Below, piece after piece: positions 1 through 64,000 of a stretch of DNA of 64,000 nt. Positions within the stretch are counted from its first letter, which is position 1. Each line of letters starts with the position of its first letter. Under the pieces are notes generated by a model. It saw only the letters and a list, made by a program, of their open reading frames with translations, did no database searches and was not told where the DNA came from. A program made the translations under genes and the position numbers. The stretch is from Cliona cf. orientalis (taxonomy: Eukaryota > Porifera > Demospongiae > Clionaida > Clionaidae), in the NCBI GenBank assembly GCA_963930775.1, contig OZ005696.1, positions 9,044,980 through 9,108,979 of the forward strand, in the 5' to 3' direction.

Positions 1-3000
1 GCGTTGTCTCCAGCCGAGTGTGGAGGCTGTCCAGCAAAAGGCTGAGGTTGTTGCTCATCTGATTCGTGTAGCTGTTGCTTGTCGCCCTGATCTGGGTGCT
101 CAGCTTTGCCCGCATCTGCCAAATGAACTGGCTCTTCAGAGCGCTCTCCTTGCTCCGCGGGGTCCATGTGACGTACTCGTAGGCATAGGCGGCCCCGAAG
201 AGGCCAAAGGATGGAAGGAGGTAACGCCAGCCAAGAAATCTTGGCATCTGGGGGAAAATTTGAAGGTATTCTGACAGATACAAGCTGGTGCATTTATAGC
301 TTGGAATAATATTACAATCTCAGTGTGTCAATTGAGTGCTAACTTGAAAAATTAGGAGATGCCTGGGGACCGTAATAATAATATTATACACTAGTTGTAG
401 CTACTGAATTTTACCATCATTCCCGCTAGTAGTAGGACGCCTGGAATGGCATACTCGGCTGGTAGGATGGACCACAGGAAGGACAGCTTCGACTTGACAC
501 TCCCCACCAATGATCCAACATCAGCCGAGACCTGAAATCACAATATCGTGTGATAAAATGAAATAATTATTTAAAACACTCGTCTCCTACAACCTACTCA
601 CAAAGACTACACTAGTTCCTTATCTATACGAAGCTTTTAAACTTTTATTAAGAGACTTTTATAACATTTCTAACACATTGTAGCTATTAATTCTATGCTT
701 ACCAGTAGTGATCGCAGACCAAAGAGGCTGAAATGGAACTCGAGGTCTTCCTTGAAGTCCTGGCAGAGGTCCTCGCATCGAAGGACGTAGGTGAGCTCAG
801 GAGGCCTCACCAGCTGGGAGAACCTTGACAGCTCATCCTCTGGCAGCTGCAGTAACTCCTGGTACCTCCCTGAGAGAGGGGGAGAGATGTATGAAGCTTA
901 GGAATTAAGGGGGGAGGGGAGGGGAGGGGGGAACTTAAATTTTACAAAATACAAAGGAGAGGGGAGGTACACAAATTTTTATTTCTTCTAAAATTTTTTT
1001 TATCCTTTCTTATTTACCTATGAAGTATCTTGGTGCCTCGTCATGGAGCTGGCTCAGAGCAGTGCTTCCCACGTTAGCCAGCTCCTGCTCCAACTCCTTA
1101 TCCACATACACGTACAGCCCTCTCTTGTAATTCTCCGTGTCTTTTTCATCGAACGTAGCCTCGTAGCGGTCCACCACCGTCCCGAGTTGTCCAAGTACGT
1201 CCCTCATCACCATGGCTATCTTCTGTTCCACGGCTTGCACTGCCGAGCTGAGCTGCTGGCGACAGAGGTCGTTAAGGTCAGACGCTTTGCTAAGTAGAGT
1301 GATTCGACGCTGACTGCACTGACGGAGTTGGTCGTTGACTGATTGGCTAAATAGAGAGAAATATTGAAATCCCATACATGTGTACTACGCATGCTTGTGA
1401 TAAAATAATAGAGATAAAAGTGATTACGGTTAAATAGAGAGAAATATTGAACAGTTACCCAATCTGCATGGCACTCGTTTCTTCTTCGGACACCAGCTGT
1501 TCCAGCTCCTCGATGACCTCTGACCCCCTCTTGTGGTGCTGCTCAAACTTTATCTTTATGGCGGCGCTTGAGATGCACTCCTTGAACGTCTTCTCAAACC
1601 TGAACACCGCACACAAAGCATATCCAAAGACAATAAATTAATGCTACCTTAGAAACTTCATGAATTGTTCAGAGATAACATGACATTGTATATTATTATA
1701 TTTTTGAATATTACAAAGGTGTTATATCAATTCTAGCTAATATTTTTAACCTTTCGAACTCCATGAGCCTAGCTCTCCACCCATCGGCCAGTCCCTTCCC
1801 GATATCTGTCTTTGATTTCCTATCCCGTTCCTGTTCCAGCTTCTTCTGCTGTTCTCGGACGATGACAACCTCCTTCGCCGAGACAAAGAACACACGATGC
1901 TTAGCCGTCTCTTCTTCCACCACCTTCAGCTCCTTGGCTAGGAAACCTACGTCAGTCTCAAGGTGCTGCTCTCGAACCTAGACGATGTGAGTACACTAGT
2001 AAATTTTTGACAATCTTATACATATAGATCTAACAGTATCACTGTATCTATAGGCCTTGTACATCATCACTTAGGATTTAAACAAAATGTGCACTCTTTC
2101 TCCCTCCCCCTCTCTCTCTCCCCCCCTCTCTCCAATCTACTACTTTCTTCTTTAAAAATGCTCCTTTATTTTTGTTGGACATTTTCTCACCTCGTCCATC
2201 ATCTCTGGCTCCTGGGCGGAGCAGTCCCAGCGGTTGTTGAGGATGAAGATGTTGGGCATGGAGAGACGCTCGCTCACTCGGTGAAAGAAATTCTTCTCCT
2301 GAACAATGAAAAGCAACAAAAGCAAGAGGTTAAACTATAATTCTGTAGCATTACGAGTCACATGACACTAGACCGCAAGGGTCTCTCTAAACACTGATAC
2401 TCTATAAATCTATCTCTGGAGTATCAAAGAACAAGGCTACACATCATAACGGCTCAATTGCAAAGATTTGTAACATGCTAACTACCAAGTAGCTACTCAA
2501 ATATTTCTCACTAAATTCTTGTAATAGCTATAGCTTAATTATTAGCAATCATATAAATACATGTATACAATCTGTGCATAGCAGTAGGCTAGCACTCACG
2601 GCTGTCATGAGAGTGGACTCAGCGTTGGACACCAGCACAAATACGTCAGCATCGAGGCAGTGCTTGTTGATCCACTCATCCATGTTGGGGTTCATATCAA
2701 TACCGGGGCTGTCCACCAGCTCAACGTCATCCTTAAGGAGGGGGCATCTGCAAGGGGAGGGGGGGGGCATTAATAAAGGGGGGATGATGGTTTTGGCTAA
2801 AGAATCTATAGTGTATATACCGCTATTACTAAAGCAATCCCACTCATCGGGCAAAAGGAAGAGGGTCTAGCTCGATACAGATAAAGGCGCCTACTACTTA
2901 CTGATACCACATGCCCAGGACTATGTAAATATTATTATCACATCGAGGCACCCACAAGCATAGATAGTTAGCCCCATGAATTCCATCCACCCCTCATCAC

Positions 3001-4031
3001 CACTTGCAGGTCGCCTCGAAAATACATAGATATAAGATGGAGAATAATATTATTATTATAAAAAAGGGCACACTCCATACTTATTACTATGTACTAGTAG
3101 TCACTGGAAATTATCTATATATTGCACTAATTATTAATACTAAGCCTATAGTTATGCCTGCAGCAATAAGTTGCAAGATTGGAAATTACATAATTATATA
3201 GTCACATGTCATACGGCAGTATTGCATCACAATATTTATTACTTACTATTATCTTAAGGTGTAGAATTACTTACTGTGTTTTTGGCCAGTAGACTTGCAC
3301 CAGACTGCTGGGGTCCAGATGCTCCTTATGCAGGGAGTGGGCTAGCTGCTTCAAATTCTGTTCACAGAGAAAAATAAACATATTAACTATTCTCCACCCA
3401 CCCCCTTAGTTAATTTGAATAACAATATTATACTAATTAGAACACAAGTATATTATTATAATTTACTTAACACAGTAATTCTACTCACTTTTATGTCCTG
3501 CCTCTCTTGTGAACCTGATTTGACAAGGTACCCCTTTTCCGAGTCATCTCCAAGAACGCTGACGAAGCAGTTAGTGGTGTGCCCTATCCCGAACGGAAGC
3601 ACTTTTGACCCAAGCAGGGCGTTGACCACCGAGCTCTTTCCGTTGCTTGTTCGACCAAAAAAGGCGACCTTCATGTGATCACGTGCTAAGATCTCACGAA
3701 TACCCCTGGTGCGATCGAGCAGGGAGGTGATAGACGGCGAATCCGCCTCAGGGTGTGCAAGTTTCACATACGACTGTGCCTCAGTAAGGCGATCGTGTAT
3801 TAGACCGAAAGTTTTTGAAATGGCTTCCTTTGCTTTCGAGAAACGCTTCAGAGGTGAGCTGGAGTCCCTTGCTCTCTTTAACCCTGGAGCTCCCGACGTT
3901 CTACGACCACCAGAGATTGTCAGGGAGCGATTTAAGACGCCGCGCGTCTGGGGAGAATCCACTGCGTCTCCGTTCTCTTGGAGGGATGAGTCGAGAGATC
4001 CCTTCTTAACCAAGGTTTTGGCCGCACACAT
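1..4031 (-). CDS. MFN: Mitofusin (outer mitochondrial membrane fusion GTPase), 3' end beyond the left edge
   Basis: Large dynamin-family GTPase that tethers and fuses outer mitochondrial membranes. Exons seen, 5' to 3': 3489-4031, 3275-3357, 2600-2747, 2191-2298, 1751-1977, 1459-1599, 1018-1339 (5' edge approximate), 713-869, 415-531 and 1-247 (open to the left). The start is the ATG at 4031, after which the frame is open. The G1/P-loop GRTSNGKSS follows VAFF, G3 is DSPGID, and the G4-like NNRWD lies in the fourth exon. A basic N-terminal segment of about 90 residues precedes the GTPase. The ninth and tenth exons give the hydrophobic membrane segment and the start of the C-terminal heptad-repeat region (TWTPRSKE, followed by [12 protein letters not shown]). 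Vertebrates have MFN1 and MFN2; I cannot assign this gene to either. It lies head-to-head with cytidine deaminase, 239 bp between starts. Confidence 0.93.
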
Positions 4032-4270
4032 GTCTTCCTTGGATGGCTCCTCGGCTGCAGATCACCAAAAACAACAGTAGAGGAGAATCGCGTGCACGCG
4101 GCACATGCTCGTTTTTGCTGAATCAGCTATTTCCTAAATAACCGAATTTCGAAAAATTGAATATCGTTGAGCTTATCTCAACTGAACACATGACCTTTCT
4201 GTACATGAGCTAGTCTTGTAGAGCTGTTCTCACACCTCAAACTACCATCAAAAACACACACGATACGAAA
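4032..4270. promoter_or_regulatory. Shared divergent promoter, mitofusin / cytidine deaminase
   Basis: The 239 bp between the two divergent start codons must carry both 5' UTRs and promoters. No TATA box or classical element stands out. The position is inferred from gene layout only. Confidence 0.5.
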
Positions 4271-5176
<906 letters not shown>

Positions 5177-6270
5177 TTATTTTTTATAATTATTATTATA
5201 CCACTGTGTCGTGTAGCGTGATGTGATCATCATTATTAAATTTTTGTGGAATTATGGTCTGTTTCAATTTCTTTATTGTGACATTGTGATCAGTATTTTT
5301 AATAATATATAATATCTCCTAATAATATTATTGTAGTGTGATCATCATTATAACTTTTGTGGAATCACAGTCTGTTTCTATATTTCTTTATCGTGACATT
5401 GTGATTACTCCTAATAATTGATCTTTAATCTTATGCAAATGCAGCCCCTTGTATAATAACTTATAATTAATATTATTATTGCTCAGCAAGAAGCAAGCGA
5501 GAGGGATGGGATGGGCTCGAGGTTGCTTGCATGTGTGGGCCCATAGCTTTTGTGGTGTGACCAGATGATTACTTGTGTTAATGGAGCCAAAATAATATGA
5601 ATAACAAACACAAACTCATTTGTTGCAACAGTGGGAGGATATGTATGTAATACAATACACATAAGCAAAGTGCGGTCAGTCAGAGTACACTCTGTATGTG
5701 TGTGTGGGAGGTGTACTGCGCTGTGCTAGCTATAGTATAGCGGAACTGATCTTAGAGTTTGTGGCATGCACAAATTACACTCATCAACTCTCACACATAC
5801 ACAACACTATATAGGCTTTTCCCAGTAGCAGTACACTATATATAATACTAATTTTGTCCACTACAGAACACATTTTTTAGTGATTTCGCAATCAGTGAAC
5901 CCTATATTATTACATACTACACTGAGATAGCCTGGTACCAGTGCTATAAAAGATTTGGGTGTGCCTCTTGGCTGCTGACTCAGATGATGATTGTTAAGAA
6001 GGCAGATCTGTGAAATAATTTATTATTGTGACTCAGTGCACTTTTTGTCTATCAAGCTAAACCTTCTAAGAACTCTGTCTGGCCTGGCAGGCTGTGGACG
6101 TACACCACCAACCACAAAAGGGTAAGTATAAAATTTTGCATGGTTGGCCACTATGTTGCACTAATGACATCAAATACTATTCGATAGATATGGATGTGGG
6201 CCAGGGGCTGGGGGGAAGTTGCATTACCGGTATGAAGTATGTCAGTATGTCCCAATGTATTATGTGCAGG
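5177..6270. other. Intergenic spacer with a short tandem duplication
   Basis: AT-rich spacer. Between about 5205 and 5420 a block of roughly 90-110 bp is present twice, each copy containing GTGATCATCATTA, a stretch like TTTTGTGGAAT and TTTATTGTGACATTGTGAT. 6080-6122, ending at GGTAAGTA, could be a non-coding first exon of the LRR gene; that is inference. No convincing ORF is present. Confidence 0.5.
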
Positions 6271-6272
6271 TT

Positions 6273-7484
6273 ATGGACACATGCACATTGGACTGCGACC
6301 CCACATGCCCAATCGATGGCGTTGAGAGGGTATTGCTGGTGACTACCGGTGGAAGGAAGACAGCATCCGTTTTGGCGCAAGACGGCTCACAACAACCGAC
6401 AGGTCAGCGTTTGAAGAAGCAGAGACGAACGACAGCCCAACTAGTGCGCCAACTCTCCGAAGACTCCGTAAAAAGCCCGATGGCTCCCGAACACGTCGTC
6501 GTAGAGGTCAAAAGCGAAGAGACGGGCGAGATCGTGCGCAAGATCGTCTACGTGACGGACGTCAACGGCACGAAAACGCTCGATCTCTACTCGGGATGGA
6601 ACCCCGATAGTCAACAGCACAAGCTTCCCATAAAGGAGTTACCGCCGAAAGTGTGCCAACTGGTCACGCTCGAGCGCCTGTGGGTGAGCCACAATAAACT
6701 GTCCACTCTCCCCGTCCAAATTGAACAGATGTTCAGACTGAGAGAGGTGTATCTTCACAAGAACAGCTTTGAGGAGATACCCACGAGCCTGTGCCGGCTG
6801 CCCTCTCTCGAGATACTCTGGCTCAATTGTAACAAGATTACGAGCGTCCCTCCCGAAATAGCCAGTCTGAAGTCTTTGCGTCGCCTACATCTTGACACAA
6901 ACTTCATCAAAGAGTTACCCGATTCGCTCTGCTTGCTAGACAGCCTCGAGGTACTCTATCTAAACGAAAACACCATTCACACGATCAGCGAGAAGATAGG
7001 TTTGATGAAAGGTCTAAAACGGCTCTACCTTCATAGGAACAAGATCACCGACATTCCTAGCGGTCTCTGCTCTCTCAAGAACATTCGGATTCTCAATCTG
7101 GACGACAACGAGATTCGCCACGTGCGTCGCGAGTTCCAGATCTACCAGCAGGAAATGGAGGCCACCCAAGCCACCATATCGACTAAAAATAACCCCTTTG
7201 TCACCCCCGGCAGCAAGATGAAGCTTAGCTTTAGTGGCATGTATCCTCCGGGTCACTACAACTCGAAGGCGAGACGTTATTCCGACCAATACGAACACAC
7301 GGTAGCGGCTCGACGACCAGTGAGGGTCAGCTTACCGGGAAGGGGGGCAGATTCGTATCCAGATAAGATGAATATGGTACAGTCGGTGAACGAGCCGACC
7401 CCCTACAAGGCAGACACCCTACCCCGATGCAGTACTGTTGGAGTAATGACCAGAGGTCGTCAACAGTACAATAGAGAGACCTGA
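6273..7484 (+). CDS. Leucine-rich-repeat protein, SHOC2/PIDD-type repeats
   Basis: One long coding exon of 403 residues. The start chosen is the ATG just after a good splice acceptor (TATGTGCAG, ending at 6270); the frame is open further upstream only through non-ATG triplets. Residues of about 120-290 contain six or seven 23-residue LRRs of the pattern LxxLxLxxNxIxxLPxxL, for example LERLWVSHNKLSTLP and LRRLHLDTNFIKELP. The N-terminal 100 residues are Ser/Thr/Arg-rich. The C-terminal 120 are basic and low-complexity, with no transmembrane segment or kinase domain. LRRs of this sort are cytosolic protein-binding scaffolds; the partner cannot be read from sequence. No ORF of comparable length overlaps it. 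Confidence 0.8.
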   Translation: MDTCTLDCDPTCPIDGVERVLLVTTGGRKTASVLAQDGSQQPTGQRLKKQRRTTAQLVRQLSEDSVKSPMAPEHVVVEVKSEETGEIVRKIVYVTDVNGTKTLDLYSGWNPDSQQHKLPIKELPPKVCQLVTLERLWVSHNKLSTLPVQIEQMFRLREVYLHKNSFEEIPTSLCRLPSLEILWLNCNKITSVPPEIASLKSLRRLHLDTNFIKELPDSLCLLDSLEVLYLNENTIHTISEKIGLMKGLKRLYLHRNKITDIPSGLCSLKNIRILNLDDNEIRHVRREFQIYQQEMEATQATISTKNNPFVTPGSKMKLSFSGMYPPGHYNSKARRYSDQYEHTVAARRPVRVSLPGRGADSYPDKMNMVQSVNEPTPYKADTLPRCSTVGVMTRGRQQYNRET

Positions 7485-7784
7485 TCCACTATATTATAAA
7501 ATCAAAACGGGTAAAAATAGTTATTATTTTTTTCTTTATCATAATATTATCATCACTTCTTTATAAACTTAATTCCAGTCATTGTTGTTATTATAATTAT
7601 ATTCCCCCGGCATTTCATGCATTGACTACATTGTAACCCACACCATGGCCAGTAATGCATTCTAATATTGTTATCAATGTTGTGTCTGTTGGTATTTTTG
7701 TTGTTGTTGTGTACGTATAATGTAATATTTAACCGTACTCAAAATTATACATACGCAAAAGTACAGGTCATTGCAGTTCATGTT

Positions 7785-8200
7785 ATGTTACATAATATGA
7801 GAAGAATGAGAGCTACATGATATTGTGTTTTGAGAAAGACAAAGGAGAGAGAATGATGTCGACAGTAAGCATGTTTCAGGTTGTGATCAGTCATTGCTGG
7901 TCTTCAAAGCAGTTTCCCAGCAAGACGTCATGGATGAACCAAGAGCTGAATGCTTACTCGATTAAAAGTAGTGCAGTGCCTACCCAGTGACCCAGGAAGG
8001 TTACGTACACTTTACCTGTATATGGAGAGAGAGAGGGAGAGGATGTACTTGTGTTAATGACCACAAACCAACATAGACCCCGCACTTATTGGCTTGTGGC
8101 TAAACAACCAATTAACACAAGGTAGTAATAATTGCAGCAGCAAGCATAATATTATCATTAATACTTAACAAGAGGAGTCCACCCACAGTATATACACACC
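7785..8200 (-). repeat. Duplicated last exon and 3' UTR of selenoprotein K, including a second SECIS
   Basis: This block matches 10460-10850, the 3' end of the selenoprotein K gene, in the same orientation. Retained are part of intron 4, the splice acceptor with the following GTAAAGTG (terminal stop codon, about 8012-8018) and a complete SECIS-like core near 7870-7950. The two copies differ by scattered substitutions and small indels. No coding exons 1-4 of selenoprotein K accompany this copy. Confidence 0.8.
7868..7955 (-). promoter_or_regulatory. Second, orphan SECIS element
   Basis: On the minus strand: ATGA (7928-7931), a stem containing TTGCTGG, an apical loop beginning GAAA, the complementary CCAGCAA, then TGAT. 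This is the layout of eukaryotic SECIS elements (AUGA / AA / NGAN quartet). It is nearly identical to the SECIS of the neighbouring selenoprotein K gene. No selenoprotein reading frame was found directly upstream of it. Confidence 0.7.
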
Positions 8201-8214
8201 ACCCATTCCTAGAC

Positions 8215-8275
8215 CTAACTTCCTGTAGCACCGGATGTATTACATCACCATACATCCGGTGATGCAGGAAGTTAG
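8215..8275. repeat. Hairpin, 25-nt arms with 11-nt loop
   Basis: Arms 8215-8239 and 8251-8275 are inverted copies with two mismatches (outer end CTAACTTCCTG, inner end CCGGATGTA). It lies just beyond the duplicated selenoprotein K 3' end and is probably a foldback MITE remnant. Confidence 0.8.
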
Positions 8276-8828
8276 TATATGCACTCAGTGATCTAGCAAG
8301 GTGCAACAGGTGACAGCATTGTCACCCAGGGATATTTAACTCTAGATGAAACTTAATAATATTATTATGCTTCCCCCCAAAGGCTTGCCCCGGCCATCAC
8401 TATATCCATTATAGTAACTCAGTGTTGAAGATGAATCAGAATTCCATCACACTGGAGATGTGGCAACATTCTAATTAGCTAATTTTACGGTCAGCTGTGC
8501 CACATTGAGCCATGGGGGTTCCAAAAGTTGATTAGCTAATGCAGGAGGCATTATCACACCTCATTTATTTGTCATGAATATCCATACTATAAGCTAGCTA
8601 TTATCATAAGATCTTTATTACGATAATATTATGTGAGCTATAATATATGAATACCAATATTAGGTCTATAGATAGCTAGCCACATGACTGGCCACATATT
8701 ATTATGAATGATGTTATGTCGATAAAGCATAATATTATACACCAGTTGGAGTGCCAGCAAGGGGGCGATAATAGTTTTAAACTTAGACTTCAATAAAGTG
8801 AAGAGAGAACAGACTGCATCAAAATAAA
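8276..8828. other. Intergenic spacer upstream of the ectodomain gene
   Basis: AT-rich DNA with many TAATATTATTA motifs and no convincing ORF. It presumably contains the promoter and 5' UTR of the gene starting at 8829. Confidence 0.4.
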
Positions 8829-10184
8829 ATGGATATGGATGAATTGGAACTGCCAGGATATGAAATGGATGACATCATTATTGGCAATGAACATTTGGAT
8901 CGTAAACCTGTATCAACAGCAAGCAAAGCAAGGTCTTATAAAGCAAGTGTGAGCAAAAATCAAGGGAAAGAAAGCTGCCGGGTGTGTTTCACTTCAATCA
9001 CGTGTTTGGCTGTGCTTCTTAGTCTTTTAATTGCTCTTGGGGCAGTTGCCCTGGCTGCAGTAGGCTACATTAACCAGTCGGAATATCAAAATGAGTTTGA
9101 CAAGCTAAGCAGTCGAGTTAGTGAGCTAACTGCTACCACTGAGGGAAACATAACACAACTCCGGCAGCAACAGAACAATGCTAGTCAAGACACCGACAAT
9201 CTGATGGATCGTATTAACACAGTGAACAGTGAGCTCAATGCAAGGATAACAAATGACATTAATGCTCTTCATCGTATGTTAGATCAAGCAACAAATATGA
9301 CCGTGGCTAACCTTACTCAAACCTTCAATCTACTCAGTAACTTTGACGGGTATCTCAGAGCGCTGATGAGCAATTTTACATCATTGAGCAATCAGCTAAA
9401 TCAAATAGCTTCTGAGACTCAGAACAGTAATGCATCATTGCTACTCAGACAGCTAGATGCTTCGATCCAGGAAAAAGTTGATGCATTAGAGTCTCGTATC
9501 ATTGCAGACTTGCCACTGATACTCAATTGTGGAGCTGGTGAATGGTTTCAAGTGGCTCACTTGAACATGTACAATCGTACCGAAAAGTGCCCGGCTGTCT
9601 GGAGGGAATATAACGCCAGTGGATTAAGAGCCTGTGGAAGACCAACGACCACTCAAGCAAGTTGCCCAGGCACTTCATACGTGACAGGTCGTCAGTATAG
9701 CAGAGTATGTGGAAGAGTTGTTGGATATCAAGAGGACAGTCCGGACGGATTTGTAAATTCCAATGCTAACAATGCCAGTCAAAGCTACCTAGATGGTGTT
9801 AGCATCACCTATGGAAGTTCTCGTCAGCATCTTTGGAGCTATGTTGCAGGAGTTACGGAGGATAGCATTTCTCATACCCCCAACAATTGTCCGTGTTCAA
9901 CACAAGCGGGCACTGGACCACCGTCATTCGTTGGTAATAACTATTACTGTGAATCGGGCAATCCATCCAACACAGGGGGTAGTCCCATGCTATTAACCAA
10001 CGATCCACTCTGGGATGGCCATCAGTGTGAAGGTAGCTGCTGCTCTGGCACCAACTCTCCGCCATGGTTCAGTGTTCAGCTTCCAGCTCCAACGATGGAT
10101 ACGATTGAAGTTCGTATATGTGGTAATGAAGGTACTGACAATGAAGATACTCCAGTTGTATTGCTTGATCTCTATGTTCAGTAG
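8829..10184 (+). CDS. Type II membrane protein with coiled-coil stalk and an unrecognised cysteine-rich ectodomain
   Basis: Single-exon gene of 451 residues; ATG at 8829 preceded by AAATAAA. The acidic/polar N-terminus (1-50) lacks a signal peptide. One hydrophobic segment at about 54-80 is followed by a stalk (about 90-230) rich in heptad-like leucines and N-x-S/T sites, then a globular C-terminal domain from about residue 231. That domain starts GEWFQVAHLNM and includes CPAVWREYNASGLRACGRP, RQYSRVCGRV and SYLDGVSITYG, with many cysteines and Trp/Tyr residues. Topology predicts an extracellular C-terminus. From memory, similar WREYN...RACGRP domains recur in cnidarian and sponge predicted proteins without a named family; I could not check this. 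It is not a collagen: no Gly-X-Y repeats are present. Confidence 0.75.
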   Translation: MDMDELELPGYEMDDIIIGNEHLDRKPVSTASKARSYKASVSKNQGKESCRVCFTSITCLAVLLSLLIALGAVALAAVGYINQSEYQNEFDKLSSRVSELTATTEGNITQLRQQQNNASQDTDNLMDRINTVNSELNARITNDINALHRMLDQATNMTVANLTQTFNLLSNFDGYLRALMSNFTSLSNQLNQIASETQNSNASLLLRQLDASIQEKVDALESRIIADLPLILNCGAGEWFQVAHLNMYNRTEKCPAVWREYNASGLRACGRPTTTQASCPGTSYVTGRQYSRVCGRVVGYQEDSPDGFVNSNANNASQSYLDGVSITYGSSRQHLWSYVAGVTEDSISHTPNNCPCSTQAGTGPPSFVGNNYYCESGNPSNTGGSPMLLTNDPLWDGHQCEGSCCSGTNSPPWFSVQLPAPTMDTIEVRICGNEGTDNEDTPVVLLDLYVQ

Positions 10185-10534
10185 ATGCTTGTATCAGTAT
10201 TGTCTGGCCTACAGGTATTATATCCACTTGTTCACAAAATTTAATATTGTCAGCTCTAGTGTTTAAATTGTTTTGTGTGATTTGTATGTAGCTTTCATAG
10301 TAACTGTTGAGAATAATGGATGTCATGCTAGCTTTTTATTTTTGTCATGTGATTTTTGTTAATTATGCACTCAATATCAATAATTATTGAATTAGCCATA
10401 ATTATGCAGTTATTTAGGAAAATTCCACAAACACTTGAGTCACTAGACTTGTGTTGACCCATAATATTATAGAGAATGAGAGCTTTATGTTTTGATATAA
10501 AGACAAAGGAGAGAGAATGACAGTAGATGTCTTT

Positions 10535-10630
10535 TCTAAGCATGCTTCAGGTTGTGATCAGTCATTGCTGGTCTTCAAAGCAGTTTCCCAGCAAGACGTC
10601 ATGGACGAACCAAAGAGCTGAATGCTTATT
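10535..10630 (-). promoter_or_regulatory. SECIS element in the selenoprotein K 3' UTR
   Basis: On the minus strand: ATGA (10599-10602), stem TTGCTGG, apical loop GAAACTGCTTTGAAGA, stem CCAGCAA, then TGACTGAT. An outer helix pairs GGTT with AACC and AAGCAT with ATGCTT. This has the form of a canonical eukaryotic SECIS that recruits SBP2 and the Sec-specific elongation factor, and it supports reading the TGA at 10906-10908 as selenocysteine. Confidence 0.88.
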
Positions 10631-10707
10631 CGATTAAAAGTAGTGCAGTGCCTACCCAGTGACCCACCCGATGGAAAGGAGGTCACGTAGAATGTAGGGT
10701 AGACACT

Positions 10708-11507
10708 TTACCTGTAGAGAAAGAGAGAAAGAGGGAGGGAGAGGAGTGAGAAAAAGAGGATGTGTTATTGACCACAAACCAACGTAGACCCCATACTTAT
10801 TGGCAAGCATATCATTAATACTTAACAAGACGAGTCCACCCACTTGTACATCAGTACAACCTCAGTTATACATACATACACAATTATGTACACGGTGTAC
10901 CTTCCTCATCCTCCCCCTCCCATAGGAGGTGGGCTGGGTCCACTGCCGAAGCCTCTGCCTCCTATTCTACCCATCCGACGACCTTTCTCTGCCCTATAAA
11001 CACAGACAAAAGTTCTCTGTCATTTATAGGTCCTTTACTAGTACGGTTGACCCAGACATGACTGATTGATGAATGAGTGACAACTTACTGTCCACTCCTT
11101 CTGTAGTCGGTGGTGTGTGTGCTGGGATTGGAGCTGTAGCCAGGACTGAACAGCGTCTTCAAACTGTAGGCATACAGTAAAACACTGTTTATCACACTTG
11201 CTACACTATAATAAATTTTGTGGTGACATCCATTTAAAACATAATTTGTGTACATGTGTGTGTGTGTCAGTTTCATGCCCATAATGGCATTCTTTTAAGA
11301 AAAATTTTGTCAATTTTAGTAGTCTTCAGGCTAGTACTCACAACAAGACGATGAAATTGATGACAGACCAGAATAGGTCCAGGAGCCCCTCCACACTCCA
11401 GTAGGACCGACCACTTAGGACATTACCTACAGCACACATAATTTTTCCACGTGTAGGTATAAATTAATAAAGAAATCAAAAGACTCACTGTTAGAAATGT
11501 ACGCCAT
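10708..11507 (-). CDS. SELENOK: Selenoprotein K, with in-frame TGA read as selenocysteine
   Basis: Small ER-membrane selenoprotein; in mammals it works with the palmitoyltransferase DHHC6 and in ER-associated degradation. Exons 11489-11507, 11342-11426, 11089-11163, 10901-10993 and 10708-10711 give 91 residues (human 94). It begins MAYISN, has one membrane helix (LFWSVINFIVLL), then a Gly/Arg/Pro tail RMGRIGG...SGPSPPPMGGGG, then TGA at 10906-10908. Splicing at AG|GTACAC to the acceptor before 10711 makes the end Sec-Gly-Arg-stop, exactly the canonical terminus. A SECIS lies in the 3' UTR. If the TGA were a stop, the protein would end at GGGG. Without the last splice the frame would run 27 residues past the TGA, unlike the family. 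Confidence 0.93.
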
Positions 11508-11720
11508 TTCTAGATCTTTTAATATGTGTATGTCACGTCAGCAAGTCACGTGATTGCTGACACGGCATTTTTTATTCGCTGACTCAGCATTATTAGCGGC
11601 GCCATTGCGCGGCGGAGGTCATTAATTATTATTGGCCACACCTTTTTGTCTTGAAATCGTGGTCATCACTAGCACTCGCACTAGGACTTGCACGGTATCC
11701 AGACACGACCACGATTTCAA
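11508..11720. promoter_or_regulatory. Divergent promoter, selenoprotein K / PAC channel
   Basis: 213 bp separate the two start codons. 11537-11561 is a palindrome with perfect 8-bp arms (GTCAGCAA / TTGCTGAC) around GTCACGTGA, which contains the E-box CACGTG. GTCACGTGA closely resembles the USF/TFE-type (CLEAR) E-box. Binding by such a factor is inference. Confidence 0.55.
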
Positions 11721-13415
11721 ATGGATCCCAACCGATCGAGGGAGCCGGACAACAGCAATCCCGACGGCACTGGGCAGCAGACTGCCTTTCCCACCTACGG
11801 AAGTGTTCAAGCTGACGACGACAGCGGTAAGGAGCAGTCTCCACCGCCTTCAGAAGAGGGAAAAGCGAAGAAGAAAAGGAGACTTACCAGCTCTATCGTA
11901 TCTCTATCTTCGTTTAGAGATGTAAGCACACGTTTAAATCGCGCAATGTATTAAAGCTCCGTTGATTGATTAGCTTTGGAAACAATGAGATTTGTTTGTT
12001 TAGTTTGGTAGGTGTCCGAGAGCAAATTTAAGAATCTTGCACGCACTATTAAATTTTTGTATACTACGTTAAATAGTTTGAAGTGTAGTACTGTGGTTTC
12101 GTGTTTGTAGTATGCAAGGGAGAGTTGTATGTCTATGAAGTTCATTCCGAATTATTGGGACGTCACAATGGATTCCTTGTGTTTTCGTATAGACAGTTAG
12201 GAAGTTTGTATTGCTCTCTAGTATTGTTCCGTTTGGTTAGGCCAATCAACAGAACATACAACTTTCATGTAACCATCCGTTACGTGTGAGATATTTTTTC
12301 CTTTTGTACAGCTGTTTACAAAAGAAGGCTACGCTAAGCTGGAGGAGAGAAAGAAAACAAAGAAGTACGATTACGAGAAAGAGGAGGATGATAGTGATGA
12401 CGAAGATCCACCTCTTTTTGAGTTTCATTTCCGTCGTAGCGTAAAGGACAAAGTAAAATTAGTAGTTTTACCCGTCCTCTACTTTGCGTTCATGGTGATT
12501 GCCATAGTGTTTGGATTTTACGCCATCGAGGCACTGGTATATTCATATCAGAATAAGGTCCGCTCAATTAAATACGTCACTGTGGAAAAATATCACACGA
12601 TTGGCATAGCAATGTTTCCACAAGATTTTGCAACTTATGAAGGTTGTAGCTTCATCTACTCCGATGATCTTCTGCCAAGATCGGGGAATGGTTCAGTGCA
12701 ACACCCGGAAAATTTGACCTGCGAGTATACGAACGTTACATTCATGTCTCAACTCATTAAATCCAACAGAACTGCAATGGTTTTTGACGGACCAACTCTC
12801 GTTAATTTGAAGCAAAGCCTTGCACTGAATTTCACTATTGACACCACCGTGCGAGAGTTTAGTGGAATGGAGTATCTTTTATTGGAGAACTGGGATAAGT
12901 ACAAAGGTGGGTCACCTCATGCGCAGGCTAATTATCTCTCCAGAACCGAGTTAAGGATGCCTCTATATACGGTCCCCGCGGGATTTCGGACTTGGATTAA
13001 GATGTCTCTCACCGTGCTAAGTTCAGACATTGACAATGAGAATATTTCAAATTTCATGGTGGACCCTGGATTCTCAAGCTACAACGACTGGAGAAACATC
13101 AGTGACCGTACCACTGATATTATCTACGCTCTGTTTGAGTGGAAGAGTAACACTTACGAGTATGTCACTGAGATTTTATCAACTAATATTTTTAATACGG
13201 TTGGAGCTCTGGCTGGAGTGTTTGTGACGCTAGCAAAGGCTGGGGAGTACTGTTGGCAGTGGATTCGTAGAATAAGGAGGGAGAGACGAAAGAAGAAGCT
13301 GAAGCACACTGAGCTAGTCCAACAGCACAAGCAACGTATGCAGGAGTATCAGCAGAAGAAGCTTGAGAGAAGGTTGAATAAGTTGCAAAGTGCCAGTGTC
13401 ATTGTGGAGCAGTGA
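11721..13415 (+). CDS. PACC1: Proton-activated chloride channel (PAC / TMEM206 family)
   Basis: Trimeric two-helix chloride channel opened by acid. Exons 11721-11921 and 12312-13415 join in frame to 434 residues. The cytosolic N-terminus (1-115) is Ser/Pro- and then Lys/Glu/Asp-rich. TM1 lies at about 117-142 (PVLYFAFMVIAIVFGFY) and the extracellular domain at about 143-355, with several N-glycosylation sites. Family landmarks include KYHTIGIAMFP, EFSGMEYLLLENW, GFRTWIKMSL and FEWKSNTYEYV. TM2 is at about 358-380 (NTVGALAGVFVTLAKAGEY), with the lysine at the position of the anion-selectivity residue of the human channel (K319, from memory). A basic cytosolic tail with coiled-coil character follows. 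It is longer than the human protein (350) at both termini. Confidence 0.9.
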
Positions 13416-14262
13416 TATTATTATTATACATGATTTATTTTTATGTGTCTGTCGACTATATAACTGTTACTACTATATTATATCATTGATGTTAATGTTG
13501 ATTATGTTGTAACTGTTGTACTGCTGACTCTCCATTTTAGTACATGATGTTAAGTTATTATTACCGTATATTATGTAATGGCCTATCCAGTTTGCGTAAT
13601 TTTATGCAATCCGACGTATAATCTGTATAATGTACATCCATCCCATGTCTCCTATTACGTATAATATTATACATGAATAGATTTTTGAAAATTCATGGAT
13701 ATTGAGGCAGCTGGGTCGGGCTTGGTCGGTGGAGTTGCACATGTGATACATGTGCATGTGACGCAAATGGAATAGTGAATGTTGTTTACCTTAGAGTATT
13801 CATTGCTTTTAGGGCTGCTGAGTGTGTTATTCTGCTGGAAGTGACAGTTGACCCTTACCAGCTATGCATTGTACTAGCTACATAGTGTGACTTTTGAAAA
13901 TTTGAATTTTAACAATGAATTCCTAGTTTCTAAAAATAATTAATAAAACATGTTATAACCTGCTCAATAATGACACAGCAATCATACATTAATTTTTACA
14001 AAGCAACATTGAATAATAATATTATTATTGAAGGATGATCATAATTTCACCACTAGCACAACACAAATCAACATAGCACAGAAAGAATAAATTTGTGATT
14101 TTTTCTCGCTTAGAAGACCATGATAATTATGACAATAAGTAATAAGTGACCTGACTGACACTTTTTGGCAGTTTTTGGTGGATAAAAATTAATGATGTTG
14201 AGTGACCCAGGGCCGGGCTGAAAGTTGACCATTATACTGCTTTACCATAATAAATTATACGT
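13416..14262. other. Convergent intergenic region, no gene seen
   Basis: AT-rich DNA between the convergent 3' ends of the channel gene and the acidic-protein gene. It contains probable polyadenylation signals and TAATATTATTA motifs; no ORF of note. Confidence 0.5.
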
Positions 14263-14878
14263 TCACAGCTCTTCATCGGTGATGTATCTGTTTCCCTCGC
14301 ATTCGGTATCGTCGTACTTGTAGTATCGCTGTCCAAAGAACCCGTGATGCCGACCTAGGTCACGGTCTGTTCTACAGACAGGCCTCTCTTCATCAGTCTC
14401 CTGCTGTTAATAAAAAAAAATTATGGTGAACATTGCATTTATTTGTGCACAAAAGTACAAAAGTTGTTGCAATTTTGTATGGACCTTTAGGGATTGCTAA
14501 GGAGTACAGCGTACACAATTAATACAAATTTTAAAATATTTCAAGGGGGCTCACCTGTCTGGCTTCACCGTTTCTGCTAGCAGAGATGGAGCCAGCTCCA
14601 GCTGCTGTATCTTCTTCCGTGCCCGTGGCGCTAGTACTAGTACTAGTAGCGGCGGGCGTCGGCGGGGGCATGTGTATCTCTTCGTAGCCAGAGTCCAAGC
14701 TGCTCTCCAGCGAGCAGACGCGGTGCTTGTTGACTGGCTGCTCGGGCCGTGCGTCCACCGTCACCACGACGTAGTCTTCCCAATCTTCCGTGCAAATATC
14801 TGCCTGCGAGTCGCACTGCGCGGCGGCAGCGTCGCTCTGTGCGTATCTTGCTCTCTTTCTCCTTAGAAAACTTGCCAT
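14263..14878 (-). CDS. Unrecognised acidic protein, two exons
   Basis: Exons 14555-14878 and 14263-14400 join in frame to 153 residues; the splice (ACAG|GTGAGC ... CAG|GAG) has one possible 3-nt acceptor shift. The N-terminus is basic (MASFLRRKRARY). It is followed by EDWEDYVVVTVDA, a motif LDSGYEEIHMPPP resembling a phosphodegron (DSGxxE), a Thr/Ser/Ala/Glu-rich linker, and a tail FFGQRYYKYDD ... NRYITDEEL. There is no membrane segment or known fold. Length and composition suggest a small, mostly disordered regulator. It sits head-to-head with CDKAL1, 281 bp apart. Function unknown. Confidence 0.6.
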
Positions 14879-15159
14879 TGCAGCATAGTATTTATCAAAA
14901 GCCTTTGCAACGTTTCAACGGAGCTCTTTTATAAGGTGTATGCAAACCTCGAAAGTGGAAGAATGACCTTTTTGGTCAGACCAGCTGGCCTTGCTGGCTC
15001 AGCTGTCCCGTAAATTGCAATATTAGCGGTACCGGGAAAATCTTTGATTTCTGATTGGTCAATTATGTCAAACGTCACGATGATGTAATAAGCAATGAGC
15101 TGGGTTGTGATTCTATTTAGTGCGCACCCAACGTGGTGAGGCTGGAGCTAGATAGCAAG
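14879..15159. promoter_or_regulatory. Divergent promoter, acidic protein / CDKAL1
   Basis: 281 bp between divergent start codons. It contains AACGTCACGATGATGTAA, a CRE-like stretch, near 15071-15088. Promoter role is inferred from layout. Confidence 0.4.
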
Positions 15160-18100
15160 ATGCCTTCTTCCACTGTTTGTGGGGATGATTTGTGTGACAT
15201 AGAGGATTGTGTGCTTCCAGGAGACCCCAAGCCATCGGACAGAATCAGAGCAGAGAACAAAATCCTTCCCAGAGCTCTGAGGAGGAAAGTGAAAGCAAGC
15301 TGCAAGTCCAGTACAGATTCACCCGAAGAAGAAGACACTCCCCCTGCGTGTGAGAGCTTTATCCCCGGGACGCACTCAATCTACATCAAGACGTGGGGAT
15401 GCTCCCATAATAATAGCGATGGCGAGTACATGGCTGGCCTCCTTGGAGCAAGTGGCTACTCCATCACAGGTGCTCAACTTTAATCGATACCTGATGTAGT
15501 CACATGACTAATCACATGATTTTTTACGTCCACCTACCTACTATACTTTAGAGTCGCCACTGAGTGCTGACTTGTGGGTGTTGAACAGCTGTACAGTAAA
15601 GGGCCCCTCCGAAGATGGCCTCAAAAACTCAATCCGTAAAGGACGGGAATTGGGGAAGCCCCTAGTGATTACTGGCTGCGTACCGCAAGGACAGAGGAAT
15701 CATGCTGATGTTGAAGGACTCTCAGTTGTTGGAGTGAGTTCATTGCAGTTCAGCATTTCAATAGCTGGACAATATATGGGGCCTGTAGGGAAGATGTTTT
15801 AAATTAGGGTACACTACGCTACACATGTAGGTTCAACAGATAGACAGAGTTGTCGAAGTGGTGGAGGAGGCACTACAAGGACGTACTGTTCGTCTCTTCG
15901 GCCAGCGAAGGGTCAAAGGTCGTAAGTTGGGTGGAGCTCCGCTGGACTTGCCAAAGATCAGGAAGAACCCTCTGATTGAGATAATAGCAGTTAACACTGG
16001 GTAAGCCCCCATTAATTTTTTCTACCAATTATTGTGTATACACGGTATTATTTATTATCTTGCAGCTGCCTAAACCAGTGTACCTACTGTAAGACGAAGC
16101 ATGCTCGTGGTGACCTGGGTAGCTATCCACCTGAGGAGATCATTGGCAGAGCAAAGCAGGCCTTTCAAGGTATATACAAGGGAGAGTTAGTGGCAGTGGG
16201 TAATGTGCCGCTGGACCTAATTTAGTGACTCCTTGAGGCTACACTTAGTAACTTTATCCTGGCACATGCTCTTTGCCAGAAACAGGTATGGATCATGTTA
16301 ATTTGTAAGCATTATTCATGCTTATGGGATGTAGAGCTAATGGAGGTAGTAAGTGGATGGATCATTATACAGCCACAAATTAGATATGTAGATGATAGTA
16401 AATGTCCAGAGAGCATTCCTTTTAGTAATAATTATCTTCTAATGGCTTCAAATTTGCAAATGATCATATTATAAAGTGGAATCAAAAAATTGTAATAGTG
16501 TCTCCTGGTCCCAATCAAATCAAGGTCACTACCAGTTTGTATCTTTGATCCTGTTGTTACTCTTCAGAGGGAGTGGTCGAGATTTGGTTGACCAGTGAGG
16601 ATCTTGGTGCCTATGGTCGTGACATTGGAGTGACCCTCCCTGAGCTACTCTGGCAGTTGGTTGATGTCATCCCTGATGGCTGCATGCTACGATTGGGAAT
16701 GACCAACCCTCCCTATATCATGGAGCACGTGAAGGACATGGCGGCCATCTTGGCCCATCCGAGGGTCTACTCGTTCCTCCATGTACCAGTTCAGTGCGGA
16801 TCGGATGCTGTGCTCGAAGATATGAAGAGAGAGTACACGATTGCGGACTTTAGACACCTTGTGGATTATCTAAAGGAGAAGTGAGTAGAAGTTTGTTTAT
16901 TTTCTCTTTCGCCTAGTCGTCTATGTAGCTACTGGCTTGCAACTGAAAACCCTTGCATGAGGGAAAGAGAGGCTGAAGACCAAGGCTTCCCTTGCCTCCC
17001 CCCTCCGAGTGTTAAAAAAGCAAACCTCCCTCCCCCACTTGTAATTGTTTCACCATGAATCTGTTGTGAGATATTCTCCTCTCTGTGTACAAACACACAC
17101 CTTGTGTGTTTGTCATAACCTTGTTTTCCCTACTATCTCCATACATTTTTATTACGTAAGTTAATCCTGTGGGCCCTCGAGACAACACTAAAGCCCTGTT
17201 TACACGTATATGTACAAGCTGGCTTCCAAAGGCCTCAGGACTAGCTTAAGACTCGCTGTTGTACATTTTGTACCAGACCATGATCGCCTGGGGCCTGTTC
17301 TAGCACCCAAGTGTATCATCAGTGGATTTTTAAAGTATAAATATTTGTTAGTGTGACCATTTCCCAAGCCGTGTACGTGTGTGCAGCTGTGGTGTGGTTA
17401 TTGCTTGCTAGCTTGCACGCCATCAGTTGTTTTGTGGTACATGGTATTGTCGAGGGCCTGTAGCTGTGCATTAGCATCACATGCATCATGCATGTTTCCC
17501 TATTAAGGTAAGCTAATGGTCCGTATGTGTTATTTCCTACTCAGCTGGCTGGCTGATCTCAATGGCTAGCTCGAAAAGGTTACCTAGATTAAGTTAACTG
17601 GCCAGCTATTAGTATGTTCATTATAGCATAACACTTGGGCACGTGTGGTATTGTTCTCTCAGACCTCTCGGCTACGGCTAAGTCCTGGGCGATATTTCCA
17701 TGTGTGTGTGTCTGTATGCCATATTGGTGATGTTTTGAAGCACATGTGCGTGTGTCGTACAGCTGACTTCATCACATCAAAACAATATCACTCACTATAC
17801 GTACATATATACGTCCATAGAACAATGTATCAAGAATACTGTCTCCATTACGGTACTATATAGCTATACTATACATCTGGTATAATATTATAGTTGCCTA
17901 AAGGAAACGCAGAAGTCTTATCGCATGCTTCAGCATTTTCCCTTCTCACGGATACACACATTACATAATACTATCTATGCCTGAGGCATGGAACGTTCTT
18001 ATCCCGCAGTTAGTGGGGGAGCCTGATACACTCGAGATGAGAAAGGCAGGGTCTATTGGGAATAGCTAGCATAACAATAACAATAATATTACTTGAGGTG

Positions 18101-20044
18101 TACATAAAATTGATTTTATGCTCTTACTTTGCTACCCTCTGCAGTGTCCCAGGTGTTACCATAGCAACTGACATCATATGTGGGTTCCCCACAGAGACAG
18201 CCGAGGTAGGTGGACACGCTAGCTGTAGCTGTATTTGAATGCATGACATTGAGCACCCAAGAAAATCCAAGCTACCGTATTCATTATAATATTCATGTTG
18301 TGTTTGTGTACTCGATTGTGATTCCAAGTGTGTGTTCTGTATTGCCGACTGTCGGCTGCTAATGGTGAGAAGCCTTGGAGGGTTTTGACTCGAGAGAATA
18401 GTGGCAACCCCAAACAAACATGTACATGTTAATGGTCTATAACCTAAGGCACCTCTCCCCATGTGCTCGACATGTGTTTGGATGTAATTTTTCAACACAA
18501 GTTATAGTTACTGACCGATTTGAAGAGTGCTTACTCTCCTCTAGCTCTATGTGGTAGCCATAGATCATAGTCTGACTATGATCTATGGCGTAGCTTGCTG
18601 GCTGACTTCATATTATCATCATTTCTTGGGTCTTGTTTTGGTTTCAGTGATATCAATCCCCTCCCAGATTGATGGTAGACCGAGATTTGTCATCACGTTT
18701 AGTGTCTACCTCGTGTCTAGTCCATAATATACCTAGTGGCTGCCATGCTAGACTGATAGACTGGGATAAATGTTAGTGTTTCATCCAGCCTTATTCTAAG
18801 GCCCTCTCTCAGCTGTTAATTGCTGTTATGAACCTGAATATTGGGAATGAAGCTAAAAATCTTCATTATTGGCATCGTCACGATGTGAATTAAAAAATCC
18901 ACTTTTTTGTATTTTCATAGGACTTTGCTGAGACTCTGTCTCTTGTGAGGGAGTATAAATTCCCCAGCCTGTTCATCAACCAGTTTTATCCTCGTCCCGG
19001 GACGCCAGCTGCTCGAATGAAGAGAATACCGACTCACGAAGTCAAGAGAAGGTCAAGGGAACTCTCACAGGTAAGTGGGGGATCTAGGAGCACCTACTCT
19101 CTATACTAGAAATTTCAGCTCTAGTCTGTTTAGAGGTAATGTGAAGGAGTTGGTCAGAATTTGCCATCTGTGTACTTTGCCCAATTAAATCTCCCCCAAA
19201 ATTCTTTTCTCATGGACTCTATAATATTATACCATTGTACTTTGCCATATATGAGCCTATTATGGTGAACCTTTGGTGCACACCATCTGCTTAGTGACTC
19301 ATTGGTCAATATCTATGGCACCTACTGGACATTATCATCCACAAAATTTGAACTTTTACTGATTAAGCCAAGTTGACTGATTTGTTTGGGTGTTCGTTTT
19401 TCTGCAGCTGTTCCAGTCATACCGACCCTATGACCACAAGGTAGGGGAGCAGCAGCTGGTGCTGGCTACGGAGCTGTCACATGACCAACAGCACTACGTC
19501 GCACACAACAAGTTCTACGAACAGGTACATGTAGGTATAGCATTGTTTCTCAGAGTGAAAATGAAAGAGAGAAAGAGAGAGATCTAGGAAGTGTGAGGGA
19601 GAGGGGAGGACCTTCAAACCTTCAAAAAAATTTTTTCCCCGATATCAATAGGTGCTAGTGCCCAAAGACAACGCCCTGCTGGGCAAGATGTTTGAAGTCA
19701 TCATTACAACGACCGGTAAACACTACCTCAAGGGAGATGTTTTGGCAGAATCTCTCACCTGTGCTCCCTCACGCCCCACCCCTCTCCCACGGGGGACAGT
19801 CAGCGGAGCTACAGAATGGAGACAGAGGACTACCACTGTAGCTGCTGAAAGAACTACCACCAGCACTGATTCAGGATCATCCAAACTACACGAACCTTTA
19901 TCTAGCGGAAGTAGGTCTAGTATAAATGGTGGCCGGTGGTTGAGTCTTGGCGATGTTGCACTGATCCTGGTGGCTGCACTGGTGCTGTGTGCAGCTCTGA
20001 TCTTAACTCACACTACTCATCTCTTCACTATTTGGTCGAGATAA
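15160..20044 (+). CDS. CDKAL1: tRNA-t6A37 methylthiotransferase CDKAL1
   Basis: Radical-SAM enzyme that converts t6A37 to ms2t6A37 in lysine tRNA; ER-anchored in animals. Nine exons join in frame to 599 residues: 15160-15469, 15552-15733, 15831-16000, 16066-16169, 16568-16880, 18145-18205, 18921-19070, 19408-19524, 19652-20044. The MTTase domain shows [16 protein letters not shown] and LNSCTVK. The radical-SAM cluster motif is [15 protein letters not shown]; later motifs are [25 protein letters not shown] and [16 protein letters not shown]-like region is followed by a C-terminal membrane anchor ([16 protein letters not shown]). The start is the second in-frame ATG ([10 protein letters not shown]), which matches the family N-terminus. 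Introns 5 and 6 carry repeat fragments. All key cysteines are present. Confidence 0.96.
17191..17290 (+). repeat. MITE fragment in CDKAL1 intron 5
   Basis: AAGCCCTGTTTACACGTATA followed by CAAGCTGGCTTCCAAAGGCC matches one end and interior of the MITE at 28422-28729. The far end is not clearly recovered, so I treat it as a degraded copy. Confidence 0.5.
18557..18589. repeat. Perfect 15-bp hairpin in CDKAL1 intron 6
   Basis: GCCATAGATCATAGT (18557-18571) and its exact reverse complement (18575-18589) are separated by CTG. It could be a foldback fragment; it is short for a miRNA precursor. Confidence 0.7.
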
Positions 20045-20214
20045 GAATCGATTTTTTTTTTTTATTTGTGTATAATAGTCCTCATTGTTAATAAATATTT
20101 TAAGGAGCTGGCTGAAACTGAGTAACATTGGAGTGTATAATATTATATGTAATGACAAAATGACATTCATACAATGTCATGTATGTAAGCAAGTGAATTA
20201 GAACCGATTGAAAC

Positions 20215-23200
20215 TTATAGCGAAATTTCGTCCACAGCACCAGCTCTGACTATTGTCCGATGGCTAAGCTTCACCCATTGAACAGACTGTGCGTGTGTAT
20301 TTGTGAGAGAGAGAGTCTACTGTCTCAATTGTACGTGGCATAACAAAATGAGTGCAATCAACTACAATAGAAATGCAGTTGACTACCGTAGCTGGTCACT
20401 CACCATGGCATTGGTGGCAGCTGTCATTCTGGAGGCCAGGAGTCTGATCAGCACGCTCATCCTAGCTGGCTCGTGTCTCTCCAGTACCCTCTTGTAGGCA
20501 CTGCAGCACAACCACCAGCAAACCACACGGGGCACCGGGAACACTCCACCAGCCTACAGTGCGCGTGTATACATTGTATTGCTACGTACTATATTGACGA
20601 CCTTTACCATGTGCACCGTTAGAACTATGCAGCTATATACTTGGGGATGTGGTCAAGTTTTTCATATATTATTATTGTCACAATATGAAGGGGGGGGAGA
20701 ATTATGAAAATTAGGTGAATTGTAGTGTCTATGATTATACGTCACCTTGCTGCAGATATCCACAGCTCGCTTGACAAAGGAATAGATCGAGTCCATAATC
20801 AGTCCTGCAAAAGTAATACTAATAATCTTTAAAAGTCTTCTCAGTTTACAGAGTATGACAAGAAAAGCCTTAAGGGACTTGACCATTAAAATGGTAAGTC
20901 GGTATTGTTGGTAATTTTTTCTTATTGCTGACTTCATTATGATGCCTTTGAGGAATAATTATGAAGAATATTTTAGGTGTGCTAAGATATAAAGTATATA
21001 GCATGTTCAGGACTATGATAGCTGCTTTCTTCTGGTTACAAGCTGCGTTCTGGTTTTTGTTTCAGCTCCATAGCTCTTTCCGTTACTGAGATAGTATCAC
21101 TTTGGCGCGCGCCGCGGTATGGACTTAATGATATTCATAGCTTTTAATTAATTACGTCACGGTCTGTACATTCCAACGTGAAAACCATACGCGTTTTGCC
21201 ACCCCCCTGTCCCAGCTCAATAAATAGCATTTTCCGGTAGGGACTATCGGGGCTAGACGGTGTCAGGGGTACCCCCTCTGGCACCTGCAGCTGAAAACTG
21301 CACATGGTCCTGGTCATATATGGCTTAGGGGTCGCCCAGGTTCCTCCCTCGAATACCCCCCATCCTGGATAAAGCCTGGTTTGGGTTTGGGTTTGGGATA
21401 AAGCCTGGTAATCCACCATAGGCTGACTTCGGTCCCCTATGGCTGTGACACAGAAGCCTAACTGGCTGCAGTAATCTATGCAGTGTACCCTGACCAGCGT
21501 TCCAGCCTAGAGCTCGGAAGGTCGATGGGAGGATGGGGTTACATTTTTTTTTTTCATTTCATAAGTGAGAAAAATGTCCCTCAATGTAGCCTGCCATTTC
21601 TTGAAATAATATTATTTTTCCAAGTATGCCATAATAATTATATGCTACCGGACTACTGATAAAGAACAGAACTCCCCTCTCGCTTGGCTCAAGGTTCGGT
21701 GGCAGGCCTAGTGCCTCTCGAAACGTGTGGCACTTTCGCATCGATCATTCGACAATGCATCTCTATGGCCCGAGGCAACTCTACTTTGTGCACACAGCCC
21801 TACAGTCTAGTTCTGACCAATCCTGAGCCTTGTAGTGTGGACTTTCTCTCCGTGTTTTCATGGCAACCGGGCGCATCCAAGATGCATATCCATGCCCTCA
21901 TGTAATGCATTCTCAAACGAGCATGCTATTAGTAACCCATGCATAGCATAATATAATATTATTATTAATTTTCATGACTGAACATACTTGTACCTACAAT
22001 ACCTATAGTACCTACAATACCTACTTTACTGTTAATGGTAAAGTAAGTACAATAGGTATTGTTGGTAATATTGATAATATTTTATAATATTGTGCTGTTA
22101 GTAGCTCATGCATAACATATTAGCCATAATATTATGTTATTTCATGATTGAACATACCTTTACCATAATTATTAATGGTAAAGTAGGTATTGTTGGTAAT
22201 ATTGATATACAATGAAAATTTTCAGATGGTCATTTCTTATATGGTCCGTGTCCTAACCTGGAGGGCATAAAAGATGTGCTTCTACAAGTTCAGAAGGCTC
22301 ACGATTGGTCAGAATTGTATATAGTACCGTGTGCGTAAACGAAGGTGGCCATAGAGACGCATTCTCGAATGATTGTTCTGAGCATGCTTTTAGTAGCTCA
22401 TGCATAGCATATTGGCCATATTATCTCATGATTGAACATACTTTACCTACAATACCTACTTTACCACTAATGGTAAAATAGGTAAAGTAGGTATTGTAGG
22501 TAATATTGATAATAAAAAAATGCATTAAGAGGCCATGCACCCCATGACTCAATTCTACCCTAGTTCTACTTACTGAAGAACATGATCGACTGCTTTCTTT
22601 TCGCTCTCTTCTCCATGCCCCCCTTGGTCGGGTACCACTCCGGCACTGAACGGACAAACACGATGAATTTCATCGCCACGACAATAAAGCTCTCGTAGAC
22701 ATTCGAGGCAACTATCTTCTTCGACTGCAGCTAATATTAATGAAGATATGATTGTATGTGTGAGAAAAATGATTTTTAATATCTTGATAGCTACACACTG
22801 AGATAAAACTTCACTTAGCTTTGTACCTGTCCGTCCAGGAACAGCGGGAGACATCTCAGTAAAGCAGCTCTGAAAAGTTCTATTCTCGATATCACAGTAA
22901 AATTAGTTAATTGATATCAAGTGCTAACTGTTTAATGAATCTGCGCAGGGAGAGCACAGGGTTGCCACGTATTCTCAATGTGACACAGCTCTTCATCTCT
23001 ATCAGACAACGGTAAGGTTAATATCATGACATTGTTGAATTAACGGTGTCAGTGTGGTCTCCAATGTCATCTATACCTGTGGATGTGTATCTCGATAAGT
23101 TAATCTTCACATCGAGCGTTGAAGTGTTGACTAGGAACCCACACCACTCTATCCACTCTCCTGCACAGTGATATAACATACAATCACAGCATCCACTGAC

Positions 23201-26200
23201 TAAGGCGGGCACACCATCTCCTATAGTAATGTACATAGCGAAATTGAGATGGGTCACATATTCCCCCCCCCCCCCCCCCCATCAGTCCCTGTAACATTTG
23301 CTTTTTTTCTCACTACTTGTCCAAGTGCCTCGTGAAAAATGAAAAACATCGTGCGAAATACTTTCATTAGCTACTTAACGTACTCTTGTTGACGCTTGGG
23401 CTGCCGTCTGGTAGTATGTCGAAGTTGGTGGATGTCTTCCCCGTGTTGATGTGACAGTTATACTCTGGCACTCCGCGCTCTAGAGTGGTGAGAAACTCCT
23501 TTGCCACTTCTGGCTCTCTTGTGATCAACAGGAAATCGTCTACAAAGCGGAGGAGCAGACCCTTGCGAGGATTGACTCTGGGTAGGCACTTCCTCTCCAT
23601 ATCGGCATAGTAGAACCTGCATCATCAAGGGTATAATAACAATAATAAAAACATTTATTTCTCAGGAAGTGATCGATTTACCCACAGAGCATAGAAGAAA
23701 TCTTGGAGCCTTGAGGTATGCCTTCAGTCTGTCTGAAGTACTTGAAGCCAAGCTAAGAACGAAAAGGAAACATGACATCTTGACAACTACCCATCGATCC
23801 CATGTACCTTGACTAAATTTCCAAAGAGGTGTTTCTTCAAAAGGTCCTTTAGAGCATCTCTCTTCACCACTGGGTACATGATCTGAAACCAATTAAATTA
23901 TTAATTAAGGAGCCTCCCCTTCCCTCCAAAATGATGATTCACTAACTTGGTCGATCAAGATACAGTTGGCGTCCTGCACAGAAGAGTTGAATGCAAACTC
24001 ATAGAACGGTTCCTTGTTCTCTGCTACATATGAACAATATTATTGCTCGTTTTAATTATTATTGAGAGGTAGCGGCATAATATTGTATAAAATCATGATG
24101 GGGGTACCCCTGGTAATTGCAGTCTTAATGAACCTTCTCTTCACTCCACGCAGTGTCAGATAGATCTTTGAATATCGACGTAATAGGTAGCTCTCCTGAG
24201 AAGAAAAAACGCATAAGTAAAATTCACTAAAATGTTATATCAGTATCTTACTTGAGAGAGCACTTTGGTTACAATAATCTCAAAGAGCTTGTCAGGAAGA
24301 ATGGAGTCATAGCAGGTGGCTATGTCAGTGTGCACAAAGAATAGGGGTCTAAACAAAAATTTATTGTTTGATACAGTGATCAAAGAGACTGAATGAGAAA
24401 CAAATACGTTGGGTCTCTTACCCCTCCTGTTGAGGATTGACGCTTGCCTGTTGTGTAGCAAATTTCTTCAATTTTTGGTACACTTCATTTTTTCCGAAGC
24501 ATGAACTTCCAACTAATTCCGGTCTTCTTTTCTGCAGAAGGAAGGAAGGAGGAAGAGAGAGAGAGAGAGAGAGAGATGAGAGGGAGAGAAGTATTTACCA
24601 CAGACATGGCAAACCATTTCCATGTTCAGTATATGGAAGGCAGCATTCAGTTGGAAGTTCACGGAACTTGCTTTCTCATTGCTGGATGTCGTTCTGGACT
24701 GAAGGTTGATAATCGGCCGCACCCCTGTCAGTTTGGGCAGAAACCGAAGCTTGGACACTCCAAGGGACTTTCCCTCATGACATATCCACCGCATTTCGCG
24801 CTATAATAAACTTATGGTTAATAAATTATCATTAAATTTATCATCCAATTTACCAGCGAAATTTGAGAGAGCAACGAGTCTGTCCTCTCCTTGATGGCAA
24901 GCTTCTCCACACGTGCCCACAGCTCTTTGCGGTAGTAGAAGATTTGGTTGCGACGCGATGAATGCTCCGTCACATAAAAATACGCCTACATACACATGTA
25001 TATACACAGCAGCCATTAGCTACGTATTAGTTAGTGTCTGAAGTAATGTCTCGTTTTTTTGCTTACCTTGATGGTTCGCACAACCACTTCATCCATAAGC
25101 CAATGCAGGAGCTTTCTGGCGAGCGGATAGCTGGGTGGGTGTGGCTTACCACGCCCACTAGGAGACGGCAGCTTCAACCATTCACAACTCGACAGCTTCG
25201 CACCAAAATAAAATTTCTATCGATTGAGGTGATATAATATTCTACCTTGTATCCTTGCATGAGATCTTGGACAGTGATGGTCTCAAATTTTCCCAAACTG
25301 ACAAATTTCTCCACGTGCTTGAAGAAGAGCTTCCTGTTTTGGGCGGAGCCCCAGATCGCCATGGGAACAAGGTGCCTCAGAACAGCTTTCACAAATGCAC
25401 AAACCTACAATAAGCAAAGGATGGTATTGACTACTTCAGCAAAAAAATCAAAACTTAAATTCCTCAATCCTCCCCTTCAAGTACAGTATCATAGCCCCAC
25501 TTCAGAATTACCGCACAATCTCAGTGCAAACTCCATCACAAACACTTTAGCTAACCTGATTGTATGTGAGTTTTCCCTGCGAGACCAGTTGAGCTATAAT
25601 CTCTTTCAAGGGTAGCGGGGGTTCTTCGTGAGTCACTGGAGTTGGTTGCCCATGATGATTTTCACCGTCTCTACCAGCAGCAGCTTCTTCAGAGACACTT
25701 GTACCACCACCACCAGCCCTACCTGGGGCAGTAGCAGCTTTCTTCTTGGGCAATGGACCTTCACTTAGCTCAGGACGTGGTTGCTCATTCGCAGGAGGTG
25801 GGGCAGTGGTAGCCAAGGAGAGGAGGTGGCTTGATAGAGGACAGTAGTGATCGAGTAGTCCACTGTAGTTAATCTTCATTCTAGAGTATGACAAGAAAAG
25901 TTTACAAACCATGCAAAAGGTAGAGCTATCAAGATATCATTAATATCAAAGTTTAGCAACAGTACAGTTGGTTATCACAGGAGTTGAATTCTCTGCATAT
26001 CAGTCCACTTACTTGTGATTGTACAGAAGCTGCTGAAAATGTGGCACAACTTGCTGCAATCGCTTCGAAAGCCGGAATGTCTAACAAAAAAAAAAGTAAT
26101 GAAGTGGCCAAATAGGTATATAGCAGGCAAAATTATAAACTAACCTTTTGTTTAGGGTTATCTTGAAGAGGTGGCAGTCCTACAGAAACTGAGCTTGGTG

Positions 26201-29200
26201 CACCGCTGTCTATGAGGGGAGCACCCTTTGATTCATCTCGGATTGGTCGACCCTCGAAAATGTGTGCCACCAGCTTCCTCGCTCCATTCACAGAAGGTTG
26301 CAGCTGCTGAAGGGCATCTGAGTGTGTGTGTTAACAAGTCATTGTGCTATGGATAACTGTATACAAGTTTATTTGCATGCATGAGTAACTTCTAGTATTC
26401 CATCATGAGCTAGTGGTATAAACACATCATCATGGGTGCCTAGAGATGTACCTAAATCCACTCTCTGATACCTGATACTCACAAATGCTGGTGAATTTTT
26501 GCTTGGTTGCTGAGTAAAACATGAATCTTCTATTGATTAGCATTTTCTTCCTGTGTGAGCTGCAAGCACAAACTTCTTTTTCAGTACAAATTCTGCAAAC
26601 TAGGACTTGTTAACTTACTTTTTTTGGCTACCAGGCTTTTTGTCCGCCTCTGTGTTAGCAGCCTTCTTCTTGATCTTTCCCCTTCTGTGTTGCCTCAGTC
26701 GTTTCAAATGTCTTTTAACACGCTTCCTTTTCTGGTGACTCAAAACATTAATATTTTTCAGCTTTTGTTCCAATTTTCTGATCACTTTCTTTTTTCTTTT
26801 TCTGTCCTTTTCTCTCTGTGCCTGCTTCTTTGCAGAACTCATCAATGAGTATGGTACACGTGCTGCTCTCCTCTTCGGATGTCCGAGTAGTCTGCTCCCA
26901 AAATTATAGCTAGATCTGGAATGAGAATGAACCAATGCTGTGTCAGAATTGGAATCTGAACTCTTCTGATCACCACCGGTAGATTTGCAAACTGCATTAG
27001 TCTTGTTGGACACCTCTCCATTAGTTTGGTGGCCACCTGTAGTCGTCCTGTCTGGATCTGATGGTCTCTCAATCTTCATACCTTCTCCTTAGAGCAATAA
27101 TTCATAAAGTGCAGATATGGTAATACAGTTGCTGCTTACCTTCTGTCAAAGTGGCAGCAGTAGTACCTGATTGTTGATCTTCCGACAAATTATCAGTGGG
27201 AGGAACCTCCAGCCGCACTCTCTTACTCGGAGGTTCATCATCTTGGGAGTATTCGATCTGTCTCTTCCTCCTCCTCTTCTTTCTTTTTCTTCTGTCCTTT
27301 CTCTTCTTGTGACAGAGCCTGTCTCTCCGTTTCATTCGGTTAATGTGCCTCAGACGCCGATCAAGTGACCAGGGCCGCCTTCGAATGGGGATCACATTCG
27401 CAGTGAAGAGGCTGTAGACGGGAGTTCCTACAGATGGTGAACACAAGCAATAAAAGTATCAAGAATTATATGGAAATATTAATTTTCATGCAAAATTATA
27501 CTGTTCAGCTGTACCTGTAATTTGCAGGTAGCAATCGTTCTCCAGAGGAATGAATATGGAGCAATACGTCAATAGGCGCTGTAGTAAACCACTCCCAATC
27601 CTACACAGGGTAATGAAAATAGTTATTGTGCATGTTACTACAAAATCTTGCTCAAGATACTGACCGTTCATTCAGTATCTCAAATCCGATATCCGCTAAG
27701 AATTCATAAAAGGGTGGCCGCTTTCGAGAAAGTCTCAAGTCCACAGTGAATTTCTGCACGTGAAATGATAATCAAAACCTAACAAGTATGTATAATGTCA
27801 CAACAATAATTATGCACTACATGTACAATAATGATATTATGCTGGGCTGACTATAATTATTTGGATCAGCATGACCAATAATTATTAGAAATGGATAAAT
27901 GTCATGTTTGTTTTGGACCCATTCAAATCGGTATCTCAACTCAGGGAGTATAGATTCAATGGAACGGTGGAATGGAATAGTGGAATGGTGGAATGGTGGA
28001 ATGGTGGAATCGGCCAACGACCCTTTACCTTTCTATAGCTCTACGTGCGCCAGCCCCTCCTTTTCCGTGGGAGGGGCTGGCACGCGAGACCAGTGTGCAT
28101 ACTAATATTATCGTGCGTGCAGTTAATATTGAACAGACTTGATTTGCTACACTTCTTGGATGTAAGTTGGACGTATATATACAGTCCCGGCACTGCTCAT
28201 AGCAAATTAAACCGCAGCTGTAGTAAGTGCACTTTCATCATACTCGTGGATGCATCGAGATCTCTCTATACAGCTAATCTGCACTGAGTATATACTAGAA
28301 TCCGATATCCATGAACATCTGAGAAAAAAACAAAAAGTTTAATAATAATATGCAAACAAGATATCAGAATTGAATATTACCAACTTAATGTAAGAGCATA
28401 ACTTCTAAAATAATCACATATAGCCCCGTTTACACATACAAGCTGGCTTAGACTAAACCGCTTTGGAATGCGCTTTAATCGCGTTTACACGTAGGGCCTT
28501 AAGCCAGCTTATGTAAGCGCCTTAAGCCAGCTTAGAGCGTTTACACATGAACAGTTTGTATAGCAACATATCCTAAACCGGTTTGAAACCGGTTTCAAAC
28601 CACCTCCCAGACGTGGTTTACAAACCGGTTTAGAAGGCGACTTGTAAAGCGGTTTAGTGCGTTTACACTAAGCCAGCTTAAACTAAGCTGGCTTCCAAAC
28701 TGGTTTAAAGGCCTAGTGTAAACGGGGCTTTAGTGACTGGAACAAAAATACACAATGTCATTGTAGCCACAAAGGTGTAGCTAAACTATAGCAAACTATA
28801 ATTGTATCAAAAGTTTACGATAGTAAAATTACTACTATAACAAAAAAAATGAGATACTCGGAAGGTAATAACCCACCAAAACTTATTTACTAAAAGAAAA
28901 TGAGCATTCCTTGCAATGTCACAGCCTTCCTGGCATGTGCTCAGATAAATACTGCGTGTGTGATGGAAGCAGTTGCATAGCATGCATTGTGGGCGGAATA
29001 AGAAGCATTGAACTGTTAAACTGTGGCCACCGTGCTCGAATACAGGGAATATTACAATGGTACTATACATTCCCATATCGGGTTTGAGGATCTCTTGAGG
29101 GTGCTGTAAACTGTTGCCATTCCTGATGTCTCACACAAAAGTTAAGTGGAGCAAGAGCTGGCTTAGGATACCTTTGTCGACAACCGCGACAAACGCTAAT

Positions 29201-32200
29201 ATTCCCAGTGATGAATGCCAGAGTAAAAGGGCTCGAGTCAGGTGATGTAGATGTGCAGCGTATAAGAGGAGGAGGAGGAACAACAGGCATGTTATGATAG
29301 GTGACTTCTGTTGGTGAGTGAATGTTTACCTGTCCAGTAGTCATTATTAAGTTTCCAGGTGTAGTACCACTAGATGTAGTTGAACTGCTCTCTGTATGCA
29401 AACTACTGGATACACCATCAATTGAAGATAATGCCTCTTGGGTCCGAGGCAAGGCACCTGATGCATACTTGCCTTGTGCTCCTGATACCACTGAGAAAGG
29501 AACTCTTGACTCAGGCTGCACTTTTGGTCGTTTCTTGGGAGGAGCTCTTGATCCTTTACGACCACAGCCAGCAGGCATTTCTGTGGTCGCCAGTTTGGTG
29601 ATATTGGGGACTTTGTGAGCTTTTGTAAACCATCTGACACAAAGAGTAGTAGTTCATGATTGTCTTCAGCTGCAGCAACAGAATGAGCACAAATGCCGAG
29701 TGATCTCCAATTGGGACATTTGTCATCACAGGCATACTGCCCATTTCTTTTACGTATGACTAAATGAGGACGGGATCCCGAGTAACTTCTGACCATACGA
29801 GCATTGTCACCTTGTCCAGGAGCAAGTGAAAGAGAATTGGGTTCCTGCAAGAGGTCAGATGCTTTTTTCCAAATGGCCTTTAACACTTCTATCGGTGTAA
29901 TGACTGATCCACTGAAGTCACTAATAGCTACGGAGAGGTTACTATCAAAACTAGATGAAAATGTAGCACTCTGAGTCCGGTTCGTTAACCTGACTGCTGA
30001 TGAAGCATATTGATGACTTGCTAAACTAGTACAAGTTTGAATAGGTGACTGACTAATAGTAGGGCATATATCACTAGTAATTGTAGTGCACACAGCAGTG
30101 CCAGGCAGAGGCAGAGAACAATCATCACCAAATGGCTGATGCTGCGACCCAAACAAGCGACGGCTACAGGTAGGTCTGTTGTATTCATTTGGTGTCTCAA
30201 ATTCGTCTTGCTGAAATGATACAGATTTCTCCAGGTGCTGACCACAATGAGTAACTTGTCCATCTGTTAATTGACATTGTGAACCATGGCTACAGGTAGG
30301 CTTACTGCATTGACTTGCTTTGCTACATGCCTCATGTTGAGATGATTCAGAATAGTTATCCAGATGTTTGCTAGAAAGGGTTGTTTCTCTATAGTTAAGT
30401 GGATCTGTTGAAATCCGATTCTGTGGTGCTGTTAACCAGTTGTAGTCGTCGCATCGCTTCATTCGAGTTTGATGAGTCTCTTCTGAACTCTCAGTCAAGT
30501 GGATAGAAGATAAATTGGAACAATGAGAAGTTACTGTAACCTTTCTTAGGTTAGCTTTAGCAACTTTTTTTAGATGAGCTTCCCTCTGGACACCAGACAT
30601 TTTCAAGAACCAATCACTCTCTTTCTTCACTAAATACTGAAAATCTGTGCAAAACTCGTACTTTCCACGACCAATAATAGCCCGCTCAAGTTCTCTCTCT
30701 TGCTCGTCGATAACTTCCTTCAACTTGTCAAGAAATACACTGAGTTTATGCTTCTTGTAGTCCATTTTGTTCTTTAGCAAGGCATTTACACTCTCACTCG
30801 CATTGGTGGTGAATTGTGAGGGAGGATCACCAAGCCCAGCTCTTTGTCTATTACATCGCAGTAGACCCTCCTCGATTGCTGCATTCTTATACTGCAAAAG
30901 CCACTCAGTGAAGGAACATACTGGACCATCTTCACTTACGTCTAGTGTTTTCCACTTTCCAATTAAGGATTGGAGTCCATTCTCGTACTGTTGGTCGTTT
31001 TCGGCATCAATCAAACCTTCAATATACTGCGATCCCACCTGCTTTCCAAAAATATCACCAAGTATGATTTGCTGCACACTCTCGTTAATTCCCATCTCTC
31101 GAATTTTTGACTTGATGTTTCGACGAGCATGGATAGTACAGAGCAAATGAACAGCTGAGGGGAAGGAGTGCTTGAATGCCTGGTGCAATGCCAGCTCACC
31201 ATCTGTACCAAATGACTTCAAGTGTGAGAGCTGCGGACGAAGACTGAACTAAAGAAAAGATATGTTGAAAAGGACTTCTTAAAATGTATCAACACTGGTC
31301 CGATGAAGGCAGGATAATTCCTAGTGCGTCTACATTTGAGCATCAGGTGGCGGTACGTAGTTACCGTCACATCAAAAGCACCCAAGCTAAAGGTAGGATC
31401 AACAGTTAAGATCCCAAACTCCGCATCATCCGTACAGAATCGTACCAAGTCATCTAACTGACGATCAACAGCCACAACTATTCCAGGTTCACGGAGAGTC
31501 TTCACCTCGCGGATGAAATGTTGGTTGCATTCTTCTAAGTAGGCCTTTTGCATCACTACGGCTAGCTCATCACAAGAATTTGCACCAGGAATCACATTTT
31601 TCTTTTGCCTTTGTTTCAGATCTGATACTTGCTGCTCATTTCGAGGCAATTCACAAGCGTCTGACGCACATAGCACACCTCCAACCATGGAGGAGGATAC
31701 TTCAGATACTACTCGTTTGGGCCATCTTTGCCAGATTGAAACTTTTCCTTAATCGCAGACATAGTGCTGGGCAAAGTCGGATAGTACGGTTTGTTCTGCT
31801 TGCTGTTGCCATGAGGCAAACTGTTGGTTGAAAATTCTCCGGTAAATAATATGTGACAAGGCAGAGGCGATGGGGATGGTTATTTCCATCTAATAAAAAA
31901 ATCCAATATTATGGTTAATTACATGCATCATGGCCGAGTTGGTAACCATGTATGCAATATATCAAACAGCCAATCTCAACCTTTTCAGCTTTGTTTATGC
32001 AAACAGGGAATCCAACAAACTGAGGAGTCACCAAAATTAACATTAACCATGTACAGCAGTTTGCAAGTTGGTTGTCATTTGGTCTGGAAGGGTAGTCCAG
32101 CATGTGGTTTGTTCTGTGTACATTGTGGAATTAGCAACTGTGTAATGCAATGCTGTACTTAAGTAAACTTTGCACACAACCCTTGCAAGCACAGCACCAG

Positions 32201-35200
32201 GTGCGCGTGCATAATATAGCGCATGGCACCTGTATTCAGTGTAGTCTATAATTATTATACTATACTATCTGTAGCGAGTCCAAAGGATAATACCGCAAAA
32301 ATGCGTCGCTTGTTTTTACGCGTTATACTCTATCTAAACGCGGCACCATAAAGTGACATTACAAATTTTCATATCCACAAGCCAATTCTAGACCGTTTTC
32401 CATGCTTCGCACGTCAATCGGCAGCTCTTTTGCTGTACTTTCTGGATTTGATGGTAAGCAACATCAAGACATAATTTTTCTGGCACTTATTTCTGCTGTT
32501 TCTACCTAGGTTTGTGAGTACTTGTTACCTCCAAAACTTTTAGTGGTCCTTACTGTGACATATAGGTTTTTTCTAGTGCTGATTTCAATAATATGCATCA
32601 TTACAGGTCATTGATGGCCTACGTTTTTGTGGAATATACTTTTTAGGTAATTTTATTATAGAAATAGTTATAGTTTGGTATTGTGGAAAGAAACTCACTC
32701 TCAGCGGTTGGGCTCTAAAGATAGTTAAGGCGGGGCAAACTGAATTCGCTGTTTATCGTCACCGCCCGCATGGATTTTCAGATTTTCTCAAAATTTTTCA
32801 GATTTCATATTCAATACAGTAAACATATGGCACTTTGAGCCCCACCCACCGATCGCGTTAATTAGAGGGCGGGGCGTCGGCGATTTCGAGGTTCGAGCAT
32901 AGCTTTCCAGCACTCTCTACTGGTTTGAAATATGAAAAATGACCGCCCGCCCGCATGCAAAATCGAAATCTTTGTGACGATAAACTGTGAATTTAGTTTG
33001 TCACGCCTAATATACAGAGGTCCCAGGTTCAGCAGTAACCTAAAGCAGTATTGAAGTCCCACTATCATGTTATTTGCAAGTGCTATCCAACAGTATTTGT
33101 AACTATAATCGTAATTAAAATAAAAACATTGCAAGGCAATATGGCATACCCATCCAAACCACTTTCTCCATATAAACTTAATACAAACAAAAATGAAGCT
33201 AGCGGCGCGTCTGTGCAACCAATTTACATGGTTAAGAGGTCAAATGATAGCTCATTCTGTGAGCTATCTGGTGCAATTTGTTTCGTGACTGAACTCCTAA
33301 CCAGAGCTGAGATATTGTAGATTATCTGGGGACCCTTGGTGGCCCATAGTTTGTATGGTGCCATGTCTGTAGTGTCTGTAGTACTGTGCAAGGAGCAAAA
33401 AGAGAGACAGTAGTGAGTAACTTCAAAAGGTTGTAGAACCAAGAAAACGGAGTAAATCCCCAGCAATATGCATATTGTTCGGCTGCTCTAAGGTTGCTCT
33501 TCATGCCTGTAGCATCCTTGTACCACTTTTCAGAACTTTTCGAAATTCTTTGGACACGCTACTATCTGTCCTAATTAACCCTCGGCGCATGCGCGAGGGT
33601 TATGGTAGTCGTTCTGTGTGTGTGTCTGTCTGTTACCATGCTAGCTGTTACATACCTCGTTTACGAGTCCAGACTGCTGCGTTACAAGGTTCCTCATGGC
33701 GTTCCGAACGCATGATTTGTGTGGATTTCGCAGAAAACCATTTGTTCTCCAGTTTTGGCATCATTTGCTGATTTAAGCTTCTTGACTTTCTCAGCAAGCG
33801 GTAGCATGGACTTTACTTATAAATAGAACGTTGTATGTCGCGCGCTATATACGGTATAGATTATACGCATGCGCGCACGAGGGCTATGGCCCAGCGAAGT
33901 TAGCCTCGAGCCTGGGTACCTTGGGCTACCAGCGAAGTGTGTGGTATTGACGAGCTTACTTTTTTCAAAGGCCTTTCTGGTGACAAAGCGTCCTCTGCCT
34001 ACCACGCTTGCTGCCACACCCCTCAAATTCATCATAATTATTAACTATAGTCATGCCAACCTAGGAAATGAATGCAGTTTGCATGGCCTAATATAATTGT
34101 ACTCTTGCCTGGTTGTGAGGCAAGTGCCATAAAGCGCGCCGAGGGTTTTGGGCTCTAGGGAGCTCTAGTTTGATGACGCAATGCACGCGCCAAATTTTAA
34201 ATTTGACTGTGATCATGCCTGCAAAGTACTCTGAGGATCTCAGATGGAGGGCAGTTTGGCTGCACCTCATTCGTGGCTTGAGTGTCAGCGAAATTGCTGA
34301 TGTTCTCTTTATTTGTAAGAGATCTGTAGAGAGATATCTCTCCCTGTACCATGCTACTGGTAGTGTTGCACCCAAAAATCAGCAGCATGGACCCCCCCGT
34401 CTGTTGACTGAATTTGAACAGATCTCTATACTTCAATCTCTGATGGTTAAGCCAACAATGTACCTGGAGGAGCTGCAGTCCGAATTGTATGATCTGACAG
34501 GTACATGGGTCCATGTTTCCACTATATGTAGAACAGTGCAACGTCTAGGTTTAACCAGAAAGAAAGTGCAGTTGGTGGCTCTTCAGTGTAGCATGGAAAT
34601 GCAGGCACGATTCATGGCTGAAATTTCTCTGTTTGACCCTCAAATGCTTGTATGGGTGGATGAAACTGGGTCTAACCGTAGGAACTCTGTACGGACCCAT
34701 GGATATAGCCTAAAGGGGATGAGAGCAGTTTCCCACCAACTACGTGTTGGTGGAAAACGGATCAATGCTATTGGAGTAATGAGTATGCAAGGAATGGAAG
34801 ATGCCTACATTGTAGAGGAGAATGTTAATGGTGATGTGTTTGAGAGGTTTGTAAGAACAAGCCTACTGCCTATTTTGAAACCATTTAATGGGACTAACAG
34901 TCACTCGGTAGTAGTCATGGACAATGCCTCAATTCACCACTTGGACAAAATTGCACAGATGATTGCTGGAGTTGGTGCTCTCCTCAGATTTCTTCCACCC
35001 TACTCCCCAGAATTAAACCCGATAGAACATGTATTTTCTAAAGTTAAGGCATTTTTGAAAGCCAATGATACTGTGTACTTAAATACTCGGTTTCCCACAA
35101 CATTAGTAACAATGGCATTTTGTACCATTACACAGCACGACTGCATCAATTACATTAGGCATTCTGGATACATGTATTAACTAAACTCTATGTTACTGTA

Positions 35201-38200
35201 CTCACAATGAACGTTTGTTTTGTATTCAGTTTTTAAGCTTTCTCATTGAGTTGACAATAACCTCTCTTTCTTCCTCATATTCATCTGGTGTCAGTGCGCC
35301 AAGATCACGAAGGTCGATCAGGTTTTTTTAGCTGCTCCATGTACTTGCTCCTGAGTTGAGCAGTCTTGGTAGGTGAAGCGGTAGAACTGGAGGATGCAGA
35401 CTGCTGAAGTTGATTAGGTACCAGCGCAATGGCGATAGAATTAGCCAAACCAGTTAGTGCTTCATTAAGCTGCCCAGAAGCTGAGCTTGCACGTGGTCGC
35501 TTTTCTTCTCCAAACAGTGGATATGGTGGGGGTGTATCCAACGTCTTGTGAGTTTCATTGATAAACATTTCCGCCCATAATCTGTACTGAAGTGTGGAAT
35601 ACTTAGCTCCATGACGTTCACGAAGACTCGCAACAAGCTCAGTCATTCGCTCTTCTCGTTCCTCAGTGAAAGACTGCTTCTTTTTCTTTTTTGTGGGTTC
35701 CTCACTGCTTGGTACCGAACCTGCATGTGCTCGTTTTTGTCCCTGGGCCTGGTTCTTAGGACTAATTCCAGTACACCATAGTGTAAGTTTACCTCCATTT
35801 GTAACAAGTGCCAAAGCATCACGAGCATCTTCAGCATTATGTATCCATTTCTTTTCATTGCGTACTAAATACCCAATATCAAAATTTAACGTTCCACAAA
35901 TGATTTCATCTCCCAGTTGATTAAAGAGCTCAGTCTTCAGGGAGGTAGGATTGTTGAAATCATTAGCTTGTATATTCCTGAGTGTGTACATTTTGAATTC
36001 TTTCTTATTCGATGGGCTAAATACTTTGAGACCAACAGTTATTGCTTCAGATGATTGTTGGGTACCTTGCTGTTGTTGATGGGTATGTTGGGGGCCAGGA
36101 GAGGGTTGAGAGAGAGCAGCAGCGCTATTTGGGGAGATCAGAGGCAACCCCTGACTTTGATTAGTGTAGTCACATGATCCTCCAATGCACGCTTCGCGTC
36201 CAGCTCCACGACCGAAAACAAACGGGTGCACCTGGGTTATAGGTTGCCTTGTGGGAGCAGAAGGTGCTCCTTGTATCTCTCTGTCTTGAATTCCGTCAGC
36301 TGCATAGTAGTAGTACGGTTGATTCAAGAAATACTGCTGCGACATTTCGACCAACTGTTTAAGCACGCAAGGCTAGCTAGAACTATGTACTGTCACGAGA
36401 TCGAGAGCTGGTACTAGTATACTGTACCGTAAAAGCGCTATGTATCCCATGCCTTGTAGTACATGTACATGTACATGTACAGTAGCTGGAGCTAGAGTAC
36501 AGTATTAGTACAGCACTTCCTGGCCACAAAATGTGTTAATTCAATATTCACTAATTATGTACACGTAGTAGTACATACCACAAGCTAGCTCCTGGCTCAG
36601 TGCATACTGACAACCAACTTGCAAAGTGCTGTATGCAGTAGTTAGCCAGAATTTGGGGGGGGGGGGGGGGGGGGGGGGGTTGTGCCAAGCGAATTACTAC
36701 TCCATATACTAGAAGAGAGTTCCCACCAAATAAACCCCACATACTACAGTATACATGTTTCATAGAAATCTACACTTCATTATGTGCATATAATATTCAG
36801 GAATAATCCAACTTAGTCTACCATAGGACTCTGGTTATTAAGAGCTTGCACTTTAATTTCAAGCAGTAAGGAAATGTAATACGCTTACATAGTATGAAGA
36901 GCTATTTTAGCACCCCCATTAGTCACACCCACTTTTCATAACTCGATCTATGCTAGCTAGCACAAATGCTATCAGAAAATGAGCACCATTCACTGAACTA
37001 CAGTAGTGGGCCATATTCCAAGAAAATATTGTGGGACAACAGTACTATGGGAATCTTCCAGCAATTTATGCATAATTATAATTGCTGAGTCGAAGAGTGT
37101 GGTCTCAATCAAATAGTCATGCTATTAAGCATTGGTACTTAAACATCAAGCATCAAAACCATGAAAAGGTATGTTAATAAACAATCCAAGTATGCAATAA
37201 TATTATACAGCATACTCACCAAAATTTATGGCCACAATTCTTCTGAAAGCTTTATTCGAGGGGTGCACACTATGTAGTCGTCTCAGGTAGTAAACATTGG
37301 AACCAGAGGCTGCTGAGCTTGCCTTTTCCACTATCACCTTGTTATTGTCATCAAATGAGCATCGAAATACATCTGTATGGGATCCCTTGTACAACCATTT
37401 GCCATACATATCTTTCTTGATATCGTCTGGGTGGGAGAGCTGAGTAATGTCCACAACAAACGTAGAGGAACAGTGAGTTTGTAGTGGTCTCTGCTTTGCA
37501 ATCCTGTCTTCTTCAATCTTTGGGTTGAGCAAAATCTGCATAATCTTGAATGCGTAATACTTGGCTGGTGGCTCCTCAAAAATTGGAACTCCATTTAGGG
37601 TTCTATAAGGAAACATAATGGAAACATAAGCTTATTAACAATTCTGATGATCATCACGCTACTCCGTATTTAATATTCAACACACTATTTGTATCATGCT
37701 TCTTACTTTTTAATCTCTTCTTGCTTGTGTTCCATATCCATATCACCTATGGTTGTCAAGTCACTATTGCCTGCAAAACAATAATATAGTAATAATAATA
37801 TTATTAACATAATGAAGCAGTATGCCTCTGCACATTGATCTACCATGTAGTTACTCCAACCCTCCAATCAGTCAATAGGGGGAGGGGGGAGCTACATTTA
37901 CTGATAATAGGGAGTATCAGCAAGTATAGTAGCAATGACACTTCAAATAAATGATACTCTAAACACACACTGACTCTCATTACATTGAAGCCAAAGATTG
38001 ACAATTCTGAGGCCTGAATGAATACCATATAGCCAGAAATATTGGAGAAAATTAAATTTGGCGGTTGAGCCCCAAATCACTATCACAAGAATATCATATC
38101 GGCGGATTTAAATTTGGCCGTTCGGTATGGGATTGCCGTATGTATATATACGAGTAGGAAATTTTGGCGGATTTTATTTTGGCGATTGTAATACTAGACC

Positions 38201-40600
38201 GCCAATGCTCGCCAAATTTCTGGCTATACGGTACATGGCTTAATTGTTATCGAATACTGAGTGTGCTGGCCTAGTATATATATTTATATATATACTATAA
38301 ATTGCTGAACAATTATTATTAGTGGTTTACTCTTATGAACATGGTTTTTACGGTGGCCCTGGAGGTCACGCGTCACGCCAGTGGCTATCACGTATCACTC
38401 CAGTATCCTCTCCTCCTACCGTCGTCACGTCACCGCCGTCCGTAACGAATTCGTCCGTAACGCTGATGTCCGTACCGTTCAGTCTCCGTACCGTCGCCAT
38501 TCCAGTACACATGCTAATAATACGACCATGTACCAGTCCTAGCCAGGGGTGTGGTTATCGACGCTTACCGCCACACCCCCATGGCTCAGTAGGGTACGAT
38601 ACGCGCGTAGCCTGAAGAAGCAGAGTGTAGCCTCGTCCCCGTTCTTGAGTATATTGTGTGTTGTTGCTCTTTCAATCATTTACAGCATAGATGTAAATGG
38701 CTCATAATATAGTCAAGATACATTATAGTACATACGGTTTTTCGCCATACTTAATAAATGTGGCATCATAGAAGTTTCCAGGGTGACCTGTTCTTGGGAC
38801 ATAGGGTCAAAAACGTATTACAAGATGACGGAGTGTGTGGATTACACGGTGGTGCGTCCGTACTATCATCTATATCATTGGTACTGATGGTACTATCAGT
38901 TAATAAATTCATTATCAACTTCTGGATCATCCCTTCAATGCTTGAGAGAACAAATTAGCCTATAATGCACCTATCAATGTATTGCCCCACCTATCACCCC
39001 ACTGGCAAAAGGTGGGGATTTGGTCGTATTTGACCGATAAACATGCCCCGGATCAGGGGGATTTGATCAATATTTACAGATAATAGGGGGAAATATACAG
39101 TCTTAATGGGGATATTTGATCCTAGCATTTGCTCCAGGGGAAAGGCAATTGATTTCACATAGGTCAAACCCCCCACCCTTGCCCGTGGGGTGGTACCTGG
39201 GGCAATACATTGATAGGTGCATAACACACTGAGGTATCTATCACTGACAATAAGAACACAGCAACAAATCAAGGGTAACATACTCGTTGATTTTTAATAT
39301 CATAAAATAATTTATTTGTTGACCTTAGCTACGCTCACATCGCACCCTATAATACTCGGGGGGCCAGGGGGTGTGGCGGTGAACACTTGATAGCCACACC
39401 CCTAGGACTGGTTGTCATGTGTACTGGAATGGCGACGGTACGGAGAACGGACATCAGCGTTACGGACTGGAATGGCGACGGTACGGAGACCGGACATCAG
39501 CGTTACGGACGGCGGTGACGTGACGACGGTAGGAGGAGAGGATACTGGAGTGATACGTGATAGCTACTGGCGTGACGCGTGACCTCCAGGGCCACCGTAG
39601 GTTTTGACTATGGATCCTCTACTGGAGAGTGGTCATCTGGCATTAGATGCTCGTTATCATAGAAACAATATCAAGCTAGGTGTCTCCTTTGTCATCTAAG
39701 GGGAATTACATCCGCCATTTATTAACCACAAACCACAATGGGACCTCACACTATATACTACAAAGAGCAAATTAAAGCTAACCAACTTGCTCACAATAAT
39801 CCAATAGTAACAATACATACCGTTTACACATGTGTGGGAGTACTGGTCTGCAGTAAATCAATAGACTAGACTTTGAGTTAGTAAAAGCTTTACTAATTGG
39901 ATTTCTAGACTACAGTACTCATTTTGTGGCCAATAAGGAGTAGTCCTTTAACCTACCACCTGCAAATCTCTGCAAGGTCTGCACTACTGCAGCTTGCTGG
40001 ACCTCAATGATAATTGATTTATCTGTACAAACTCCCACTTGTACTTATACAAGAAAATTATTTATCTCCACACCACTAAATTACTACAATCCCACCTCCT
40101 TGACAATGATGGTGTACTACCAAATTACCACATCTGCAACCTCTACAGCACAGCCACAAATAGAGTATGTCTACAATTATGATGATGGTATTGCCAGTGA
40201 GCTTCTGTCTGTGTCTCTCTCTCTCAATAACGACATGTTGGAGGCTCTTGCTTCCAGATTTAATGATAGCCTTGCAATACATGACATGTAAGACCTATTT
40301 GTAGGCAAGTATCAGAAAAGCTGTAGCTATTCAGCTTGATAAGCACTATCATACACAGCATACACACACTTAGCAGTGCTATCATGACCAACAAGCCTCA
40401 GAATGTGAAAAACAGCTGCAATGTCATAGCAACACATGCACCCCAATTACTGGCAGATAACTATTTTGTTAGTAGTTGACCTCTGTTCATCATTGGCCTG
40501 CTTCCATAGCCAGCAAATTGCCTATAAAAACTTTGGTTGCTAAGCAACTACCAACAAATACGTGTGTGTGTGTGTGTGTGTGTGTGTGCACGCACTCGCG

Positions 40601-40634
<34 letters not shown>

Positions 40635-43600
40635 AACAAGGAAAATTTCTGCCAACCTATCTCATAGGAATCAATTAAAAGGGATCAGCCATGGCACAGA
40701 CAATACATATTTATGATCCTGAATCTGGGGTAGCAAGCCATGCAGCTTTAAGGTCAAGTAATGTAATAATTCTGAATGTGCTATTTATTAATTTCCACTT
40801 AATTTTGGGTCAAGGTGGTGGAGTTCCCATAATAATTATTCTGTTAAAGGCATTGTGTCACGATATAAGCGGAGATTGTTACTATTTTTAGATCTAGTGT
40901 ACGGGCTCGCGTTGTGATAAATCGCGCACGTACAAAAATATTGTCGCGCGCTCCTCGTGGACTCCAGAACGCCATCGAAGGACAAGGCAAGGACTTAGCT
41001 ACTCGCGGCGCTGCCATAGGACTGGTATCTCTGTCTGCTTCTCGACCTACTAGCCCTCGCTAAAGGTAAATCTACTCGTGGTATACCATCTCGCACGTGG
41101 TGGATCTAGCTAGACATAGACATCGCTACTCTGGCAAGGCCGACTCTCGCCTGTCCCCCTGGTAGACCTCTTACCTTCCGCCGCTAGCTGAAGACCTTCC
41201 AGCTCCAACCCTTGAGCCTTTCTTGGACCGATCGCGTTCTGCTACCGCGAACTACAACCATTGATTGAAAAGTGGCTGCCAGATTTCAATCTAATGGGCG
41301 CAGTTATATCACGTGTGACACTAATTCACTAAAAATAGCCCTTATATCGTGGCACAATGCCTTTAACCCAGGTCATTCCCAGTTCTAAAAGCCAGTATCA
41401 TGATAGTGGCCCAAGAGAATAATATTATTAGCTATGTGTAACTAGCCTAGCTTAAAAGATGCACAGTAAACTGAGATACAGTAGCTGGGAACGTGATCAT
41501 ACAAATTCACATGTACACAAAGCATGTTACACCAGCAGCGTTAGGTATTAGACCTACTAATGCACTTTCTATCTTCAAATTCGAATACATGCACACACAG
41601 TACACACGTGAGACCTAATCGGATCATTAAACATGCACTTCTGACAATGAGCATTCCTGATCAAACAGTACATGTAAATAGACCAGCTTGTAAGTCCACT
41701 GAATATATTAAATGATTATTATATAGCAATCTAATAGCCTTAGAAGTCAGGGTTTCATTTAGGATTTTCGTCAAGGGGGGGCAAACGCGACAATTCCAGA
41801 GTTAAGGGGGGGGGCAAGGACTATAGTATTTTTTTCCATCCGTGAAGATTGACGTTGTGCTCATTAACTTCATTATGTTAGGGGGGTCTGGGGGTATGCT
41901 CCCCCAGGAAAATTTTTTAATGTTTCAACCTCTGAGACTGTTTCTGGTGGCTTCTGAGCACTCGGGTGGGGAAAGTCTGTCAGTAACATCCACTGGTTCC
42001 CCTCTATTTCAAGTCAAATGTTGCAAGGATGTGAGGTATGTCTCTTGCCGCACGCAGCGCGAAGCTTTAGCTAAATTATGGCTTTAAAATGAGCAAAACT
42101 GCCGCTTTGGACACTTTCACCGTTTAATCTTTTACTTGTGCATGTATTGCATGTATGGATGGTGGCTACTCTCAAGGGGGGGGGGGGGCAGCCAGCTTCC
42201 AAGGGGGGGCGAGTGACCCCTCCCGCCCCCCCTAAATGAAACCCTGGAAGTAATATCATGCATGCGCACTCCATGACACCTTCCTAGATTTACCCCAGCT
42301 TTAGATCCTACTTGTAACAAATACTGCAATTTGATTGGTTAAACTGAAGTATCTATCCTTCATAGAAAATCATGTAAGCTCTGTAGAAAATTATGTAAAG
42401 CTCTGTAGAAAATCATGTAAATTTTCTTGCCTATGGTTAGGATTGTTGCTAGGCAGCAGTTTATGTGTCTAGCTTTTGGCCATTGTTGCTAGGATCTAAA
42501 CATGTTAGACACTGCTTAGTTGGTTTCTATGTGATTTAGAAGACCTCGGGGTTCAGTAGAACCCTCGCTTCGCTCGGGATTCTACACAGAGCCCTTTGGT
42601 CTTCTAAATCACATAGAAACCTCCTAAACAGTGTCTAACTATTATGTAGTATTTTATAGATGTACTCACCTTCGGCAACACTCGAGCTCGTATCCCACTG
42701 CATCGCTTCTCTCTCATCTCTCTCCGTTTCGTCATCTGAGAGCTTGTACGCTGTTTCAGAATCGGAATCGCTGGATTCACAGTCGGATATTGCACCAAGA
42801 GTGCGCACAATTCTCCTGTAATTGGGGTAAAGTTTGGTAACTAATAGTGGAACATGACATTGTACAATATCAAATCAAAAGTGCTAGCATAACTAAGATG
42901 GTCGTACCTATATCTTTCAAAGAGAACCACTTTGACGGGAGAGTCTGGCTGCGGTGGTGTATTGATATCCACTAAGATGGGATCATTTGCAGTCCCCTGG
43001 CCGCCAGTTGCAGTGCGCGTATGAATAGGCCCAGGCGAATCAAGTATTGTATAAATCGTACCCTCCATTCTTCTGTCCTAGTGAAAGAATTGGCTGTGGC
43101 TGTGTACGGACGTTGATTAAGAGCGCTAGCATGCGCATGCGTGAACGTATGAAGGAAGGGGGGGGGGGGTTCCACCATTCCACTATTCCATTCCACCATT
43201 CCACCATTCCACTATTCCATTCCACCGTTCCATTGAATCTATACTCCCCTCAACTCAGATAGTCAGGGTTGCTCCTCAGTGTTGTCAAAGCTTGAGACTC
43301 CTATATATATTGCCACTAAAATATATGCGCATGCGCAGACAGATGGATATGTAGGCCACACCCCTTACTGCAGGTGGAATTTTATAGCCAAGAGACTTAG
43401 CTCCACTCCAGCATGGATACTATAGTACCGGTATGACAGCGAACAGTTAACTCGCCTCTTCAGTCTTGCTTTGCAAGAAGCATAGACATGTGAAAAGTCG
43501 GAGACTTTGGCCCGGTGGGCCCAGCTTGCGAGTACAAGGATGACGTTCTGACACCGCTCAAACCGGCGTCGATGCTGGCGTCGGCGCAAGATCGAGAGAT

Positions 43601-46600
43601 TAGGGCTAGGCTAGCTAGGCTATAGCTAGCTAGCTAGCTGTACTGCAGCCTAGGCTGAGGGCCGGCTAGTCTATCGAGCTAGACCCTTCCTTGCGCTTGT
43701 ATTGCTCGATAGACTAAGGGCGGGCCGGCCGGCCCCAAGGCTGTACTCGAACTCGCGATCGCGATGGCCGCGCCGAGCGCGCGGCGCTTTGCGAATTGCG
43801 CCTCGTGCATCTCCGGCCAGCTCGAGCTCCATGGTTACCATGCACCAATCGGGTGCGTTATGACACAAAACGACATCGTTGTATAATATAATTATAGTAT
43901 AACAAGTATGTTTAATGTCACAATCATGGGATAGTGTGGCTAGCATGCATGATCATCTATTAACAGTACATAGTTCATGTACAAACAGTATCCTGCCTGG
44001 GTAAGATTGTCCATTGGTACCGTGCGCATGCGCAGATGGAAGCAGTTGCAGAGGCCACACCCCTTGGCAAAGTGCTATGGCAACGTTCTCGCTCTGCTCG
44101 AACGTTGCTACCGACTACGGCTCATGGCACATTTAGCGAGTACTGAAATGATGTAATGCATAATATTAATCATAGTATATTATATTTATATAATTATATG
44201 TAATACTATGGTTGATGATAATAGTATAGTGGGACAGTATTAAACACTGTAGGACAGTAAGATAGTATTAAGACTGTACATGATGTGATATATAGTACAT
44301 GACAGTAAGAACAGTATGACAGTAAGACTGCAGGACAGTATGACAGTGAGACAGTAACACTGTAGGGACAGTATGACAATGCGACAGTACTAGTAAGACC
44401 GTAGGACAGTATTAAGACTGTAGCTGGGAGTGTAAGACTGTAGGACAGTATGACAGTAAGACTGTTACAGTAGGACAGTATATTACAGTGGGATAGTAAG
44501 ACTGTAGGACAGTATGACAGTAAGACTGTAGGACAGTATGACAGTGGGAGAGTAAGGCTGTAGGACAGTATGACAGTAAGACTGTTACAGTAGGACAGTA
44601 TTACAGTGGGATAGTAAGACTGTATACGGCAGTAAGACTGTAGGACAGTATGACAGTGGGAGAGTAAGACTGTAGGACAGTAGCTATTAAGACTGCATGT
44701 AGAACAGTATGACAGTGGGACAGTATGACAGTAAGACTGTAGCATAAAGTATGACAGTGAGACTGTAAGACTGCATGTATAATATATTATAGGACTGTAT
44801 GACAATGGGACAGTAAGTCTTAGACCGTATAGGACAGCATTACAGCAAGACTAGCTATGACCGTGGGACAAGTAAGACAGTATGACAGTGAGATAATAGC
44901 CTAAGGATGGTTTAACAGTAGGACAGTATGGTTGGATAGTAAGACTGCAGACTGAACAATAATAATTATAATAACAATGGCCTTGCCTGGGGTAGTAAGA
45001 TGGTATTACAGTAATTAAGATTGTAGAAAAGATGGATTGTGGTCAGTACAGACAGCAAGATATGCCGATGATTGGGACAATGACAAGCAGTGAAATATTA
45101 GGTATTTTATTTTAAAAGTAATGGATACAGATAGATAATAATTATAACACCCCACAATTATAATGGAGCCTGCGTGGTCATGTGATGACACAACACTGTG
45201 GGATTGCCATAGCCACATCAATGATGACATCAAGTTATATACGCAAGTCCCATGCATGACATATAATAATATATATATTGTAATAAGTGTGAGTATGCAC
45301 TAGCTATTATGGCATGGGTCATGAAAAAAAAATGCCATGATTTAGAACCTGCAGTTATTTTATACTCAGTGCACAAGGTCCTGCACATGTCATCTAAAGA
45401 TAAAAGATATTGAAAGGAAGAGGATGACAACAGAATCAGTAACAACCAGTAGGTATAAACAATGTCTACCATGCATACATGAATAAGAAATCACATGAAT
45501 AACCAAGAAAGAAGATAGCTATAATAGCTAACCTCAGCAAGAAGGAGAGTGACATTATTACTAAGTATGCAATTTGTAAAAAACATCGAACTGAGACTGG
45601 TAGTGCTTAAGTGCTTTTTCAATTTCCTGCACACTTCTTTTGTAGAGTGGTAATTGCATGCCTAGAATGTTTGTAATGTTCCGAACAGCATCAAAATTCT
45701 GTGCAATAAAATCTGGATCAATCAAGTCAACATCTGTCCAATCCTGCACATCTGGATATGAATATTGAATTATGGCACTGATAAGCAGGTACTCAAAATT
45801 ACTCATGCTTCCTGTGCTCATGTCTTCTGATACTTGTTCCATAACCCTAGATGTCTTTCTCCCTTTAAGTGGATAAGCTTGAGTGTCGTATCGATCACGT
45901 TTCCTCTTGAATCCAGTTTTTGATGTTATAACTGGTGGCCGTGCTCCATGAGGATTCTGACAACTTTTGCATCTGCAATCTTGAGTGCAAGATCTCTCAG
46001 CCTTAAAACAGGGACATTTTGTGCTGTAGTGATACATGGAGTAAACACACGACACACCTTTTGTTGAATTTCTTCCACACGTGCATTTTATTGTTGGTTG
46101 GATGTTTTCTTTTTCCTCCAGTTGGTCAATGTGAGATACTGCGTCGTAATGGCCAGATCCGTTTTGGTTGTATGCTAGGAAAAATGGATGTGAGTCAACA
46201 ACAGGAGAAGATATCGGCATTAGTGTTACAACTGGCATGTTTTCAGCAGATGTGAAGATTGTAACTGGTTGAGATAATACATTCACGAGTGCAGGAAGGA
46301 CAAGGTCACCCAGGTCACCGCTATAGTGGCCATCTTGGAGGAATTTTTGTGCCTCATTCTGTAGCTGATCATGTGTTAAGAATGATTGATACAAATGAGA
46401 ATTTTCTCCTAACCATTCATCAACAGTTGCTCGTCTTAGCAGTCGAGCAAGTTGTGTTGAGCTGCTTTCAGGTGTGCAGCCCAATTTTTCCACCAATCCA
46501 ACTGTGGTGCTGCTGTCCTTTTGTGTTTGTAGTAGGGAATGTGCTACTGCATAAAATAGGCAATTTCCATCGCCTGCTACTGGTACACGTTTGAAGTTCC

Positions 46601-49600
46601 AAGACTTAAGCACTCCATCCAATCTATTGGAATGTACATCAAATACATCAAGGTTAGTTGATTCAGAGAGAGGAATAGCTGCATTTGCTTGGTAAGGCTC
46701 ATTCGTAAGTGTTTCTAAACCACCAGAATTGAAGAGCTTTGGAAGTGCACTACTCATGAAAGGTAACTCTTTCAGTGGTACTTTAGCCTTTTTTGTTTGC
46801 TTAGACATGTGTTCATGTACAAAGTACCAGGAAATAGCCTTTAGCAGTATCATTTTCAGTGCATCTAGAGGGATAATAACCACTTCATCACCAAATTCTG
46901 TGGAGGAATGACTGTAAGGGGAACTGAATATGGCTGGAATCCTGTGATTATCAGTGATTCTTTGCATAATATCTGAGTAAGACGATTTTTGTAGTGATAA
47001 AAGTTGCTGACTGTCAGATTCATCAACAGAGGTATCCAATAACCACTGAATACCAAAGTACTCTTTCGATTTAGGGTACTGTTTTAAGTAGTCATATTCT
47101 AGTATGACTCTCTCTCTTCTATTTTCCTTCTTGGCTGCTATTTTTTCATTGTGAACAAAGAAGATTGTAGAAAATAGGGCATAAGCCAATTCAACTCCAT
47201 ACCGTGAGGATGTAACGATCCTATTTAATATTTCTTATGCAAAGCTTCATTACGGTTGGTTCCTCTGCCAGGCTTAATTCCAGATAGACATCCTTTTGAC
47301 ATGTGCAGCTTTAGGTTCTGGGCTTCTTTAATAGCCGAAGGTGACAAAACTTTCCAACCTTTATACTCTACTTTATCCCACTTTTGTAGAAACCTGTTCA
47401 ACTGACCAATAAGAATGGAGGGATCGGGAGTATCCATTAATCTCGTTTCACCTCTATCTTGTGGGTCTCTAAACACTGTGGACAGTTCTCTCATGCAGTC
47501 ATTTCGTAGAGGATGTCGCTTGGGAATCTTGTCACTTATTCGTTTTACTGCATGGAAAAGATCAAGCTTCACGCTCAAGTGTGCTCCAAATACTTCCTGA
47601 AGTTTGTTTCGCCAGGAGCAGCAGTTGTCAATAAAAAAATTCAGTTAAGTTCTTTCCTTGCATTTGTAATCTTTCTTTAAGTGACAGCAATTGATCTTCA
47701 ACATTGGTGATTGTCATATTTTTGGTAAGCTTCCACGTAACTACTTGTCCATTTCCATTAAGGACACAAAATAGGGCACTAAACTGAGTGATCCACCGAT
47801 GGTCTAAATTCCTAGACATGCCGATGTTTCCTAAAAAATTATATCAATCACAATAATGTTAGAGTTATCGTAGTTTTAGTATATTAGCTAATAGCTAAAT
47901 CTAGACTGGTAAACGCACCGACAGAGGCAAAAGTGTGGTCACAAGAGAGCCATGAATCTTCATCAGGAATTGTTGTACACTGCATATGTTTATCTAATAG
48001 TGAATTTTTCTCCCAGAAAGAAGCAAGAAAACAACCAGTAATTGCATGTCTTGATGGAGCAGTGGCAGGCAGAAATGAACACCACTCTTCATATGTGGGA
48101 AATTCGTCAACTGAGCATGTACCAGATAATCTTTGGATATGGAAATATCTGTTCTTTCTCTCCGCATACTGTGCAACTGGCGATGTGGCTAAGTTTGTCT
48201 CTATCGTGGATATACTGACTCCTGAAATCATCATGTCTTCAATATCACCTATTAGATCATACATAAAACCAGTCCGTGACCAAAGTCTGAAAGGAATTAA
48301 TGAAGATGCTAACTGTCGTAGAATTCCTGGATGATAGCTGACAACTTCATGGCCTGATTTCATGCATTTGTATATCCTTCCAACCAGAATAGTAACACCG
48401 TCTCTTCCATGGATCTTCCTAGGCTGTAATCTATCTCTTCCAATACCATTCATCCATCCAAATCCATACAGAATACTTGAACTGTCACACCTTGGACAAG
48501 TGAATCCATCTGGAAGAACTCCATTGTATTGTTCCACAGGAGCCCAAACTAAAATTGGAGGTAGCAAGTGAAGAAAAGGGTTCTTTGCAGAGTACTCACG
48601 ATGAACATAGATCAGCGAGAAAGATTTTGGGCTGTCTTCAAATCTTTTACATAAGTCAGATATGAAGGTACACCATTGAGGATGAAGTTTTCCACCTTCT
48701 ACTGCACTCCATAATAGGAACACCAATAAGGGAGCAACACCAACAAAATGCTTGAACATAGGCATAATTATGGTTGACAGGATACATGCAACTACTGTAA
48801 GGTGTAGCTACTCTTAGTCACCTGACTTTTCAAGACAATTAGCCCTAAAAATTGTTTTACAGGGAGGTAATAATTATTACTTTAGAGATGAACATGATTA
48901 TTGTTAGCACATGAACCACAAACCACGACATATGAACTACCATGATGTGACCACAATACCAGTTGCATACATAGCTAGTATGCCATCAGACAGCTACTGT
49001 GGAAGTCTAAATCTCAATCTCCAACTGCTGTACTGCCATTGTGTAAGCCAGATTCTGAAGCATTATCTGAGGATATTTCTGATTATAGCTCTACCTGTAC
49101 ATGTTGTGTAAGTTTATCAGCAATATTTGATACAAAATCAGCTCAAGCAGCAGTTGTATGATATATGTTCTATGCCATTCTACAGTTCAAGATGGCAACT
49201 CCTAGTGGACCGCCATTGAAGAGATCCAGGTTGACTCCAGCTTTTTCAGTGACAGATTCTGATGCAGCGTCAATTTTGCATGATGCACAAGAGATTTCTT
49301 TTCCTTGGGAAGAGAGCATGCCAACAAAGATCTCTGAGTGGTTCAACATAATATCCAAAGCTCACAACACCCGTCCGGAGTTCATGTTTGTGACAGTATT
49401 ATCGACAACTGCCTGCCTTATGGGTCCTGATGCTGTAATCTCTGTCAGAGAAACATACTCAGAGCCAACCAATATGTTTACAGTGTGTATAGGGCAGCCT
49501 GGGTGTGGAAAGAGCCAGGCATTTCGCCTTGCAATTCTTGATCCTCTGAAAGATGTTGGTAAGAAATAATTAGAAATAATAATGACCGCTTCTTGCAAAC

Positions 49601-52600
49601 TGAGCTATTAATTCTTATGTCACAGGTACACCAATATCTGAAATAATAGTGGATGATTATACAAGACGTGGTCTTTTTAATCACCTGCAATTGCATAACA
49701 GCAGAGCACTCTGTGCTCATGAAGAAATGTCGGCCCTCTTCGACACAATTCAGAAACGTCAACTAGAACTGAGTGGTGAACGGCAGCTCTATTGCCGTCT
49801 TTATGATGCAGGAAAATGGACAAACATAACAGGTACTATCACTAATGCTGCTTGTTGCTCTGTGTGCTTAACACTAATTATAATATATACAGGATACCAA
49901 AAACAGGAGGCACGCAACAAGTAGACAAAGTCTGCCTTTGTATAGCTGGTTTTTTGCAACCTCAACCCTTCATACAACGACTGTATCCTGCACTCATGGA
50001 ATCCAATGATGGTTTTCTTGACCGCTTTTTGATCTGTTCTCCACGTCCCAAATTACTATTGGAAGAAGAAGTGGAGGAATGGTGCACCAAGCTTTCCTGT
50101 CAGCCATTGAAGTCTTTATCAGTCGTCTACCAGTTGATCACTCGTTGGCATCGTAGTAGTTTACCACATGTTTACACATTTTCTCCCCAAGCAAAGGAGC
50201 AGTATCGGCTGTTTGCCAATGAGATGACGGTATTAATGAATTCACAGTTTGAGGGAAGTGGAGGAGAAGTGTTCGGTAACTATTCAAAGGACAAAAGAAC
50301 AGTGATCAGGTATGTCAGCCTATATTGTCTTCTGGCATGTATTTACAGTCCATGCATGTTTGCACTAGACTCAGTGGAATCATTCATGTCCTTTATGCTG
50401 CTATGAATATGTTTCTTGATGATGAGACTTCCGATGACGAAATACCAGATGTGGTGACCAAAGTAATTTCACAGGAGGAGGTGCAGATGGCTATTGCACT
50501 AACTGAGTATTTCCAGGCTCAGCGTCAAGCATATGACAAGGTATGTCACTTGTGATATCAGACCCCAGCATTGGTGGGGGGGGGGGGGGGGTCTTTAACT
50601 ATTTTAGGCTACTCAGGTTTTTAATGTACATGCTATGACATCTGTCGGGCTGACTAATTGTATGTAGGTATTCATCCCTAATCTGGCTACCTACAGGCAT
50701 GGATGTATGCATGTATGTATTTTTCATCCAAGCAAGGATACAATGTACATGCAATGCACACATGTATATAGCTAACAAGGCTGTCAGTTAAAATTCTATT
50801 TTTAAATCATACTTAATATGTTTTCCCATCCTCTTTGACATAGCTATTCAATGGCATCAGGTCTCACTTCTATATACTCCCCTTGTGGCCAATGGTTGCA
50901 TGTAATGAAGCAATCAGTGGCTTGGGTGTTACTATGACATTGTAATGAGTTTTGGTTGGTACATACTGGTTATTTAAAAAAATGGGATAACCAAATTGAC
51001 ATGGGAATTGCAGATAACACAGCATTGTGGTGCCAAGAGGTAGTACATGCACCTATTGATGACTGTTTATTGTGGTTATTCTGGTAGGTTGGTGACTTGA
51101 AAACATCCTCTTCTTCAGATCCCAATATTAGAGATAAGCCATCCTTAGCAGTTACCATACTACTCACAAAGGGGGCATTTGTGACACATAGGAGTGTCAT
51201 AAAAAATATGACCACTAAGCAGCGTCCACAAGCAGAAAAAGTGGTTGAAGAAATGAATGGATTAGAGCAACAGCACATTGGCAAACTAAAGTCTATAACA
51301 AGGACACAGACAGCTTTTTATAAGCTGATCCCATCAGAAGAAAACAAGTGTAAGGTGACAGAATTAATTGGAGATGAAAACTGGGACACCTACACGCAAC
51401 GCTTTAAAGAAATTGACCAAACCTACATAACGGCCTCTCAGCATAATCGCTTGTTGGATTCTGCTGATAACAAGGAGGAGCTTGAATCTTTTGGTGTTGT
51501 TGAACGCTCAACTACACAATGACTACAACAATATTATGACACTGTCTCTTATGCTGAGGTTAGCTAATGCTAATTTCTTGGTTTTTGCGATTATAAATTG
51601 TAACATTGTTATGATTTCTTATTTATGCCATTCAGTATAATTATAATACACACATTGAACCTGCTTACACTTACTGGTTGTTGCTTTAGCTGATTCAATT
51701 TTGCTGTAACAGTTGTCCTCTTTCTTTCAATATCTATATTGCCTTTTGATTCACGTGCATGATACTGTCCTATACTGTCTTATTGTCCCACATGCAGTAT
51801 ACGGTCTTACAGTTTACATGCATGTAGTGTCCCACTGTCATACTGTCCTATAGTCTTACTGTCCCACTGTCACAATTGTCCTATAATAATTATACAGTCT
51901 TACTGTCCTACTGTTATACTGTCAGTACAGCTAGGTTGTCCTATGGTCTTACTGTCCCACTGTCATACTGTCGTACAGTCTTACTGTCCTATAGTCTTAC
52001 CATCCCACTGTTATACTATCGTACAGGTTGTCCAGGACTCCTATAATATTATTATTATAATATTATAATATGGTCTTACTGTCCCACTGTCATACTGTCA
52101 TACAGTCTTACTGTCTCACTGTCATACTGTCATCACAGTACTGTCCCGTACGGACGATCACACTGTCATACTGTCCTGAGTATATACTGTCTTATTGTCC
52201 CACAGTCTTATTATGGGCCTATATTCAGTGTCCCACTGTCATACTGTCCTACAGTCTTACAGTCCCACTGTCACATTATACTGTCCTAGTCTTACAGTCC
52301 CACTGTCACATTATACTGTCCTGCACCGACATTTCATTAGCTATATATATACATGACATGATAATTACGCATTACATCATTTCAGTACTCGCTAAACATA
52401 TATAATAATATTATTATAATTATAATAATAATTATGCATTACATCATTTCAGTATACTCGCTAAATGTGCCATGAGCCCCGACTACTGACAGGTATGAAC
52501 AGACCTCGTCTCTCGCTTCGCTCGAGGCTCGGTGGCTAGCGCCAGCGCCTGCTTAGCAGGCCTTTCGAAACGCGCGGCGCTTCGCGCCGATCGTTCGATC

Positions 52601-53729
52601 GATAATGCGTCGCTAGCTGTAGCTATGGCCCGAGGCATTAAGGCTACTCTTCTTTGTGCACACGGCCCTACAGTTCTGACCAATCCTGAGCCTTGTAGTG
52701 CGGCTCGTTCATAGCAACCGGGCGCTTCCAAGACGCGTATCCATGCCCTCATGTAATGACACGGACTATATAAGAAAATTGTCGCTCTGAAAAACATTTT
52801 TCGTTGTATATACAAGTATGTTTAATGTCACAATCATGGGATAGTGTGGATAGCATGCATGATCATCTATTAACAGTACATAGTTCATGCACAAACATTA
52901 TCCTGCCTGGGAAAGATTGTCCATTGGTACCGTGCGCATGCGCAGATGGAAGCGGTTGCAGAGGCCACACCCCTTAGCAAAGCAAGCAAGTGTGCTATGG
53001 CAACGTTCTCGCTCTGCTCGAACGTTGCTACCGACTACTGACAGGTATGAACAGACCTCGTCTCTCGAGGCTCGGTGGCTAGCGCCAGCGTCTGCTTAGC
53101 AGGCCTTTCGAAACGCGCGGCGCTTCGCGCCGATCGTTCGATCGACAATGCGTCGCTAGCTGTAGCTATGGCCCGAGGCATTGTGCACACGGCCCTACAG
53201 TTCTGCGGCCGCGCCGAGCGCGCGGCGCTTTGCGCCTCGTGCATCTCCATGGTTACCATGTTTTTTGCACACGGCCCTACCATTCTGACCAATCGGGTGC
53301 GTTATGACACAAAACGACACTTTCTGAAAATATTTTTCGTTGTATATAGTATAATAATGATAATTAATAATGCTAATTGAAGCTTAATTAGCAGTTTTTG
53401 TACTATTAAAACCTCACCTCAGTGGGTACAGCGCCAAGCACTGACCGTATTGGCGCTTGATCATTCCAGTCCAGAGTGCTGCTGTACCCCGGGAGCACGG
53501 AAATGGCGGAAAGAGCTTGCGATGGGGTAATCTCCGACTCAAATAGTACTTGTAGACCGCCGTTTTTGCATGCCAATAGTGCGCTCAAACACAGTTTGAT
53601 GTAGGCCGCGGGGTCAGAGTCCTCGTAGAGATCGCACGATGGAAGGAGTCGCTCGATCGCAGCCTCTAGGCGGCAACTGCGCGGGTAGATCTTCTCAAGG
53701 ATAATCTCAGCAGGGATCTTGGCAGCCAT
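20215..53729 (-). CDS. TERT: Telomerase reverse transcriptase, copy A (27 exons, intron 1 about 25.7 kb)
   Basis: Catalytic subunit of telomerase. Exons: 53418-53729, 27665-27753, 27515-27600, 27140-27427, 26619-27087, 26483-26559, 26145-26317, 26013-26080, 25556-25880, 25246-25404, 25067-25216, 24854-24985, 24615-24800, 24422-24531, 24252-24348, 24108-24195, 23947-24020, 23808-23882, 23682-23752, 23384-23616, 23077-23160, 22929-22998, 22827-22869, 22574-22724, 20746-20804, 20404-20553, 20215-20286. Phases agree throughout, giving about 1,296 residues from the ATG at 53729. The TEN domain (exons 1-4) is followed by a Lys/Arg-rich linker, then TRBD (RHLVPMAIWGS, motif T; FYVTEHSSRRNQIFYYRK). 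RT motifs: LRFLPKLTGVRPIIN (1/2), HTDIATCYDS (A), GIPQGSKISS (B'), RFVDDFLLIT (C), GVPEYNCHIN (D), EWCGFLV (E). The last six exons give the C-terminal extension. Confidence 0.9.
20805..22573. repeat. TERT-A intron between exons 24 and 25, packed with repeats
   Basis: Near 21362-21412 lies AAAGCCTGG twice, around TTTGGGTTTGGGTTTGGG. 21640-21905 is a diverged relative of the CpG-rich repeat at 52500-52760 (shared CCCGAGGCA, GTGCACACAGCCCTACAG, CCTGAGCCTTGTAGTG). 21985-22070, 22150-22200 and 22435-22505 are related copies of a hairpin built on CTACTTTACC / GGTAAAGTAGGTATTG, preceded in each case by a stretch like ATGAYTGAACATAC. No coding exon is apparent in the intron. Confidence 0.6.
28042..28086. 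repeat. GC-rich hairpin next to the left MULE terminus
   Basis: GTGCGCCAGCCCCTCC and GGGAGGGGCTGGCACGC are inverted around TTTTCCGT. It forms a strong stem just inside the left end of the MULE. Confidence 0.7.
28422..28729. mobile_element. 308-bp MITE with 14-bp terminal inverted repeats
   Basis: Starts AGCCCCGTTTACAC and ends with its exact reverse complement. The interior is made of repeated AAGCCAGCTTA and AAACCGGTTT modules that can pair with each other. No ORF. A relative lies in CDKAL1 intron 5. Confidence 0.8.
31890..32728. other. Left part of MULE intron 4, no gene recognised
   Basis: AT-rich DNA between the last MULE exon and the Harbinger-type MITE. It includes GCGCGTGCATAATATAGCGC near 32199-32218. 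No convincing ORF. Confidence 0.35.
32729..33007. mobile_element. 279-bp PIF/Harbinger-type MITE with TAA target duplication
   Basis: Termini GGCGGGGCAAACTGAATTC and the inverse of GAATTTAGTTTGTCACGCC, continuing inward to GTTTATCGTCAC / GTGACGATAAAC. The inverted repeats are about 34 bp. TAA occurs at 32726-32728 and 33008-33010. A 3-bp TWA duplication is typical of PIF/Harbinger elements. Confidence 0.8.
33576..34147. mobile_element. About 570-bp inverted-repeat element, ends AACCCTCGGCGC
   Basis: Left TTAACCCTCGGCGC (33575-33588) and right GCGCGCCGAGGGTT (34134-34147) form short terminal inverted repeats. The left end also folds back on GCGCGAGGGTTA immediately inside. No intact ORF; the superfamily is not identified. 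Confidence 0.55.
34215..35180 (+). CDS. Intact DD34E transposase of the IS630/Tc1-mariner superfamily
   Basis: Cut-and-paste transposase. The ORF is uninterrupted: 321 residues from the ATG at 34215, chosen because MPAKYSEDLRWRAVWLHLI begins the helix-turn-helix region. HTH residues of about 5-60 (LSVSEIADVLFICKRSVERYLS) and a second HTH at about 75-120 precede the catalytic core. The DDE triad is VWVDETGSN, VVMDNASIHH and PELNPIEHVF, with 34 residues between the second D and the E. Because all three acidic residues and the frame are intact, the copy may be recent. It lies inside MULE intron 4, convergent with the gene at 35305-36345, and I could not delimit clear terminal repeats. Confidence 0.85.
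   Translation: MPAKYSEDLRWRAVWLHLIRGLSVSEIADVLFICKRSVERYLSLYHATGSVAPKNQQHGPPRLLTEFEQISILQSLMVKPTMYLEELQSELYDLTGTWVHVSTICRTVQRLGLTRKKVQLVALQCSMEMQARFMAEISLFDPQMLVWVDETGSNRRNSVRTHGYSLKGMRAVSHQLRVGGKRINAIGVMSMQGMEDAYIVEENVNGDVFERFVRTSLLPILKPFNGTNSHSVVVMDNASIHHLDKIAQMIAGVGALLRFLPPYSPELNPIEHVFSKVKAFLKANDTVYLNTRFPTTLVTMAFCTITQHDCINYIRHSGYMY
35305..36345 (-). CDS. Unrecognised transposon-associated protein, convergent with the DD34E transposase
   Basis: Open frame of 346 residues from the ATG at 36345 (MSQQYFLNQPYYYY); upstream in-frame triplets are not ATG. The first 130 residues are low-complexity (Q, P, S). A central ordered region follows (SNKKEFKMYTLRNI; LKTELFNQLGDEII; FDIGYLVRNEKKWI; GGKLTLWC), suggesting a ubiquitin-like or PB1-like fold by pattern only. 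Then comes a basic KKKKKQ stretch, a helix RMTELVASLRERHGAKYS and a Ser-rich tail. From memory, similar proteins recur beside transposons in cnidarian and sponge genomes. It may be an accessory protein of the neighbouring transposase, or an independent element. No catalytic motif is seen. Confidence 0.6.
   Translation of the reverse strand: MSQQYFLNQPYYYYAADGIQDREIQGAPSAPTRQPITQVHPFVFGRGAGREACIGGSCDYTNQSQGLPLISPNSAAALSQPSPGPQHTHQQQQGTQQSSEAITVGLKVFSPSNKKEFKMYTLRNIQANDFNNPTSLKTELFNQLGDEIICGTLNFDIGYLVRNEKKWIHNAEDARDALALVTNGGKLTLWCTGISPKNQAQGQKRAHAGSVPSSEEPTKKKKKQSFTEEREERMTELVASLRERHGAKYSTLQYRLWAEMFINETHKTLDTPPPYPLFGEEKRPRASSASGQLNEALTGLANSIAIALVPNQLQQSASSSSTASPTKTAQLRSKYMEQLKKPDRPS
36346..37219. 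other. Right part of MULE intron 4: short tandem and homopolymer repeats
   Basis: Contains ACATGTACATGTACATGTAC near 36461-36480 and a G-run of over 20 at about 36656-36679. No gene seen. Confidence 0.5.
38023..38233. mobile_element. 211-bp MITE with ends TACC(A/G)TATAGCCAGAAAT
   Basis: Left TACCATATAGCCAGAAAT, right the inverse of TACCGTATAGCCAGAAAT. The interior has repeated TTTGGCGG modules. It lies in MULE intron 2. Confidence 0.75.
38340..39606. mobile_element. 1.27-kb foldback element with terminal inverted repeats of about 250 bp
   Basis: 38343-38590 is repeated in inverse at 39370-39605 (shared blocks include CGGTGGCCCTGGAGGTCACG, TATCCTCTCCTCCTACCGTC and GCCATTCCAGTACACATG). The right arm carries an extra copy of a GACGGTACGGAGA...GGACATCAGCGTTACGGAC module. 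Another MITE is nested in the 0.8-kb loop. No transposase. Confidence 0.8.
38966..39221. mobile_element. 256-bp nested MITE, ends TGCACCTATCAATGTATTGC
   Basis: Starts TGCACCTATCAATGTATTGC and ends in the reverse complement. A partial copy with the same terminus lies at about 55105-55208. Confidence 0.8.
39607..40857. other. MULE intron 2 spacer with TG/CG/CA microsatellite
   Basis: 40561-40634 is an alternating purine-pyrimidine tract: (GT)n, then CGCGCGCGCG, then (CA)n. The rest is AT-rich without a recognisable gene. Confidence 0.5.
40858..41362. mobile_element. 505-bp TTAA-flanked MITE
   Basis: Termini AGGCATTGTG(T)CACGATATAAG and its inverse, flanked by TTAA at 40854-40857 and 41363-41366. 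TTAA duplication is characteristic of piggyBac and Kolobok elements. The GC-rich interior has no clear ORF. Confidence 0.8.
41748..42246. mobile_element. 499-bp MITE, ends CAGGGTTTCATTTAGG
   Basis: Starts CAGGGTTTCATTTAGG and ends CCTAAATGAAACCCTG, with G-rich subterminal runs on one side and C-rich on the other. No transposase. Confidence 0.8.
42504..42639. mobile_element. 136-bp palindromic MITE
   Basis: Arms of about 44 bp: GTTAGACACTG...TATGTGATTTAGAAGACC and its inverse, around a loop containing AACCCTCGCTTCGCTCGGG. Confidence 0.8.
43262..44118 (+). repeat. CpG-rich repeat unit, first copy (split by the 8.36-kb transposon)
   Basis: 43770-43885 matches 53200-53345 (GGCCGCGCCGAGCGCGCGGC; GCGTTATGACACAAAACGAC), and 43900-44118 matches 52811-53038 (ACAAGTATGTTTAATGTCAC through TGCTACCGACTAC). 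The unit is interrupted exactly after CCGACTAC by the transposon. No gene seen. Confidence 0.75.
44225..44960 (+). repeat. Left subterminal minisatellite array
   Basis: Imperfect tandem units built on GACAGTATGACAGTAAGACT and GTAG, about 24 bp, roughly thirty copies with point changes. It produces long spurious ORFs in several frames. Confidence 0.85.
45561..48765 (-). pseudogene. DDE-like transposase fused to OTU protease and CXC domains (two frame breaks)
   Basis: Exons 47919-48765 (ATG at 48765) and 45561-47830. The first carries CPRCDSSS, a zinc-finger-like element, and SWLSCDHTFAS. The second has RNLDHRW, then DNCCSWRNKLQEVFG, VKLDLFHAVKR, GTNRNEALHKK: a plausible D-D-E triad. It continues as an OTU domain (VPVAGDGNCLFYAVAHSLL with catalytic Cys; HYDAVSHI with the His) and a CXC/CRC-type zinc domain (KCPCFKAERSCTQDCRCKSC), then a tail. 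The frame is broken near 47630 (a run of seven T) and near 47210 (two extra bases). Either this copy is dead or these are assembly errors. The OTU and CXC part is one uninterrupted 542-codon frame. The transposase family is not assigned; KDZ/Zisupton-like is one possibility. Confidence 0.7.
49192..51522 (+). CDS. DUF3987-like P-loop ATPase encoded by the transposon
   Basis: Five exons, 49192-49558, 49626-49832, 49907-50309, 50375-50540 and 51088-51522, join in frame to 525 residues without a stop; all junctions are GT-AG. The Walker A motif is GQPGCGKS (residues of about 100-107). A Walker B-like ALCAHEEMS follows, then FLQPQPFIQRLYP, ESNDGFLDRFLIC and a sensor-like GIIHVLYAAMNMFL. This motif order resembles the DUF3987 family of helicase/primase-associated ATPases, known mainly from bacteria, phages and mobile elements. 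A role in replication or strand processing during transposition is inference. Unlike its transposase partner it shows no lesion. The acceptor of exon 3 was chosen by frame. Confidence 0.75.
50541..51087 (+). other. Intron 4 of the DUF3987-like gene, with G-run
   Basis: Contains a run of about 16 G at 50575-50590 and short ATGTATGTATG repeats. No other feature seen. Confidence 0.5.
51760..52330 (-). repeat. Right subterminal minisatellite array, inverted relative to the left array
   Basis: Tandem units CTACAGTCTTACTGTC(CC)ACTGTCATACTGTC are the reverse complement of the 44225-44960 units. The element therefore has an inverted pair of arrays inside its terminal repeats. Confidence 0.85.
52487..53350 (+). 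repeat. CpG-rich tandem repeat units 2 and 3
   Basis: TGACAGGTATGAACAGACCT begins both 52487 and 53039. The unit includes GCCTTTCGAAACGCGCGGCG, TGCGTCGCTAGCTGTAGC and, in unit 2, the segment ACAAGTATGTTTAATGTCAC to ACCGACTAC. Unit 3 ends in the segment also found at 43770-43885. This shows an ancestral tandem array split by the transposon. Confidence 0.8.
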
Positions 53730-53936
53730 CACCACTAGCCTAGCGCTGGCGCACGTGTCCTTGGGCATGCGCAGTGCAGTGGCCGACTCGGGACGCGACG
53801 CGAAATTATTGGTCAAAGCATCCACTTAAAATTAATATAGTCTTATAACTACTATTTCTTGTACACCTTAAATGGTGTGTTCACCGAAATAATAATAATA
53901 ATTATTATTATTATTGGTATGCTGTGATGGTGGACG
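53730..53936. promoter_or_regulatory. Divergent promoter, TERT-A / gene X-A
   Basis: 207 bp between the TERT-A ATG and the gene X-A ATG. It includes AATAATAATAATAATTATTATTATTATT-like palindromic AT DNA near 53889-53915, absent from the copy B promoter. Confidence 0.45.
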
Positions 53937-54660
53937 AAGCTGAGGATAGCAACCCTGAGAGTTTCCCTGGGCTAAACAAAACCCACGGCTTTTCAAAGCC
54001 ATCGACAGGAATCAAAGAGATCGAGATCTCTACCACAAACAAACAGAGGTTCACAATAAGCTAGATCTATTAATACTAATTCAGGTACTTGATCAAGAAT
54101 CTTTTTGTTTGTTTAACAGGAGCGTCGAAGTGAGGCAAGAAAAGGGAGACGCAGAGACAAGAAGCATCCAGAGAGAGGCATCTACCAGCCACCTCACGTG
54201 AGGAACAGAGAGACCACGCCGAGGTCAGACATGAGCAATCCTGCCCCAGTGTATAAGCTGGAGGTAGAAGTTGCTCCAAAACAGTGGCACAGACAGAACA
54301 TTGAAAAGGTGCTTGATTTCAGTAAAAAATTTAAAACTCCTGTATGTTTAAATCAATAATATCACCTGAGCTGAATAGTTTCGACCACAAGGCTAGCTCC
54401 TCCATGTAATTGTTCTATAATTATCAGGGGCTTATCTACGGGCCGGGGGGGGGGGGATCGATACCGCAGCTACCTAATGAAAATGGGATAGAACTACAAT
54501 TTTTGTGACCATAAACTTATTATGACAGTGTTTGCTGGTGTAGGTTGGTAGAGGAGGTGAGGCTGCCAACAGCCTGAGGGAGCACTACAGCCTGACCGAG
54601 ATCCAGAGAGATGCCATTCAAGAGATGATTGAAGAATTCGAGCGATCCCTGAAACTATGA
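53937..54660 (+). pseudogene. Gene X, copy A (one-base deletion in exon 1)
   Basis: Same gene as 61495-62238. Exon 1 begins MVDEAED...FPGLNKTHGF, but the T-run near 53990 has one T fewer than copy B (GGCTTTTCAAAG versus GGCTTTTTCAAAG), shifting the frame. Exons 2 (54120-54308) and 3 (54544-54660) remain open, and exon 2 lacks four codons present in copy B (12 bp). Unless the base loss is a sequence error, the protein is lost. Confidence 0.75.
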
Positions 54661-55489
54661 AATTGAGAATTCATTATGCTCCAAGAGGAGTGAGAAATGA
54701 TAATTTTCGATCGTCATCACCTGAATAATATCGTTATCCATGGTATACATGCACTGTTCATCGTGTAAACCTACAATATCATGGTTATGTATAATAACAT
54801 TCCAATGTACGAGACCAAGCAATCTCGAGCCAGTGTGAAAAATTTTGTGATTATTGAATTTTTATCAAAATTTCTTCCTGCAAGTTCTGTGATCATGACA
54901 TCGCGTGCAATAGGTACCAGGCCCTTTCTCCTCCCCCTCGATCAAAGGGCCTGGGTACGAGGCTATGATCATCTGTACATTAGTACTAGACGTCAATTAG
55001 TAGTAGCCTTGGTTAGCACTAATGTGGCTTAAGTGAGTGTTATGTAAACTTGTATGTCTAGCATAGTGCACCTGTACAAGCTGAGGACCTGCAGTAGCCG
55101 ATTACAGGAGCTTCCCCCAGGGGTGGGATAATTGATACTTGAAAAGTAGTGATCAAATTCCCACCCTATCCCCAGGGTAGGTGGGGCAATACATTGATAG
55201 GTGCATAAAAGGCTAGTGCACGGTATAACACATACTGGCATGTATAGCTATAGATCTTTTCTCATTTCGGCATAATGATTATTATTACATCAAAGCATAA
55301 TTATAGGCTTAATCAGTGACCAGTTCAAAACAAATTCATGAAAGCCGAGGGTTTCGCACTATTAGTGCTTCATTGAATGCTGCATTGATTAAACGGAAAA
55401 AGTGTCCGGATAATCAAGTCAATGGCCCGACACACTGGCTATTTGTCCGGAAAATGTCTGATGTCCGACCGTTATCATAAGGTCTGCAA
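54661..55489. other. Junction region between duplicate units
   Basis: Homology to the region after gene X-B ends near 54908 (GTGATCATGACATCGC in both). Homology to the TERT intron resumes at about 55490 (copy A 23011). Between them lie a hairpin-like GCCCTTTCTCC...AAAGGGCCTGGGTAC and a partial copy of the TGCACCTATCAATG MITE (about 55105-55208). No gene seen. Confidence 0.6.
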
Positions 55490-55819
55490 TGGTGAGGTTA
55501 ATATCATGACATTGTTGAACTAACGGTGTCAGTGTGGTCTCCAGTGTCATCTATACCTGTTGATGTGTATCTTGATAAGTTGATCTTCACATCGAGCGTT
55601 GAAGTGTTGACTAAGAACCCACACCACTCGATCCACTCTCCTGCACAGTGATGTAATAATATTATACAATCACAGGATCCAGGCACTATAGCACACCATC
55701 TCCTATAGTACTGTACATAGTTAAATTGAGATGGGTGGCTAGTCATATAATATCCGTCCACCACTCCCTCCCCCCCCCCCCCCCCCCCCCCCGTCAGCCC
55801 CTATAATATTAGCTTTTTT

Positions 55820-56230
55820 CCCTCACTACTTGTCAAGAAAAAAAGAAAAACATGTGAAAATAATACTTTTGTTGTAGATTTGCTACAAACGTTGTTACGA
55901 CTCTGTATTATTTAACTCTTTCTTATTGAACAGCTCTTTAAAAGATTCTGTGATTTTGCATGGAATACGTGCAGCTTATATACACTCTACAACAACTGAG
56001 TTTCAGTGAAGTGGTACAGAATTGCGTGTGCGTGTGTGACACAAAGTAAGGTGTGGATAAGTAAGTGATAAAGGTGTGATCATGACACTGAGGGCAAACA
56101 AGAAGTAATCATGCACTAGTATTAATGACAAAATGTAACACCTAAGATAATGTACAGAAATCACTGATCAGTACGGTAAGTATAATAATGAAGCTACAGA
56201 AAATGTAATACTAATGTTCACTACACTTTC
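55820..56230. repeat. Insertion of about 340 bp in the TERT-B intron between exons 20 and 21
   Basis: Copy A has about 60 bp at this place; copy B has an additional stretch from about 55860 to 56215 with no visible terminal repeats. A run of about 22 C lies just beside it (55771-55792). Confidence 0.6.
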
Positions 56231-58774
56231 ATTAGCTACTTAACGTACTCTTGTTGACCCTTGGGCTGCCGTCTGGTAGTATGTCGAAGTTGGTGGATGT
56301 CTTCCCCGCGTTGATGTGACAGTTATACTCTGGCACTCCGCGCTCTAGAGTGGTGAGAAACTCCTTCGCCACTTCTGGCTCTCTCGTGATCAACAGGAAA
56401 TCGTCTACAAACCGGAGGAGCAGACCTTTGGGAGGATCGACTTTCGGCAGGCACTTCCTCTCCATATCAGCATAGTAGAACCTGCATCACAAAAGGTTGG
56501 ATATAAAAATTTTTTTTTCTCAGGAAATGATTCGATTTACCCACGGAGCATAGAAGAAATCTTGGAGCCTTGAGGTATGCCTTTAGTCAGTCTGAAGTAC
56601 TTGAAGCCAAGCTAAGAACGAAAATAAAACATGATATCTTGACAACTACCCATCGATCCCATATATATATACCTTGACTAGATTTCCAAAGAGGTGTTTC
56701 TTCAAAACGTCCTTCAGAGTATCTCTCTTCACTACTGGGTACATGATCTGAAACAAAGTAAATTATCAAGGAGCCTCCCCTTCCCTTCCCAAAATGATGA
56801 TTCACTAACTTGGTCGATCAAGATACAGTTTGCGTCCTGTACAGAAGAACTGAATGCAAACTCGTAGAATGGTTCCTTGTTCTCTGCTACAATGAATAAT
56901 TGCTCAAAATTAATAAAAATTGCTATTAGGATGGCTGCATTAAATCATAATGGGGTTACCCCTGGTAATTGCAGTCTTAATGAACCTTCTCTTCACTCCG
57001 CGCGATGTCAGATAGACCTTTGAATATCGACGTAATAGGTAGCTCTCCTGAGAAGAAAAAAACGTATAAGTAAAATTCACCAAAATGTCATATCAGTATC
57101 TTACTTGAGAGAGCACTTTGGTTACAATAATCTCAAAGAGCTTGTCAGGAAGAATGGAGTCGTAGCAGGTGGCTATGTCAGTGTGCACACAGAATAGGGG
57201 TCTAAACAAAATAGTTAACATTATGATCAGAGCGAGTGAGTGAGTGAGAAACAAATACGTTGGGTCTCTTACCCCTCCTGTTGAGGATTGACGCTTGCCT
57301 GTTGTGCTGCAAACTTCTTCAATTTTTGGTACACTTCATTTTTTCCGAAGCATGAACTTCCAACTAATTCCGGCCTTCTTTTCTGCAAAGGGAAGGAGGG
57401 AGAGATGAGAGGGAGAGAGAGAGAGAGAGATGAGAGGGAGGGAGAATTAATTGCCACAGACATGGCAAACCATTTCCATGTTCAGTATGTGAAAGGCAGC
57501 ATTCAGTTGGAAGTTCACGGAACTTGCTTTCTCACTGCTGGATGTCGTTGTGGACTGAAGGTTGATAATCGGCCGCACCCCTGTCAGTTCGGGAAGAAAC
57601 CGAAGCTTGGACACTCTAAGGGACTTTCCCTCATGACAAATCCACCGCATTTCACGCTATAATAAAATTATGGTTAAAATCATAACATCATCATCCAATT
57701 TACCAGTGAAATTTGAAAGAGCAATGAGTCTGTCCTCTCTTTGATGGCGAGCTTCTCCACACACGCCCACAGCTCTTTGTGGTAGTAGAAGATTTGGTTG
57801 CGACGTGACGAGTGCTCCGTCACATAAAAATATGCCTATGCACGCAGCAGCCATTAGCTACGTATTGAAGTTTTTTGCTTACCTTGATGGTTCGCACAAC
57901 CACTTCATCCATGAGCCAGTGCAGAAGCTTCCTGGCGAGCGGATAACTGGGTGGGTGTGGTTTACCACGCCCACTTGGAGACGGCAGCTTCAACCATTCA
58001 CAACTCGACAGCTTCGTACCAAAATAAAATTTCTATTGATTTATGCATCGTAAATATTCTACCTTGTATCCTTGCATGAGATCTTGGACGGTGATGGTCT
58101 CAAATTTTCCCAAACTGACAAATTTCTCCACTTGCTTGAAGAAGAGCTTCCTGTTTTGGGCGGAGCCCCAGATCGCCATGGGAACAAGGTGCCTCAGAAC
58201 GGCTTTCACAAATGCACAAACCTACCATACACAAAGAATGGTACTGACTACTACAGCAAAAAAAGTTAAAGCTTAAATTAATTTCCTCAATCCTCCCGGG
58301 CCCTTCAATTACTGCACAATCTCAGTACTAACTCCATCACAAACACTTCAGCTAACCTGATTGTATGTGAGTTTTCCCTGCGAGACCAGTTGAGCTATAA
58401 TCTCTTTCAAGGGTAGTGGGGATTCTTCGTGAGTCACTTGAGTTGGTTGCCCATGATGATTTTCACCCTCTCTACCAGCAGCAGCTTCTTCAGAGACACT
58501 TGTACCACCACCACCAGCCCTACCTGGGGCAGTAGCAGCTTTCTTCTTGGGCAACGAACCTTCACTTAGCTCAGGACGCGGTTGCTCGTTCGCTGTAGGT
58601 GGGGCAGAGGTAGCCAAGGAAAGGAGGTGGCTTGATAGAGGACAGTAGTGATTGAGCAGTCCACCGTAGTTAATCTTCACTCTAGAGTATGGCAAAAAAA
58701 CTATGCAAAATGGTATAGAGCTATCAAAATGTCAAAATTAACATTAAGCAATAGTACAGTTGGTTATAAAGTTA

Positions 58775-59170
58775 TACCGTAGAATCCCGCGATTACGCCC
58801 CCCCCCTCGCGCATAAGCCCCCCCTGCATTTTTAGCTCAAGTTCCTGCATAGGTACTTTTGTCTCGCGTATAAGCCCCCTCCCTGACTGTAAAATGGAGC
58901 CCATAAATCAACAAAAACAGCAGCTACAGCTAGCAAACTAGCTATTTGTGTCATACTAATAATATTATTATGCCTTACTTTGTCGTTTTTCTCGAGTTTT
59001 GCCCACCAAACAGCCAGAGAAAGTACAGAGATCGCGCGCCCACGTGGCATTCGATGGTCGGTAATGGTCGTCACACGGAAATGTAAGGATCCCGCGTATA
59101 AGCCCCCTCCCCACTTTTGCCCAATCCTAGCATGCACAAAGGGGGGGCGTAATCGCGGGATTCTACGGTA
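58775..59170. mobile_element. 396-bp MITE in the TERT-B intron between exons 8 and 9
   Basis: Begins TACCGTAGAATCCCGCGATT and ends in the reverse complement, with C-rich/G-rich subterminal runs (CGCATAAGCCCCCC modules). It is absent from the same intron of copy A, where AGTTGGTTATCACAGGAG is continuous. Confidence 0.85.
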
Positions 59171-61494
59171 CTAGGTATGAGTTGCAACAGGAGTTGAATT
59201 CTCTGCATATTAGTCTACTTACTTGTGATTGTACAGAAGCTGTTGAAAATGTGGCACCACTTGCTGCAATCGCTTCGAAAGCCGGAATGTCTGATAAGAA
59301 ACAGACAACAAAAATACAGCAATCAAGTGGGCAAATAGGTATAGCAGGCAACATTGTAAACTGACCTTTTGTTTGGGGTTATCTTGAAGAGGTGGCAGTC
59401 CTACCGAGACTGAGCTTGGTGCACCGCTGTCTAGGAGGGGAGCACTCTTTGATTCATCTCGGATTGGCCGACCTTCGAAAATGTGTGCCACCAGCTTCCT
59501 CGCTCCATTCACAGAAGGTTGCAGCTGCTGAAGGGCATCTGAGTGTGTGTGTTAACAAGTCATTGTGCTATGGACAACTGTATACACGTTTATTTGCATG
59601 TATGAGTAACTTCTAGTATTCCATCATGAGCTAGTGGTATGTACTTAAATCCACTCTCTGATACCTGATACTCACAAATGCTGGTGAATTTTTGCTTGGT
59701 TGCTGAGTAAAACATGAATCTTCTATTGACAAGCAATTTCTTCCTGTGTGAGCTGCAAGAAACAAACTTCTTTTTCAGTACAAACTCTGCAAACTAAGAC
59801 TTGTTAACTTACTTTTGGCTACCCGGCTTTTTGTCCACCTCTGTGTTTGTAGCCTTCTTCTTGAGCTTTCCTCTTCTATACTGCCTCAGTTGTTTCAAAT
59901 GTCTTTTAATACGCTTCCTTTTCTGGTGACTCACAACGTTGCTATATTTCAGCTTTTGTTCCAACTTTCTGATCATTTTCTTTTTTCTTTCTCTGTTCTT
60001 TTCCCTCTGTGCTTGTTTCTTTGCAGAGCTCATCAATGAGTATGGTACACGTGCTGCTCTCCTCTTCTGATGTCCAAGTAATCTGCTCCCAAAATTACGG
60101 CTAGGTCTGGGATGCGAATGGACTAAAGCTGTGTCAGAATTGGAATCAGAATCTGAACTCTTCCGATCACCACCGGTAGATTTGCAAATTGCATTAGTCT
60201 TGTTGGACACCTCTCCATTAGTTTGTGTAGTCATCCTATCTGGATCTGATGGTCTCTCAATTTCCATACCTTCTCCTTAGAGCAATAATTCATAAGGTGC
60301 AGATATGGTAATATGTTGCTGCTTACCTTCTGTCAAAGCAGCAGCAGTAGCTGATGATTGATCTTCTGACACATTATCAGTGGGAGGAACCTCCAGCCGC
60401 ACTCTCTTACTTGGAGGCCCATCATCTTGGGAGCGTTCGATCTGTCTCTTTCTCCTCTGCCTCTTTCTTTTTCTTCTGTCCTTTCTCTTCTTGTGACAGA
60501 GCCTGTCTCTCCGTTTCATTCGGTTCACGTGCCTCAGACGCCGATCAAGTGACCAGGGCCGCCTTCGAATGGGGATCACATTCGCAGTGAAGAGGCTGTA
60601 GATGGGAGTTCCTATAGTACGGATGGTGAACACAAGCAATAAAAGTATCAAGAATTATACGGAAATATCAATTTTCATGCAAAATTATATTGTTCAGCTG
60701 TACCAGTAATTTGCAGGTAGCAATCGTTCTCCAGTGGAATGAATATGGAGCAATACGTCAAGAGGCGCAGTAGCAAACCACTCCCAATCCTACATACACA
60801 GGGTAATGAAAATAGTTATTGTGCATGTACTACAAGATCTTGTTCAATATACGGACCGTTCATTCAATATCTCAAATCCGATATCCGCTAAGAATTCATA
60901 AAAGGGTGGCCGCTTTCGAGACAGTCTCAAGTCCACAGTGAATTTCTGCACGTGAAATGATAATCAAAACTTAATGATAATTAATAATGTTAATTGAAGC
61001 TTAATTAGCAGTTTTGTACTATAAACCTCACCTCAGTTGGTACAGCGCCAAGCACTGACCGTATTGGCGCTTGATCATTCCAGTCCAGAGTGCTGCTGTA
61101 CCCCGGGAGCACGGAAATGGCGGAAAGAGCTTGCGATGGGGTAATCTGGGACTCAAATAGTACTTGTAGACCGCCATTTTTGCACGCCAATAGTGCGCTA
61201 GAACACAGCTTGATGTAGGCCGCGGGGTCAGAGTCCTCGTAGAGATCGCACGATGGAAGGAGTCGCTCGATCGCAGTCTCTAGGCGGCAACTGCGCGGGT
61301 AGATCTTCTCAAGGATGATCTCCGCAGGGATCTTAGCAGCCGTACTGCATCGATGGCCCGGGAGAGACTGCATCATCATCGCGCTGTGTATCTAGCTCGG
61401 TCGGCGCTAAAAACGTGTGTTCGGGCATGCGCAGTGGCGCTCGGGACGCGTAAATAGGAACTAATGAGGTCAAAGTATATTGCTATGTTTTGTG

Positions 61495-62238
61495 ATGGCG
61501 GACGAAGCTGAGGATAACAACCCTGATAGTTTCCCTGGGCTGAACAAAACCCACGGCTTTTTCAAAGCCATCGAGAGGAATCAAAGAGACCGAGATCTCT
61601 ATCACAAACAAACAGAGGTTCACAATAAGCTAGATCTATAAAACTATTCAGGTGCTTGATCAAGAATCTTTTTGTTAATTAGGAGCGTCGAAGCTATGGT
61701 CGAAGTGAGGCAAGAAAAGGGAGACGCAGAGACAAGAAGCATCCAGAGAGAGGCATCTACCAGCCACCTCACGTGAGAAACAGGGAGACCACACCGAGGT
61801 CAGACACAAGCAATCCTGCCCCGGTGTACAAGCTGGAGATAGAAGTTGCTCCAAAACAGTGGCACAGGCAGAACATTGAAAAGGTACAAATTTTAATACT
61901 CTTGTATGTATGTGTGAGTATCACCTGAGCTGAATAGTTTCGATCACAAGGCTAGCTCCGCTGATCCTCCATGTAATTGTTCTATAATTATCAGGGGCTT
62001 ATCTACGGGGGGGGGGGGGGGGGGGGGATCAATACCACAGCTACCTCATGAAAATGGGTATATAGGACTACAATTATTTTTGTGACCATAAGCTTATTAT
62101 GATGTGTTCTTGCTGGTGTAGGTTGGTAGAGGAGGTGAGATTGCCAACAGCCTGAGGGAGCGCTACAGCCTCACCGAGATCCAGAGAGATGCCATTCAAG
62201 AGATGATTGAAGAATTCGAGCGATCCCTGAAACTATGA
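61495..62238 (+). CDS. Gene X, copy B: small conserved-looking hydrophilic protein
   Basis: Exons 61495-61617, 61683-61883 and 62122-62238 join in frame to 146 residues. It starts MADEAEDNNPDSFPGLNK, is highly charged (RNQRDRDLYHKQTE; KGRRRDKKHPERG), has a segment GIYQPPHVRNRE, then VYKLEIEVAPKQWHRQNIEK, and ends in a predicted helix LTEIQRDAIQEMIEEFERSL. The first intron has a weak donor (GAG|GTTCAC), but it is required by frame and conserved in copy A. No named family recognised; the pattern suggests an RNA- or complex-binding adaptor, which is only a guess. It pairs head-to-head with TERT exon 1. Confidence 0.65.
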
Positions 62239-62749
62239 AATTGGAATTAAAAAGGAGTGAGAAATGATAATTTTCGATCGTCCTCACCTGAATAATATCA
62301 TTATCCATGGTATACATGCACTGTTCACCGTGTAAACCTACAATATCATGGTTATGTATGATAAGATTCCAATGTACGAGACCAAACAGTCTCGAGCCAG
62401 TGTGAAAAATTTTGCCATTATTAATTTTTATCAAAATTAATATTTCTTCCTGCAAGTTCTGTGATCATGACATCGCATTATATATCATGGTATTGTATTT
62501 AGTGTGCATTATGGAACCTCATTACATGACAAACTTTACATATGTAGTGTAAGCTTTTGGATCACTTTTTTTTTACAAAAATTTTTCTCTTTTTTTGGTT
62601 TGTGTATAAAACAAAACAAAAAATTAGTGACATTGTTTGAATGAACAAATTTCCCTTCCACTTGTACAACAATAATAATTATTACTGTTAATAACACAGT
62701 ACAATTATTAATAATAGATGTCTCCTAATAATTTGATTTAGATAATAGA
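62239..62749. other. Convergent intergenic region between gene X-B and COPB2
   Basis: AT-rich; homology with the copy A side ends near 62479. Nothing else recognised. Confidence 0.5.
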
Positions 62750-64000
62750 TCAGTCCCCTTGGAGCAAATCGTCGTCATCCGCATCCAGATTTATGTCCTG
62801 TATGGTCATTTCAAAATTACCACTAAAACCTATGAACTTCGCTTAAATAGAAAACTCACTTGAGTGTCGATATCATCAAGCAGATCTTCATCGTCGAGGT
62901 CAAAGTTCATATCCTACAGAAGCAACAGCAAAAATTAATTATGATGTAAATACAGCACATGCGACTTAATTTCGCTTACATCATCAATTTTTTCCTGTGG
63001 TTTTCCTTCCCCTCCTGTGGGTGGAGCTACTTTCATGTCCTGCTCTGGCACGGCGGACGGGACTGGCATGGCTGACACACCCTGGGCAAGCTCCTCTAGA
63101 ACATTGCGCTCACTGGAATTCTGTTGAGAAGAAAGAATAATATACAATGTCGTGAGGGTGGAAGGGAGAGGGAGGGGGAGAGAGAGAGACTCACAGGTAC
63201 AGAGGTGAATGAAGCGGCAGGGAGAAGGGAACCTCTCTCTCTCTTGAGAAACTCCTCGGCCTGGAGTGCCTGCTTTAGCTCGGGGAAAAGGTTCTCATAC
63301 TCGGTAGGGTCGGCCAGGGACTGGGCTGCCTTGGAATTTGTTTTGGCTAAGTCTTCCCTCCACAACTCAACAACCCTGTAGGAAGAAAGGAGCCATAATT
63401 ACTACTGAAATAATAATTTTATTAGCCTGAAAGGTACCCAATTAAAATTTTGAATAGCAAAAGTATAATACCACATTGCTAAAAATATAATTTCACATAC
63501 ACATGCACACACACAATCAGCTCACCTAGAAATCTGGCTGGGGAGATATGTTCTAGCGAAGAAAGCCGCCTCGGGCAGTCTCCCCGTCTTGATCAGTATC
63601 TCCAGACACACCTCCAGTCGCCCGAGGAGAAAGTTGGTCAAGAAGCCAATATTGCTCTGACTCTCTTTGGCCGAGAGTTCAGATAGCTTCTCCATGGTTC
63701 CAGCGTCTCCTGCGCTAGTGGCTAGAAGAAGAAGACCGCCAAAGTCTTGAGCGTGGTAGAGACACTCCAAGGCAAGGCCAAACTGACACTTGGACATGGC
63801 CAGCTCAGCAAGCTGCTTCCATTTGGCCTCACTCTATGAGAGGGAGAGTAAGAGAGAGAGAAAAAGGGAGAGAGAGAAGGGGGGGGGGGAGGGGGGGGGG
63901 AGGGAGAGAGGTGAAAATCATGCACAAAACTGATGATAGCAGGGGCTTACTTCCAATTTCTTGGCTAGTTCATAGCCAATTCTGAGGTCCTTCAGCTGCA
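62750..64000 (-). CDS. COPB2: Coatomer subunit beta' (COPB2), C-terminal exons; 5' part beyond the right edge
   Basis: Subunit of the COPI vesicle coat in Golgi-to-ER traffic. Exons in transcription order: 63951-64000 (open to the right), 63526-63833, 63195-63375, 62980-63120, 62860-62913 and 62750-62797 with TGA at 62750. Conserved alpha-solenoid segments are GLLLLATSAGDAG, FLLGRLEVCLEILIKTGRLPEAA, FARTYLPSQIS, VVELWREDLAKTN and SLADPTEYENLFPELKQAL. The tail is acidic (DMNFDLDDEDLLDDIDTQ, DINLDADDDDLL), as in the family. The WD40 propellers lie outside the window. Nothing unusual is seen. Confidence 0.95.

Follow-up and report, generated by a model that had tools for sequence, protein, structure and literature searches.

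The genome of Cliona cf. orientalis contains a segment in which a DDE-like transposase with an OTU protease and a CXC domain had been predicted together with a DUF3987-like ATPase. This raises the question of whether both genes belong to one mobile element and, if so, to which transposon lineage it should be assigned.

Boundaries and gene content of the element

Positions 44119-52478 (8,360 bp) of the window, i.e. the whole analysed stretch of 64,000 nucleotides, are a real, discrete transposon with the layout of a class II element, whose ends and target site duplication (TSD) can be read directly in the sequence. The ends pair as inverted repeats over ~45 nt with a single 2-nt indel; the left terminal inverted repeat (44119..44163, + strand, ~45 nt) starts with GGCTCATGGCACATTTAGCGAG, and the right one (52432..52478, - strand) comprises ~47 nt. 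The window has two mutually inverted copies of the 26-nt right terminus, one per element end; 100 shuffles yielded none. A perfect 8-bp duplication, CCGACTAC, borders the element on the left (44111..44118) and on the right (52479..52486), and the same sequence is found once, uninterrupted, at 53031..53038, the paralogous target within a duplicated flanking segment. Matching termini of ~46 bp, the duplication and an empty site at about 53020-53060 had all been put forward in the original prediction, and each is borne out.

Inside the termini, arrays of GACAGT-type repeats follow the left end (44225..44960, + strand; 31 repeats on the + strand and 0 on the - strand within 44119-45100) and, in inverted orientation, precede the right end (51766..52325, - strand; 0 on + and 28 on - within 51601-52478). 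A relative at C1:10.67M shows 32/0 (+/-) on the left and 0/23 on the right. The middles of the elements harbor 2-4 copies per strand, and the flanks in the window 0.

Two genes are located within this one pair of termini, oriented head to head and hence oppositely directed, as had been claimed. The ATPase gene (49192..51522, + strand) is intact, with five exons (49192-49558, 49626-49832, 49907-50309, 50369-50540, 51088-51522), GT-AG introns and no internal stop. It encodes 527 aa, counted from the first in-frame ATG chosen, versus 525 in the prediction. The spliced product matches DUF3987 (PF13148; E=5.9e-28, 98.5 bits vs a cut-off of 27), displays the P-loop GQPGCGKS and matches a PHROG DNA helicase (E=3.4e-12), its kin being phage helicase/primase families. 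PDB sequences yielded nothing useful for this protein, and NCBIfam nothing relevant; the search of phages gave no match, and viral contigs gave one pattern match, which was not confirmed.

The transposase gene (45561..48765, - strand) comprises exon 1 (48765-47919), an intron (47831-47918) and exon 2, starting at 47830. Its frame is broken near 47,640, adjoining an A-run, and near 47,235, in agreement with the two frame breaks predicted. The core stretch (47225..47644, - strand) contains the second D (IDNCC), a DxxH motif (LDLFH) and the E (GTNRNE), and these motifs align among relatives. The acidic residues D, D and E are conserved, with intervals of 73 and 126 residues (counted by hand in the C1:34.09M row). 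DxxH appears as LDLFH, LDIFH or LDVFH in 9 of 10 alignment rows, that is, in every row spanning the motif; the copy on C12 lacks the stretch by deletion, and its sister on C18 has it. These motifs and their spacing are the basis for the claimed, putative DDE-like transposase; no match in Pfam, PDB or the profile comparisons backs an RNase H fold. Pfam models, which include those for hAT and P, gave no transposase family above the cut-off on the core, no hAT or P match among those listed and no integrase match, in window pieces or relatives. PDB sequences returned no useful match for exon 1 or for the core profile (8gl3, E=0.17), phages none for the core, and viral contigs 32 pattern matches to transposase profile A2, 0 of them confirmed.

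Downstream of the core, the predicted OTU domain is recovered (46146..46574, - strand; PF02338, E=6.1e-6, 27.2 bits vs a cut-off of 23.3). The active-site Cys and His motifs GDGNC and GHYD are present, and the domain is a predicted cysteine protease. The CXC domain of the prediction holds as a CXC-like cysteine-rich region (45945..46091, - strand), the cysteines of which are conserved in aligned relatives, but its score for MSL2-CXC (PF16682; E=2e-4, 21.8 bits in the window and 20.1 bits in the relative on C2) stays below the cut-off of 26.7.

Relatives in the same genome and conservation of the gene pair

Transposase hits in the 216.8-Mb genome were grouped into 16 loci, with two weak hits (C1:19702532 and C1:24596412) left out. 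Both ends were found at 5 of these loci. Four carry a perfect 8-bp TSD, namely CCGACTAC in the window, GGGAGAAA at C1:33.08M, GTTAATTG at C1:10.67M and GCCATATC on C12, and the fifth, on C18, does not. Terminal inverted repeats together with TSDs of fixed length in independent copies characterize the family as cut-and-paste-type DNA transposons. The second copy of the window element (C1:33080579-33088592) has the same ends next to a TSD of its own, so that the predicted boundaries recur at an independent site; it is internally deleted and retains fragments of both genes. A complete relative (C1:10670399-10679567; 9,169 bp) differs from the window element at 3 of 22 terminal bases and shows 48-65% protein identity, and it has kept both genes, their head-to-head orientation, the termini and the inverted arrays.

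Close homologues of the ATPase occur at 7 loci, at 5 of which they lie head to head with an OTU-CXC-type transposase (the window on C8, C1:10.67M, C1:33.08M, C10:1.98M and C17:3.21M); the other two (C9:4.65M and C1:22.17M) are not near any listed transposase. On the question of whether copies carry both genes, the complete relative and the fragments at C1:33.08M speak in favor, but 9 of the 16 transposase loci gave no sign of the ATPase gene. For 7 of these nine this comes from genome-wide searches, the counts of which are lower bounds; for the other two, C1:34.09M and C2, flanks of ~7 kb were read on each side and yielded no partner gene. A second lineage of the same transposase (C12/C18) carries a different, ATPase-like gene instead of DUF3987. 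This gene is weakly DUF927-like (PF06048; 17.6 and 14.1 bits, below the cut-off of 22.6) and matches a PHROG primase/helicase (E=1.1e-4); a genome-wide search for DUF927 gave 0 matches at E<=0.01, which counts against the DUF927 label.

Both the ATPase and the transposase are shown to be under purifying selection. The ATPase (491 codons) gave pS 0.786 and pN 0.228 (95% interval of pN/pS 0.24-0.35), the transposase (899 codons) pS 0.791 and pN 0.266 (0.30-0.37); pS is saturated for both genes, and pN is somewhat lowered since codon columns were kept only at a local identity of at least 5 identities in 15.

The window element is not alone in having a DUF3987 gene, since all five such genes sampled outside the OTU-CXC family (L062-L066) face a KDZ-type (Kyakuja-Dileera-Zisupton) transposase. 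This 5/5 tests presence better than orientation, because the stretches for L064-L066 were chosen mainly toward the side expected for a head-to-head partner, whereas those for L062 and L063 extend about equally to both sides. Genome-wide, KDZ matches lie within 12 kb of 4 of 48 DUF3987 clusters (shuffled mean 0.42, max 3), a floor, as the Pfam KDZ scan missed 4 of the 5 KDZ-type loci read later. An OTU-type transposase is near 2 of 48 clusters (shuffled mean 0.17, max 3), which makes for a weak position test; assumed lengths for C3 and C14 were used in this test. In L062 and L063, Pfam detected CxC5 and neither OTU nor CXC, and the partner ATPases have an altered P-loop, AxKKGxKKT. KDZ-type ATPases gave no useful match among PDB sequences, and 21 plasmid records, mostly cyanobacterial and below 60% identity, carry a relative. 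In a tree without the L066 fragment, ATPases of the OTU-CXC family and of the KDZ type group on the same side of the branch from five cyanobacterial plasmid proteins, a placement subject to long-branch risk.

Placement among known transposons and rival readings

The element is probably best read as a member of a DDE transposon lineage whose transposase bears OTU and CXC-like domains and lies head to head with a helicase-like DUF3987 ATPase, and which makes 8-bp TSDs. Relative to literature titles, among which none on a eukaryotic pair of transposase and DUF3987 or DUF927 was found, the lineage is apparently undescribed. The prediction of no known superfamily stands insofar as comparison with KDZ, P, hAT and MULE profiles gave nothing above the cut-off in window pieces or relatives and the test for KDZ kinship failed; the combination is putatively undescribed. 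Kolobok was rejected, as its TTAA target is not seen in any of the four TSDs. Ginger1 shares the C-terminal OTU protease, which some of its transposases have, and its terminal inverted repeats measure 40-270 bp; it differs in its Gypsy-integrase-like core and 4-bp CCGG/CCGT TSDs, and the available part of the source mentions no ATPase (PMC2836005). The 8-bp TSDs and the failure to match an integrase led to its rejection.

A very divergent KDZ branch, with a transposase drifted past recognition, is an unlikely identity for the family. Such a branch would explain the DUF3987 partners facing KDZ-type transposases in the same genome, the shared side of the ATPase tree and the TSD length, as Zisupton makes 8-bp TSDs (PMC12730594); in addition, a weak profile alignment brings the second D and the DxxF-H motif of the two transposases into register. 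The transposase sequences nevertheless appear unrelated: no KDZ (PF18758/PF18718) or CxC5 match was found in window pieces or relatives, none of the 72 KDZ matches of the genome falls at the 16 loci, a comparison of the two profiles (9 and 3 sequences) by hhalign gave Prob 0.1 and E=0.61, and CxC5 stands against OTU-CXC in the loci scanned. Somewhat less unlikely, at the level of a tentative alternative, is a divergent member of the MuDR/hAT/P/Kolobok/Dada assembly, e.g. a Mutator-like element including Rehavkus, that gained OTU, CXC and ATPase. The C/DxxH motif between second D and E is indeed that of this assembly, long terminal inverted repeats are shared with Mutator-like elements, and among five relatives, one matches the ZSWIM1-3 RNaseH-like domain below the threshold (E=0.0071). 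Rehavkus has minisatellites near one end, but a 9-bp TSD (PMC6446971) as opposed to 8 bp in 4 of 4 TSDs here; no MULE match (PF10551) was obtained in window pieces or relatives, and 0 of 58 genomic matches lie at the 16 loci.

Other doubts concern the ATPase itself. That it is a captured passenger gene, irrelevant to movement, is disfavored and very unlikely. Gene capture by transposons does occur, the ATPase went undetected at some transposase loci, and the gene is intact next to a broken transposase, but two lineages whose synonymous sites are saturated have retained the pair and its orientation, with a pN/pS of ~0.3 in both genes, and DUF3987 also pairs with KDZ-type transposases. The ATPase is probably part of the movement, because the gene pair persists in relatives within this genome. 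Its role may differ from that of a helicase. In Tn7, Mu and IS21-like systems, a DDE transposase works with a separate P-loop ATPase, a two-gene layout resembled here, and the altered P-loop in L062 and L063 would be odd for a processive helicase. By this analogy, it is conceivable, if rather improbable, that the ATPase selects targets or regulates assembly in the manner of TnsC, MuB or IstB. Those ATPases belong to another family, and the protein encoded here shows sequence kinship to primase/helicase families and no TnsC/IstB match listed by Pfam.

Possible mechanism and significance

If the element represents the two-gene DDE lineage favored above, the transposase, perhaps via its CXC domain, would bind the GACAGT arrays and the ends and then cut and join the DNA. 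The ATPase may unwind or remodel DNA, be it that of the element ends, the target or excised copies, and the OTU domain may free the complex or repair factors of ubiquitin-like tags. We infer these helicase, OTU and CXC roles from sequence. The window copy has no continuous transposase and would rely on other copies. In prokaryotes, DUF3987 and DUF927 relatives, which occur as fusions with primases or next to them, are predicted to serve mobile elements as (replicative) helicases (PMC5862659). The window ATPase is homologous to the former and the gene of the second lineage weakly resembles the latter, but here the neighbor is a DDE transposase and the gene bears introns. More speculatively, and with considerable doubt, an old unrecognised class of DDE transposons with a dedicated helicase might span the KDZ and OTU-CXC lineages, the helicase being exchangeable (DUF3987 or DUF927-like) as in the prokaryotic primase-helicase modules. 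Members of such a class would not move by plain cut-and-paste, because the helicase would replicate or unwind the excised or nicked element.

Helicase-like motors are known from bacterial elements; if the pairing is functional, this would be a eukaryotic DDE transposon with its own. Whether the ATPase acts in excision, target choice or extra copying thereby becomes a testable question, for which two kinds of transposase using the same partner provide a natural comparison, and the conserved inverted GACAGT arrays are candidate binding sites in the OTU-CXC transposon lineage. If true, DUF3987 genes in eukaryotic assemblies would be transposon genes rather than contamination.

Boundaries and coding content of the element

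The element spans positions 44119-52478 of the window (8,360 bp), and the original prediction of a discrete transposon with matching termini of about 46 bp agrees with inverted repeats that are alike over ~45 nt with one 2-nt indel. A 26-nt terminal sequence occurs once at each end (0 in 100 shuffles). As predicted, a perfect 8-bp target duplication, CCGACTAC, borders the element on both sides and is also found single and uninterrupted at 53031-53038, inside a duplicated flank. The insertion lies in one unit of a ~0.55-kb tandem duplication (43902-44118, 52487-52640, and 52812-53182; blocks 96-100% identical), which is the source of this empty site. Inside each terminus, GACAGT-type units form an array of opposite orientation at the two ends: the left array has 31 units, all of them plus-strand (31/0), and the right array 28, all minus-strand (0/28), compared to 32/0 and 0/23 in a relative at C1:10.67M. 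The middles of the elements hold 2-4 units per strand, the 2 kb of flank on each side of the window element none, and a Markov control, restricted to the plus strand, never exceeded 5 units for the left arrays. Since the arrays are conserved between the window element and the C1:10.67M relative, they probably serve as protein-binding sites.

The two genes are transcribed divergently, as had been claimed. The transposase gene (minus strand, start ~48765, end 45561, GT-AG intron 47831-47918) has two breaks in its reading frame, one next to an A-run around 47,640 and the other around 47,235, whereas the ATPase gene on the plus strand, pointing away from it, is spread over five exons separated by GT-AG introns and reads through 527 codons uninterrupted by stops, so that the predicted difference in integrity holds. 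The ATPase matches DUF3987 (E=5.9e-28), again as predicted; among PHROG families it matches 'DNA helicase' at E=3.4e-12 and 'DNA primase' at E=1.5e-7. Of the two accessory domains predicted for the transposase, both located in its last part, OTU lies above the Pfam cut-off (E=6.1e-6) and the MSL2-type CXC below it (E=2e-4); the same scan returned no transposase family. The start of the transposase (48765-48690) is hydrophobic and signal-peptide-like, odd for a nuclear enzyme; its top 15-residue hydropathy is 2.3 in the window, 2.5 in C1:10.67M, and 2.6 in the C12/C18 relatives, and just 1.7 in C2 and C7:1.90M.

Copies, relatives, and linkage of the two genes

The genome (216.8 Mb, 149 contigs), which by its size and by the introns in its genes looks eukaryotic, contains 16 transposase loci, defined as grouped hits of two protein searches with two weak hits left out. 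Both ends were located at five of them (window, C1:33.08M, C1:10.67M, C12, and C18), four of which show perfect 8-bp duplications, i.e. CCGACTAC in the window, GGGAGAAA at C1:33.08M, GTTAATTG at C1:10.67M, and GCCATATC at C12; the C18 copy shows none. Collecting copies, as proposed with the original prediction, yielded an element at C1:33080579-33088592 whose termini depart from those of the window element at 0 and 1 of 41 nt and which is 92-97% identical to it in three blocks. Much of both genes is gone from this copy, and it includes a gene piece matching DDE_Tnp_4 (E=1.9e-13), read as a later insertion. Lone termini of this family, without a partner end, were detected by a terminus scan at C8:9344659, C18:1754056, C19:5264577, C9:787432, C10:8614834, and C14:789848, possibly representing truncated or short non-autonomous copies.

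The relative at C1:10670399-10679567 (9,169 bp), with termini differing in 3 of 22 bases, carries both genes head to head as in the window. Transposase pieces share 48-65% identity over the main blocks and the ATPases 65% over 499 columns. For the ATPase (491 codons), pS is 0.79 and pN 0.228 (pN/pS 95% 0.24-0.35), and for the transposase (899 codons) 0.79 and 0.266 (0.30-0.37), values obtained with saturated synonymous sites and with columns of low local identity excluded, which biases pN somewhat downward. The low pN despite saturated pS therefore indicates that selection for coding function has maintained both genes, which speaks against the ATPase being a mere passenger of the transposon.

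A search with the window ATPase gave close homologues at at least seven loci. Five of the seven listed lie head to head with an OTU-CXC transposase (window, C1:10.67M, C1:33.08M, C10:1.98M, where the ATPase is divided by ~10 kb, and C17:3.21M); C9:4.65M and C1:22.17M have, by position, no listed transposase nearby. Viewed from the transposase, a DUF3987 gene accompanies 5 of the 16 loci, another gene 2 (C12, C18), and no partner was detected at 9, two of them (C1:34.09M and C2) judged by reading their flanks and the other seven from the genome-wide searches. The proposed check of whether other copies carry both genes accordingly comes out positive for part of the loci, and the transposase-based count is the weaker evidence of linkage.

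The copies at C12:3213590-3228989 (15,400 bp) and C18:4056543-4070733 (14,191 bp) constitute a second lineage with termini unlike those of the window family (GGTAGGTACTTGG...). The C12 transposase-OTU-CXC frame comprises 977 codons and misses a stretch around DxxH retained in C18, the C18 frame is split, and neither transposase is demonstrably whole. A different gene, downstream on the same strand, has a P-loop-like stretch and resembles DUF927 below the cut-off (E=0.0033 and 0.037); the DUF927 profile had 0 matches genome-wide, and the PHROG match is to primase/helicase (E=1.1e-4). For this lineage, use of a DUF927-like helicase is offered as a lead rather than a finding.

DUF3987 genes beside KDZ-type transposases

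PF13148 has at least 80 matches genome-wide, grouped into at least 48 clusters; contig C1 (37.5 of 216.8 Mb, ~17% of the genome) holds 36 of the 48 listed. At all five sampled DUF3987 loci outside the window family (L062-L066), a KDZ-type transposase lies opposite the ATPase gene. It reaches the Pfam KDZ cut-off at L063 (E=4.3e-8); that of L062 matches CxC5 (E=3e-12), with KDZ below cut-off, and those of L064-L066 are KDZ-type by similarity to L062/L063 (E from 1e-87 to 3e-15), in stretches cut toward the expected partner side, where orientation is less independently tested. The DUF3987 proteins of L062:4472-5992 and L063:4298-5833 show an altered P-loop (KKGEKKT, NKGQKKT), in contrast to the canonical motif of the window ATPase and of L066. 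L062 and L063 also harbor a third gene of ~235 codons without a Pfam match, and next to the KDZ-type genes of L063 lies a 575-codon open frame (L063:501-2225; strong match to DDE_Tnp_1_7, E=5.9e-88), which we take to be piggyBac-like. In an 11-row tree including five cyanobacterial plasmid proteins, and with a warning of long branches, the ATPases of OTU-CXC and KDZ-type loci form separate clades; hence, no recent swap between the two transposase kinds is seen.

Placement and possible mechanism

Conserved transposase motifs occur in the order [SC]xDHTF or SCDHTF, IDNCC, LD[LIV]FH, and GTNRNE, with 73 residues from D to D and 126 from D to E in the C1:34.09M row (hand count). The comparison with KDZ, P, hAT, and MULE profiles proposed earlier brought no Pfam transposase family to the cut-off for the window protein and its relatives, the single hint being ZSWIM1-3 RNaseH-like (E=0.0071, one of five proteins). 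An hhalign comparison with KDZ, a weak test with 9 and 3 sequences, gave Prob 0.1 and E=0.61, with the second D and DxxH in register. On these profile comparisons, the OTU-CXC transposase is therefore not filed under KDZ, MuDR, hAT, P, Kolobok, or Ginger1. An OTU domain in a transposase is not new by itself, as Ginger1 transposases also have one according to the available text of PMC2836005. The literature searched, which covers few subscription papers and neither Repbase nor Dfam, yielded no description of DUF3987 in a eukaryotic transposon.

These elements have moved with 8-bp duplications and combine conserved ends with two constrained coding genes. The putative DDE core would cut and join DNA, the CXC part may contact DNA, and the OTU part may strip ubiquitin from the complex or repair proteins, as proposed for Ginger1. 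The available text of PMC5862659 predicts a helicase function for the DUF3987 and DUF927 proteins that prokaryotic mobile elements encode, and reports one DUF927 member to be a bona fide helicase. In the simplest reading, the ATPase would unwind or remodel DNA during excision or integration, or aid copying of the element. The main alternative, drawn by analogy, is a factor for target choice resembling TnsC or MuB, ATPase systems linked to this step. We rate the window element as a DDE-type transposon that has an unusual partner and whose transposase lineage is not assigned to any of the groups compared.
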